Assembly (NCBI GenBank): GCA_029975295.1
Contig: JARKPK010000165.1
Coordinates: 1 to 49,293, forward strand
Reading direction: 5' to 3'
Length of the DNA: 49,293 nucleotides
Source: Thermoguttaceae bacterium
Lineage (GTDB): Bacteria > Planctomycetota > Planctomycetia > Pirellulales > Thermoguttaceae
In this document: piece by piece, positions 1 through 49,293 of the stretch
Numbering within the stretch: position 1 is the stretch's first letter
Layout: each line of letters opens with the position of its first letter
The notes under the pieces: generated by a model
Seen by the model: only the letters and a program-made list of their open reading frames with translations
The model's database searches: none
What the model was told of the DNA's origin: nothing
Position numbers and translations under genes: made by a program

Positions 1-147
1 TACCTTATGGCCGGCATGGCGGCCGCAGAGCTGTTTCGTCCGTCGCTTAGCAACGACCAAACCGCGTGTCCGATCGAACCGACTGCCACTCCGTGCCCAG
101 ATGATTCGTCCGAAAGCGGCTCGCACCGCAGGGAGCATCGCTCATGA
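1..147 (+). CDS. 3' end of an unidentified gene, cut by the window edge
   Basis: Frame 1 is open from the first base to a TGA at 145-147, giving a 48-residue C-terminus. It begins with a short hydrophobic stretch (YLMAGMAAAELF) and ends in a polar, Ser/Asp/Arg-rich tail. The stop overlaps the start of the next gene as ATGA, the arrangement expected of translationally coupled genes, which is the main reason to call it real. The downstream partner is a cell-surface glycosyltransferase, so an upstream role in exopolysaccharide synthesis is a reasonable guess, but nothing in these residues identifies a family. Confidence 0.5.
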   Translation, partial: YLMAGMAAAELFRPSLSNDQTACPIEPTATPCPDDSSESGSHRREHRS

Positions 148-1073
148 ATCGGTTGTCCGTTGCCGCGACTCCTGCCGAAGCCTCGCCGCCGACCAGTCGC
201 CGTGCTGACGATCCCCTTCTCCGTCATGATCGCCCCGAGAGTGTCCCGCCGCCGCCGCTGCGATGGCCGGCGAAGATCGGAGTAATGGGCGTGGGCGTGA
301 GTCGCACCGATTATGCCGAAGCGGCCGAGGTGATCGTCGCGGCCGCTCGTCAGCGGCAGTCGGCTGTTGTTTCGTGCCATCCGGTGGCAGGTGTGGTTGC
401 CGCGATGCGCGACGCGGAACTGCGGCGACGCGTCAACAGCTTCGAAATGATCACGCCCGACGGCCAGCCTGTCCGCTGGGCCATGAACTGGTTGCGATCG
501 GCCGGCTTGGGCGAGAGGGTCTATGGCCCGCAGTTGATGCTCGACGTCTGTCGAAAAGCCGCGGAGCACGGCGTGGGAGTGTACCTCTATGGGGCAACGC
601 CCGAGGTTGTCGAACGGTTGCGGGCCAATCTGGTTGCGCAGTTCCCCGCTTTGAAGATTTCCGGCGCCGAATCCCCTCCGTTCCGCCCGTTGACGCCCGA
701 GGAGGATGACGCTGTGGTGGAACGATTCAATCGCAGTGGCGCCGGCGTGATCTTTTTGGGCTTAGGCTGCCCAAAACAGGACCATTTCGCTTTCGAACAT
801 CGCGATCGAGTTGGGGCGGTTCAAGTGTGTGTCGGAGCGGCATTCGACTTTCACGCCGGCGTCAAACCGATGGCGCCGCGATGGATGCAGCGTCATGGCT
901 TGGAATGGCTCTTCCGCTTCTGGTGCGAGCCTCGCCGGCTTTGGCGGCGATACCTGGGAGCCAACTCCTATTTCGCTCTGCGACTGGCGGTTGAATGGTT
1001 GCGCTGCCGAGTGTTGCGGCGGCCGCCGTCTCCGATCGAAACGGCCGAAGGCTCCGGCCGCTCGTCGCATTGA
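144..1073 (+). CDS. WecG/TagA/CpsF-family glycosyltransferase
   Basis: Family members (GT26) transfer N-acetylmannosamine or a related sugar from a UDP donor to a lipid-linked acceptor at the inner face of the membrane during surface polysaccharide or teichoic acid synthesis. Residues 1-44 are a Pro/Arg-rich extension. The conserved domain covers about 45-275: TPDGQPVRWAM (104-114) with the candidate catalytic Asp106, VYGPQLM (126-132), GLGCPKQD (206-213) and GAAFDFHAGVKPMAPRWMQ (231-249), all in family order. After it comes a basic C-terminus, which in this family binds the membrane. The ATG overlaps the stop of the preceding frame and has GGGAG 8 nt upstream. The actual sugar and acceptor cannot be read from sequence. 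The family call is secure. Confidence 0.9.
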   Translation: MNRLSVAATPAEASPPTSRRADDPLLRHDRPESVPPPPLRWPAKIGVMGVGVSRTDYAEAAEVIVAAARQRQSAVVSCHPVAGVVAAMRDAELRRRVNSFEMITPDGQPVRWAMNWLRSAGLGERVYGPQLMLDVCRKAAEHGVGVYLYGATPEVVERLRANLVAQFPALKISGAESPPFRPLTPEEDDAVVERFNRSGAGVIFLGLGCPKQDHFAFEHRDRVGAVQVCVGAAFDFHAGVKPMAPRWMQRHGLEWLFRFWCEPRRLWRRYLGANSYFALRLAVEWLRCRVLRRPPSPIETAEGSGRSSH

Positions 1074-1423
1074 TTCTGTCCGTGTCGCGGTCCAGGCCGA
1101 CGGGCAAGAGAGTTCGCCCGCCGGCGGCTTCGGCGCCCCGTCGCCTGCGAGTCGCACTCGCTGCACCGGGAGACTCTCACGATCGACGATGCCGACCGTT
1201 CCGCATTGTCGGCAATTTCGGTTCGCCGCACCGCAGCATTGATGTGTTTTGCGGCATTCGCTCGACACAGCGCCGGGTGTTTGCGCGGAAACGCGGTCCG
1301 AGTATCATGGCCTTGAAACGCTTGAGGCATTGAAATAGCGTGTGCTGTCGCGGAATTCGGCTTGCTTTCGAATCACTCGCGGCGGCGCCATCGCGATTTC
1401 GCTTCGACCTTGGCAAGGGAAAC
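1074..1423. other. Intergenic stretch before ctaA
   Basis: About 350 bases without a credible gene; the ORFs crossing it are off-frame shadows without ribosome binding sites. It holds a weak promoter-like pair (separate entry). I see nothing else of note. Confidence 0.5.
1281..1308 (+). promoter_or_regulatory. Possible sigma-70-type promoter of ctaA
   Basis: TTGCGC (1281-1286) and TATCAT (1303-1308) are separated by 16 bases. The -10 element is good (5 of 6) and the -35 weak (3 of 6). It lies about 115 bases before the chosen ctaA start. Assigned by eye. Confidence 0.3.
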
Positions 1424-2416
1424 ATGGAAGCATCAAACGGTCGTCTGTTGCCCGATCGATACGCCCCTTGGCCGCATGTGCAGGCTTGGATTCTCGCCTG
1501 CGCCGTCTTTCCCTTGCTGTGGATCGGCGGAATGGTGACGACCTACGAGGCCGGCATGTCGGTCGAAGACTGGCCCACGACCTACGGGCACTGGTTCTAT
1601 CCCATTCAAAAATGGCTGGCCGGCCACTGGGATATGTTTCTCGAACACGGCCACCGAACCTATGCTCAAGTGGTCGGCATTCTAGCCGTTCTCACGGCCG
1701 CAGCCATCGGCATGAAGTTCCAGTCCCGCGGAAAATGGGGGCTAGCGGCCGCATTGCTTGCCGGAGTGGCCGTGCAGGCCACGCTGGGCGGCTTTCGCGT
1801 GCTGTGGGATGAGCGTCTGCTGGCCAAGGTTCACGGTTGCGTCGCCGCAGCCTATTTCGGACTCTGTTCGGCTACGGTCGTTGTCACGTCGCGGCGCTGG
1901 TTCAACGGCCCATTCGAAAGCGCATTGAATGCTGCGCGCACACGCCGGTGGGCCTTGGCCGCGACGGCCCTGCTCTATCTCGACGTGGTGCTGGGCACCC
2001 AGTTGCGCCATAACGTCGGCGGCGAATCGCCGGCCTGGTTCACGCTTTGGCTGTGGCTGAAAATCATCTCAGCAACAGCGGCGGCAGGCGTGGCAGGCTT
2101 TCTCGCCTTCGGATTGCTTCGGCCGGTGGCAGACGCGCGACTCAGTCGCCGCGGCACGTGGCTCTTCTGGGGAATCGTGGTTCAATTAGTTCTGGGCGCG
2201 GCCACTTGGTTGGTCAACTACGGCGTGCCGGCCTGGTTCCGCGAGTACCTCTTCCCCTGGTCCTACGCAGTGACGGCCGAAGGGTTTTGGCAGGTTCAAG
2301 TCACCACGGCCCACGTGGCCTTGGGATCGCTGCTGTTCGTTCTATCGCTGAGCATTACGCTTTGGGCGCATCGGATGGCAGTAGCCCCAAACGCAGGACG
2401 CCCACTTCAGAGTTGA
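1424..2416 (+). CDS. ctaA: Heme A synthase (CtaA/COX15)
   Basis: Oxidises the C8 methyl of heme O to a formyl group, giving heme A for aa3-type cytochrome oxidase; an integral membrane enzyme. The 330-residue protein has about eight hydrophobic segments. Conserved histidines are visible in the expected setting: EHGHR (74-78) after the first extracytoplasmic region, KVHG in a later helix, QLRHN, and TTAHVALG near the C-terminus. The reading frame is open from 1340, but ATG 1424 is chosen because AAGGGA sits just upstream and hydrophobic sequence follows at once. The downstream ctaB starts within a few bases of the stop, so the two are very probably co-transcribed. Cytochrome oxidase subunit genes are not in the window. 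Confidence 0.88.
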   Translation: MEASNGRLLPDRYAPWPHVQAWILACAVFPLLWIGGMVTTYEAGMSVEDWPTTYGHWFYPIQKWLAGHWDMFLEHGHRTYAQVVGILAVLTAAAIGMKFQSRGKWGLAAALLAGVAVQATLGGFRVLWDERLLAKVHGCVAAAYFGLCSATVVVTSRRWFNGPFESALNAARTRRWALAATALLYLDVVLGTQLRHNVGGESPAWFTLWLWLKIISATAAAGVAGFLAFGLLRPVADARLSRRGTWLFWGIVVQLVLGAATWLVNYGVPAWFREYLFPWSYAVTAEGFWQVQVTTAHVALGSLLFVLSLSITLWAHRMAVAPNAGRPLQS

Positions 2417-2418
2417 CG

Positions 2419-3342
2419 GTGGAATCGACTCGGCAGACTCAACAATCGCTGACGGTGAACGGCGGCAGCCCGACGGGCGCAGCGGAAACGCGCGAGCCGG
2501 TCGCGTCGTGGATCGCGTTGTTGCGGCCGCGGATTCTCGGGTTGGTGGCCGTTGCCATGGCGGCCTCGGCTTGGATATCGGGCAACGGCGAACCGTCGGT
2601 AGTGGCGGTTGTTCACATCGTTTGGGGAACGCTGTGGGTCATGGCCGGCTCGGTGGCGATGAACCAGGCGTTGGAGAGCCGCAGCGACGCGTTGATGCCG
2701 CGGACGGCAAGTCGGCCGGTGCCAATCGGTCGGGTTTCGCCCCGGCAGGCCGCGGTCGTTGGGATTCTCGCGATTGCGGCCGGTTGCAGCTACTTAGCCT
2801 ATTTCGCCGGCGGTGCGGTCGCCACGCTTGCCGCCTTCAACGCCGTCGGCTATGTCGGCATCTATACGCCGCTGAAATCGCGGTCGCCATGGCAAACGCC
2901 GGTGGGGGCGGCTGCCGGGGCGCTGCCGGTCTTGTTGGGGGCGGCTGCCGCCGATGCCATGTTCAGCTTCCGCGCGCTGACGTTATTCGGATTGCTCTTC
3001 TTCTGGCAATTCCCGCATTCAATGGCCATTGCCTGGCTTTATCGCGAGCAGTTCGCAGCCTCCGGAACGCGGTTGGCCGTGGTGGTCGATCCCAGCGGGC
3101 GTTCGGCAGGTCGCTGGGCATGCGCTGGTGCAATGGCTTTGCTGCCCCTCGGTTTGGCGTTAACCTGGGAATACGGGAGCCTTTGGGCCGTTGGTGCCGT
3201 GGCAATCAATACGATCGGGCTGGCCGTTGCCGCCCGCTTTGCGAGACAACCGTCCGACCGAACCGCGCGTACCATGCTCCAATGGTCTCTGGCCTTCCTG
3301 CCTGCGATCCTGGCGTGGGCTATTGCCGCAAAATATTGCTAG
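2419..3342 (+). CDS. ctaB: Protoheme IX farnesyltransferase (heme O synthase, UbiA superfamily)
   Basis: Adds a farnesyl group to protoheme to make heme O, the substrate of the preceding ctaA product; polytopic membrane protein. The prenyl-diphosphate site is seen as NQALESRSDALMPRTASRP, matching N-x3-D-x3-D-x2-M-x-R-T-x2-RP except that the first Asp is Glu. YTPLKSRSPWQTPVGAAAG and FFWQFPHSMAIAW further match CtaB. No ATG exists near the end of ctaA. GTG 2419 (two bases after the ctaA stop) is chosen, with TTG 2413 and GTG 2455 as alternatives; none has a strong ribosome binding site, which suggests translational coupling. Length from 2419 is 307 residues, normal for the family. Confidence 0.88.
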   Translation: MESTRQTQQSLTVNGGSPTGAAETREPVASWIALLRPRILGLVAVAMAASAWISGNGEPSVVAVVHIVWGTLWVMAGSVAMNQALESRSDALMPRTASRPVPIGRVSPRQAAVVGILAIAAGCSYLAYFAGGAVATLAAFNAVGYVGIYTPLKSRSPWQTPVGAAAGALPVLLGAAAADAMFSFRALTLFGLLFFWQFPHSMAIAWLYREQFAASGTRLAVVVDPSGRSAGRWACAGAMALLPLGLALTWEYGSLWAVGAVAINTIGLAVAARFARQPSDRTARTMLQWSLAFLPAILAWAIAAKYC

Positions 3343-3759
3343 ATAATTATTTACATCTATCATCGACATCGGCGATTTTTGCCAGCGTCTCGTAGCGTTG
3401 TCCGATGGCACTCGGATCGATCATCACGAATTCGCTAAAAACCGGTCTTTGGGAACTTTCGGTCAAGCGCGATCGTCTGATCGGGTAGCAACGGGGGACA
3501 ACAGAATCCGGTCTTCGGTCAGCTCTGCCGAACGGGCGGTGTGTTATTGGGCATTTCTGCCATAATGACTGCGCGGCGGTGCGACCCGCAGAACAGGTTT
3601 GTTGAACATCGGATGCGGCGCTGATCGCCGCGAACTGGCGGATAGATGAGATGGTTTGCCGCGTCTATGCCGTTTTCGGTTCTTCGCGGTTCCATGATTC
3701 GTGGCATGGGCAAACGAACTGAGTTGGTTGGCGTTCTCAACGAGGGAAGGGCTGCTAAT
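3343..3759. other. Intergenic stretch before the alpha-2-macroglobulin gene
   Basis: About 417 bases. The reading frame of the downstream gene is open from 3646, but that part lacks a ribosome binding site and a secretion signal, so I treat it as leader. CATAAT at 3561-3566 resembles a -10 element but has no convincing -35. No gene is supported. Confidence 0.45.
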
Positions 3760-6700
3760 ATGAACCGGCCGTACTTGCCGTGGATATGTGTCGGGTTGAT
3801 CGCCGTGGTGTGCTTGGCATCGATCGGCGCCGGACCGCGCGAAGACCAATGGAAGAAGGTGGACCAAGCCGTGGAGAAAGGGCTGCCCAAGACAGCGATC
3901 GAACACCTCGAACCGATTATCGAGGGCGCTATTCGCGACAAGGCTTATCCCGAAGCGATTCGGGCGATTGCCAAGAAGGTTGCGCTGATCGGCACAATCG
4001 AAGGCAACAAGCCGGAGGAAAAGATCGTTCGGCTTGAGACCGAGATCGAAAAGGCGCCCGCCGAAATGCGGCCGATGATGACGGCCGTGCTGGCCCATTG
4101 GTATTGGCACTTCTTCCAACAGAACCGATGGCGGTTCGTGCAGCGAACGGCGACGGCCCAATCGCCGGGCAGCGACATCAACACTTGGGACCTGCCGCGA
4201 ATCCTGGCCGAGATTGACAAACAGTTCGTCAAGGCCCTTGAGGCGGAGGAGGAACTCAAGAAGATTCCCGTCGCGCAGTACGACGAACTGCTGACCAAAG
4301 GCAACATGCCCGATTCGTATCGGCCCACGCTCTTCGACTTTGTCGCCTTCGAGGCCCTTCAGTTCTATTCCTCGGGCGAGCAGGCCGGCTCGAAGGCGGA
4401 AGACGCATTCGAGCTTTCGGCCGATGGACCGGCCTTCGCCCCGGCCGACGAGTTCCTCAAGTGGAAGATTGAGACAACAGACGAGAACTCACTGACGGTC
4501 AAGGCCTTGCGCCTCTATCAGAAATTGATGAAGTTCCACGAAGACGACAAGACGCCTGACGCCTTCCTCGACGCCGACCTGGGACGGCTGGCGTTCGTCT
4601 CGAGCCGAGCCGTGGGCGAAGAGAAAGACGCTCGATACAAGGCCGCGCTGAAACGATTTGTCGATCGGCACGGCGATCACCCGGTTTCGGCCTTGGCTCG
4701 CTACTATTGGGCATCGACGATTCACGGCGAGGGCGACTGGGTTGAAGCCCATCGGATCGCCCGGCAGGGGGCAGAGGCCTTCCCGCGCACGCCCGGCGGC
4801 AATCTCTGCTTCAATCTCGTGCAGCAGATCGAGCAGCCTGAGTTGGCCGTGGCCGCCGATCGGGTTTGGAACACCCCTTGGCCCATGCTCGACGTTCGCT
4901 ATCGGAACATCAAAGAGGTTCATTTCCGTCTGGTGGCCCGCGATTGGAAGACGTGGATCACCAAGTACGACGCCGGGGCCCGTTGGCTCGACGAGCCGTC
5001 GATGAAGGCTGCGTTGTCCGACGCGCCGGTCAAGCAATGGTCGGCCCAACTGCCCGCTACCGAAGACTACCAACAACGCGGCGAAGAGATTGCCGTGCCT
5101 CAAGACATCAAGCCGGGCTGGTACTTCCTGGTGGCCAGCGTTCGTCCCGACTTCGCGCAGCAAAACAATATCATCCATTTCCGTCCCGTGTGGGTGAGCA
5201 AGCTCGGCCTGGTGCTCCGCACCCGCAGCGGCGAGGCGACGGTGGAAGGCTTCGTTCTCGACAACGATTCGGGCGAACCGATCGCCGGGGCCGAAGTCCA
5301 AGTTTACGTCACTGACAATCGCCTAGGGACATACGTTCCTTCCGGGCAGCCGGTCAAGACCGATCAGAACGGGTTGTTCCGCGGCGCGGGCATGCATCAG
5401 CGGTCGGCGATGGTGTTCGTCTCCCACGGCGACCAGAAGCTGGCCAACGAGGACGACATCTACCTGTATCAGGGCGGCGGCCGCCAGCGCGTGGCTGAGC
5501 AGTCGATCTTCTTCACCGATCGGTCGCTGTATCGACCTGGGCAGACTATTCAATACAAAGGCATTGCCGTTGCTGTCGATCACGAGCGCGACGAATACAC
5601 CGCCGTGGCTCACCGTGATCTGACTGTCGTCTTCGTCGATCCCAACGGCAAAGAGATCGCCAAACAGAAGCAGAAGACCAATCAGTTCGGATCGTTCAGC
5701 GGCAGTTTCACCGCCCCGCGCGATCGGCTGATGGGACGAATGCAGATTCGGGTCGAGTCGGGCCCGTCGGGCGGCACGGCCTTCAATGTCGAAGAGTACA
5801 AACGGCCGAAATTCCAGGTTGAGGTCGATGCCCCGAAGACGCCCGCAAAACTCAACGAAACGGTTCAAGTGAGCGGCAAGGCGACGGCCTACACCGGAGC
5901 GGCCATCGGTGGAGCGAAGGTGCGTTACCGCGTCGTTCGCGAGGTTCGCTATCCCGACTGGTGGTACTGGTTCTGCTGGTGGATGCCGCGCGGAGGCAAT
6001 AGCCAAGAGATCGCCCACGGCAACACAACAACCGAATCGGACGGCTCGTTCAAAATCGAGTTCGTCGCCAAACCCGACCTCAGCGTGGCGGAGAAAGACG
6101 AACCTGTTTTCCAATACTCCGTCACGGCCGAAGTGACCGACACCACGGGCGAAACACGGGTCGGCAATCGGACCGTCAACGTAGCCTATACGGCCCTGAG
6201 GGCTTCGATGTCGGCCCCCCAATGGCTCACGGCCGAGCAGCCGGTTGAACTGACGATCAGCACGACCACCCACGACGGCGAAGGTCAGAAAGCCGAAGGA
6301 TCGGTCAAGGTCTATGCCCTGAAACAGCCAGCCAAAGTGCAGCGGCCCAAGGCGCCCGGCATCCACCTGCCGCGGTTCGAACAACGCCGCGGCAAAGCGG
6401 CGCAAACCCCGCCGCCGCCCGATCCGGCCGACATCAATTCTTGGGAGTTGGGCGACTTGGCGGCCGAGGAAGGCTTCACCACCGATGCAACGGGGCGGAC
6501 CGTGTTGAAGGTCGCGCTGAAGCCCGGGCCGTACCGCGTGATGCTCGCAACGCAAGACCGCTACAACATGCAGATCAAGGCGGTGCTGCCGCTGCTGGTG
6601 CTCGATCCCAACGCCCGAGCCCTGCCGGTGAAGCTGCCCAATTTGGTCGCGGCGCCGAAATGGGGCGTCGAGCCGGGCGAGGAGTTCATGGCGCTTTGGG

Positions 6701-9700
6701 GCAGCGGCTACGAAAAGGCCCGCGCGTTCATCGAAGTGGAGCATCGCCGCAAGGTGATCCAAGCGTTTTGGACGGAAAAAGGCGCTTCGCAGCAGAAAGT
6801 CGTGCAGAAGGTCGATGAAGCGATGCGCGGCGGATTCACTGTCCGCGTAACGATGGTGCGAGAGAATCGCGGCTACGTGTCGAGCCACTACGTCAGCGTT
6901 CCTTGGAGCAACAAACAGTTGAACGTCGTTTGGGAGCGATTCGTCTCGAAACTCGAGCCCGCCCAGAAAGAGACGTTCACGGCCGTCATCACCGGTCCCG
7001 ATGCGAAGAAGGCGGCCGCCGAAATGGTGGCCACCCTCTACGATAAGTCGCTCGACGCCTACCTGCCCCTCAATTGGCCGAGCTTCGGCGGGCTTTTCCG
7101 CTCCGATTACGCCAATCTCAACGCCCAGTTTCAGAACACCTGCCAGTGGCTCAACCAAATTGGCCACTCGCTCCAGCGCGAGTACCGCGATGGCTCAATC
7201 ACCTACCGACAGTTCCCCAATGAGCTGACGGCGAACCTTTGGGGATACCAGTTCGGCCGCCGCGGCGGCATGATGTTCAAAGGCGGCCTTGGCGGCGCCA
7301 TGGCCGACGGCGCTGCCATGCCGGCGGCTGCTGCACCCATGCTCGATCGCGCCGAAATGCAGGCGGCGGGAGCGCCGATGGAGGCCGAGGCGGCCAAGTC
7401 CGGCGGTGAGCGGCGGATGAACGCCGTTGCCGACAAACAACGTAAAGCGGACGGCGACGAAGCGGGCAAACCCGGCGCCGCTGCCGGGCCCGATCTGAGC
7501 AAGGTCGCCGCACGCACCAACTTGAACGAAACGGCCTTCTTCTTCCCGCATCTCGTCTCCGGCGAAGACGGCACGGTGCGCATGGAGTTCACCATGCCCG
7601 AGGCGCTGACGACTTGGAAGTTCATCGGCTTCGCGCACGACGAAAAGCTGCGTTCCGGAATGATCGGCGGCGAGGTGATTACGGCCAAGGATCTGATGTG
7701 CCAACCCAACCCGCCCCGGTTCCTCCGCGAGGGCGACGTGCTGGCATTCAGCGTCAAGGTGTCGAACCAGTCGGCCGGCCGGTTGACGGGCAAGGTGCGG
7801 CTGACGTTCTTCGACCCGGTGAGCGAAAAGCCGCTCGATGCGGCCTTGGGCAACTCGGCGGCCGAGCAGCCGTTCGATATTGCATCGAAGGAATCGGCGT
7901 CGTTCACTTGGAAAATCACCGTTCCCGACGGGATGGGCCCGGTGGCCTACAAGGCGGTTGCGGCCTCCGATCGGCTGAGCGACGGCGAACAGGCCCTGTT
8001 GCCGGTGCTGTCGCGGCGGGTGCTGGTCACCGAGTCGCTGCCGCTGCCGATTCGCGGCCCGCAGACGAAGAAGTTCACCTTCTCCCGACTGGCCGAATCG
8101 GGCAAGTCCGACACCCTCCAGCATCAAACCCTCACGGTCCAGATGGTGTCGAATCCTTCTTGGTACGCCGTGATGGCGCTGCCTTATCTGATGGAGTACC
8201 CCTACGAATGCAGCGAGCAAGTGTTCAATCGGCTCTACGCCAACTCGCTGGCGCGGCACATCGCCCAATCGAATCCGAAGATTCGCCGCGTCTTCGACCA
8301 ATGGAAGGATACGCCCGCCTTAGACAGCCCGCTGGAAAAGAACCAAGACCTCAAGGCGGTGATACTCGAAGAAACGCCTTGGCTGCGACAGGCTCAGGCC
8401 GAAAGCCAAGCCCGCCGCAACGTCGGCATTCTCTTCGACGACAACCGCCTGAATGAAGAAACCGCTCGTCTGTTGGCCAAACTCGGCGAAATGCAGCACG
8501 ACGACGGCGCCTGGCCGTGGTTCCCCGGCGGACCGGGCAACGACTACATCACGTTGTACATCACCACCGGTTTCGGCCGGCTGCGGCACCTGGGCGTAAG
8601 GCTCGACGCCGCCCCGGCGGTCAAGTCGCTGACACGGCTCGACGGATGGATCGACCGCATCTACCGCGAAATTCTCCGACACGGCCACAAGGACAAGAAC
8701 AACCTTTCCACCACAATCGCCCTGTACCTCTACGGTCGGAGTTTCTTCCTCGAAGATAAACCGATTGCCGCCGAGCACCGCGAGGCGGTGGACTACTTCC
8801 TCGGGCAGGCCAAGACCCATTGGTTGAAGCTCGACGTGCGGCAATCGCAGGCGCACTTGGCCGTGGCGCTGAAACGATTCGGCGACATCGAATCGGCCCG
8901 CGACATCATGCGGTCGATCAAAGAACGATCGGTGAGCAACGAAGAGATGGGCATGTTCTGGCGCGACCTGGAGCTTTCGTGGTGGTGGTATCGAGCCCCA
9001 ATCGAAACCCAGGCGATGATGATCGAGGCCTTCGACGAAGTGATGAACGACGCCCAAGCCGTCGAAGACTGCAAAGTTTGGTTGCTCAAACAAAAGCAGA
9101 CCCAAGATTGGAAGACCACTAAAGCCACGGCCGACGCGATCTACGCTCTGCTGCTCCGTGGCGAGAACGTGCTGGCGGCCGACGCCTTGGTCGAGGTGGC
9201 CCTCGGCGGCCGAACAATCAAGCCCGAAAACGTCGAAGCCGGCACGGGCTTCTACGAACAACGGTTCGTCCGCGGCGAAATCCAACCGAAGATGGCCGAG
9301 GTGACGGTGAAGAAAACCGAGCCCGGCGTCGCGTGGGGCAGCGTCCACTGGCAATACCTCGAAGACATGAGCAAGGTGACCGCGTTTGAAGGAACGCCGC
9401 TGAAGATCACCAAGAATCTCTTTGTCCGCGAGTATGCCAAGACCGGCCCGGTGCTCAAGCCGGTTGCCGGCGCAGTCAAAGTGGGCGACGAGATCGTGGT
9501 GCGCCTGGTGCTGCGAACCGACCGCGACATGGAGTACGTCCACCTGAAAGACTACCGCGGCAGCGGCACCGAGCCGGTCAACGTGTTGTCGCAGTACAAG
9601 TACCAAGACGGCTTGGGCTACTACGAATCGACCCGCGACACGGCTTCGCACTTCTTCATCGATTACCTGCCCAAGGGAACCTACGTGTTCGAGTACGCCG

Positions 9701-9810
9701 TCCGTGTGGTGCACAAGGGCAAGTATCAGACGGGCTTCGCAGCCATCCAGTGCATGTACGCGCCCGAATTCAACAGCCACTCGGAAAGCATCGTACTCAA
9801 CGTGGAGTGA
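3760..9810 (+). CDS. Giant secreted alpha-2-macroglobulin with intact thioester motif
   Basis: Alpha-2-macroglobulins trap proteases: cleavage of a bait segment triggers a shape change and exposes a reactive thioester. This 2016-residue protein has a signal peptide (MNRPYLPWICVGLIAVVCLASIGAG) without a convincing lipobox, and a helical, TPR-like region to about residue 400. Beta-sandwich macroglobulin domains follow, one with the carboxypeptidase-regulatory-like pattern EATVEGFVLDNDSGEPIAGA. A Met/Ala/Gly-rich segment lies at about 1166-1247, then the A2M signature NLNETAFFFPHL. The thioester site is PYECSEQVF with Cys1484, in front of an alpha-helical barrel and a C-terminal receptor-like domain. 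ATG 3760 is chosen over 3646 because GAGGGAAGG lies 9 nt upstream and a signal peptide follows. No penicillin-binding protein 1C gene, the partner of the Escherichia coli homologue, is adjacent. Confidence 0.92.
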   Translation: MNRPYLPWICVGLIAVVCLASIGAGPREDQWKKVDQAVEKGLPKTAIEHLEPIIEGAIRDKAYPEAIRAIAKKVALIGTIEGNKPEEKIVRLETEIEKAPAEMRPMMTAVLAHWYWHFFQQNRWRFVQRTATAQSPGSDINTWDLPRILAEIDKQFVKALEAEEELKKIPVAQYDELLTKGNMPDSYRPTLFDFVAFEALQFYSSGEQAGSKAEDAFELSADGPAFAPADEFLKWKIETTDENSLTVKALRLYQKLMKFHEDDKTPDAFLDADLGRLAFVSSRAVGEEKDARYKAALKRFVDRHGDHPVSALARYYWASTIHGEGDWVEAHRIARQGAEAFPRTPGGNLCFNLVQQIEQPELAVAADRVWNTPWPMLDVRYRNIKEVHFRLVARDWKTWITKYDAGARWLDEPSMKAALSDAPVKQWSAQLPATEDYQQRGEEIAVPQDIKPGWYFLVASVRPDFAQQNNIIHFRPVWVSKLGLVLRTRSGEATVEGFVLDNDSGEPIAGAEVQVYVTDNRLGTYVPSGQPVKTDQNGLFRGAGMHQRSAMVFVSHGDQKLANEDDIYLYQGGGRQRVAEQSIFFTDRSLYRPGQTIQYKGIAVAVDHERDEYTAVAHRDLTVVFVDPNGKEIAKQKQKTNQFGSFSGSFTAPRDRLMGRMQIRVESGPSGGTAFNVEEYKRPKFQVEVDAPKTPAKLNETVQVSGKATAYTGAAIGGAKVRYRVVREVRYPDWWYWFCWWMPRGGNSQEIAHGNTTTESDGSFKIEFVAKPDLSVAEKDEPVFQYSVTAEVTDTTGETRVGNRTVNVAYTALRASMSAPQWLTAEQPVELTISTTTHDGEGQKAEGSVKVYALKQPAKVQRPKAPGIHLPRFEQRRGKAAQTPPPPDPADINSWELGDLAAEEGFTTDATGRTVLKVALKPGPYRVMLATQDRYNMQIKAVLPLLVLDPNARALPVKLPNLVAAPKWGVEPGEEFMALWGSGYEKARAFIEVEHRRKVIQAFWTEKGASQQKVVQKVDEAMRGGFTVRVTMVRENRGYVSSHYVSVPWSNKQLNVVWERFVSKLEPAQKETFTAVITGPDAKKAAAEMVATLYDKSLDAYLPLNWPSFGGLFRSDYANLNAQFQNTCQWLNQIGHSLQREYRDGSITYRQFPNELTANLWGYQFGRRGGMMFKGGLGGAMADGAAMPAAAAPMLDRAEMQAAGAPMEAEAAKSGGERRMNAVADKQRKADGDEAGKPGAAAGPDLSKVAARTNLNETAFFFPHLVSGEDGTVRMEFTMPEALTTWKFIGFAHDEKLRSGMIGGEVITAKDLMCQPNPPRFLREGDVLAFSVKVSNQSAGRLTGKVRLTFFDPVSEKPLDAALGNSAAEQPFDIASKESASFTWKITVPDGMGPVAYKAVAASDRLSDGEQALLPVLSRRVLVTESLPLPIRGPQTKKFTFSRLAESGKSDTLQHQTLTVQMVSNPSWYAVMALPYLMEYPYECSEQVFNRLYANSLARHIAQSNPKIRRVFDQWKDTPALDSPLEKNQDLKAVILEETPWLRQAQAESQARRNVGILFDDNRLNEETARLLAKLGEMQHDDGAWPWFPGGPGNDYITLYITTGFGRLRHLGVRLDAAPAVKSLTRLDGWIDRIYREILRHGHKDKNNLSTTIALYLYGRSFFLEDKPIAAEHREAVDYFLGQAKTHWLKLDVRQSQAHLAVALKRFGDIESARDIMRSIKERSVSNEEMGMFWRDLELSWWWYRAPIETQAMMIEAFDEVMNDAQAVEDCKVWLLKQKQTQDWKTTKATADAIYALLLRGENVLAADALVEVALGGRTIKPENVEAGTGFYEQRFVRGEIQPKMAEVTVKKTEPGVAWGSVHWQYLEDMSKVTAFEGTPLKITKNLFVREYAKTGPVLKPVAGAVKVGDEIVVRLVLRTDRDMEYVHLKDYRGSGTEPVNVLSQYKYQDGLGYYESTRDTASHFFIDYLPKGTYVFEYAVRVVHKGKYQTGFAAIQCMYAPEFNSHSESIVLNVE

Positions 9811-9850
9811 CCAGCGGAGCCGGCGGCGGAAAGACGCGCGAATCGCACTG

Positions 9851-9883
9851 CCCCGGTCGGAACCGATTGCGTTCTGGCCGGGG
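9851..9883. terminator. Long hairpin between convergent genes
   Basis: A 13-bp stem, with two G-T wobbles, pairs 9851-9863 (CCCCGGTCGGAAC) with 9871-9883 (GTTCTGGCCGGGG) around a 7-base loop. It lies between the convergent alpha-2-macroglobulin and phosphofructokinase genes. On the plus strand a short T-rich stretch (TTTCTT) follows 7 bases later. The minus strand has no T tract. Likely a transcription barrier; classical intrinsic termination is uncertain. Confidence 0.5.
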
Positions 9884-10002
9884 TGGAGCGTTTCTTGATA
9901 AAGGCGCGACTTCCCAGCCGTTCGATAAGCGTCGGGGACTCGACCTCCGAGCTTCTTGGCGGCGCGGGACGCGAGCCCGCGGCCGTGCGGGCACTCCAAC
10001 GA

Positions 10003-11304
10003 TCACTCGAACGATCTCGGCTGCCCGGTGGCCGAGAGCACGGCGTTCCACAATTCGCCCTCGACATTGACCCTGCGCTTCTGCCCCACCGACATCGCAA
10101 TCGGCACATGCACGAACGTGCCGTTGAGATGCCCGAGCAACACTCCCGTTTTGCCCGCCATCGCGGCATGAACCGCCCGGCGGCCGAACTGATCGCAAAG
10201 GATGTCATCCTCGCAATCGGCCGGCACGCTGCGGATCACGTAGCTGGGGTCAATATACTTGATGTCCACCGGCGGGCCGTGCTCGGCGAAGTAACGAAGA
10301 ATCGCGTCTTTGAGCACTGGACCGATATCCGGCAGTTTCAGGTTGCCCGACTGATCGCGCTGAGCGGTTTGCCGATCGACCATCGCGGCGCCGACCCCTT
10401 CGGCCACGACGATCACGGCATGCTCGCGTTCGAGCATGCGCCGCCTGAGAACGGCCAAGAACCCCTTTGGGCCGTCAAGCCGCAGCGGCACCTCGGGAAT
10501 CAAGGTGAAGTTCACCTCCTGGCTGGCCAGCGTGGCCGCCGCGGCGATGAACCCGGCTTCGCGCCCCATCACTTTGACCAACCCGATGCCGTAGCGGGGC
10601 CCCTTCGCTTCCACGTGGGCGCCGGCAATCACCCGCTCGGCTTCGGCCACGGCCGTGGTGAATCCGAACGTGCGGTCGCAGAAGGCGATGTCGTTGTCAA
10701 TCGTTTTCGGAATCCCGACGATGGCGATCGGCAGACCGCGCCGTGCAACCTCCTCGTGCAGCGCATGGGCGCCCCGCTGCGTGCCATCGCCTCCGACGCA
10801 GAAGAGGATGTCGATCTTCCGCTCGGCCAGGAAGTCGGCCATCACGCCCGGCTCCTGCGCCCCGCGCGAGGTGCCCAAGATCGTGCCGCCCTCCTGATGA
10901 ATGCGTTCGACCATCGAAAGCGTCAAACGCAAAGGTTCCCTCCCTTGCTTGGGGTTCAGTCCTTGATAGCCGTAGCGGATGCCGAGCACCTCGGGCACGC
11001 CGTAGTTCATGGCGAGTTCGAGGAATACCGAGCGGATCACATTGTTCAAGCCCGGCGAAAGCCCGCCGCAGGTGACGATGGCCGCGCGCGTTCGCGCGGG
11101 ATCGAAAAAAATCCGCTGTCTGGCCCCGGCCTTCTCGAAAAGCAACTCGTCCTCGGGCGGGCGATCAAGGTGGTGATCAACCTGCGCTCGGACGAAATGG
11201 TCGTCGCCGACAAAGTTCGTCGCCTCGCCGCCGCGCTTCGCCTCGGCGCACAGCGGCGAGGCGCGGCGCGGCTCGCCCAAAACGGAAGATCGAACAACAC
11301 GCAT
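10003..11304 (-). CDS. pfkA: 6-phosphofructokinase (ATP-type glycine with PPi-type lysine)
   Basis: Phosphorylates fructose 6-phosphate to fructose 1,6-bisphosphate in glycolysis. The 433-residue protein has an N-terminal extension of about 70 residues, then TCGGLSPGLNNVIR (78-91), CVGGDGTQRGAH (169-180) and GIPKTIDNDI (197-206). The glycine in GGDGT is the mark of ATP users (PPi enzymes have Asp there), while Lys in PKTIDND is usual in PPi enzymes. This combination is known from the long ATP-dependent group found in plants, trypanosomes and spirochaetes, so ATP use is inferred. The start at 11304 is fixed by AGGAGGA 6 nt upstream. Transcribed alone, opposite to its neighbours. Confidence 0.88.
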   Translation of the reverse strand: MRVVRSSVLGEPRRASPLCAEAKRGGEATNFVGDDHFVRAQVDHHLDRPPEDELLFEKAGARQRIFFDPARTRAAIVTCGGLSPGLNNVIRSVFLELAMNYGVPEVLGIRYGYQGLNPKQGREPLRLTLSMVERIHQEGGTILGTSRGAQEPGVMADFLAERKIDILFCVGGDGTQRGAHALHEEVARRGLPIAIVGIPKTIDNDIAFCDRTFGFTTAVAEAERVIAGAHVEAKGPRYGIGLVKVMGREAGFIAAAATLASQEVNFTLIPEVPLRLDGPKGFLAVLRRRMLEREHAVIVVAEGVGAAMVDRQTAQRDQSGNLKLPDIGPVLKDAILRYFAEHGPPVDIKYIDPSYVIRSVPADCEDDILCDQFGRRAVHAAMAGKTGVLLGHLNGTFVHVPIAMSVGQKRRVNVEGELWNAVLSATGQPRSFE

Positions 11305-11742
11305 GGCGCATCCTCCTGAAAAACGGGCCGAACGGCTCGTCAGCGTCAACACCAGACACGTTCAGCCAACGAATCGCCCCGAGACGATTCATGCCGCATC
11401 GATCGGAGTATAACACACGCCCGGCGATCGAAGCCATCCACCGCCGGCGCGCATCCCCGCGGGCGATCGGCTTGACGGCCTCGCTCCGCCCGCACAATCG
11501 CCCAGCGCCCCGTCATCAGAAACCGGCGCTCGTTTCTTCGGCGGCGCAGCGATCCCCTCTTGCTCGACGACCGGCCTAAGGCGACAATAGCGGTGACTCG
11601 CGGCACTGCCGAACCAGCGGCGGCCGCGCGTTCTGGAGCGAGTCGCCCCTTTTTCAACGCGGGCATTGGCTGATGGTGCAATCGTCTGCGAAACACAGCC
11701 TCTTATCGAAAACACGAACACTTTCTGGGAAAGAGAGAAACC
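11305..11742. other. Divergent intergenic stretch
   Basis: About 438 bases between the start of the phosphofructokinase gene (minus) and the TIM-barrel gene (plus). It contains an extended -10 for the minus-strand gene (separate entry). No gene is supported. Confidence 0.45.
11407..11412 (-). promoter_or_regulatory. Extended -10 element of the phosphofructokinase gene
   Basis: On the minus strand the bases read TGTTATACT, an extended -10 (TGn plus TATACT). The expected -35 region is poor, as is common for extended -10 promoters. It would give a leader of roughly 95 nt. Confidence 0.4.
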
Positions 11743-12756
11743 ATGGTCGATAAACCCCGCGTGATCCTCTCCGGTTTTGCTGACGAGTCGGCGATTGACA
11801 AGACCGCACCGCAGCAGTTTGCCGCCTTTGCGGCATTGGGGCTTCAATACTATACGATTCGGTTCATCGACGTCGGCTCGGGCGTCAAGAACGTGATGAA
11901 GCTGACGGTTTCCGAAATTCAAAAGATCCGTCAGTTGCAAAACGACTTCGGCCTGAACGTCTCGTCGATCGGTTCGCCCATCGGCAAAGTCAAGCTCCGC
12001 GATATTGACGACGGCACGAAAAACGTGTTCGTTCCGTTCAAGAAGTACCTCGGGCAAGACGTGAAAAAGGCCTGCGAATTGGCGCACGCCTTTGAAACAA
12101 AGCTGATTCGCGGGTTTTCTTTCTATCATCCCAAAGGCTCCGATCCGCGCGAACACTTGGCGCAAGCGGTCGATCAACTTGGCCAAATCGCCGAGGTTTG
12201 CCATCGCTCCGACCTGACTTTCGGCCTGGAGATCGAGGCGAATCTGGTGGGCTGCCGCGGCGACCTGCTCGCCGAGATCTACCGCAAGGTGAACCATCCG
12301 GCCATGGTGCTCATCTTCGATGCCGCGAACGTGATCGTTCAAGGGTTCGGGCCGCAAGAGGTTTACGAGCAATACGAAGTGATGAAACCCGGCCTCGGCT
12401 GGCTGCACATCAAAGACTATCGCGATCCGGGGCCGGTGGACAAAGGCGGTCATGTCAACGAAGACAAACTGGCCAATTTCGTGCCCGCCGACCTTGGCGA
12501 CGCCGCCCACGAACGCATCTTGCGCGACTTCGCCGGCATCATCCCGTCGCTCGAGCGCAAGCTGCGCCGTCGCGGCGTGCCAGGAGTGTTCCTCGATCTT
12601 GAACCGCATGTGAAGGGTGGTGGGCAGTTCGGCGGGTTCAGCGGGCCCGACGGCATGGGCGTGGCCCTTCGCGGCCTGTGCCGAGTGCTCGACTACGTGG
12701 GAATCGAATACCATCTCCGCGATTTCGAAGACATCAAAGCCTCGCGCGGATTCTAA
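11743..12756 (+). CDS. Sugar phosphate isomerase/epimerase-like TIM-barrel protein
   Basis: Belongs to the xylose-isomerase-like/AP-endonuclease-2 barrel family, metal enzymes that isomerise, epimerise or otherwise process sugars and sugar acids in the cytoplasm. The 337-residue sequence has no signal peptide. Probable metal ligands sit at the ends of barrel strands in the usual order: Glu163/Glu165 in FGLEIEAN, Asp193 in IFDAAN, His222 in WLHIKDYRD and Glu287 in FLDLEPH. GAGAG lies just before the ATG. It is followed within 80 bases by the hydrate epimerase gene in the same direction. The substrate cannot be named; planctomycetes carry many such paralogues. Confidence 0.8.
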   Translation: MVDKPRVILSGFADESAIDKTAPQQFAAFAALGLQYYTIRFIDVGSGVKNVMKLTVSEIQKIRQLQNDFGLNVSSIGSPIGKVKLRDIDDGTKNVFVPFKKYLGQDVKKACELAHAFETKLIRGFSFYHPKGSDPREHLAQAVDQLGQIAEVCHRSDLTFGLEIEANLVGCRGDLLAEIYRKVNHPAMVLIFDAANVIVQGFGPQEVYEQYEVMKPGLGWLHIKDYRDPGPVDKGGHVNEDKLANFVPADLGDAAHERILRDFAGIIPSLERKLRRRGVPGVFLDLEPHVKGGGQFGGFSGPDGMGVALRGLCRVLDYVGIEYHLRDFEDIKASRGF

Positions 12757-12832
12757 GTTCGGAGTTCGAACGATTCGGTGCGCAGGCCTCGGGCCTCGGC
12801 GCGCCGGGCCCTCGCCTTGGAACGACACGGGC

Positions 12833-13528
12833 ATGATGCCGAACGAAGATCTTGCAACGCCGGTGCTTACCCGTGAGCAATGTCGCCGGGTGGACCAACT
12901 GGCCATCGAACGATACGGCATACCGGGCATCGTCTTGATGGAAAACGCCGGCCGGGGAGTCGTTGACGGGTTGGTGCGACTTGGGCTCTCGGGACCGTTG
13001 CTGATCTGCTGCGGGCGCGGCAACAACGCCGGCGACGGGTTTGTGATTGCGCGCCACGCTGAGATTCGCGGCATCTCCGCCGTCACGCTGCTCTATTGCG
13101 AGCCCGATCGCCTGACGGGCGACGCGGCCGTCAACTACAGCATCCTCAAAGCAACGGGCGCTCCGCTGATCGTTTGCGGCAACCGCTTCGACCCAGTAGT
13201 CTTTAACCGATACGCGACCGATGCGGGCGTCATCATCGACGCGCTGCTTGGAACCGGAGCGACCGGCGCGCCTCGCCCCCCGTTCGATGAGCTGATCGAC
13301 CACATCAATGCATGCCCGGCGACAGTCGTGGCCGTGGATCTTCCCAGCGGCCTCGATTGCGACACTGGCGTTGCCGCCGCGCCGACCGTTCGCGCCGATT
13401 TCACCTTCACTTTCGCAGCCCGAAAGCCGGGCTTTCTTGTCGCCGGCGTCGAGCGGTTTACCGGCGCCGTTCATCTTTGCGACATCGGCGTTCCGCCACG
13501 GCTGCTTGCCGAGGCGGCTTCGGGCTGA
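12833..13528 (+). CDS. nnrE: NAD(P)H-hydrate epimerase (YjeF_N domain)
   Basis: Interconverts the R and S forms of hydrated NAD(P)H so that a dehydratase can repair it. The 231-residue protein is one YjeF_N domain: LTREQCRRVDQLAIERYGIPGIVLMENAGRG in outline at 12-42, the nucleotide-binding loop CGRGNNAGDGF (60-70), DALLGTGATG, and VAVDLPSGLDCDTG with a probable catalytic Asp. The fused C-terminal dehydratase (YjeF_C) seen in many bacteria is absent, so this is the stand-alone form and the dehydratase must be elsewhere. The frame is open further upstream, but ATG 12833 (or 12836) puts the start just before the conserved domain; the ribosome binding site is weak, which fits read-through from the preceding gene. 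Confidence 0.85.
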   Translation: MMPNEDLATPVLTREQCRRVDQLAIERYGIPGIVLMENAGRGVVDGLVRLGLSGPLLICCGRGNNAGDGFVIARHAEIRGISAVTLLYCEPDRLTGDAAVNYSILKATGAPLIVCGNRFDPVVFNRYATDAGVIIDALLGTGATGAPRPPFDELIDHINACPATVVAVDLPSGLDCDTGVAAAPTVRADFTFTFAARKPGFLVAGVERFTGAVHLCDIGVPPRLLAEAASG

Positions 13529-13866
13529 TGTTGCCTCGGGCAGACTCTTCGGCCCAACAGCTTCGGCTTGCAGCCAAAATGCTCCGTTGCGGAGTCCACC
13601 GCGGGCCGCGGGCCAATCGACCAGATACAGCTTTTGATCGCCGGCTTCTTGCTCTATACTTGAGGGTGTTCGAGGAGCAACCCGCCCTCCAACGGCGGGG
13701 GACGGCGATGTTCGCAAACAAGAACACAACGGCTGGGCCGTACGTGCGGCGTCATTCGGCCGGCAGCCCGTGTGCCGCTTGTCGCGTAGTCGCAAAAAAA
13801 AGGCTCTAATCGTCGTGGACAACGCCCAATGAACGCCGGCGCCGCCGATTTCGATAGGGATTAGCG
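13529..13866. other. Leader region of the ybaB-recR pair
   Basis: About 338 bases without a gene. It holds a promoter-like pair near 13634-13660, then a transcribed stretch of possible hairpins: CCCGCC (13681-13686) with GGCGGG (13694-13699), and ACGGC-TGG-GCCGT ending near 13741. A run of eight A lies at 13794-13801. I looked for a signal-recognition-particle RNA here and did not find its conserved tetraloop motif. Confidence 0.4.
13634..13660 (+). promoter_or_regulatory. Possible promoter of ybaB-recR
   Basis: TTGATC (13634-13639) and TATACT (13655-13660) with a 15-base spacer. The -10 is strong (5 of 6); the spacing is short. It would give a leader of about 200 nt. Confidence 0.4.
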
Positions 13867-14250
13867 ATGTTCAAAGGAATTGCCAATTTGGCGTCGATGC
13901 TCAAGAGCGCCCAGCAGGTCGGCGCAAAAATGCGGCAACTGAATGACCAACTGCAGGGCAAGAGGGCCATCGGTTCGGCCGGCGGGGGGCTGGTCGAGAT
14001 TGAACTGAATGGACTGCTCGAAGTCTCAAGATGTTCCATCGACCCTACGTTGATCGAGCAGGGCGATCGCGAACTGCTCGAAGACTTGCTTCTCGCGGCG
14101 ATGAATCAAGCGATCGCCAAGGGGCGTCAACTCCACGTCGAAGCAATGCGAGAAATCACCGGCGGCCTGGAACTGCCCGGTGTGCAAGAGGCCATCGAAA
14201 AGTTTGCCGGCATGGGCCCCGCGGGCGGCGATCCGCAACCGCCCGGCTGA
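13867..14250 (+). CDS. ybaB: YbaB/EbfC-family nucleoid-associated protein
   Basis: Small DNA-binding protein that coats the nucleoid, forms dimers with a tweezer-like shape and is commonly encoded just before recR. The 127 residues match the family: an N-terminal amphipathic helix (MFKGIANLASMLKSAQQVGAKM), the beta-rich centre GGGLVEIELNGLLEVSRCSIDP, and the helix LLEDLLLAAMNQAI. The last ten residues are a Gly/Pro tail. AGGGA lies 6 nt before the ATG. recR begins about 70 bases later on the same strand, which supports the assignment. dnaX, which often precedes this pair, is not present here. Confidence 0.9.
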   Translation: MFKGIANLASMLKSAQQVGAKMRQLNDQLQGKRAIGSAGGGLVEIELNGLLEVSRCSIDPTLIEQGDRELLEDLLLAAMNQAIAKGRQLHVEAMREITGGLELPGVQEAIEKFAGMGPAGGDPQPPG

Positions 14251-14321
14251 TTATTCCGGTCGAGCGGGCGAAATAGCACGGCCGCATGGCCCCAGGTCGA
14301 GTGCGGGAAGAGGATCGGATT

Positions 14322-14927
14322 ATGGCGGAAGTTAGTCAATCGGTGACTGATTTGATCAACGAACTGGCCAAATTGCCGGGCATCGGCAAGAAGTCGGCCG
14401 AGCGTTTAGCCTATCATCTGTTGCGAACTTCCAAGCCCGACGCCCTGGCGCTGGCCGATGCGATTCGCCGAGTTAAAGAGAACGTTCGCTATTGCAGCGT
14501 CTGCTATAATTTGGCCGAGGAAGAGCTTTGCTCGATTTGCCGCGATCCGCGCCGCGACCAAGAGCTATTGTGCGTCGTGGAACAGCCGCGCGATTTGTTG
14601 GCGTTGGAACAAGCCGGTGTGTATCGCGGAATGTACCACGTGCTCTTGGGTCGGATTGCTCCACTGGAAGGGATTACGCCGGAACAACTGACCATCGACG
14701 CCCTAATTCGCCGCGTGCGCGGCGGCAAGTTCCGCGAGGTGATCATGGCCACCAATCCGACCATCGAAGGCGATGGCACAGCGCTGCACATATCGAGCAT
14801 GTTGGGCGACTTGCCCGTCCAAATTACTCGTCTGGCACGGGGAATCACCAGCGGCAGCGTATTGGAGTTCGCCAACAAGGAGATTCTGGCCGATGCCCTC
14901 ACCGGGCGTCAGGCGCTGAACTATTGA
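14322..14927 (+). CDS. recR: Recombination mediator RecR
   Basis: With RecO (and RecF) it loads RecA at single-strand gaps. The 201 residues show a helix-hairpin-helix ([17 protein letters not shown], 18-34), a four-cysteine zinc finger (Cys58, Cys61, Cys70, Cys73 in [16 protein letters not shown]) and a Toprim domain starting [11 protein letters not shown] (81-91) with GRIAPLEGI and the acidic region [12 protein letters not shown]. The frame is open from 14286, but ATG 14322 follows GGAAGAGGA with 8 nt spacing and matches the usual N-terminus, so it is chosen. Probably co-transcribed with ybaB; a terminator-like hairpin follows about 100 bases after the stop. Confidence 0.95.
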
Positions 14928-15025
14928 TCTTCTGACGACCGAAACGAGGCCCACAGGCCAACAGATCGGCAGTGCCGAGCCCGAAGCGCCGGCACGATTG
15001 GGTGATGCTCAAAAGGAATCGGGAA

Positions 15026-15047
15026 CGGCCCCTCAAGGGCCGCTTTT
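15026..15047 (+). terminator. Intrinsic-terminator-like hairpin after recR
   Basis: A 6-bp G+C stem, CGGCCC (15026-15031) with GGGCCG (15037-15042), 5-base loop CTCAA, followed by CTTTTC. It lies between recR and rpoN. Confidence 0.5.
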
Positions 15048-15066
15048 CAACGACAGGTGAATGGAT

Positions 15067-16587
15067 ATGCGACTGTCAATCGGCCAAGACATGCGGATGG
15101 CGCAGAAACAGATTCTGGCCCCGCGAATGATCCAGTCGATGGAGATTCTGCAACTGCCGATTCTCGAGCTCCAGGAGCGAATCGAGCAGGAGTTGCAGGA
15201 GAATCCGGTGCTGGAATTGCGCGAGGAAGAGCCCGAGCTGCCGGCCGAAGCGGACTCCGTTGATTCCCGTGAAATTCCCGACGCCCCGACCGAAGGCGAG
15301 CGCGAACTGGTCATCAACGAAACGACGCAGAATGAAGACGATTTCGAGCGTCTCTGCAACATGGACGAGGAATGCCCCGAGGCATTCAACGAGAGCGTCT
15401 CCCAGTCGCGCGGCGGCATCGAAGAAGCGGCCGAGCGCAAACACGACGCCTTGGCCAACACCCCTGCTCACCAACAGACTCTGCACGACTATCTCCGCGA
15501 CCAATTGGCTTGGTTCGACCTCGACGAAGCGACTCGAGCGATGGCCGAACGCATCATCTACAATCTCGATCCGAATGGCTATTTGCAGGGTCGATTGGAA
15601 GACGTGCTGCCGCCGACGGCCTCGGCCGAAGAGTTGGAACTCGCTCAGTCGGCCCTAAAGCTCGTCCAACGTCTCGATCCGCCCGGGGTCGGCGCGCGGG
15701 ATCTCCGCGAGTGCCTCCTGCTTCAAGTTCGGCCGGGGCAGCCGTTCGAGGAGGAATTGCGGACGTTGATCTCCGACCACCTGGAAGACATCGAGGCTAA
15801 TCGCCTGCCGGCGATCAAACGCAAAACGGGCTGGTCGATCGAGCGGATTCAGGAAGTGGTGACCGAGCTGCGACGACTGAATCCCAAGCCCGGGGCCGAT
15901 TTCTACGAGGAACTCGTTCAACCGGTTACGCCGGACGTTTACGTCGAACAAGACGATTCGGGGCGCTATGTTGTCCGCTTGGACGACGCGAGGCTGCCCT
16001 CTCTCTATATCAGCCCGTATTACCGGCAGCTCCTCGCGGGCGGTCAGGCGGCAACGGAAGCCCGCGAGTGGATCAAGCGCAAGATCAATTCGGCGCAATG
16101 GTTGATTGAAGCGATAGAGCAGCGGCGGCAAACGCTGACGAAGGTGGCGCAAGCGATTGTCGACCACCAAACCGAATTCCTCAACCGCGGCCCCGAGCAT
16201 ATCGAGCCGTTGAAGATGCAGCAGATCGCCGACAAGGTGGGCGTCCATGTCACGACGGTCAGCCGAGCCGTGGACGACAAATGGATTCAAACCCCGCGCG
16301 GCATCTTTCCGCTTAAACGCTTTTTCTGCGGGGGCACCGTCGGGGCCGACGGCGTCGAAGTGGCCTGGGATACGGTCCGCATGAAGCTCCAGGAACTCAT
16401 CGACAACGAAGACAAACAACATCCGCTCAGTGACGAGGAGCTGATGGCCAAAATGGCCGAACAGGGAATCACGGTAGCACGGCGCACGGTGACGAAATAC
16501 CGCAAAGCGATGCGTATTCCCAGCTCGCGGCAGCGACGGGCATGGACCGAAGCCGCCGACGGGCACTCCTCCGCTGAAGAATCTTGA
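15067..16587 (+). CDS. rpoN: RNA polymerase sigma-54 factor
   Basis: Directs RNA polymerase to -24/-12 promoters and needs an AAA+ activator for open-complex formation. The 506-residue protein shows all regions: the Gln/Leu-rich region I at the N-terminus (MRLSIGQDMRMAQKQILAPRM in outline, then IQSMEILQLPILELQERIEQ), an acidic region II at about 48-115, the core-binding domain, the helix-turn-helix (MQQIADKVGVHVTTVSRAVDDK, in outline) and the RpoN box ARRTVTKYR (471-479). ATG 15067 is preferred over 15061 because AGGTGA then has 6 nt spacing. A compatible activator with GAFTGA is encoded at 24058-25431. Confidence 0.95.
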   Translation: MRLSIGQDMRMAQKQILAPRMIQSMEILQLPILELQERIEQELQENPVLELREEEPELPAEADSVDSREIPDAPTEGERELVINETTQNEDDFERLCNMDEECPEAFNESVSQSRGGIEEAAERKHDALANTPAHQQTLHDYLRDQLAWFDLDEATRAMAERIIYNLDPNGYLQGRLEDVLPPTASAEELELAQSALKLVQRLDPPGVGARDLRECLLLQVRPGQPFEEELRTLISDHLEDIEANRLPAIKRKTGWSIERIQEVVTELRRLNPKPGADFYEELVQPVTPDVYVEQDDSGRYVVRLDDARLPSLYISPYYRQLLAGGQAATEAREWIKRKINSAQWLIEAIEQRRQTLTKVAQAIVDHQTEFLNRGPEHIEPLKMQQIADKVGVHVTTVSRAVDDKWIQTPRGIFPLKRFFCGGTVGADGVEVAWDTVRMKLQELIDNEDKQHPLSDEELMAKMAEQGITVARRTVTKYRKAMRIPSSRQRRAWTEAADGHSSAEES

Positions 16588-16952
16588 TTCGTCCGGCATC
16601 GACAGCTAGCATTCTCTTGCGCCGTTTGCTTCGCCTGCGGCGCGTCTCGGCGCGCCGAAGCATGCCGCGGCGCTGCGAGCGAAGCGTTGCGGCTGTTGCC
16701 GATCTCTCCGGCACGTGTGGATTTGCGAGCGTCAAGCGCCGTTGTCCGCCGCGTTGCGGGCTATTCGATGCCCCCAGCAGAGGGCCGGGGGTTTGCGTCG
16801 TTCCGCGGAGGGCCGATAATACGGGCCGCACCGCCACAAGGACGATTTCGATTGCAAGAGCCGGCCGCGTTGCCCGCAGCGGGCGCGTGCGGCTGGGCCC
16901 TGTTTCGGCACGCAATGGGCATCTCATTGGCAACGGAAAGGCACGGACGACC
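16588..16952. other. Leader region before dnaB
   Basis: About 365 bases. It holds an inverted repeat at 16627-16662 (TGCTTCG with CGAAGCA plus inner pairing) and a small perfect hairpin GCCCG-CAG-CGGGC at 16872-16884. The dnaB frame is open through it, but no start with a ribosome binding site is seen before 16953. No separate gene is supported. Confidence 0.4.
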
Positions 16953-18386
16953 ATGGCAGCCGACCATCGCCCCGAAAAACCCGAGCGGCGATCACCGCCG
17001 CCGACAGGAGAGCTTCTCGACCGCGCGCCTCCACAGAACCTCGAAGCGGAACGCGGCGTGTTGGGCAGTCTGTTGATGGTGCCCGAGCTTTGCGACGAAG
17101 TGGCGACGATCATCCGCCCGGACGACTTCTACGCCGACGCCAATCGCACGCTCTACGAAACCATCCTGGAGATGCACACCGGCGGCCAGCGGATCGATGC
17201 GACGCTTCTGGTCGAGCGACTTCGCACCAAGGGACTGCTCGAATCGATCGGCGGCATGGCCTACCTGTTCGAGGTGGCCCAATCCGTTCCGCACGCCGCC
17301 AACGCGGTTTACTACGCAAAGATTGTGCGCGACAAAGCCACGCTGCGGCACTTGATTCTCGCAAGCACGGAAACCTTGCGCGACGCCTATGAGGCCGGTG
17401 ACGAGCCCGACGCCCTGCTCGCCGACGCCGAGCGGCGAATCTTCGCGTTGCACGACGCACGGACCGTGGATCAAGTGTCCGATATTCAAACCCTCCTGAT
17501 GCAGGCCTTCGAGCGCATCGACGCCCGTTTGAACAAGGGCGAGGTTTCGTCGGTGGCGACTCATTTGACCGACCTCGACAACCTCACCGGCGGATTGCAC
17601 AACTCAGAGCTGGTCGTGCTGGCTGCGCGGCCCAGCATGGGCAAAACCGCCTTGGCGATGAACATCGCCGAAAACGTGGCGATCAAAGGCAACAAGCCCG
17701 TGCTCTTCGTCAGTCTGGAAATGTCGCGTTACGAGTTGGCCCAACGCATGCTCTGTTCGCAGGGGCGCATCGACGCGACGAAATTTCGCAGCGGGTTCTT
17801 TTCCGGCGCCGACCGCGACAGCCTGACCCGTGCGGCCAACAAGCTGAGCCAAGCGGCGTTCTTCGTCGACGACACCCCTGCGCGCACCGTAACGCAAATC
17901 GGCGCCTGCGCCCGGCGTTTGCGCCGCAAAAAGGGAATCCGTCTGGTCGTGATCGACTACATGCAGCTCATTCAGCCCGACGACCCGCGCGACCCTCGGC
18001 AAGAGCAGGTCGCCAAAATCGCCCGCCGGTTGAAGCACTTGGCCCGCGAACTGGAGATTCCCGTATTGTGCCTGGCGCAGTTGAACCGGCAGGTCGAGGC
18101 GGGCAAGGAAGGCCATCGTCCGAAACTGGCGCACTTGCGGGAGTCGGGCGCCATCGAGCAAGACGCCGACGTGGTGATGTTCATTCACCGCGAGGAATAC
18201 TATCATACGCGTGAAGAGGCTCAAGAGCTCGATCTGCTCGGCAAGGCCGAAGTAATCGTGGCCAAGCAGCGCAACGGGCCGACCGGCGAGGTGAAGCTCG
18301 CTTGGTTCGACAAGTACACGCGATTCGACAACCTGAAGGAAGCGCCAACCGAGGACTTCGTCGAGTTCCAGGCCGATACCTTCTGA
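16953..18386 (+). CDS. dnaB: Replicative DNA helicase DnaB
   Basis: Hexameric 5'-3' helicase that unwinds the replication fork. The 477-residue protein has an N-terminal collar domain beginning APPQNLEAERGVLGSLL (26-42) and a RecA-like C-terminal domain: Walker A ARPSMGKTALAM with Lys231, Walker B IRLVVIDYMQLI, LAQLNRQVE and HLRESGAIEQDADVVMFIHRE. No intein interrupts it. The frame extends upstream to 16584, but ATG 16953 matches the normal family length and has GGAAAGG 11 nt upstream and GGACGA nearer. The C45 hydrolase gene starts 56 bases after its stop, in the same direction. Confidence 0.95.
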   Translation: MAADHRPEKPERRSPPPTGELLDRAPPQNLEAERGVLGSLLMVPELCDEVATIIRPDDFYADANRTLYETILEMHTGGQRIDATLLVERLRTKGLLESIGGMAYLFEVAQSVPHAANAVYYAKIVRDKATLRHLILASTETLRDAYEAGDEPDALLADAERRIFALHDARTVDQVSDIQTLLMQAFERIDARLNKGEVSSVATHLTDLDNLTGGLHNSELVVLAARPSMGKTALAMNIAENVAIKGNKPVLFVSLEMSRYELAQRMLCSQGRIDATKFRSGFFSGADRDSLTRAANKLSQAAFFVDDTPARTVTQIGACARRLRRKKGIRLVVIDYMQLIQPDDPRDPRQEQVAKIARRLKHLARELEIPVLCLAQLNRQVEAGKEGHRPKLAHLRESGAIEQDADVVMFIHREEYYHTREEAQELDLLGKAEVIVAKQRNGPTGEVKLAWFDKYTRFDNLKEAPTEDFVEFQADTF

Positions 18387-18442
18387 TCGGCCGGCGGCAA
18401 ACCAAGTCCGCGCCCGCTTTCCAGTTCCCGGAGATTCGCCCT

Positions 18443-19633
18443 GTGGCTAGGCTGCCCGTTTTTGCCGCGCGACTTGGCGTGTTCGTGGTTTCCGCGATGT
18501 TGGTCGCGCATGAAGCGGGCGCGGCGCAGCCGCGAACGTTTGCGGAAGGCCGCTGGGGCGACGCCCGGCTTGAATACGTCGGCGAAGTGCCGGTGCTGCG
18601 CGTCGCCGGCGATCCGAAACAACTTGGTCGGCAGCAGGGCGAGTTGCTCGGCGAGGCCGTCCGCCGGCTGACGGGTTTTCCGCAATCGGTGGCTCGCGGG
18701 CTGGGGCTCGAACAACAGATCGATCGGGTGCTCGAACAGGGCGAAGCGCTTTGGCAGCGCGCCGGCGCCGACCATTCCCAGGAGCTCGCGGCGCTGGCCG
18801 AAGAGGCGAAGGTGGACCTGAAGTTGTTGATCGGCGCTAACACCCTGATGGACGTGTATCGCGCCGGCTGGGGGTGTTCGTCGCTTCTGGTCCTGCCGCC
18901 TCAAGGCGGAGTGAAGGCTCCGCTGTTCGCCCGCAATCTCGATTTTCCTTCGATGGGCATGCTGCATCGGCACAGCCTGGTTACGGTGTACCTTCCCAAT
19001 GGAAAACAAGCGTTCGCCACCGTCGGGTTCGCCGGTCTGATCGGTGCGCTTTCCGGCATGAACGAATCGGGCCTGGCCATCGCCGTACACAATGTCTATC
19101 GTTCTGCCGACGGGTCGCGACTGTTCAGTCCCGAGGGCGCTCCCTACACCCTGGTGTTCCGCCGGATTCTCGAAGAATGCAAAACTGTGGACGATGCTGA
19201 GAAGGTGCTGCGTTCGTCCCCGCGCAGCACCATGCTCAACCTTGCCGTGTGCGACCCGAAAACCGCGGCCGTCTTCGAAATCACTCCGAAAACCGTCGTC
19301 CGCCGCGATCCCCAAAGCGGCTTGCTGCCCTGCACCAATCACTTCCGGACGGAACCGCTGACAACAGGACTATCGTGCCGGCGTTACGACATCCTGCTGG
19401 CCGCCGGGACGAACCGTCAGCGCATGGACGTTGCTTTGCTTTGCGATTATCTACATCGGGTGAATCAAGGAGTGCTGACGATTCAATCGATGGTGTTCGA
19501 GCCTGCCGACCTGCGATTGCACGTCTCGCTTACGCAACCGCCCGTCAGCGACGGCCCGTACCGCGCGCTGTCGCTGGCGCCCTGGTTCGAACGATCCGCC
19601 GACCGGGAACAAGACAAAGGGCGCGCGCACTGA
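18443..19633 (+). CDS. Secreted C45-family (acyl-CoA:6-APA acyltransferase-like) hydrolase
   Basis: C45 proteins are N-terminal-nucleophile enzymes that cut themselves before a cysteine, which then becomes the catalytic residue for amide hydrolysis or acyl transfer. Here residues 1 to about 30 look like a signal peptide (VARLPVFAARLGVFVVSAML as encoded, then AHEAGAA). The family pattern QLGRQQGELLG follows, and the predicted cleavage site is YRAGWG/CSSLLV with Cys145. Downstream, APLFARNLDFP and GFAGLIGALSGMNESGLAIAVHN match the catalytic core. GTG 18443 is chosen because GGAG lies 9 nt upstream and the signal peptide follows. Encoded right after dnaB, probably without a functional link. The substrate is unknown. 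Confidence 0.82.
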   Translation: MARLPVFAARLGVFVVSAMLVAHEAGAAQPRTFAEGRWGDARLEYVGEVPVLRVAGDPKQLGRQQGELLGEAVRRLTGFPQSVARGLGLEQQIDRVLEQGEALWQRAGADHSQELAALAEEAKVDLKLLIGANTLMDVYRAGWGCSSLLVLPPQGGVKAPLFARNLDFPSMGMLHRHSLVTVYLPNGKQAFATVGFAGLIGALSGMNESGLAIAVHNVYRSADGSRLFSPEGAPYTLVFRRILEECKTVDDAEKVLRSSPRSTMLNLAVCDPKTAAVFEITPKTVVRRDPQSGLLPCTNHFRTEPLTTGLSCRRYDILLAAGTNRQRMDVALLCDYLHRVNQGVLTIQSMVFEPADLRLHVSLTQPPVSDGPYRALSLAPWFERSADREQDKGRAH

Positions 19634-19855
19634 CCGGCCCGCAAGGCTTGCGGCAAAGGTTCTCGGTCAGGGGTGGGCCGCTCTCGCGCGATGCCGCGCG
19701 ACCTTGTCATTCGCCGCGCGGCTGCCATCAAACAAGCGACTCTGGATTGCGGCGGGACTCTTGAAGCAACCGCATGGTGCTCCGGCGCACGCGAATTCCG
19801 AAACGCAACGGAATCGGATCGCCTTTCCGAGGGCGCCGTTCTGCTTTGTGGAACG
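19634..19855. other. Gap between convergent genes with a small hairpin
   Basis: Contains a perfect hairpin CCGCAA-GGC-TTGCGG (19637-19651) 4 bases after the C45 stop codon, without a T tract. Possible weak terminator for either strand. Confidence 0.3.
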
Positions 19856-21184
19856 TCAGGCGATGTTCTTGCTGAACCCGGGCGTGGCGCATACCGGGTA
19901 AATGCCTTGCTCGTCGGGTTTGGTGGGCGGTTCCATCTCCCAAGTGCAATCTTCGGCCTTCGGCGGGAAGAAGAAGTCGGACGAGGACGCCTGCTGCCAC
20001 GTCACTTCTTTGCCGCTGTAGCACGAAAGCTGCCCCATGATGGCCACCAGGGTGCTTCGCGCCATATACTCGCCGCAGTTGATCGGCTTGCCCTCGCGGA
20101 TCGACTTGAGAAACTGACGGTGCTCTTCGACGTAAGGATTGGGGTTCGGACCTTCAAACTTCCACGGCTTTTCGCCGGTGATGCGGCCCGCCAGGGGCAA
20201 GGCGGTTCCTTTGGAACCCATGATCACGCTCGACGTTTCGTTGTAACAATTCAGCGTGGTTCGGCACAAAGCGTAGAGCCGCACACCGTTGGCGTAGTGA
20301 TACACAACGGAATGATGATCGAACACGTCGCCCAACAGATGTTGCGACGACGATCGGCCGCCCAGACCATGGCACCGCGCCGGCGGGGTCTCCTTCATGG
20401 CCCACGTCGCACGGTCGAGATTGTGAACGAGCGATTGCGTCACATCGTCGCCGCACAACCAGGAAAAGCGATACTGGTTGCCGTACTGGACTTCCAGCTC
20501 GCGGAGATCCTTGGGCCGCTGAATCGAGCCGTACGGCCCGCGAATGAAGTTCTCTTCGATCGCCACGATGTCGCCGATTTGTCCGTCGATCACCCGCTGG
20601 ATCGTCTCGGAAATCGATGCTGAGAATCGGCTTTGCAAGCCCGAGAGCACGCCCAAATTCTTATGCCGCGCCTCTTCGCACGCCTGCTGAACCGCCTTGA
20701 TCCCCGCAGGATCGATCGCATGGGGTTTCTCGCAAAAAACGTGTTTTCCGGCCGCGACGGCCGCCTTCACGTACATTGGATGAAACTTGGCCGCGCAGGC
20801 GATCAACACAACGTCGGACGCTTCGATCACGTGCTTGTAGCCGTCGATGCCGCCGAAGCAACGATCGTCATCGGCAATCACCTGTTCGGGCTTCGCTCGC
20901 TTCAGAGCATCGCGTTTTCCCACGGCCCGATCTCGAAATAAATCGCTCACCGCCGCCAACCGCACCGAGGCGTCGGCCTCCATTGCATCGGCCGCTGCGC
21001 CCGCGCAACGCCCGCCGGCGCCGATCATTCCGACCCGAATCACATCGCTGCCGGCGGCGTGCGCCGATCGCGCCAACGGCAACGTCGCGGCCGCGACTCC
21101 GCCAACGGCGGCCGCTCGCAGGAAGTCGCGACGCATGGGGAAGGCCGCATCGGCCGCATTCTTCGGGCGAGATCCTTGGAACAT
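19856..21184 (-). CDS. Tat-exported Gfo/Idh/MocA-family oxidoreductase
   Basis: NAD(P)-dependent sugar dehydrogenase or isomerase-type enzyme. The 442-residue protein carries a twin-arginine signal (RRDFLRAAAVGG, 18-29, followed by a hydrophobic stretch ending SAHA), so it is probably exported folded with its cofactor. The Rossmann fold follows: IRVGMIGAGGRCAG, then VVLIACAAKFHP and the family hallmark HVFCEKPHAID. The C-terminal domain has GDDVTQSLVHNLDRATWAM. ATG 21184 is chosen because AGGAG sits 8 nt upstream; the open frame reaches further back without support. Planctomycetes carry dozens of Tat-type paralogues, usually with unknown substrates, and no neighbour gives one here. Confidence 0.88.
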   Translation of the reverse strand: MFQGSRPKNAADAAFPMRRDFLRAAAVGGVAAATLPLARSAHAAGSDVIRVGMIGAGGRCAGAAADAMEADASVRLAAVSDLFRDRAVGKRDALKRAKPEQVIADDDRCFGGIDGYKHVIEASDVVLIACAAKFHPMYVKAAVAAGKHVFCEKPHAIDPAGIKAVQQACEEARHKNLGVLSGLQSRFSASISETIQRVIDGQIGDIVAIEENFIRGPYGSIQRPKDLRELEVQYGNQYRFSWLCGDDVTQSLVHNLDRATWAMKETPPARCHGLGGRSSSQHLLGDVFDHHSVVYHYANGVRLYALCRTTLNCYNETSSVIMGSKGTALPLAGRITGEKPWKFEGPNPNPYVEEHRQFLKSIREGKPINCGEYMARSTLVAIMGQLSCYSGKEVTWQQASSSDFFFPPKAEDCTWEMEPPTKPDEQGIYPVCATPGFSKNIA

Positions 21185-21547
21185 AGATGATTCTCCTAAC
21201 GCGTTCGCCAAGCGGATAACTGGAAACTGCTCGAACACTGACAGGACAACACCAATGGCCGACATCGCCACCAGACGCGCCGACAAATCTGCTGCGAAGA
21301 CAGCCTTCGCAACTGGCCGGCGAAATCAGGCTCAAAGGCGGGAAATGCCGTTGCAGACGGCTCGGCAAGTGATTCCAATGTACGAAGCCCGCCACCCCAA
21401 TGCAACAGCCGCGCTGCCAAGGCCGAATTCCTTCGGGCGCCCATCGGCAGCAGGCTCGCAAACACCCAACAACCACAGGCGGGAACCCCATCGGCCGGCT
21501 GCCATCGCGGCGGCCCCATCGGCCGTTCCCGCCGAGGGAAGAACACC
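21185..21547. other. Divergent intergenic stretch
   Basis: About 363 bases between the dehydrogenase (minus) and the SUMF1 fragment (plus). I searched its frames for the missing N-terminal part of the SUMF1 domain and found none. No gene or clear signal is seen. Confidence 0.4.
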
Positions 21548-21763
21548 ATGAAGAGCCTCTGCCGCAATCGTTGGGCTCTGTTGAGAAGTGTCGTCCGCGG
21601 CGGATCGTTCTACGACCCACCCCGCCGAGCCGGCAGCAGTTGGCGACATGCCTATCCCGAATGGCTTCGCGCGTTCAACGTCGGTTTCCGCCCGCTGCTC
21701 TCGGAACCCATTGCCGAAACGACGCCCGAGCGCCCCCAGCCGACTGCGGTCGATGCGAAGTAG
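21548..21763 (+). CDS. Short SUMF1/formylglycine-generating-enzyme C-terminal fragment
   Basis: A 71-residue frame whose residues 17-52 read VRGGSFYDPPRRAGSSW and then HAYPEWLRAFNVGFRPLL. This is the signature end of the SUMF1 domain (RGGSF or RGGSW, spaced Arg residues, NVGFR), the fold of formylglycine-generating enzymes and related oxygenases. The rest of the domain, about 200 residues, is absent on the upstream side in any frame. It nevertheless has GAGGGAAG about 6 nt before the ATG. It is either a remnant of a decayed gene or a genuine mini-protein; the missing part includes most of the usual active site, so catalytic activity is unlikely. Confidence 0.5.
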   Translation: MKSLCRNRWALLRSVVRGGSFYDPPRRAGSSWRHAYPEWLRAFNVGFRPLLSEPIAETTPERPQPTAVDAK

Positions 21764-21905
21764 CTCCCGGGTCTTCGCCGTTTTGCACACAAACCATCGG
21801 CCTGCCGCACCGCCTCGGCAGCGCCGCAGTACGGGATGGCCGACGGACAAGACTGGTTCACCCAAAGCTTTTTACACAACCCACCGACCCTGACACCCCA
21901 CACTT

Positions 21906-21926
21906 CCCATCCCACCCCGCCACCCC
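21906..21926 (-). other. Potential G-quadruplex sequence
   Basis: On the minus strand four G runs of 3-4 bases are separated by loops of 4, 1 and 2 bases (plus strand: CCC at 21906 and 21911, CCCC at 21915 and 21923). This satisfies the usual intramolecular quadruplex pattern. It lies about 225 bases before the kinase start. Confidence 0.45.
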
Positions 21927-22114
21927 AAACATTCTTGCTCTGGACTGCCGAGGTTGGTACATTCTCGCTTCTGGTGAGCATATCCTTGCATTAGTCAACC
22001 ATCGCTTGCATCGCCCGAGGAAAGTCAGTCCGACGCCCGGGGGCGTCTGGGGGCCCGGCGCGAAGGGCGCGATCGGCTCCTGGGTAAAGCTCCTGTTTCC
22101 TCATTTTCTTTTCA

Positions 22115-22120
22115 TATAAC
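22115..22120 (+). promoter_or_regulatory. Possible -10 element of the histidine kinase gene
   Basis: TATAAC in a locally AT-rich stretch (TTTTCTTTTCATATAAC), about 30 bases before the GTG start. The -35 region is poor. By eye only. Confidence 0.3.
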
Positions 22121-22149
22121 AACTTGCGTTTTCGACATGGAGGTCGGGC

Positions 22150-23931
22150 GTGGGCTTGTTTCAACGAACGTCGCCGCCCGCGTTTCCATCGCCGGGTAAT
22201 ACACAAAACACCGGCCAGCCCCGTTGGGGACTTGCGGCTCCTTTGCGGTTGCGCTTCGGCCGACGGCCGATCCGGATCAAGATTCTCATCGGGCTGACGC
22301 TATTGCTGTTGGTTGTCGGATTGTTGGCCGGCGGCGGTTTGTACACAACCTATGCCTACCGGGGTTTGGTCAAGAGCCTAAGTTCTCGCGTGGGCGAATT
22401 GCCCGTGGCCGCCGAACTGAACCAGCACGTCAGCGATCTGCGCGTCACGTTGGGCGAATTGCACGGACTGCACATGGCCTACCGGCTCCAGCCCCATAGC
22501 GTGCCAACAGGTTCCGGCGAACGACTGCCGGCGCGGTTATGGCTGGTCCGAGATCTGTTCCGCAGCCAAGTTGACGAAGTGATCGAGACCCTCGGTCGCT
22601 ATCGGCGTCAACTCGAGCACAAGCTCGAAGCGGATTTCCAGATTGCCGACAACGCGCCCGAACGCAGGACCGTTGAAGCCATCCAAGCCGCGCTACGGGT
22701 GGTGCGAGAAACGACCGACGACCCAAACTGGATGCTCGAGGGCGATCGGGTCGCCCAACTCGACCGCGAGTTGGCCCGCCTGCAATCGCTTTCCGCCCAA
22801 CTGCCTAGCCACTTGCACAGCAAGTTGGCGGGGTTCTCCGACGAGGTCCGCGGCGAGTATCGAACGCTGATCGTCGGCACCTGGCTGATGAGCATCATTA
22901 CCGGCATGCTGCTGGCGCTGCTTGTTCACTTGTTTTTCCGCTGGGTCTTCATGCCGCTGAAAGTGCTGATCAACGGATCGCGCCGCGTGGCCGGCGGCGA
23001 TTTCGACCATCGCATCGAGCTGAACACCGGCGATGAGATGGCCGTGCTGGCGCAAGCCCTCAACGACATGACTGCCCGTTTTCAGGCCATTCGCGACGAC
23101 CTCGACCGGCAAGTGCAAGAGCGAACCAAGCAAGTGGTGCGCAGCGAACAACTGGCCAGCGTCGGGTTCCTGGCGGCCGGCGTGGCGCACGAGATCAACA
23201 ATCCGCTGGCATCAATCGCGATTTGCGCCGAATCGCTCGAAGGGCGTCTGCAAGACGTGCTGCGCGGTCGAAAGGAGCAATCGTCCGAGCACAGCCCGGC
23301 GCCGTCCGCCCCGCCCGACAGCGCGGACGAACGATCGAATTCTGACGAACAGGTGGCGCTCCGCTACTTGCGGATGATTCAGCAAGAGGCCTTCCGCTGC
23401 AAAGAGATCACCGAGAAATTGCTCGACTTCGCCCGAGTCGGGCCCACTCGACGGCAAGAAGTGGAAATCGGCGAGTTGGTTCAAGGGGTGATCGAGATGG
23501 TGCGGCACATCGGCGCCTATCAACGGGCCCATATCGAATTCGTTCAAGGATGCCCGTTGATCGTCGCCGTCAATCCGCAGGAGATCAAGCAGGTTGTGTT
23601 GAACCTGTTGACCAACGCGCTCGACAGCCTGGACGAATCCGGCAGTGTGACGATCTCGCTGGCCAAACGCGGCGATTGGGCGGAACTGATCGTCGCCGAC
23701 ACCGGCTGCGGCATGGATTCCGAGGTGCTCGAACACGTGTTCGAGCCTTTCTTCACCCGCCGCCGCGCCGGTCAGCGTCAAGGAACAGGATTAGGGCTGT
23801 CGATCGCTTATCGCATCATCTCCGATCACGGTGGGGCGATTGAAGGCGAGAGTCCGGGGCCCGACGCCGGTTCGACCTTCCGAGTTCGTTTGCCGCTGGC
23901 GCACACCGCAACTTGGTCGCGAGCGGCATAA
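22150..23931 (+). CDS. Membrane-bound sensor histidine kinase (NtrB-like)
   Basis: Senses a signal and phosphorylates the sigma-54 activator encoded next. The 593 residues contain a first transmembrane helix (about 46-68), an extracytoplasmic helical sensor domain, and a second transmembrane helix (about 242-265). A HAMP linker follows, then the dimerisation/phosphoacceptor domain with the H box AAGVAHEINNPLASI (phosphorylated His347) and an ATPase domain with N box VLNLLTNALDS, DTGCGMD and GTGLGLSIAYRI. An Ala/Pro/Ser-rich insert (about 376-396) interrupts the H-box helices. GTG 22150 is fixed by GGAGG 6 nt upstream. The HEINNPL form is typical of kinases paired with NtrC-type regulators. 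Confidence 0.93.
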   Translation: MGLFQRTSPPAFPSPGNTQNTGQPRWGLAAPLRLRFGRRPIRIKILIGLTLLLLVVGLLAGGGLYTTYAYRGLVKSLSSRVGELPVAAELNQHVSDLRVTLGELHGLHMAYRLQPHSVPTGSGERLPARLWLVRDLFRSQVDEVIETLGRYRRQLEHKLEADFQIADNAPERRTVEAIQAALRVVRETTDDPNWMLEGDRVAQLDRELARLQSLSAQLPSHLHSKLAGFSDEVRGEYRTLIVGTWLMSIITGMLLALLVHLFFRWVFMPLKVLINGSRRVAGGDFDHRIELNTGDEMAVLAQALNDMTARFQAIRDDLDRQVQERTKQVVRSEQLASVGFLAAGVAHEINNPLASIAICAESLEGRLQDVLRGRKEQSSEHSPAPSAPPDSADERSNSDEQVALRYLRMIQQEAFRCKEITEKLLDFARVGPTRRQEVEIGELVQGVIEMVRHIGAYQRAHIEFVQGCPLIVAVNPQEIKQVVLNLLTNALDSLDESGSVTISLAKRGDWAELIVADTGCGMDSEVLEHVFEPFFTRRRAGQRQGTGLGLSIAYRIISDHGGAIEGESPGPDAGSTFRVRLPLAHTATWSRAA

Positions 23932-24057
23932 GCTTGATGCACCGTCTCCGAATGATAAGACCGGCGGCCACTGAACGAGGACGTTCTTGGCAACCGAAAA
24001 GTCGCGCAATCAAGTGACCGACCATTTTCCGACCCGATTATGAGGAGCGCCGTTGCC

Positions 24058-25431
24058 ATGACGATCAGCCCGCACCGACGCCTTAAGCTGCTTTTCGCCG
24101 ACGACGAACCATCTCTGCAAGAGCTGATGCGTTGGGAACTGCCACGGCTCGGGCACGAAGCCACGATCTGCCCCGACGGCGCGACCGCCTTGGCGGCGCT
24201 GGAGCGCAACCACTACGACTGCGTGTTGGTCGATCTCGACATGCCGGGGGCCAACGGAATCGAGGTGATCGCCCGGGCCAAGCAGCTTTCGCAAGAAACG
24301 GAAGCGATCGTGCTTACCGGCAAGAGCTCGCTGGAAACGGCGGTGGCCGCGCTCCGCCATGGCGCGTTCGATTACCTGACCAAGCCCTGCCGATTGGTCG
24401 AAATTGAGCGGGTGCTCAACCGCGTGGCCGACAAGCGCGAACTGACCAACAAGTATCGTGCGCTGAAAGCGCGGCTTGATCGCATCGAAGGAGAACCTCG
24501 ACTGATCGGCGAATCGGAGTCGATGCAGCGCGTTCGGCAATTGATCGCATTGGTCGGGCCAAGCGATTCCAACGTGCTGATTCTCGGCGAAACCGGGACG
24601 GGCAAGGAACTGGCCGCCCGAGCCGTTCACGATCACAGCGCGCGGGCCAGCGGCCCATTCGTGCCGGTCAACTGCGGCGCCCTGCCCGAGAACCTGATCG
24701 AAAGCGAGTTGTTCGGCCACCGCAAAGGCGCGTTCACCGGTGCAGACGAGCATCGCGTCGGGTTGATCGAAGTGGCCAACGGGGGCACCCTCTTCCTCGA
24801 TGAAATCGGCGAACTGCCCAAGGCGATGCAGGCGAAACTGCTGCGATTTCTCGAAAGCGGCGAGGTGCGCCGCGTTGGCGAGAACGAGCCTTTTCGTTGC
24901 GATGTCCGCGTGGTTTCGGCCACGAATCGCCGGCTCGACGAGATGGTTGCTGCCGGGGAATTCCGCGAAGACCTTTGGTTTCGCATCAACACCTTCGAGA
25001 TCGCCCTGCCCCCGCTCCGCGATCGCATGGACGACATCGAACTGCTTGCCCGTCACTTCTTGGCACGGCGCGGAACACACCTGGGCGCTGACGATCCGGT
25101 ATTCGATCCTGACACTGCCGCCACGCTCAAGCGTCACAGTTGGCCCGGCAACGTGAGGGAACTAGCCAATGTGATCGAGCACGCGTTGATCCTCTGCGAG
25201 CATCCACCCATCCGGCAAGAGCACCTGCCGCAGCGATTCTGTGCGCCGAAGCCCAGCGCCGCCAAACCAGTTCCTTCCATCAATCTCCGCGAACTCGAAG
25301 CGCATGCCATCCACGAGGCGCTGAGCCGGCACAACGGAAACAAAGCGAAGGCGGCTGAGGAATTGGGCATCAGCCTGAAAACGCTTTACAACAAGCTGAA
25401 TCAATCCCAAACCCTCGGCAAGACTGGGTGA
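24058..25431 (+). CDS. Sigma-54-dependent response regulator (NtrC family)
   Basis: Activates sigma-54 promoters when phosphorylated. The 457 residues hold a receiver domain with acidic pocket ADDEP and phospho-acceptor Asp59 in VDLDMPGANG, and Lys in YLTKP. The AAA+ domain has Walker A LGETGTGKELAAR, the sigma-54-contacting loop GAFTGA (224-229), Walker B GTLFLDEIGELP and arginine-finger region. The C-terminal Fis-type helix-turn-helix is HNGNKAKAAEELGISLKTLYNKL. ATG 24058 is chosen (GAGGAG 10 nt upstream); ATG 24040 is possible. It follows the kinase gene by 126 bases, so they form a two-component pair. Target promoters are unknown. Confidence 0.94.
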   Translation: MTISPHRRLKLLFADDEPSLQELMRWELPRLGHEATICPDGATALAALERNHYDCVLVDLDMPGANGIEVIARAKQLSQETEAIVLTGKSSLETAVAALRHGAFDYLTKPCRLVEIERVLNRVADKRELTNKYRALKARLDRIEGEPRLIGESESMQRVRQLIALVGPSDSNVLILGETGTGKELAARAVHDHSARASGPFVPVNCGALPENLIESELFGHRKGAFTGADEHRVGLIEVANGGTLFLDEIGELPKAMQAKLLRFLESGEVRRVGENEPFRCDVRVVSATNRRLDEMVAAGEFREDLWFRINTFEIALPPLRDRMDDIELLARHFLARRGTHLGADDPVFDPDTAATLKRHSWPGNVRELANVIEHALILCEHPPIRQEHLPQRFCAPKPSAAKPVPSINLRELEAHAIHEALSRHNGNKAKAAEELGISLKTLYNKLNQSQTLGKTG

Positions 25432-25553
25432 GATTGAAACTGCCAGCCGCTCACCACAGGTCGGTGCAGCAAAGAAAGCAGCCAATGGCGCAACGAAACG
25501 GCCCGAGACAGGTCGGCGCGATTTTCGGCCGCTCTTGATCGTCCGCGGTTTTT

Positions 25554-27572
25554 TCAGGTCGAGGGTCGCGGCTCGGCGCCGCCGAGCGAGTGAACCATCC
25601 GCTTCAACTCGGCGAGCTCGCGATCGTAACCGCCGCAAAGAATCGGAAAACGATACCAGCTTCGCGGATCGAGGTTCTCGTCGTCCAAGTGGAACGACGG
25701 CGCGTAGCGCTCGCGCTTCCATTGATTGCGGCACCACAGCCGAAAGAAGCGATCGACCCAAAGGTGAATCTGTCCAGCCGTGTAGTCCGCGAAGATCGGC
25801 CGGACCGTCCGAAACACCTCGATCGGCGACAGACGGTCGCGAATAGCCGCCCGCTCAATGGCGTCAAGCACGGCATACGGCATCAGGTCATCTTCATCCG
25901 TCTGGTGGCGATCGGGCGGGCGCAACTCGGCTGTCGGCGCCTGCCGCGTCACATCGGCCAATTCGGCAATCGGCCCCAGCGCCTCGGGCCCAGTTGCTTG
26001 AAGCCATCGCAACCATTGCAGCAAGAAGGCCTTGTCGATGCCGGCGATCGGACTGAGCCCCCCGCAGGTGTCGCCGTCCATCGTTGCGTAGCCAACGGCC
26101 GCCTCGCTGCGATTGCTGGTGGCCAGCAACAGCGCGCCCTCGACATTGGCCAAGAGCCAAACACTCGGGCCGCGGGCTCGGGCCTGAATGTTCTGCAAAG
26201 CCGCGTCGTCGCGTTGCCAGTCGAGCGGGCGACCGAGCACCTTCTCCACCGCTTGCACATACCCATCAACGAACTGATCCACGTCGATGATCGAAAACCT
26301 TGCGCCCACGGCCTGCGCCACCCGACGGGCGGCCTCGCGGGTCACTTCGCTGCTGTTCCGCGTTGCCTGATAAACGCAGTGCAAGAGCCGGCCCACCGCT
26401 TCGCGCGGCGACTGAACGCCGCCCAGCCCGTCGATGTGCCTCAATGCGGCCAAAAACCCTTCTCGCCCCAACTCGCGCCAGGCCCACTGCACCATCATGG
26501 CCGAAAGGCACGTCACGGCCGACGAGTCGGCCCCGCCGCTAAGGCTTACGACAAAGCCCTTCGACCGACTTTTGCGCAAATAGTCGAATAAGGCAAGCGG
26601 CACGGCGCGGGCGAACTCCTCGTGCTTCACCCGATCGCTTTGCTCCCAGGCGTCGGCCGTTGGCTGGGCGGGCTCGGGGGGAACCTCGGGCCAGCGAAAT
26701 TCAACCTCCACCTCGTTCGGCGATCGATCGCCTAAACGCGGTTGGTAGCTAACCGACTGCGCCGCGGCCATCCGCGTGGCTTGCACGTCCAACACGGCCG
26801 AGGTCAACACGAAAGGCCGATAGGAAAAACGAGGCCCCAATGCCAAGAGCTTTCCGCCGGAGGCCAAGATCGAACCCCCGTCGTAAATCACGCGTCCGGC
26901 CTCGTTGCCCAAAAGATTCGCGTAAACGTAGCTGAGGTGGAACGCCCGCGATCCCTCGACAACCATCCGTTTGCGGACTTCGTGCTTGCCGAACGCGAAA
27001 TGGCTGGCGCTGGGATTGAGCACGACATCGACAGCCTGTTCGGTCATGGCCGCCGCGGGCCTGCCGGCCACCCAGGCGTCTTCGCAAATCTCGAAACCAA
27101 TCCGCACGCCGCCGCAATGAAACACCAAATCGCCAATCGGATAGTCCGCACCGCCCACGGTGATCGAATCGCGAACGCGAGAAGGCCACGGCTTGAACCA
27201 TCGTGGTTCATAATGAAGTCCGTCGCCCGAAAGGTATCGTTTCGCTGCGAAACCCACAATCGCCCCGTCCACCAACAGACAAGCGCAATTGAACAATGCG
27301 TGCCGATGAAGCAAGGGCAAACCGACGCAGGCGACCAGTCCGCGCGCAGCGGGAGCAACTTCCTGAAGAACCTCCAAGGCGGTTGATTGCACGCCCGAGC
27401 TAAGCAAGGCGTCTTCGCAGCCATAGCCGGTAATGCAAAGCTCCGGCAAGCAAAGCAGCGATATCCCGGCATCGCGGGCGGCTTGAAATGCGCCAACGAT
27501 ATGGGCGGAATTGCCCGACCAATCGAGCGGCGTTTGATTGAGCACCGCGGCGGCGGCGCGAATGCGCGTCAT
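25554..27572 (-). CDS. nadE: Glutamine-dependent NAD+ synthase
   Basis: Converts nicotinic acid adenine dinucleotide to NAD+ with ATP, using ammonia released from glutamine. The 672-residue protein has an N-terminal nitrilase-type glutaminase domain with the catalytic triad visible: Glu44 in LPELCITGYG, Lys111 in GFAAKRYL, Cys163 in GFEICEDAW. The synthetase domain carries the P-loop SLSGGADSSAV (SGGADSS at 345-351), ATSNRSEAAVGYATMDGDTCGGLSPIAG (in outline) and DELMPY-like EDDLMPY. ATG 27572 is chosen because AGGGGG lies 5 nt upstream. It is transcribed alone, convergent to the response regulator. Confidence 0.94.
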   Translation of the reverse strand: MTRIRAAAAVLNQTPLDWSGNSAHIVGAFQAARDAGISLLCLPELCITGYGCEDALLSSGVQSTALEVLQEVAPAARGLVACVGLPLLHRHALFNCACLLVDGAIVGFAAKRYLSGDGLHYEPRWFKPWPSRVRDSITVGGADYPIGDLVFHCGGVRIGFEICEDAWVAGRPAAAMTEQAVDVVLNPSASHFAFGKHEVRKRMVVEGSRAFHLSYVYANLLGNEAGRVIYDGGSILASGGKLLALGPRFSYRPFVLTSAVLDVQATRMAAAQSVSYQPRLGDRSPNEVEVEFRWPEVPPEPAQPTADAWEQSDRVKHEEFARAVPLALFDYLRKSRSKGFVVSLSGGADSSAVTCLSAMMVQWAWRELGREGFLAALRHIDGLGGVQSPREAVGRLLHCVYQATRNSSEVTREAARRVAQAVGARFSIIDVDQFVDGYVQAVEKVLGRPLDWQRDDAALQNIQARARGPSVWLLANVEGALLLATSNRSEAAVGYATMDGDTCGGLSPIAGIDKAFLLQWLRWLQATGPEALGPIAELADVTRQAPTAELRPPDRHQTDEDDLMPYAVLDAIERAAIRDRLSPIEVFRTVRPIFADYTAGQIHLWVDRFFRLWCRNQWKRERYAPSFHLDDENLDPRSWYRFPILCGGYDRELAELKRMVHSLGGAEPRPST

Positions 27573-28233
27573 AAGACCCCCTGTTGTTCGCCACGGGCCC
27601 AACGCAACACTCTGGGGCGTCGGCAGCCATTTGGGCCCATCGCGATGAAGGCACTAACCTGAACAATTGACAGTCCCAACCCGGTGGCCGGCGCAGAGCC
27701 TGATCAGCCGGAATGCCGACTGCACCGCGAATCTATGCATCTTACGACATCGCCTGTGCGGGTTGAAGCGCCCGCACTTTCAGCAAAGAAACCGTTGCAG
27801 AAAGACGCTCGAAGACATCTATCCTCTTCCTAATCTTTCACCGGCAATTCGCCAAAAAATGCCTGGACGGCAACACGCCTTGACGAAGAAACCTCGGGCA
27901 AGGCAGCCGCTTTGGTCGTCTCCCTCCGTCTATCTGGTTCTCCATCGCGAATTTTTGAGCGACTTTGCATTACCGGCAAAAACTCCGAGGGCGAAGCAAG
28001 GCACGATCTTTGTGCCACGGTCGATTCCTTTCTTCGCGTCTGGTTCCGGTTCGAGCCGCGGCAATAACTCAGTTCGAGGGCGCACCGTTGAATGCGCATC
28101 ATAAGGCGATCCGCCCCCTCGGCCGTGCTTCTCGATGCCCGATGTTTCGAATACACTGTCTGAGTCTCGTTGATTCGACAGGAAGAACGCGGCGAAGTCC
28201 TGCCCGTTTGCCCCGTCGGGGGGAGTTGCGCCC
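27573..28233. other. Long divergent intergenic stretch
   Basis: About 661 bases between nadE (minus) and nagA (plus). It includes a 7-bp hairpin GTGCGGG (27756-27762) with CCCGCAC (27771-27777) followed by TTT, and TACACT (28152-28157) as a possible -10 for nagA. The ORFs crossing it lack ribosome binding sites and family features. No gene is supported. Confidence 0.45.
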
Positions 28234-29427
28234 ATGCCGACGCAGACTATCACCGGCCGTCGCTTCGACACAGGCCAACCCGTGCGGCTGCATTGGCGAG
28301 GCAATCGAATCGAGCGCGTCGAGTACCTCCGTTCCGACGAAACCGCACGCCGGTTGCCCTTCCTGGCCCCCGGCCTGTGCGATTTGCAGGTCAACGGTTG
28401 CGCCGGTCGCGAGTTCGCCTCGCCCGAATTGCGTCCCGCCGATGTCCGGGCCGTTGCCGATGCATTGTTGCGCATGGGCGTCACTCGCTTCTGCCCGACA
28501 GTCACCTCGCAATCGCACGACGTAGTCGCCCACGCGCTGGCCACGATCTCCCAAGCATGCCGAGCCGACGCGGATTTGGCCCAGCGGGTTGCCGGAATCC
28601 ACCTCGAAGGGCCCTACATCTCCGCTGCCGATGGCCCCCGCGGGGCGCATCCCAGGCAGCATATCCGTCCTCCTGATTGGGACGAGTTCGTTCGTTGGCA
28701 AGCATTGGCCGACAACCGCATCGTTCTAGCAACGATCTCGCCCGAGTACCCGTCGTCGCCCGAGTTCGTGCGGCGGGCCACGGCCGCAGGCGTCATTGTT
28801 GCCTTGGGCCACTTGTCGGCAACGCGCGACCAGATTAGCGCAGCGGTCGATGCCGGGGCGACGCTTTGCACGCACCTGGGCAATGGCGCGCACCCCACAC
28901 TTCCGCGCCATCCGAACTACCTTTGGGATCAGCTCGCCGAAGATCGACTGACGGCCGGCTTGATCGCCGACGGGTTCCACCTGCCCGATGAAGTGCTCAA
29001 GGTGTTCCTTCGCGCCAAGCAGCCGGAGCGTTGTTTCCTTGTCAGCGACATGGCGGCCCAAGCGGGATTGCCTCCGGGCCGTTATCGTGGAGGCTTGTGC
29101 GAGGTCGAATTGCTGCCTGAAGGAAAGCTCGTCATTGCCGGCCAGCAGCAACTCCTCGCCGGCGCGGCGGCGGCGCTGGGGGTTGGAATCGCCCGAGTCA
29201 TGCGCGCCGCCGGCCTAACGCTTGGCGAGGCCGTTCGATTGGCGTGCCACCATCCCCGGCGAATCGTCGGACTTCTGACGGCAGAATTCACGCCCGGCGA
29301 TCCGGCGGAATGGGTTCTGTTCCGCGTCAATCTCTCCAGTTCGGACAACCGTGGCCTATTTGCCGTTGAGCAGGTGGTCGTCGACGGCCGTCTCGTCTTG
29401 CCGGAAACATCCACAACGCCAGCATAA
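28234..29427 (+). CDS. nagA: N-acetylglucosamine-6-phosphate deacetylase
   Basis: Removes acetate from N-acetylglucosamine 6-phosphate, in amino-sugar recycling or breakdown; an amidohydrolase-superfamily TIM barrel. The 397 residues follow the Escherichia coli NagA pattern closely: PGLCDLQVNGCAGREF (E. coli has DVQLNGCGG), GIHLEGPYIS with the metal-binding Glu, GHLSATRDQ and CTHLGNGAH with the two histidines, ADGFHLPDEV, and VSDMAAQAG with the catalytic Asp. A GGGGGGAG ribosome binding site lies 8 nt before the ATG. No glucosamine-6-phosphate deaminase (nagB) is adjacent. The family assignment is firm; the exact acetylated sugar phosphate is inferred. Confidence 0.88.
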   Translation: MPTQTITGRRFDTGQPVRLHWRGNRIERVEYLRSDETARRLPFLAPGLCDLQVNGCAGREFASPELRPADVRAVADALLRMGVTRFCPTVTSQSHDVVAHALATISQACRADADLAQRVAGIHLEGPYISAADGPRGAHPRQHIRPPDWDEFVRWQALADNRIVLATISPEYPSSPEFVRRATAAGVIVALGHLSATRDQISAAVDAGATLCTHLGNGAHPTLPRHPNYLWDQLAEDRLTAGLIADGFHLPDEVLKVFLRAKQPERCFLVSDMAAQAGLPPGRYRGGLCEVELLPEGKLVIAGQQQLLAGAAAALGVGIARVMRAAGLTLGEAVRLACHHPRRIVGLLTAEFTPGDPAEWVLFRVNLSSSDNRGLFAVEQVVVDGRLVLPETSTTPA

Positions 29428-29600
29428 ATGACTCAGCAACGTCGACAACCGTAAGAATCGCATCCGAGAGCGTCTCAAGGGCGACAGTCAATCGGCTGCA
29501 CCACAGTATCACCAACCCAACGAGCTCGGCATTCGTCGGAAAATCGGGCCTTTGCGTAGCCCCCGCGATTGGCCAAAAGCCAACGAGCAGCAGGGGTGGG

Positions 29601-29628
29601 TTGCACGGCGGCGTTCCACGAGCATAAT
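29601..29628 (+). promoter_or_regulatory. Probable promoter of purE
   Basis: TTGCAC (29601-29606), a 16-base spacer and CATAAT (29623-29628). The -10 matches 5 of 6. The start codon is about 60 bases further on. Confidence 0.42.
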
Positions 29629-29690
29629 ACCCCCGACAGAAAACGCAAACCGGACTGCCGATCGGTCCCCATTAAACCGGAGCGAGAACC

Positions 29691-30206
29691 ATGCCCGAAA
29701 GCAGCACAGCCGTTGTAGCGATCATCATGGGAAGCGACAGCGACTGGCCAAAGATCAAGCCGGCCGCTGCCGCACTGGAGGAGTTCGGCGTACCCTACGA
29801 AGTGCGCGTAATGAGCGCGCACCGCACCCCGGCTTTGGTTCAGCAGTACTCGACGATGGCCGCCGCCCGCGGCCTGAAGGTCCTGCTTGCCGCTGCGGGC
29901 GGGGCGGCGCACCTGGCCGGCGTGATCGCAGCGCATACGACCTTGCCGGTAATCGGCATTCCGGTCGCCACGGAGTTGGCCGGCGGGCTCGATTCGCTGC
30001 TGTCGATGGTGCAGATGCCGGGCGACGTGCCCGTTGCGACGGTCGCTGTCGGCGGCGGTGGGCCTCGCAACGCGGGCCTATTCGCCGTCGAGATCTTGGC
30101 ACTGAGCAATCCGTCGCTCCAAGAACGCTTGAAAGAGTTCAAGCACCGACTCGTCGAGAAGGTCTCGGAAAAAGACGCTGCCCTACAAGCCCAACTCGGC
30201 AAGTGA
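29691..30206 (+). CDS. purE: N5-carboxyaminoimidazole ribonucleotide mutase
   Basis: Moves the carboxyl group of N5-CAIR to carbon 4 in purine synthesis. The 171 residues contain the diagnostic motifs: IIMGSDSDWPKI at the substrate phosphate loop, VMSAHRTP with the catalytic His, LLAAAGGAAHLAGVIAAHT and VAVGGGGPRNAGLFAVEIL. This is the class I (bacterial) form. purK, its usual partner, is not adjacent. The ATG follows GGAGCGAG. A strong intrinsic terminator lies about 85 bases after the stop, so it is probably a single-gene unit. Confidence 0.94.
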   Translation: MPESSTAVVAIIMGSDSDWPKIKPAAAALEEFGVPYEVRVMSAHRTPALVQQYSTMAAARGLKVLLAAAGGAAHLAGVIAAHTTLPVIGIPVATELAGGLDSLLSMVQMPGDVPVATVAVGGGGPRNAGLFAVEILALSNPSLQERLKEFKHRLVEKVSEKDAALQAQLGK

Positions 30207-30290
30207 CCGAATCGGGCAGCCGCCGACCCAACCGCCGCGATTGCCGTAGCATCGTCGCCTCTGTGCGGTCGTCGCCGATCCCCCTTGGCC

Positions 30291-30314
30291 CCCCACTTCA
30301 ACCTGTGGGGTTTT
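30291..30314 (+). terminator. Intrinsic terminator of purE
   Basis: CCCCAC (30291-30296) pairs with GTGGGG (30305-30310) across an 8-base loop and is followed at once by TTTT. Confidence 0.65.
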
Positions 30315-30436
30315 CCGCCGTTGAGGTGATCGGGGAAACGTTCAACAACCTGGACCTGTTGGCGTCGCCCACAACTGCTGTGCAGCGGCTTGGCCCAGTC
30401 TTCGTATTCGCGTGCGTGTTTTCTGCGATTGTCGCG

Positions 30437-30514
30437 CTGTGCGAAGCCGGGCTGGGCAAGGGCGTTTTGCTCGATCACCCGTTTGCGTCCCTCGACCAAC
30501 CCGGCCTCGCACAG
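30437..30514. repeat. Imperfect 19-bp inverted repeat with a 40-base spacer
   Basis: CTGTGCGAAGCCGGGCTGG (30437-30455) and CCAACCCGGCCTCGCACAG (30496-30514) are complementary at 17 of 19 positions. Further pairing (AGGG with CCCT) extends into the spacer, giving a possible hairpin of about 84 nt. It lies in a non-coding gap with no T tract on either side. Confidence 0.6.
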
Positions 30515-30691
30515 AGCTGCCCGCGGTTGACGGCGCCTCCCGCGGTCGCGTGTTGACTGCGAATCGTTGCACCGACTCCTTTCTCGCCTTTTTTGGGCAA
30601 GCATTGACAACAACTCAATCGCCCGACTTCGCCGACCCACCGGGTTGTCGTCAACGACCCATCCCACAGAACCCGCGGGCGGAGCGTGCCC

Positions 30692-30725
30692 GACCGGCCC
30701 TGGCTCCTTTCGGGCCGGGCCGGTC
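30692..30725. repeat. 9-bp palindromic hairpin
   Basis: GACCGGCCC (30692-30700) and GGGCCGGTC (30717-30725) are perfect inverted repeats 41 bases downstream of the minus-strand small secreted protein gene. No T tract follows on either strand. Confidence 0.5.
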
Positions 30726-30766
30726 AGACTGGTCCACTCGAGCAACACTGGCCGTCGTAGAACGAC

Positions 30767-31105
30767 TCAGAAATCAATCCCCAAATACAGCCCCGGTCGG
30801 CTATAGTAGAAGCCGGCATGGGGTTGCGGCCGCACAACGCACGGAGGGGCAACGTAAACCGGCACGGCCGTCACCGGACGGCTGACCACCACCGGCACCG
30901 GTCGATAGACATGAACAGGCTTCGCCACGTGCCGATAGATCGGCGCCACTTGCTGATGCCGATTGACCTCGACGTAGGTCGAGCGGTAGTAATTCGGCCG
31001 AGAAACCTCGTGGTAGTGGCTGCGGTAGTATTGATCGGCCGTCGCCTGGGAGGCCGAACCGATCAGACAAACAGGAACAAACAGGAGAGACAGCCAGCGA
31101 TTCAT
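30767..31105 (-). CDS. Small secreted Tyr/Val/Pro/Arg-rich protein, unknown function
   Basis: A 112-residue protein with a clear signal peptide (MNRWLSLLFVPVCLIGSASQATA, cleavage after about residue 23). The mature part is unusual: it is rich in Tyr, Val, Pro, Arg and His with dipeptide patterns such as YYRS, VYRPVPVVV and VPVYVAPP, and it ends FYYSRPGLYLGIDF. It has only one cysteine after the signal and no recognised domain. AAAGGAATGG precedes the ATG. It stands alone between non-coding gaps. Short exported Tyr/Pro/Val-rich proteins of this kind occur in planctomycetes, but I cannot assign a role; cell-surface or matrix structure is a guess. Confidence 0.72.
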   Translation of the reverse strand: MNRWLSLLFVPVCLIGSASQATADQYYRSHYHEVSRPNYYRSTYVEVNRHQQVAPIYRHVAKPVHVYRPVPVVVSRPVTAVPVYVAPPCVVRPQPHAGFYYSRPGLYLGIDF

Positions 31106-31476
31106 CGTTCCATTCCTTTCGCTTCGGGAGGGCGGGATTCACGCGTCGAACGGATGCCGCGGCTGGATCGCTCGCATTCGACGCCAACGATTCAATTGTT
31201 TGAGCAATTGGCGCGCCAAAAAACGAGCGTTCTTCAACTTGTTTCCCTAAAATCACTTAGAACAACGGATGATAAACAAGCAAGCGAAAAGACAGGGACT
31301 GTGTACTCAAATGGACTGCTGGTGTGTCAATAACGCAGCGCCTGTGTTGCGCCGCGTCAGCAACAGTGCCACGTCCCAAGGCAGTTGCGACCGGCAAGAC
31401 AATGGCTGCGGCTCCCCTCGGAACAACAATGCTCGGGGCCGGACGGCCCGATGAAACCAGTGCCTACGGACGATCA
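31106..31476. other. Divergent intergenic stretch
   Basis: About 371 bases between the small secreted protein (minus) and trmL (plus). It has a perfect 12-bp palindrome TTGGCGCGCCAA at 31208-31219, next to CAATTG repeated twice (31193-31210). The trmL frame is open from 31324, but that part is not conserved-looking. No gene is supported. Confidence 0.4.
31208..31219. promoter_or_regulatory. 12-bp perfect palindrome, possible operator
   Basis: TTGGCGCGCCAA lies about 100 bases upstream of the small secreted protein start and overlaps the second of two CAATTG copies. A palindrome in a divergent promoter region may be a regulator site; this is only a suggestion. Confidence 0.2.
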
Positions 31477-31965
31477 ATGGAAGATCACCAATCACAGCCT
31501 TGGCTGCACATCGTGCTCTACCGCCCCGAGATTCCCTACAATGCGGGCAACGCAGGCCGAACATGCGTCGCTTTGGGGGCCAAGCTCTGGATGGTTCGCC
31601 CGCTGGGCTTCACCATCGACAGCAAGCACATCCGACGGGCGGGCCTGGATTATTGGAAGCACCTCGACTACCAAGTCGTCGACGACTGGCCGCAGCTCTG
31701 CTCGCTGCTGCCGCCTGAACGGATGTGGTTCTTCACCAAGCGAGCGCAACGCCCGCACATCCAGGCCCAATTTGCGCGCGGCGACGTGTTGGTGTTTGGC
31801 AGCGAGTCGAGCGGGCTGCCCGAGGAGATCCTGAGCACTTCACCGGCGCACTGCCTGCGATTGCCGATGCGTCCGGTGGTTCGCAGCCTGAATTTGGCCG
31901 TCAGCGTCGGCGTGGCCGCCTACGAGGCGTGGCGGCAGTTGGGCGGCACTAGCGAAATCCGCTGA
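31477..31965 (+). CDS. trmL: tRNA (cytidine/uridine-34-2'-O)-methyltransferase
   Basis: Methylates the ribose of the wobble base of certain leucine tRNAs using S-adenosylmethionine. The 162 residues form a SPOUT domain of normal TrmL length: LYRPEIPYNAGNAGRTC (14-30, canonical P-x-N-x-GN), LVFGSESSGLPEEI and LRLPMRPVVRSLNLAVSVGVAAYEAWRQ (in outline), which makes the trefoil knot and cofactor site. ATG 31477 is chosen from domain boundaries; its ribosome binding site (CGGACGA) is weak, and an upstream ATG at 31429 in the same frame is possible. It converges on the YmdB-like gene. Confidence 0.9.
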   Translation: MEDHQSQPWLHIVLYRPEIPYNAGNAGRTCVALGAKLWMVRPLGFTIDSKHIRRAGLDYWKHLDYQVVDDWPQLCSLLPPERMWFFTKRAQRPHIQAQFARGDVLVFGSESSGLPEEILSTSPAHCLRLPMRPVVRSLNLAVSVGVAAYEAWRQLGGTSEIR

Positions 31966-32077
31966 TCTGCGTGCGTTCCCGGAACGCCCTCTTGCCGTTC
32001 GACGGTGTCCCGCGTCGGACGATTCATGGGACAAACGCTGTGCGGCGTTTCGCCGATTATGCGCGCAACGCACCCGC

Positions 32078-32911
32078 TCAACCGCCGGCGGCCATAGCAC
32101 CGTCGAGATCAACAGCCACCCGCCACACACCCTGCGCGCGGCCCGAAAGATCGTTCACTTCCACAATGGTGCCGTGCAGACGAACATCACCACTGGCCAC
32201 CTCAAAATGGGTAGGGGTGAAGGTCAGAGCAGCTTCCCGAACGCGATCGATGCGACGGCCGAGAATGCTGTGATGCGGCCCGGTCATGCCGACATCGCAT
32301 TGGAACGCCGTGCCGCCGGGCAAGACTTGTTCGTCGGCCGTAACGACATGGGTATGAGTGCCCAGCACGGCGCTCACTCTTCCATCGAGATACCGGCCCA
32401 TCAACTGCTTGTCGCTGGTGGCTTCGGCGTGGAAATCGACCAATGCGAAACGTCCATCCCAAGCAGGCAGATCCAAATCGTTTGCCGAGACGCGACACGC
32501 CTCGGCCAGAAGCCGATCGGCGGCGCGAAACGGGCAATCGACCGGCGGCATGAATGTTCGCCCGAGCAGGCAGCACACCAAAACGCGATGGCCGGCCGCG
32601 GTCGTTGCCACGACCCATGATCGCCCAGGCGCCTCGGGCGGGTAGTTGCCCGGACGGACAATCGGCTCTGAAGCCAATAACGGCATGATTTCACGGCGTC
32701 GATAAACGTGGTCGCCCATCGTCAAAACGTCGATCTCTGCCTGCCGCAGGGCGGTGTAGATTTCAGGCGTCAGTCCGGAACCGCCGGCAGCGTTTTCCGC
32801 GTTGGCAACAACCAGGTCGAGCCTTTCTCGCTTGCGGAGCATCGGCACAACGCGCGAGCAGACGGTGCGCCCCGGGCCGCCCACGATGTCGCCGATGAGC
32901 ATCATTCGCAT
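32078..32911 (-). CDS. YmdB-family (TIGR00282) metallophosphoesterase with Asn-to-Asp change
   Basis: Family members hydrolyse 2',3'-cyclic nucleotides or related phosphodiesters with a two-metal centre and affect development in Bacillus. The 277 residues show the ligand set: Asp8 (GDIVGGPGR), Glu39/Asn40 (NAENAAGGSGLTPE), His161 (VDFHAEATSDKQ) and His186/His188 (GTHTHV). The motif normally written GNH is GDH here (Asp67-His68 in TMGDHVYRRRE). An Asp could still bind metal. AGGGGGTG lies 6 nt before the ATG. The real substrate is not known for this group. rny, a frequent neighbour elsewhere, is not present. Confidence 0.85.
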   Translation of the reverse strand: MRMMLIGDIVGGPGRTVCSRVVPMLRKRERLDLVVANAENAAGGSGLTPEIYTALRQAEIDVLTMGDHVYRRREIMPLLASEPIVRPGNYPPEAPGRSWVVATTAAGHRVLVCCLLGRTFMPPVDCPFRAADRLLAEACRVSANDLDLPAWDGRFALVDFHAEATSDKQLMGRYLDGRVSAVLGTHTHVVTADEQVLPGGTAFQCDVGMTGPHHSILGRRIDRVREAALTFTPTHFEVASGDVRLHGTIVEVNDLSGRAQGVWRVAVDLDGAMAAGG

Positions 32912-33365
32912 TCAATCACCCCCTGCAACATCACGACGACTACGCTTCCCCGACTATAACCGCGCATTCTGTTTGGAAAAGCAGCACGCTCTTCGGCAGC
33001 GCCGACAAGCGGCAAAGCGAGCTCACCGAAGCCAACACAACGCCGAATGGAAACGACCGATAACGACGCAGGCGTTCAATACGATCGGCGATCAAGGCCG
33101 CTCCACGATTGCCTCGACACCGCCGCCGCACCTGCGGGCGCGATTGTTTTCAACGAATCCGCGGAAAACGGGAAGCAGCCGCAGCGGGTAAAACGCACAA
33201 TGGGCCGCTTCGGCGCAACGGCGGCCGCTTTGCTCATTGTGCAGACCAGTTCCGACAATCCGACGGCTGCCGACCGTTCCCGACGCCCGAATCCCACCGG
33301 CGGCCGGGCGACAAGCATCGTCCCGCCGGCCCGCATGGCGACGAAAGCGTCCTCGGCAATGAGCA
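32912..33365. other. Intergenic stretch downstream of argG
   Basis: About 454 bases between argG and the YmdB-like gene, both minus-strand. A 102-codon minus frame (33076-33384) overlaps the argG end but has no ribosome binding site or recognisable fold, so it is not called. Otherwise I see nothing. Confidence 0.4.
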
Positions 33366-34580
33366 TCAGAACGACCGTGGCCACACGCGAGCCTGAACAC
33401 GGCTCGGCAGTCCTTGAATCCGCAAGAAGCCCTCGGCATCGGTTTGGTTGTAGCTTCCACCGCCTTCCATTGTGGCAATGCCTTCGTCGTAGAGGCTGTT
33501 CGGGCTGCTCCGCCCGGCGACGGTGATGTTCCCCTTGTAAAGGCTGAGCACGGCCTCGCCGTTGACCGGTTTTTGGGCCTCCCGAATCATGGCCATCAGC
33601 GCATCCATCTTGGCATGATACCAGAAACCGTAGTACACCATTTCCGCAACCTCGGGGCTGAGCCGATCGCGCAAATGGGTGAGGTCGCGGTCGAGGGTCA
33701 ACTGCTCGACGATGCGATGAGCCGTGTACAACAAGGTCATGCCCGGGGCCTCGTACACACCGCGGCTCTTCATGCCGACAAAACGGTTTTCGACCATGTC
33801 GATCCGCCCGATCGCGTTGCGCCCGCCGATCCGATTCAGCTCTTTCACCAATTCAGCGGCCGACAATCGCCGGCCATTGACGGCCGTTGGAACGCCCGAC
33901 TCGAACGCCACCGTCACCTGCTCGGGCTTGTCCGGGGCCTGCTGCGGCGAAACGGTCATGCCGAATTCAACCAGTTCGCATCCATTCACCGACAAATCTT
34001 CCAACCGCCCCGCCTCATAACTGATATGCAGGCAGTTCTCGTCCGAACTGTACGGCTTCGACGCCGTCGCTTTGACCGGAATGTTTCGCTGGCGACAGAA
34101 CTCGATCATCTCACTCCGCCCGGGGAACTGGCGGCGAAACTCCTCGATGCGCCACGGAGCGATTACGGCCATGCTCGGCTGAAGAGCGTCGGCCGCCAAC
34201 TGGAACCGGCATTGGTCGTTGCCTTTGCCCGTGGCGCCGTGGGCGAAGGCCTCGGCGCCCACCTCGCGCGCCACTTGCAGACACACTTTGGTGATCAGCG
34301 GTCGAGCGATCGAGGTGCCCAACAAGTACACGCCCTCATACTTAGCCTGCCATTGCATCACCGGAAACGCCAAGTCGCGGCACAGTTCTTCCTGGGCGTC
34401 GATGATGCGGGCCGACTTCGCCCCAACATTCTTGGCCTTCTCCAAAATCGCCTGGCGGTCTTCGCAGGGTTGCCCCAGATCAACGTAAACCGCATGCACC
34501 TCGTAACCTCGCTCGATCAGCCAACCAAGAATCACCGATGTATCCAGACCGCCGGAATAAGCCAGTACGCAGCTCGGCAT
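33366..34580 (-). CDS. argG: Argininosuccinate synthase
   Basis: Joins citrulline and aspartate with ATP to form argininosuccinate, the penultimate step of arginine synthesis. The 404 residues begin with the PP-loop VLAYSGGLDTSVI (5-17) and continue with GTSIARPLI, HGATGKGNDQCRFQ and the C-terminal region NRIGGRNAIGRIDMVENRFVG and KSRGVYEAPG, all standard. The length is normal. GGAAAGG lies about 8 nt before the ATG. argH and argF are not in the window, so the arginine genes are scattered. Confidence 0.96.
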   Translation of the reverse strand: MPSCVLAYSGGLDTSVILGWLIERGYEVHAVYVDLGQPCEDRQAILEKAKNVGAKSARIIDAQEELCRDLAFPVMQWQAKYEGVYLLGTSIARPLITKVCLQVAREVGAEAFAHGATGKGNDQCRFQLAADALQPSMAVIAPWRIEEFRRQFPGRSEMIEFCRQRNIPVKATASKPYSSDENCLHISYEAGRLEDLSVNGCELVEFGMTVSPQQAPDKPEQVTVAFESGVPTAVNGRRLSAAELVKELNRIGGRNAIGRIDMVENRFVGMKSRGVYEAPGMTLLYTAHRIVEQLTLDRDLTHLRDRLSPEVAEMVYYGFWYHAKMDALMAMIREAQKPVNGEAVLSLYKGNITVAGRSSPNSLYDEGIATMEGGGSYNQTDAEGFLRIQGLPSRVQARVWPRSF

Positions 34581-34968
34581 CGCTCACGCCTTTCCATTCT
34601 CTTGAACAACAAGCGCCGATCAATTGCAGCCTCGTCAACCGGCCGGCCGTTCGGGGCACAATCATCGACAAACGAATCCGCTCCGACCATCGCCGTCAAC
34701 CAACGGTCGCAGAAAGCAACTATTGTCGATTCAGGGCGGTTTCACTGCAAGAGGGCAGGCAGAAGAGCGCCGCCGCGATGCCCGCACAGGCCGCATTGCT
34801 CAGGGTGTTGGGGACCGGCAAAAACGGGAATAGACCCGGCGGAATAGGCTTGCCCAAGGCAAGCAAAGGCCCAAACACGGGATTCGCGCAGGCCGGCGAC
34901 GCCGGCAGCCAGGCAACCGGGCGACAACCGCCAGCCCGGGGAATTGCGAGCTTATTGCCTACCCGCCA
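34581..34968. other. Intergenic stretch between two minus-strand genes
   Basis: About 388 bases. It has a perfect 7-bp hairpin GCTTGCC-CAA-GGCAAGC (34848-34864), about 105 bases downstream of the lipoprotein gene on its strand, with no T tract. The short ORFs here are not convincing. Confidence 0.4.
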
Positions 34969-36735
34969 TTACTCGTCGCGACGACTAGCCGCCTGTTGGA
35001 GCCATTGTGCCCGAAGCAGCATTGCCGGCCGGACCAACTCGGGAGCATCGCCGCGGTACACTTCGATGGCCGCCGGCGCGTCTCCCAACCGTTCGAGCAC
35101 GCGCGCCAAATTGTAGCGAGCCGCCGCCGTCCACGCGCGATCGGCGTCGACCGGCAGCACGCGTTCTTCCAAGTAGTGCCGTGCCGAGGAAAATTTGTCG
35201 CGCTCGTAGGCCAACAGGGCCAGCCAATAGGTGGCATCGAGTTTGGTGCGCTGCGCCAGTTGCACCTGAAGGTTGATCAATGCCTCGATCTGCGCAATCT
35301 CCGCTGCGCGACGATCCTCGGGAATCTGGGCAATCCGTTTTTCCTCTTGGGCGACGATCTTTCGCAATTCTTCGCGCATATCTTCGTTGGCCGGGCGCGC
35401 CTGTTGGTACCACGACGAGGCACTGTCTTCGCCGACGAGCTTGCCTTTCAGGTGAAGCAAGCGCCCCCGGCGAAGCGGCACCGAGTTGCCGTCGCCGTAG
35501 AAATAGCTGAGCGAGAGCAACCGTTGAATCACCTGATCTTTGCTGAATGCCGCACGAATGTGCAACGTGCTCCAGGGCAACTCCCAAAGCGCAACGTCAG
35601 TCACATGCCGAATCTCGCGCCAACGGGCAGCCCGCGACGACGGCGAAGTGCTGAGAACGACTCGATCCATTCCGGTCAAGCGCGACTCGATCAAGCGGCT
35701 TCGCAACGACACGGAAAAGGGCGAAGCGTCGAGCAACACGATCACGCGGTTGAGTTGTTCCGACCGAACCGGATAAGCCCGGCCGCCGGGCCCCTCGATA
35801 TCGAGTTGGCGAAGCAAAGCGACGTCTTCAGCCAACTCAGCCAAGGTGGCGGGCTCAATGCCCAGGCGGCCATCGCTCCAGCTCAAGCCGTCTCGCTTGA
35901 CCAACGGCACACGCAGCAGCGGATCGAACACGTACACTTTGTCGCCGCTGAGCACACCGACCGCCCAAGGCTTCGGCGCCCCTGCTTCGTCGGCCAGCGC
36001 CAACACGGCTGCTTCAATTCCCAATTGACGGGCCAACAAAAGGAACACCCCGGCCCGCTCCCAAACCGATCCTCGCCCGTAAAGCAACGTTTCCCACGGA
36101 ACCTGCGGCACATCGCTTGGGTTGCCGTCGGCCGTCAGATCGTCGCCGATGTTCCGCATCGTCCAGTCGAAAAGAGATTGGGCGCGGCTCAAGTCGTCAA
36201 GCCGATCGCCATGAGCCCATCGGGCAACATCGCGCATCCAGACAGCCTCGACCAGTGCGAAACCGTCGTAGTCGTCGAAGCTCAACGCATCGAGCCGCCG
36301 GAGCTGGGGCAATTCTTGCAACGGCGCGGGCAGCGATTTGAGCATCGGATCGGCGGTCCAGCTGGCGTCTTTTGCAGAAGCCCCTTGCATCCAGAGATTC
36401 AGCCGATCGACGATTTGCCTGAGCACCGGCGGCTGCGGCCATGTGGCCCACAGCGGGTCCTTCTGCGCGCGCCGCAATGCTTTTTCCGGATTCTGGGCGA
36501 TGTCCATCCGCCGCACAACATCGGCGAACACACCGCCCGCGTCGAACTCTTCCAACGCGCTGAGGCTGCTCACGGCCGAAGCGAACAAATCGTCGCGATA
36601 GACGCGTTCGGCTCGGGCACGGCTCGCAGCGCCCCCGGTGGAACCCTGCCGGCCACAACCACACAAACCGGCTCCGGCCAACACCGGCAACCAAGCCAGA
36701 AGACAAAGCGTCCATCCGCGTACGGCAACATTCAT
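34969..36735 (-). CDS. Probable lipoprotein with degenerate transglutaminase fold and C-terminal TPR
   Basis: A 588-residue protein with a lipoprotein-like N-terminus (hydrophobic to LCGC, lipid-modified Cys27 likely), so probably envelope-anchored. Residues about 187-275 resemble a transglutaminase core: [36 protein letters not shown], then KPWAVGV and VYVFDPLL. The catalytic Cys position is Val224 and the His position is Lys/Pro; only Asp271 is kept, so it should be inactive as a transglutaminase. The C-terminus has a TPR-like repeat ([22 protein letters not shown]). Its ATG overlaps the kdsA stop (ATGA), which shows translational coupling to lipopolysaccharide synthesis. Function unknown; a scaffold or binding role in the envelope is an inference. 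Confidence 0.75.
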
Positions 36736-37583
36736 GAACCGCTCTCCACCACGCTGCGCAAGGCCAACAAGCGATCAATCATGGCGGGCATGCCGCTAAG
36801 CGGAACCATGTTCGGACCATCGCTCCATGCCCGATCGGGATCGGGATGCGTTTCAAAAAACAACCCGTCAACTCCAATCGCAACCGCTGCGCGGGCCAGC
36901 GGCTCGACCATCGCCCGACAGCCGCCAGTGGCCGTTCCCAATCCCCCGGGCCTTTGAACGCTATGCGTGGCGTCGAAGACGATCGGCGCGCCCAGCGCCC
37001 GCATCTCGACCAACGCCTGCATGTCGTTCACCAACCGCCCATACCCGAAAAAAGTGCCCCGTTCGGTCAGCAGCACGTTCGAACACCCGCCGCTGGTCAC
37101 CTTTTCCACAACGTGAGCCATGTCGCCCGGGGCGAGGAACTGGCCTTTCTTCACGTTCACCGCCCTGCCGGTTGCAGCCGCCGCAAGCAACAAGTCGGTT
37201 TGCCGACACAAAAAAGCCGGTATTTGCAGCAAGTCGCACACTTGGCCCACCGGCCCCGCCTGATCAGGCAGATGGACGTCGGTGGTGACGGGCACGCCAA
37301 ACTGCTCGCGAATACGCTGCAAAATCGCCAGGCCCCGATCTAGCCCCGGTCCGCGTGCCGACGATCCGCTCGTGCGATTCGCTTTATCGAAAGACGCCTT
37401 GAATATCAACCGAACGGGCCGTTCGGCCGCCATACGAACCAATTCCGCGGCGATCTCGATGGTTCGTTCTTCGCTCTCAATCACGCAAGGACCGGCAATC
37501 AGCAACAGCGGCTCACCGCGGCCACAGCGATACGGTCCAACCGTGGCTGGATTTTGAGGCGGGGTTTTAAAATTCGGCGCCAT
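36732..37583 (-). CDS. kdsA: 3-deoxy-D-manno-octulosonate 8-phosphate synthase, metal-dependent class
   Basis: Condenses phosphoenolpyruvate with arabinose 5-phosphate to KDO 8-phosphate for lipopolysaccharide. The 283 residues include [44 protein letters not shown] and [10 protein letters not shown]. The four metal ligands of the metal-dependent class, as in Aquifex, are all seen: Cys33 (AGPC), His207 (DATHSVQ), Glu244 (FFETHP) and Asp255 (WSDGPN). The E. coli-type enzyme has Asn in place of that Cys. The start lacks a good ribosome binding site. The next gene overlaps the stop by 4 bases. kdsB, kdsC and kdsD are not nearby. Confidence 0.94.
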
Positions 37584-37690
37584 GGCAATTCATCAATGCG
37601 ATGATGAAACACTGCTCGTTCAACTTGTCTTGCCGACCGAAGCACCGGACTTCGGCGCAAAACTCCTTGCCCATGTTGTGACGGGTACCA

Positions 37691-37915
37691 GTCATTCCGG
37701 CAAGGGGGCGAAGAGAAGACGACGTGACGCCCTGCACTCTCCCCTGCCCCGCCATGCCGCTGACCGACGGCCTGCGGTTGGCGCCCCACAGTCGGGACCA
37801 TCCGCGCCACGTCATCCCCCGCCACGGCTGGCGCCCACGCTGCGCACGATTCCAGCCCCAGCCCGCCCTCGCCAACCGAGCCCCGCCCCCCGGGCTGCCA
37901 CTCACTCAGAATGAC
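37691..37915. mobile_element. MITE-like element with imperfect terminal inverted repeats
   Basis: The segment begins GTCATTCCGG (37691-37700) and ends TCAGAATGAC (37906-37915), which is GTCATTCTGA on the other strand: 8 of 10 bases agree as inverted repeats. It is 225 bp, very GC-rich and without a coding frame. Ends of the GTCATTC type are familiar from intergenic repeat families in several bacterial phyla. No target duplication is obvious and no second copy is in the window, so the call rests on shape alone. Confidence 0.35.
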
Positions 37916-38592
37916 CGTCGATGCGCCGCGCGCCAAGTTCCACCCCTAATCGGAACGATAGTCGCGACACGGCCGCCGACCGTTCGAACAAATTGAACGA
38001 TAGCAACAGTCCACCGCTATCGAGATCGAGCTCGTGACACCGGCGCGCCCGCGACCGTTCGCCGCAGCAAAACCTTCAATGGCCGGCAACGCGATCCGAG
38101 AGTATTCGCCCACATCAACCTCCTGTACGCAACAGCAGCACGGGATAGCATGTGAGTTCTTTGTTATGAACGAATTTGGTTTCGACCGGGCGGAGCTGCC
38201 CCCCTGACGACCGTAAACCACCGGCAAGACCATCGTGGCGGGCCCCCGCACATCGAAAAATCTCAACGAGCCTTCCATCCGCATGTCGGCCATGCGCTGG
38301 GCCGAGCCCTGTGTTCGCCACCCCTACACGTCGGATATCCCGCCCAATCCACAAGATTGGCCACCCGGTCTAGCTTCAACGTTCAGCCGATACCAACGCC
38401 GCTCTACCCAAGCCCCGAGGTGTCGCCTGCATTCCCCCGGAGTTGTTCTTTCACCGAACACCCAATACAGCAGAATCAAACAGATCGATGCTGACCACTC
38501 TCCGGTCCCAAGGGCGCAACCGAAGGCGAAACAAGCCGCAACCCCTTTGCCAATTACGCATTAGGCGCATCCGCAAGCATCATTTCCGGTAT

Positions 38593-38607
38593 TGGCACGC
38601 CAGATGC
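38593..38607 (+). promoter_or_regulatory. Sigma-54-like -24/-12 motif
   Basis: TGGCACGCCAGATGC keeps the invariant GG-N10-GC spacing, a perfect TGGCAC at -24 and ATGC (consensus TTGC) at -12. Transcription would start near 38619, about 47 bases before the structured element. About one match this good per window can occur by chance, so the position is what makes it interesting. Confidence 0.35.
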
Positions 38608-38665
38608 GTAGACGGTTAATCGTGGCCGTCGGCACCGCTGGCGACCCAATCGAAAGTCTGGCCCG

Positions 38666-38760
38666 TGGGGCTTCTGACGTCGGTTTCCGGACGGTTGCCT
38701 TGCCCTTATCGTCCGGAATGCCACTGTGGGAGGTGGCACGTCGGAGGCCCCAATTTTTTT
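38666..38760 (+). ncRNA. Three-way-junction structured RNA ending in a T tract
   Basis: Basal stem P1 pairs 38666-38679 (TGGGGCTTCTGACG) with 38739-38752 (CGTCGGAGGCCCCA): 14 bp including two G-T wobbles. Inside it, after a 5-base joint, P2 pairs 38685-38693 (TTCCGGACG) with 38710-38718 (CGTCCGGAA), 9 perfect bp with a 16-base loop. P3 then pairs 38719-38724 (TGCCAC) with 38733-38738 (GTGGCA), 6 perfect bp with an 8-base loop. P2, P3 and P1 abut without linkers, so the junction is closed. After P1 come A and seven T (38754-38760), as in an intrinsic terminator. No plus-strand protein gene lies upstream, so the transcript it ends would be non-coding; alternatively it is an attenuator in the leader of the FliL-like gene 328 bases on. 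It matches no RNA family I recognise. Confidence 0.5.
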
Positions 38761-39087
38761 GTAAATATCTGGCGCTCATCGGCCATGAACTACGCTTTCA
38801 GTGGGACCAGAGTGCGGTTCTTGTTCGCGTTCGGCGATCCAATCGCCGCGCTTGCCGCAAGCATTCGATGAGTCGGCCTGGCGGTGGGGCGGTGCCGGCC
38901 GTTCACACGGACTCGCACTGGAAGACAGCGAATTCGATCGGGAGAGCCGGGCGACCGTTTTTCATTTCAGATGTGGCAGGCAGCGGAGTGGAGCTTTAGC
39001 CAGTTCCCTCGGGCCTGGCGCCCGCGCCCCCCCATTGCAAACCGCAAGCCGAACCAACCATCCCTCGTTCGCGTGCGAGGACGTCTC

Positions 39088-39615
39088 ATGGCCGTCAAAA
39101 CCGAATCGCGCGACACCGTCGAAACTCCGGCTCCGGCAGCGCCACAGGAGAATCAAGGGCGGTTCGCCGGCATCGCCGTCGCCGCACAGAAATGGGGGCT
39201 GACCATCGTTGCCCTCAGTCTGCTGGCCGCAGCGATCGCGGTGGCCCTAAACCGCTCGGAAACGGCTTCGGTCACCGATCCCGGAACGACGCAGCCGCCA
39301 CCGGCCGAAGTCGATTTGGGTCGCTTCGCCGTAGCGCCGATCAATTCGGGCAGCACTTCGCCCGCGATGGTCGAGTTCCAACTCCACGTGACCTTGGCCG
39401 ATCAGCGCGACGGGCCGGCGCGTCATCAGCTTGAGGTGCGGCAATTCCGAGTGCGCCAACACGTTGAAGAGCTGCTCCGCCGAGCCACCATCGACGATTT
39501 CGACGACGCAACGCTTGTCGGCCTGAAGCGGCAGATTCAAGCGCAAATCAACGACTGCCTTGAGCTTCAGGCCGTGCGCGATGTGATCATCACCGATCTG
39601 CGGCTGACGAAATGA
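39088..39615 (+). CDS. FliL-like single-pass membrane protein
   Basis: A 175-residue protein with a polar cytoplasmic N-terminus (1-35), one transmembrane helix (about 36-55) and an outer domain. The outer domain resembles FliL: EVDLGRFAVAPINSG, VEFQLHVTLADQ, then a helix with HVEELLRRATIDDFDDATLVGLKRQIQAQIND (in outline) and the closing strand VRDVIITDLRL. FliL itself stabilises flagellar stators, but no flagellar gene is in the window, and the family includes non-flagellar members with stomatin-like roles. ATG 39088 is chosen because GAGGA lies 8 nt upstream; the frame is open further back without support. Convergent with the HD-domain gene, 30 bases away. Confidence 0.65.
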   Translation: MAVKTESRDTVETPAPAAPQENQGRFAGIAVAAQKWGLTIVALSLLAAAIAVALNRSETASVTDPGTTQPPPAEVDLGRFAVAPINSGSTSPAMVEFQLHVTLADQRDGPARHQLEVRQFRVRQHVEELLRRATIDDFDDATLVGLKRQIQAQINDCLELQAVRDVIITDLRLTK

Positions 39616-39645
39616 CGCCGCGTGATCCGGCGTTCGAAAGACGCG

Positions 39646-40236
39646 CTACTCCGCGTCCCAAGATTCATCCGCTTCGTTCGCATGCGCCAGAGCGCGCAAG
39701 AAATCGATCGCTTCGCTGAGCGTCGGAACATTCATGCCCACCTGCCGTCCGGCGGCGTCGCATTGGGCCAACAGGACCAACTCGTCGAAGCTCTCGTGCG
39801 ATTCCAACCGTCGCCGCGATCGCGCCCCCAAGGCGCCGTTACGCAACAACAGAGCATCGACATGGTGCTCGATTAGCCAAGCCGTGCGCGGGGTGACAAA
39901 TCCCTGAAGCGCTTCCAATCCGGCAACGACATGGTTCTGGCGATCCAGCCCCTTGCCGACATCGTGCAATAGGGCCGCCGTAAGGAACTCCTCGTCGTAG
40001 GCCAGTTTTTCGCGGGCCAAGGTGAAAACCTGCAAGCTGTGATAGAGCAAGTCGCCTTCGGGATGGCTCTCGGGAGCTTCACGAATCTCCTCCAGCGGGG
40101 CAAGGAGCAACTCGTAAATGTGGAAGCGGTCCGCCTCCATGCGGTCCGATCTCTTCTCGACGGGCAATCCCTCATAGATGGCCCGAACGCCCTCCCAGGC
40201 ACGGATTCGAATTAGCTTTTCTTCCGGGATAGCCAT
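39646..40236 (-). CDS. HD-domain phosphohydrolase-like protein
   Basis: A 196-residue cytoplasmic protein with the HD-superfamily metal site: His66 (LLYHSLQVF), His91-Asp92 (AALLHDVGKG), His102 (QNHVVAG) and His124/His125 (WLIEHHVDAL), followed by an Asp in LAQCDAAGRQ. This arrangement is typical of HD phosphohydrolases that act on nucleotides or tRNA 3' ends. The substrate is not known. The ATG lacks a clear ribosome binding site. It lies downstream of pheA on the same strand, but a hairpin between them suggests separate transcripts. Confidence 0.75.
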   Translation of the reverse strand: MAIPEEKLIRIRAWEGVRAIYEGLPVEKRSDRMEADRFHIYELLLAPLEEIREAPESHPEGDLLYHSLQVFTLAREKLAYDEEFLTAALLHDVGKGLDRQNHVVAGLEALQGFVTPRTAWLIEHHVDALLLRNGALGARSRRRLESHESFDELVLLAQCDAAGRQVGMNVPTLSEAIDFLRALAHANEADESWDAE

Positions 40237-40471
40237 GAATCAGAGGCAGCGACGATGGCGACGATACCAGCCTAATCACTCTTCGGGTTGGGCCGACAAG
40301 TTGAATCATACCCCAGCGACGCCGTGCGATGCTACTGGGTGGCCAGATTGTCTGCCTTTGAAGCGCGATGCTCCAAGCCACGAGCCCAAACCTGCCCCGT
40401 GCCGATGCACTTCCCCCGCACGCGCGCGGCGCGTAGTTCAATGTGCCTTGTACCGCCACGAACTTAAGGCG

Positions 40472-40505
40472 CACCAATGCATTTCCGCCAGAGATGCACT
40501 TGGTG
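40472..40505 (-). terminator. Hairpin downstream of pheA
   Basis: CACCAATGCAT (40472-40482) pairs with ATGCAcTTGGTG (40494-40505): 11 bp with one bulged base, 11-base loop. It starts 9 bases after the pheA stop on the minus strand. The following bases (CGCCTTAAGTT) are only mildly T-rich, so it may act as a terminator or as a 3'-end stabiliser. Confidence 0.5.
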
Positions 40506-40513
40506 GGTGATTG

Positions 40514-41638
40514 TTAGTCGTCGATAAGCACTGGCGCGGGAAAGCTGCCCAGCACCTCCATTCGCAATGCGTGCCGGCCCAAAGCGGCCACCGCGCGGCG
40601 AACGCGAGCATCGTGATTGTGGCCTTCCATCTCGACGAAGAACAAATAGGCGCGCTCATGCCCCGGAATGGGAAACGACTCGATCCAAGTCAAATTGACC
40701 GAATTGCGGCGAAAAACGTTCATCGCCTCGGCCAGAGCGCCGGGGCGGTGCTCCACCTGGAACCAAATCGCCGTTCGATCTTTGCCCGACCTTTTAGCCG
40801 CCTCGCCGCCGATCACGGCGAATCGAGTAAGGTTGCCCGGATTGTCTTCGATGTTTTCCGCGAGTACTTCCAGCCCGTAGTAGCTGCCCGCCTGACGACT
40901 GGCAATGGCCGCGGCCCCCGGTTTTTCGCGGGCCAGTTGAGCCGCAGTTGACGTGCTGGTGACCTCGATCGTCCGGGCGCCCGGCAAATGTTGAGCCAAC
41001 CAGTTGCGGCATTGCGACAGCGCCTGCGGCCGACTATACACCTCCAAGACCTCACCGCGACCGCAACGTCCTAGAAGCGTGTGGTGAATGCGCATTTCGA
41101 TCACGCCGGTGATCGCGGTTTTGACACGCGTAAACATGTCGAGCGTGTCGGCCACTCGGCCATCGGTCGAATTTTCGATCGGCACCAACCCGTATTGCGC
41201 GTGCCGCAATTGAACCTCTTCGAAAACCGCCGGAATCGTACCCACCGGCACATACTCAACACTTTGCCCGAAACGGTGGATCGCCGCCAAATGGCTGTAG
41301 CTGTAAAGCGGCCCCAAAATAGCCACACGCAACGGCTGAACCAAGCTGCGACAACCGCTAAACAATTCGCGCAGAAGCGTTTCGATCTGGCGAGGACTGA
41401 GAGCCCCCGGGCACCGCTCGGCCAATTGGCGCGCCGCCGACTCGGAACTATCCAGTTCGGTCGTGCTGCCAACCGCCTCCGGCGAGAGCTTTCCCAGTTC
41501 CACCGCGCATTGAGCCCGCTGCTGAATCAGCTCAATCAACTGCATGTCCAAGCGGGCCAGACGATTGCGCAGCTCGGCCGGTGTGGCCGGTTTATCACGT
41601 CGCGACGTACGCTTCCGCTCGGGAGAAGACTTGGCCAT
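40514..41638 (-). CDS. pheA: Bifunctional chorismate mutase/prephenate dehydratase (P-protein)
   Basis: Makes phenylpyruvate from chorismate by way of prephenate. The 374 residues hold an N-terminal chorismate mutase helix (LRNRLARLDMQLIELIQQRAQ, in outline), then the dehydratase: ILGPLYSYSHLAAIHRFG, LVPIENSTDGRVADTL and the catalytic NLTRFAVIGG. An ACT domain follows (EHRPGALAEAMNVFRRNSVNLTWIESFP, in outline), which in relatives binds phenylalanine for feedback inhibition. GALA is kept, while the usual ESRP is ESFP. ATG 41638 is taken; ATG 41647 in the same frame adds three residues, and neither has a good ribosome binding site. A consensus-like promoter lies about 280 bases upstream. Confidence 0.92.
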   Translation of the reverse strand: MAKSSPERKRTSRRDKPATPAELRNRLARLDMQLIELIQQRAQCAVELGKLSPEAVGSTTELDSSESAARQLAERCPGALSPRQIETLLRELFSGCRSLVQPLRVAILGPLYSYSHLAAIHRFGQSVEYVPVGTIPAVFEEVQLRHAQYGLVPIENSTDGRVADTLDMFTRVKTAITGVIEMRIHHTLLGRCGRGEVLEVYSRPQALSQCRNWLAQHLPGARTIEVTSTSTAAQLAREKPGAAAIASRQAGSYYGLEVLAENIEDNPGNLTRFAVIGGEAAKRSGKDRTAIWFQVEHRPGALAEAMNVFRRNSVNLTWIESFPIPGHERAYLFFVEMEGHNHDARVRRAVAALGRHALRMEVLGSFPAPVLIDD

Positions 41639-41756
41639 GGGACACATTCGTGGGGTTTGCGGTGGTCGGGATACCAAAATATTGGGAATGGCTGCGCCGA
41701 TCCAAGCGGCGAATGAAAGGACTACTTCACAGGTCGATCGTCCGGCGGCTACCCGA

Positions 41757-41825
41757 TCAACGCCACCACCCTTCAACCGGCCTGAACGGGAACAACACGT
41801 GGGACGAACAAAACCCTCCGCCCAT
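41757..41825 (-). other. Possible Phe/Trp-containing leader peptide upstream of pheA
   Basis: Within the predicted pheA leader a 22-codon frame reads MGGGFCSSHVLFPFRPVEGW and then WR, with Phe at codons 5, 12 and 14 and Trp at 20 and 21. A G-rich ribosome-binding-like stretch lies only about 2 bases before the ATG, which is too close to be optimal. It recalls pheA leader peptides of enterobacteria, but I could not identify the alternative hairpins that attenuation needs. Confidence 0.2.
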
Positions 41826-41918
41826 CTCCCCCCGGCGGCAGGCAAGGCCCTTGGCAGCACCCCTTGGCCACCGACCGACGGTGAAACGGTCGTCTCGACC
41901 CAAAGGCCCCTATTTCGA

Positions 41919-41947
41919 GTGATAATCGGGCCACTGCCGCCTGTCAA
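41919..41947 (-). promoter_or_regulatory. Promoter of pheA
   Basis: On the minus strand a perfect TTGACA (41942-41947), a 17-base spacer and TATCAC (41919-41924, 4 of 6 for -10). This is the best sigma-70-type match I found in the window. It gives a leader of about 270 nt. Confidence 0.6.
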
Positions 41948-42090
41948 CCTTGCCCTGCTGTTAAGATACACGGCCGCGAAAGGCCCCAACGGTGCAAAGC
42001 CCGCAGAGGGTGCCAAAATGGCAGTTTCGCCCCAATCCGCGCCGCGATTCACTGCGTCGGACGACAGGAATCGAAGCAATGCAAGCCTTT

Positions 42091-42096
42091 TATAAA
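42091..42096 (+). promoter_or_regulatory. Possible -10 element of dnaK
   Basis: TATAAA in an AT-rich patch (CTTTTATAAATAAC), about 135 bases before the dnaK start. The -35 region 17 bases upstream is poor, so a non-housekeeping sigma factor is possible. Confidence 0.35.
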
Positions 42097-42231
42097 TAAC
42101 ACCTTACGTCAACACAACTTCTTCTGGGTAAGACTCCGGCACGGCCTTTGCCCTTCCGAAATTGCATTGCCTAAACGGATAACCCACGGGCATCCAAAGC
42201 GCCCGAATAACGTTCGAAAGGATCATCGAAA

Positions 42232-44127
42232 ATGGCTCAAGGCGAAAAGATCATCGGCATCGATCTTGGAACCACGAACTCGGTTGTGGCCGTCATGGAA
42301 GGCCAGAAACCGAAAGTGATTGCCAATGCGGAAGGAAATCGGCTGACTCCGAGTGTTGTCGCGTTCACCGACAAGGGCGAAGTGCTTGTCGGCGAACCGG
42401 CGAAGCGGCAGGCTGTTACCAATCCGCATCGCACCATCGCTTCGATCAAGCGATTTATGGGCCGACGACACGGCGAAGTGGCATCCGAAGAGAAGATGGT
42501 GCCCTACAAGGTGGTTGGCGGTTCCGACGACTACGTGAAGGTGGAGGCCGGAAACAAGACGTTCACCCCTCCGGAGATTTCGGCTTTCGTGCTTCGCAAG
42601 CTCAAGGAAGCGGCGGAAGCTTATTTGGGGCATAAGGTCAACAAGGCGGTCATCACCGTGCCCGCTTACTTCAACGACGCCCAGCGACAGGCAACCAAAG
42701 ACGCCGGGCAGATCGCTGGACTGGAGGTTGCGCGCATCATCAACGAGCCGACGGCCGCCTCGCTGGCCTACGGGCTCGATAAGAAAGAAGGCGAAAAAAT
42801 CGTAGTGTTCGATTTGGGCGGCGGCACGTTCGACGTGTCGGTGCTCGAAGTGGCCGATGGCGTCTTCCGCGTCATCAGCACCAGTGGCGACACGCACCTG
42901 GGCGGCGACGATTTCGACAAAGTGCTGATCGACCATGTGGCCGACGAGTTCCGGCGCCAGCAGGGAATCGACCTGCGGAAGGATCCGATGGCCTTGCAGC
43001 GGCTCCAAGAGGCGTGCGAAAAGGCCAAGAAGGAGCTTAGCTCCGCCCAATCGACCGACATCAACCTGCCGTTCATCACGGCCGACGCCAACGGCCCAAA
43101 GCACCTTCAAATGTCGATCACCCGCGCGGAGTTCGAGCGGCTGGTCGATCACTTGGTGGAACGTTGTCGCGGCCCAGTGGAACAGGCGATGAAAGACGCC
43201 AAGCTGCGATATTCGGAGATCGACGAGGTGGTGCTGGTCGGCGGATCGACCCGCATTCCCAAGGTGCAAGAGTTGGTGCGCTCGATGTTCGGCAAAGAGC
43301 CGCACAAGGGAGTGAACCCGGACGAGGTCGTTGCCGAAGGCGCAGCGATTCAGGGTGCGGTGCTGTCGGGCGATGTGAAGGACGTGCTGTTGCTCGATGT
43401 TACTCCGCTGAGCCTAGGCATCGAAACGCTCGGCGGGGTGATGACGCGAATCATCGAGCGGAACACGACGATCCCCAAGGAGGCGAAGCAAATCTTCAGC
43501 ACGGCCGACGACAACCAAACGGCGGTCACCGTAAAGGTCTATCAGGGCGAACGCCCGATGGCTGCCGACAACCGGCTGCTCGGCCAGTTCAACTTGGAAG
43601 GGATCCCGCCGGCGCCGCGCGGTGTGCCGCAAATCGAGGTCAAGTTCGACATCGACGCCAACGGCATCCTCAACGTCTCGGCGAAAGACCTGGGAACCGG
43701 CAAAGAGCAAACCGTGCGGATCGAACAATCGAGCGGACTGAACAAAGACGAGATCGAGCGCATGCGGCGCGACGCCGATGCGCATGCCGAGGAAGACAAA
43801 CGGAAACGCGAGTTGGCCGAGGCGCGGAACCAAGCGGAGTCGATGTGCTGGCAAGCAGAAAAACTGATCAAAGAGCACGACGCAAAGCTGTCGTCCACCG
43901 ACAAGGAAGCGGTGAATCGCGCTATCGAACGAACTCGCAGCACCGCCAAGGGCGATAATCTCGATGCCATCAAGTCGTCGATCCATGAACTGGAGCAAGC
44001 GCTGCACGCGCTAAGCAAGACGCTTTACGCCAAGGCAGGTCCGCAACAAACAAGCCCCTCGGCCGGCCCGGCCGAGGGCGGCGGCAACGACGACACGATC
44101 GACGCCGAGTTTGAAGTGAAGAAGTGA
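42232..44127 (+). CDS. dnaK: Chaperone DnaK (Hsp70)
   Basis: ATP-driven chaperone that binds unfolded segments. The 631 residues have the ATPase domain, starting [18 protein letters not shown] (7-24), with [33 protein letters not shown] and [14 protein letters not shown]. The substrate-binding domain follows ([19 protein letters not shown], then [13 protein letters not shown]-like region), and then the helical lid and a Gly/Pro-rich tail ending [18 protein letters not shown] lies about 10 nt before the ATG. dnaJ and grpE are not next to it, so this may be one of several copies. It is followed by DUF1353 and clpB in the same direction. Confidence 0.96.
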
Positions 44128-44391
44128 TCGCTCGGCGAGGGAGCGGCTATCAGCCAAGGGTTTCGCTTCCCGTCCACCGGCAGCAGTCGGCCGGCGCGCC
44201 CGCAGCGGCTTTTCGGCCGGATTGATGGGCGCGGCGGGCGACTGCTCCGGCCCGGCGTTGCGGCTCAACCCAGATGGATCGAGCGAGGTGTATGGCGTTC
44301 GTCGGCATGCCGCGGGCAAGGCAGGCGTCGTCGGTTGCGAAGCAAGAACGCCGCTCCGACCACGAACGAAGAAGAAAGGAGTCGCGGATCG

Positions 44392-45015
44392 ATGCTCCCG
44401 AGAGGCGCGATTTGGGTCGCAATCGCGGCGGGTTTGGCCATGATCGCCGGCGGAGGAACCGCGCTTTACCTGCTTTGGCCCGACAGGCCCGGGCAATTCG
44501 GCTATTTCGTCGGGCAAGTCGAAGCGGTATGGAGCGACGACGGCCGGACGATGCGGCTCTTGCAGCCGCTGACATACGTCGATCCCTCCGGGCGAGTTTG
44601 GACCGCGCCGGATCAGACCACCATCGACGGTGCGTCGATCCCGCAAGCGTTTTGGTCGGTCATTGGCGGCCCGTTCGAGGGCAGCTACCGCAACGCTTCA
44701 GTCATCCACGATGCGGCCTGCCAGCAGCGCGACCAACCGTGGGAAGACGTGCATTTGATGTTCTACCACGCCTGCCGCTGCGGTGGCGTGAGCGAAAAGA
44801 AGGCCAAGGTGATGTACTTGGCCGTTTATCACTTCGGGCCGCGTTGGCCGCCGAAAGGCGATCTGCCCGATCGTCGTCCCTCGATTGCATTCAGCATCAA
44901 CCTGGACGAGAACGACGCGCGCCGATGGGCCGAGTTCGTCGAACAGAACAATCCGAGTCTGGAAGACATTCGGAAAATGCCGTTGTTCGGACCGGCCGAT
45001 GATCTGCGGCCGTGA
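44392..45015 (+). CDS. Membrane-anchored DUF1353 protein
   Basis: A 207-residue protein with an N-terminal hydrophobic anchor ([22 protein letters not shown] in outline, about 7-28) and a DUF1353 domain: [36 protein letters not shown] (in outline, 77-111), with DGASIP at 79-84 and His106-Asp107. The conserved His and Asp residues suggest an enzyme, but no activity is established for the family, which is also common in phages. ATG 44392 is chosen for the AAAGGAG 9 nt upstream; an upstream in-frame ATG at 44335 lacks this. It sits between dnaK and clpB in the same direction, so co-expression with chaperones is possible. Confidence 0.75.
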
Positions 45016-45268
45016 ACGTCCGCAAAGCGCCGCTGAAGACGTCGAACGGGGACAATCGCGGCGAGAGGCAATTGGGCGGCGTTGCTCGCCAGGGCCGAGA
45101 CGACGGCGAAATGCGGATCGGACCGAACTGGATTCGGATCACAACACAACAAGGCCGAGCGACGAGAGACGCAGTCCGTCGGACAGCAGTGCCGTCGCCC
45201 AGTTGTGTCACAAGATCGAAAATCAGCGTAACGGATCGATTCGCTCGGAATCGACCGGGAGGCAGAAC

Positions 45269-47902
<2,634 letters not shown>

Positions 47903-48226
47903 GCGGGCTTGCGCGCCTTCGGTAAGCATGGAACGAGGCCGGCCAACCCAAGCGCAAGGTCGATACCCGGGGAAGCCCCTGCCCCCGCGAATTCCCTACG
48001 CTGATCAGCGGCTGCTCGGCGGCAAAGGCAGCGACCAAACGGTTGACCAGACCGCCGAGACGGGCAACACGGCATCGCAACGGCGGTCCGCGTTCAGCGG
48101 ATTCTCGTTGCCGAAAAGCCGCCCGCCGAGTACCCTTGTGCGATAGCCGACGCGAAAGCACCTGTCGCCTGCCGGCCCAAGTCGGAATACTGCGACGATA
48201 TTTCACTCTCTGCCGAGGTAACCTCC
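47903..48226. other. Intergenic stretch before the secreted hydrolase
   Basis: About 324 bases. No gene, strong promoter or terminator seen. Confidence 0.35.
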
Positions 48227-49120
48227 ATGATTGCGCGCATCGCTGTGCTTGGCCTCGCGGTTCTCTTGAATGGGATTTCGGTATTGGCGGCCGACCCACC
48301 CGCTGTTGAACGGCTGTGGCCGGTTCGCGCCCCAGGCGCCACAGGCGACCGCCCGGAAGACACGCCAACGCTGACCATTTGGCGTCCCACGGAAAACGCG
48401 GCGAAAACGGCCATCGTGGTCTGTCCGGGCGGCGGCTACGGACACCTGGCTCTCGATCATGAGGGCAAGCAGATTGCCCAGTGGTTGAATTCCCTCGGAA
48501 TCACGGCCGCGGTTCTCGAATATCGCCATCGCGGCAAGGGCTACGCGCATCCCGCCCCGCTGACCGACGCGCAACGGGCGATTCGCTTGGTGCGATCCCG
48601 GGCTGAAGCGCTGGACATCGACGCGCACCGGGTGGGCATCATCGGTTTTTCGGCGGGAGGCCATTTGGCATCGACTGCGGCCACCCATTTCGACACGGGA
48701 AATCCGCAAGCCGACGACCCGGTTGATCGGGTCAGTTGCCGTCCCGACTTTGCCATCTTGTGCTACGCCGTCATCGCCTTTGGAGAACCGTTCACCCATG
48801 CCGGTTCGCAACACAATTTGCTCGGAAAAGACGCCCCGCCCGAACTCGTTCAGCAGTTTTCGAACGAGAAGCAGGTGTCGGCTGAAACCCCGCCCTGCTT
48901 CATTTGGCATACGGACGAAGACCGCGTTGTGCCTTCCGAGAACAGCGTGATGTTCTATTTGGCCTGCCGCAAGCACAAAGTGCCGGCGGAACTGCACATC
49001 TACCGTAGTGGTCAACACGGCGTTGGGCTGGCGGCGAAAATCAACGGCGCCAACCTTTGGCCGAAACAGTGCGAACTTTGGCTGCGCGGACAAGGGTTCT
49101 TGCCGAAGCAACAACCGTAG
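48227..49120 (+). CDS. Secreted alpha/beta hydrolase (esterase/acetylxylan-esterase-like)
   Basis: A 297-residue exported protein: signal peptide 1-21 (ending SVLAA), then an alpha/beta-hydrolase fold. The oxyanion-hole motif is VVCPGGGYGHLA (65-75), the nucleophile elbow GFSAGGHLAS has Ser142, a candidate acid is Asp230 or Asp232 in WHTDEDRVVP, and the base is His264 in SGQHGVGL. This layout is that of the BD-FAE/acetylxylan-esterase-like group that removes acyl groups from plant or algal polysaccharides, a common planctomycete trait; the actual substrate is inferred only by family. GAGG precedes the ATG. It is the last gene visible. Confidence 0.85.
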   Translation: MIARIAVLGLAVLLNGISVLAADPPAVERLWPVRAPGATGDRPEDTPTLTIWRPTENAAKTAIVVCPGGGYGHLALDHEGKQIAQWLNSLGITAAVLEYRHRGKGYAHPAPLTDAQRAIRLVRSRAEALDIDAHRVGIIGFSAGGHLASTAATHFDTGNPQADDPVDRVSCRPDFAILCYAVIAFGEPFTHAGSQHNLLGKDAPPELVQQFSNEKQVSAETPPCFIWHTDEDRVVPSENSVMFYLACRKHKVPAELHIYRSGQHGVGLAAKINGANLWPKQCELWLRGQGFLPKQQP

Positions 49121-49293
49121 TCCGTTCGCGCACATCGCGAGGTCTGGGCGGCCGCCAACTTGAGAAAAGTGCTCGGCGATCACCGCATCCAAGCCATTTT
49201 GGTACAACATCGCCGAGTCGGCTCGAAAGCCAAGCCCGGGACGCAAACCACAAGAACAGGCGGCACAGGAAACCGGTTGTTCCGCTCAGTTCA

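Follow-up and report, generated by a model that had tools for sequence, protein, structure and literature searches.

The plus-strand element at 38658-38761 of the window (by which we mean the whole 49,293-nucleotide stretch analysed, contig JARKPK010000165.1 of a Thermoguttaceae bacterium) is, on comparison with related genomes, a real and conserved RNA gene. Its conservation with compensatory changes, its promoter and terminator, the promoter architecture that it shares with another gene and its distribution are all established by such comparison. Regarding what the RNA does, we think it probable that it is a stand-alone regulatory RNA of about 140 nt, driven by sigma-54, which would act in trans by pairing with mRNAs. 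The family appears to be new, while small RNAs driven by sigma-54 are already known as a kind, GlmY being the example.

The core of the RNA consists of a closed three-way junction followed by seven T. RNA folding assigns 38660-38765 a minimum free energy of -53.8 kcal/mol (z = -4.41), and none of 200 dinucleotide shuffles was equally stable. The junction (38666-38752, +), which is seen both by folding and by counts of pair changes, is built from three plus-strand stems as predicted by folding: a basal stem P1 of 15 bp (38666-38680/38738-38752), a stem P2 of 11 bp with a 12-nt loop (38685-38695/38708-38718) and a stem P3 of 6 bp (38720-38725/38732-38737). The 3' arm of P1 and the T run at 38754-38760 together form a predicted intrinsic terminator (38738-38760, +). 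A T-rich end, with at least five T in the final nine bases of the core match, is present in 36 of 41 homologues. A simple terminator scan, which admits loops of 3-8 nt only, reported none here. Among the homologues the core is 98-105 nt long. Stop codons occur in frames one, two and three of 21, 17 and 34 of the 41 homologues; since every frame is interrupted in many of them, the RNA is not coding and we rejected a protein-coding reading.

Most of this structure had been noticed in a first-pass annotation of the same DNA, which considered three nested stems followed by a T run unlikely to arise by chance. The shuffles (0/200) and the seven T agree with that judgement. The lengths given there for the stems were 14, 9 and 6 bp; the last is exact, and the other two are slightly short of the 15 and 11 bp obtained by folding. 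A contact between GGG in one loop and CCC in the other had also been suggested. It is possible in the sequence of the window, but it is not a conserved feature, because only 6 of 41 P3 loops contain GGG and only 16 of 41 homologues have a Watson-Crick complement of at least 3 nt between the P2 and P3 loops. The kissing loop was therefore rejected.

When 38400-39100 was compared by blastn with a sample of 60 genomes, its own included, the matches formed one sharp block at about 38658-38761. The block was covered over nearly its whole length in 24 of the 59 other relatives, at 71-82% identity, and the remaining matches were short and weak. In its own genome the sole full match was the element itself; six others extended over 14-22 bases with E of 0.9 or worse. 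A first covariance model was built from an alignment of 20 copies that had been made without regard to structure. In that alignment 13 of 26 pairs show double-sided changes, 95.4% of cells are paired and none of 500 shuffles scored as high. We then have a second set of 41 sequences from 18 families (f8 is not among them), comprising the copy in the window and 40 others chosen by family and contig size from among the matches listed, some of whose genomes overlap with the first 20. In the alignment of these 41, which was fitted to the covariance model and so favours the structure, 23 of 27 pairs carry double-sided changes, again with no equal among 500 shuffles, and the number of double-sided cells is 176 compared to a shuffled mean of 45.4 and to 33 at most in slid versions. 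A covariance search had been recommended in the first-pass annotation, and the compensatory changes that it might reveal are thus present in relatives.

Of 396 genomes from the order Pirellulales, 216 contain a match to the covariance model. There is one match in 213 of these genomes and two in each of the other three (G378, G154 and G217). The matches span 19 family labels (f1-f20 without f6). The edges of this distribution are soft, as the search used strict filters. G077 was missed by it, yet carries the RNA according to a broader model (E 1.5e-11); G018 gave a weak match with the first model (E 0.0067) that the broader model did not confirm (E 2.7), and is included in the 216 but scored as lacking the RNA in the co-occurrence table discussed below. 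A search of named genomes with the core pattern led to 15 MAGs of planctomycetes, of which 7 bear the label Pirellulales. Outside that order no convincing match emerged from two phylum samples of 392 genomes: three weak matches (E about 1e-3) disappeared with the broader model. No match was found in plasmids. Within the order, the RNA was not found in G087 and G115, both 99% complete, even with laxer filters.

The strongest clue to the control of this RNA is one that the first-pass annotation did not contain. A predicted sigma-54 (-24/-12) promoter, TGGCACG-N4-ATGC (TGGCACGCCAGATGCG), lies at 38593-38608 (+). Measured against the -24/-12 consensus, it scores 15.2 of 16.4 with correct spacing, and none of 200 single-base shuffles scored as high. 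An element scoring at least 13.7 of 16.4, a level reached by at most 2.5% of single-base shuffles, is present at 38 of the 41 loci; the other three (L085, L087 and L088) have no recognisable sigma-54 site. A sigma-70 scan at the RNA locus found nothing. The -12 GC sits 38-60 nt before the core in 30 of the 38 loci with an element. At L114 the gap is only 15 nt, so the RNA there would start almost at the core. Judging from promoter spacing, the transcript in the window would begin near 38619, some 12 nt downstream of the -12 GC, which gives a putative 5' leader at 38619-38657 (+). The sequence of the leader is variable, but in relatives it tends to form hairpins: 41 of 50 leaders have z < -1 compared to single-base shuffles, with a mean z of -2.6 (3 of 53 leaders were too short to fold). 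The gene for sigma-54 itself, rpoN, is within the window at 15061-16587 (+), about 22 kb from the RNA, and the RpoN DNA-binding domain is matched in 58 of 60 relatives.

Upstream of the promoter there is a 27-bp palindrome, roughly GYAAS-N17-STTRC, of the kind to which a bEBP might bind. It was first read by eye, and its matrix was then refined without position information on 53 regions, of which the 41 loci contributed 38 and the first set 15. The score of the palindrome alone is not decisive, as reversed sequences exceed 5 bits in 21 of 53 cases. Its fixed distance from the promoter is decisive. In 38 of 53 regions the best palindrome scores more than 5 bits at a distance of 36-42 nt upstream of the -24 element. 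With a slot of 7 nt out of about 150, the corresponding binomial probability is about 1e-38; this should be read with reserve, since those very regions had supplied the first consensus and the slot was picked with the data in view. Four further regions have the palindrome 27-28 nt before the -24 element. The weak candidate palindrome of the window itself (38538-38564, +; 4.5 bits) is 28 nt before the -24 element, about one helical turn nearer to the promoter than usual, and is not significant alone.

Which activator might be involved cannot be named, because 48 of 60 genomes have at least 21 NtrC-type matches. An NtrC-type enhancer-binding protein with receiver, AAA and HTH_8 domains is encoded at 24040-25431 (+), some 13 kb from the RNA, and may be regarded as a candidate activator. 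PrsR (TIGR02915), the activator of the PEP-CTERM regulon, was rejected, as 0 of 60 genomes were above its cut-off. Sigma-54 activator-type matches are few, 5-16 per genome, in several relatives without the RNA (G008, G009, G017, G019, G020, G021, G024 and G028). In five others without it (G016, G018, G033, G036 and G041) the number is 23-25, which makes the link a partial one.

The same combination of palindrome and promoter was sought elsewhere in 60 relatives. The enrichment is mild, with 65 matches compared to 47 in the reversed control. Promoters of the RNA itself account for six of the 65, and of the other 59 we examined 20, selected by eye for their good palindromes. Behind these 20, an uncharacterised protein about 300 aa long recurred three times, and a fourth case (G001) was added later; two types of glycosyltransferase and an HTH-like protein were also seen. 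The same palindrome and promoter precede, in three genera (L179, L190 and L195), a protein of about 130 aa that resembles response regulators; a Pfam receiver domain was confirmed for it in L190 only.

The uncharacterised protein has orthologues in 30 of 40 relatives. A sigma-54 element lies upstream of 29 of these 30, compared to 6.5% of 1089 control windows, which were drawn from RNA loci rather than from the genomes of the orthologues; shuffling the upstream regions leaves a mean of 1.45 of 30. A palindrome of at least 7 bits together with a promoter at 36-42 nt is found for 16 of 30 orthologues and in 0 of 1089 controls. Since G016, G010 and G001 had originally been picked by this joint pattern, the independent count is 13 of 27. 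Under the same rule the RNA itself scores 30 of 41. The sole orthologue without the promoter is that of G041, a genome that also lacks the RNA. Across genomes, 27 have both the RNA and the protein and 7 have neither, while 3 carry the RNA alone and 3 the protein alone (Fisher p = 6e-4, a test that ignores the relatedness of the genomes). In the genome under study the palindrome of the gene with the shared promoter is weak too (0.3 bits). From promoter architecture and co-occurrence together we conclude that the RNA and the gene for this protein very probably belong to one sigma-54 regulon. The protein (L258:1432-2295 and orthologues; about 290 aa) is predicted to be all-helical with a mean pLDDT of 83. 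It gave no match in Pfam or NCBIfam (E 0.01), among PDB sequences (E 1) or with Foldseek (E 0.001).

The neighbourhood of the RNA is conserved on one side only. Upstream, at 36732-37583 (-), is a gene for a KDO-8-phosphate synthase-like protein (Pfam DAHP_synth_1, E 3.2e-65), which we take to be kdsA, Pfam giving the wider family only. That the nearest upstream gene is kdsA on the other strand had been stated in the first-pass annotation, correctly so. Of 41 loci, 36 have this gene upstream and divergent; a gene for a transglutaminase-like protein is upstream in 35 and one for a DAGK/YegS-like lipid kinase in 20. In the window, about 1 kb without a conserved gene (37584-38590) separates kdsA from the RNA, and tblastn found no remnant of a DAGK-like gene in this gap. 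Since its transcription leads away from kdsA, the RNA is not an antisense transcript of that gene. Downstream, the genes vary: even the commonest protein that begins within 3 kb is shared by no more than 7 other loci. The first-pass annotation had offered the element as a small RNA or as a leader of the FliL-like gene that follows. Structure and compensatory changes uphold a small RNA with an intrinsic terminator. The leader goes the way of the kissing loop, because downstream genes are not conserved across the 41 loci and a role in cis for the FliL-like gene is thus unlikely; the FliL label is itself weak (23.9 bits compared to a cut-off of 24.6). The same variability points to a role in trans.

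If the RNA acts in trans, one would like to know which part of it meets a partner. The least variable parts of the core in the 41 sequences are its 5' YGGCCCG end and the UUGCCC of the P2 loop, so that GCCC occurs twice in the RNA. The 5' motif (CUGGCCCG; 38658-38665, +) is YGGCCCG at the same position in all 41 homologues and UGGCCCG in 40 of them. Folding the core alone leaves it unpaired in all 41 predictions; with the putative leader included this holds for only 26 of 38 homologues, and in the window it is predicted to pair with the leader (unpaired probability 0.07). The P2 loop (38696-38707, +) contains TTGCCC in 38 of 41 homologues and is predicted to be mostly unpaired in every one of the 41 cores, as in all 38 transcripts consisting of leader and core. 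Since accessibility of the 5' motif is unreliable once the leader is present, we take the P2 loop, on grounds of conservation and predicted accessibility, as the main candidate for a pairing seed.

Other explanations should be considered. An RNA driven by sigma-54 might bind a protein rather than mRNAs, serving as a sponge or decoy in the way GlmY does for RapZ or CsrB for CsrA. The compact conserved fold, the mostly single copy and the presence of GCCC in both the 5' motif and the P2 loop would suit such a function, and PMC12316311 is cited in its support. The protein partner would be hypothetical, however, and the RNA displays short invariant open stretches. Stretches of this sort are typical of pairing seeds. 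As for CsrA, its GGA motif occurs within or near the P3 loop in only 14 of 41 homologues, and this lack of conservation speaks against a CsrA sponge. We consider binding of a protein the chief alternative, though somewhat unlikely overall. A different arrangement would have the 5' GGCCC pair with GGGCC of the terminator stem, making the RNA an attenuator or ligand-responsive leader that allows read-through into the next gene. The alternative 5-bp hairpin can indeed form in most homologues (98.0% of cells paired), but it shows no double-sided change and does no better than its own shuffles. With variable genes downstream and no Rfam riboswitch match in the window, an attenuator seems improbable.

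Two simpler possibilities fare worse. A housekeeping RNA that has diverged (6S, SRP, RNase P or tmRNA) would also be structured, about 100-140 nt long and usually present in a single copy. Such an identity is very improbable given that neither the window nor 20 homologous loci match one in Rfam, that the RNA was not found in the near-complete genomes G087 and G115 of the same order and that its promoter is of the sigma-54 type. Finally, a T run after a basal stem is what a plain terminator or a chance hairpin between genes would look like. Conservation, compensatory changes, the promoter and the distribution refute that this is all there is, and the probability that we leave to it is negligible.

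We return to the RNA that pairs with mRNAs in trans. An inducible type of promoter, a leader hairpin, a compact core whose open loop is conserved, a terminator and the lack of a linked target fit such an RNA, and its mode of action could be as follows. A bEBP bound at the upstream palindrome would activate sigma-54 RNA polymerase at the -24/-12 promoter. Transcription would start near 38619 and produce the variable 5' hairpin first; the conserved three-way-junction core would come next, and the P1 terminator would bring transcription to an end. Through its open P2 loop, CUUGCCC, the RNA would then most likely pair with target mRNAs bearing GGGC-type sites, and pairing would alter their translation or stability. 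The 5' UGGCCCG may serve as a second seed that is free or hidden depending on the leader.

Some results speak against this reading: the palindromes of the RNA and of the shared-promoter gene are weak in the genome under study, three of the 41 loci lack a recognisable sigma-54 site, the 5' motif is predicted to be paired in the window, and no convincing target and no Hfq came out of the searches that follow. In the genome under study, GGGCAAGG occurs shortly before ATG 64 times compared to 13 in a reversed control. This excess is uninformative because many of the sites are inside long reading frames, which enrich such words; a few are at apparent gene starts, for example at L210. Near the starts of the DAGK, kdsA, transglutaminase-like and uncharacterised genes, complements of the seeds occur at around background. 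For the 6-mer of the loop the counts are 2 of 20, 6 of 36, 2 of 35 and 0 of 30, respectively, compared to 8.7% of windows. A search for Hfq (PF17209) was negative in the one genome under study and positive in 5 of 14 control genomes. A broader and more tentative suggestion can be made. There might exist in Pirellulales an undescribed sigma-54/bEBP regulon in which this RNA with its two GCCC is a global post-transcriptional arm independent of Hfq, controlling a switch of envelope or life style together with the all-helical protein and surface-polysaccharide genes. We regard this as possible rather than probable.

Few small RNAs have been described in planctomycetes, and the one reported here is distributed across one order and usually single-copy. 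A review of 2022 counts 8 distinct annotated sRNAs in the whole PVC group (PMC9029176). Since promoter, start, end and fold are all predicted, the RNA is directly testable. It opens a way to study post-transcriptional control in an organism where Hfq was not found. The palindrome and the partner gene in turn define a sigma-54 regulon that can be traced in other genomes.

How does this RNA compare with what is known? An Rfam scan, also recommended in the first-pass annotation, returned no family in the window at the gathering threshold and none on the plus strand of 38100-39100 with E up to 5; the 20 homologous loci, with E up to 0.5, gave three tRNAs only. The Guanidine-III riboswitch (RF01763) has a chance-level match on the other strand (15.7 bits, E 1.4, gathering 36) and, in contrast to a riboswitch of this kind, the present RNA has no conserved downstream gene. 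We found no description of the RNA in the accessible planctomycete literature. One possible prior claim may remain, and it can be compared by description only. The Rhodopirellula-1 motif of Weinberg et al. 2010 is a candidate RNA reported from Planctomycetes (PMC2864571). In the table of that paper it is described as of uncertain structure, probably cis-regulatory and found in Proteobacteria and Planctomycetes, apparently without an Rfam accession as the layout reads. The present RNA is set apart from it, by that description alone, in that it looks trans-acting and was found in one order only.

The closest parallel in kind is GlmY/GlmZ of Enterobacteriaceae. According to PMC6075780, the sigma-54 promoter of GlmY is activated by QseF at palindromic sites with the consensus TGTN12ACA. 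The palindrome described here differs from that consensus, and the RNA does not match such families in Rfam. The GlmY/GlmZ locus is beside qseEGF, whereas our RNA is beside kdsA; its genome gave no Hfq, and its mode of action is our proposal. What the two have in common is the overall plan: a stand-alone sRNA gene with a sigma-54 promoter and, upstream of it, palindromic sites for a bEBP, a presumed one in our case. In Enterobacteriaceae, this plan is tied to functions of the envelope.
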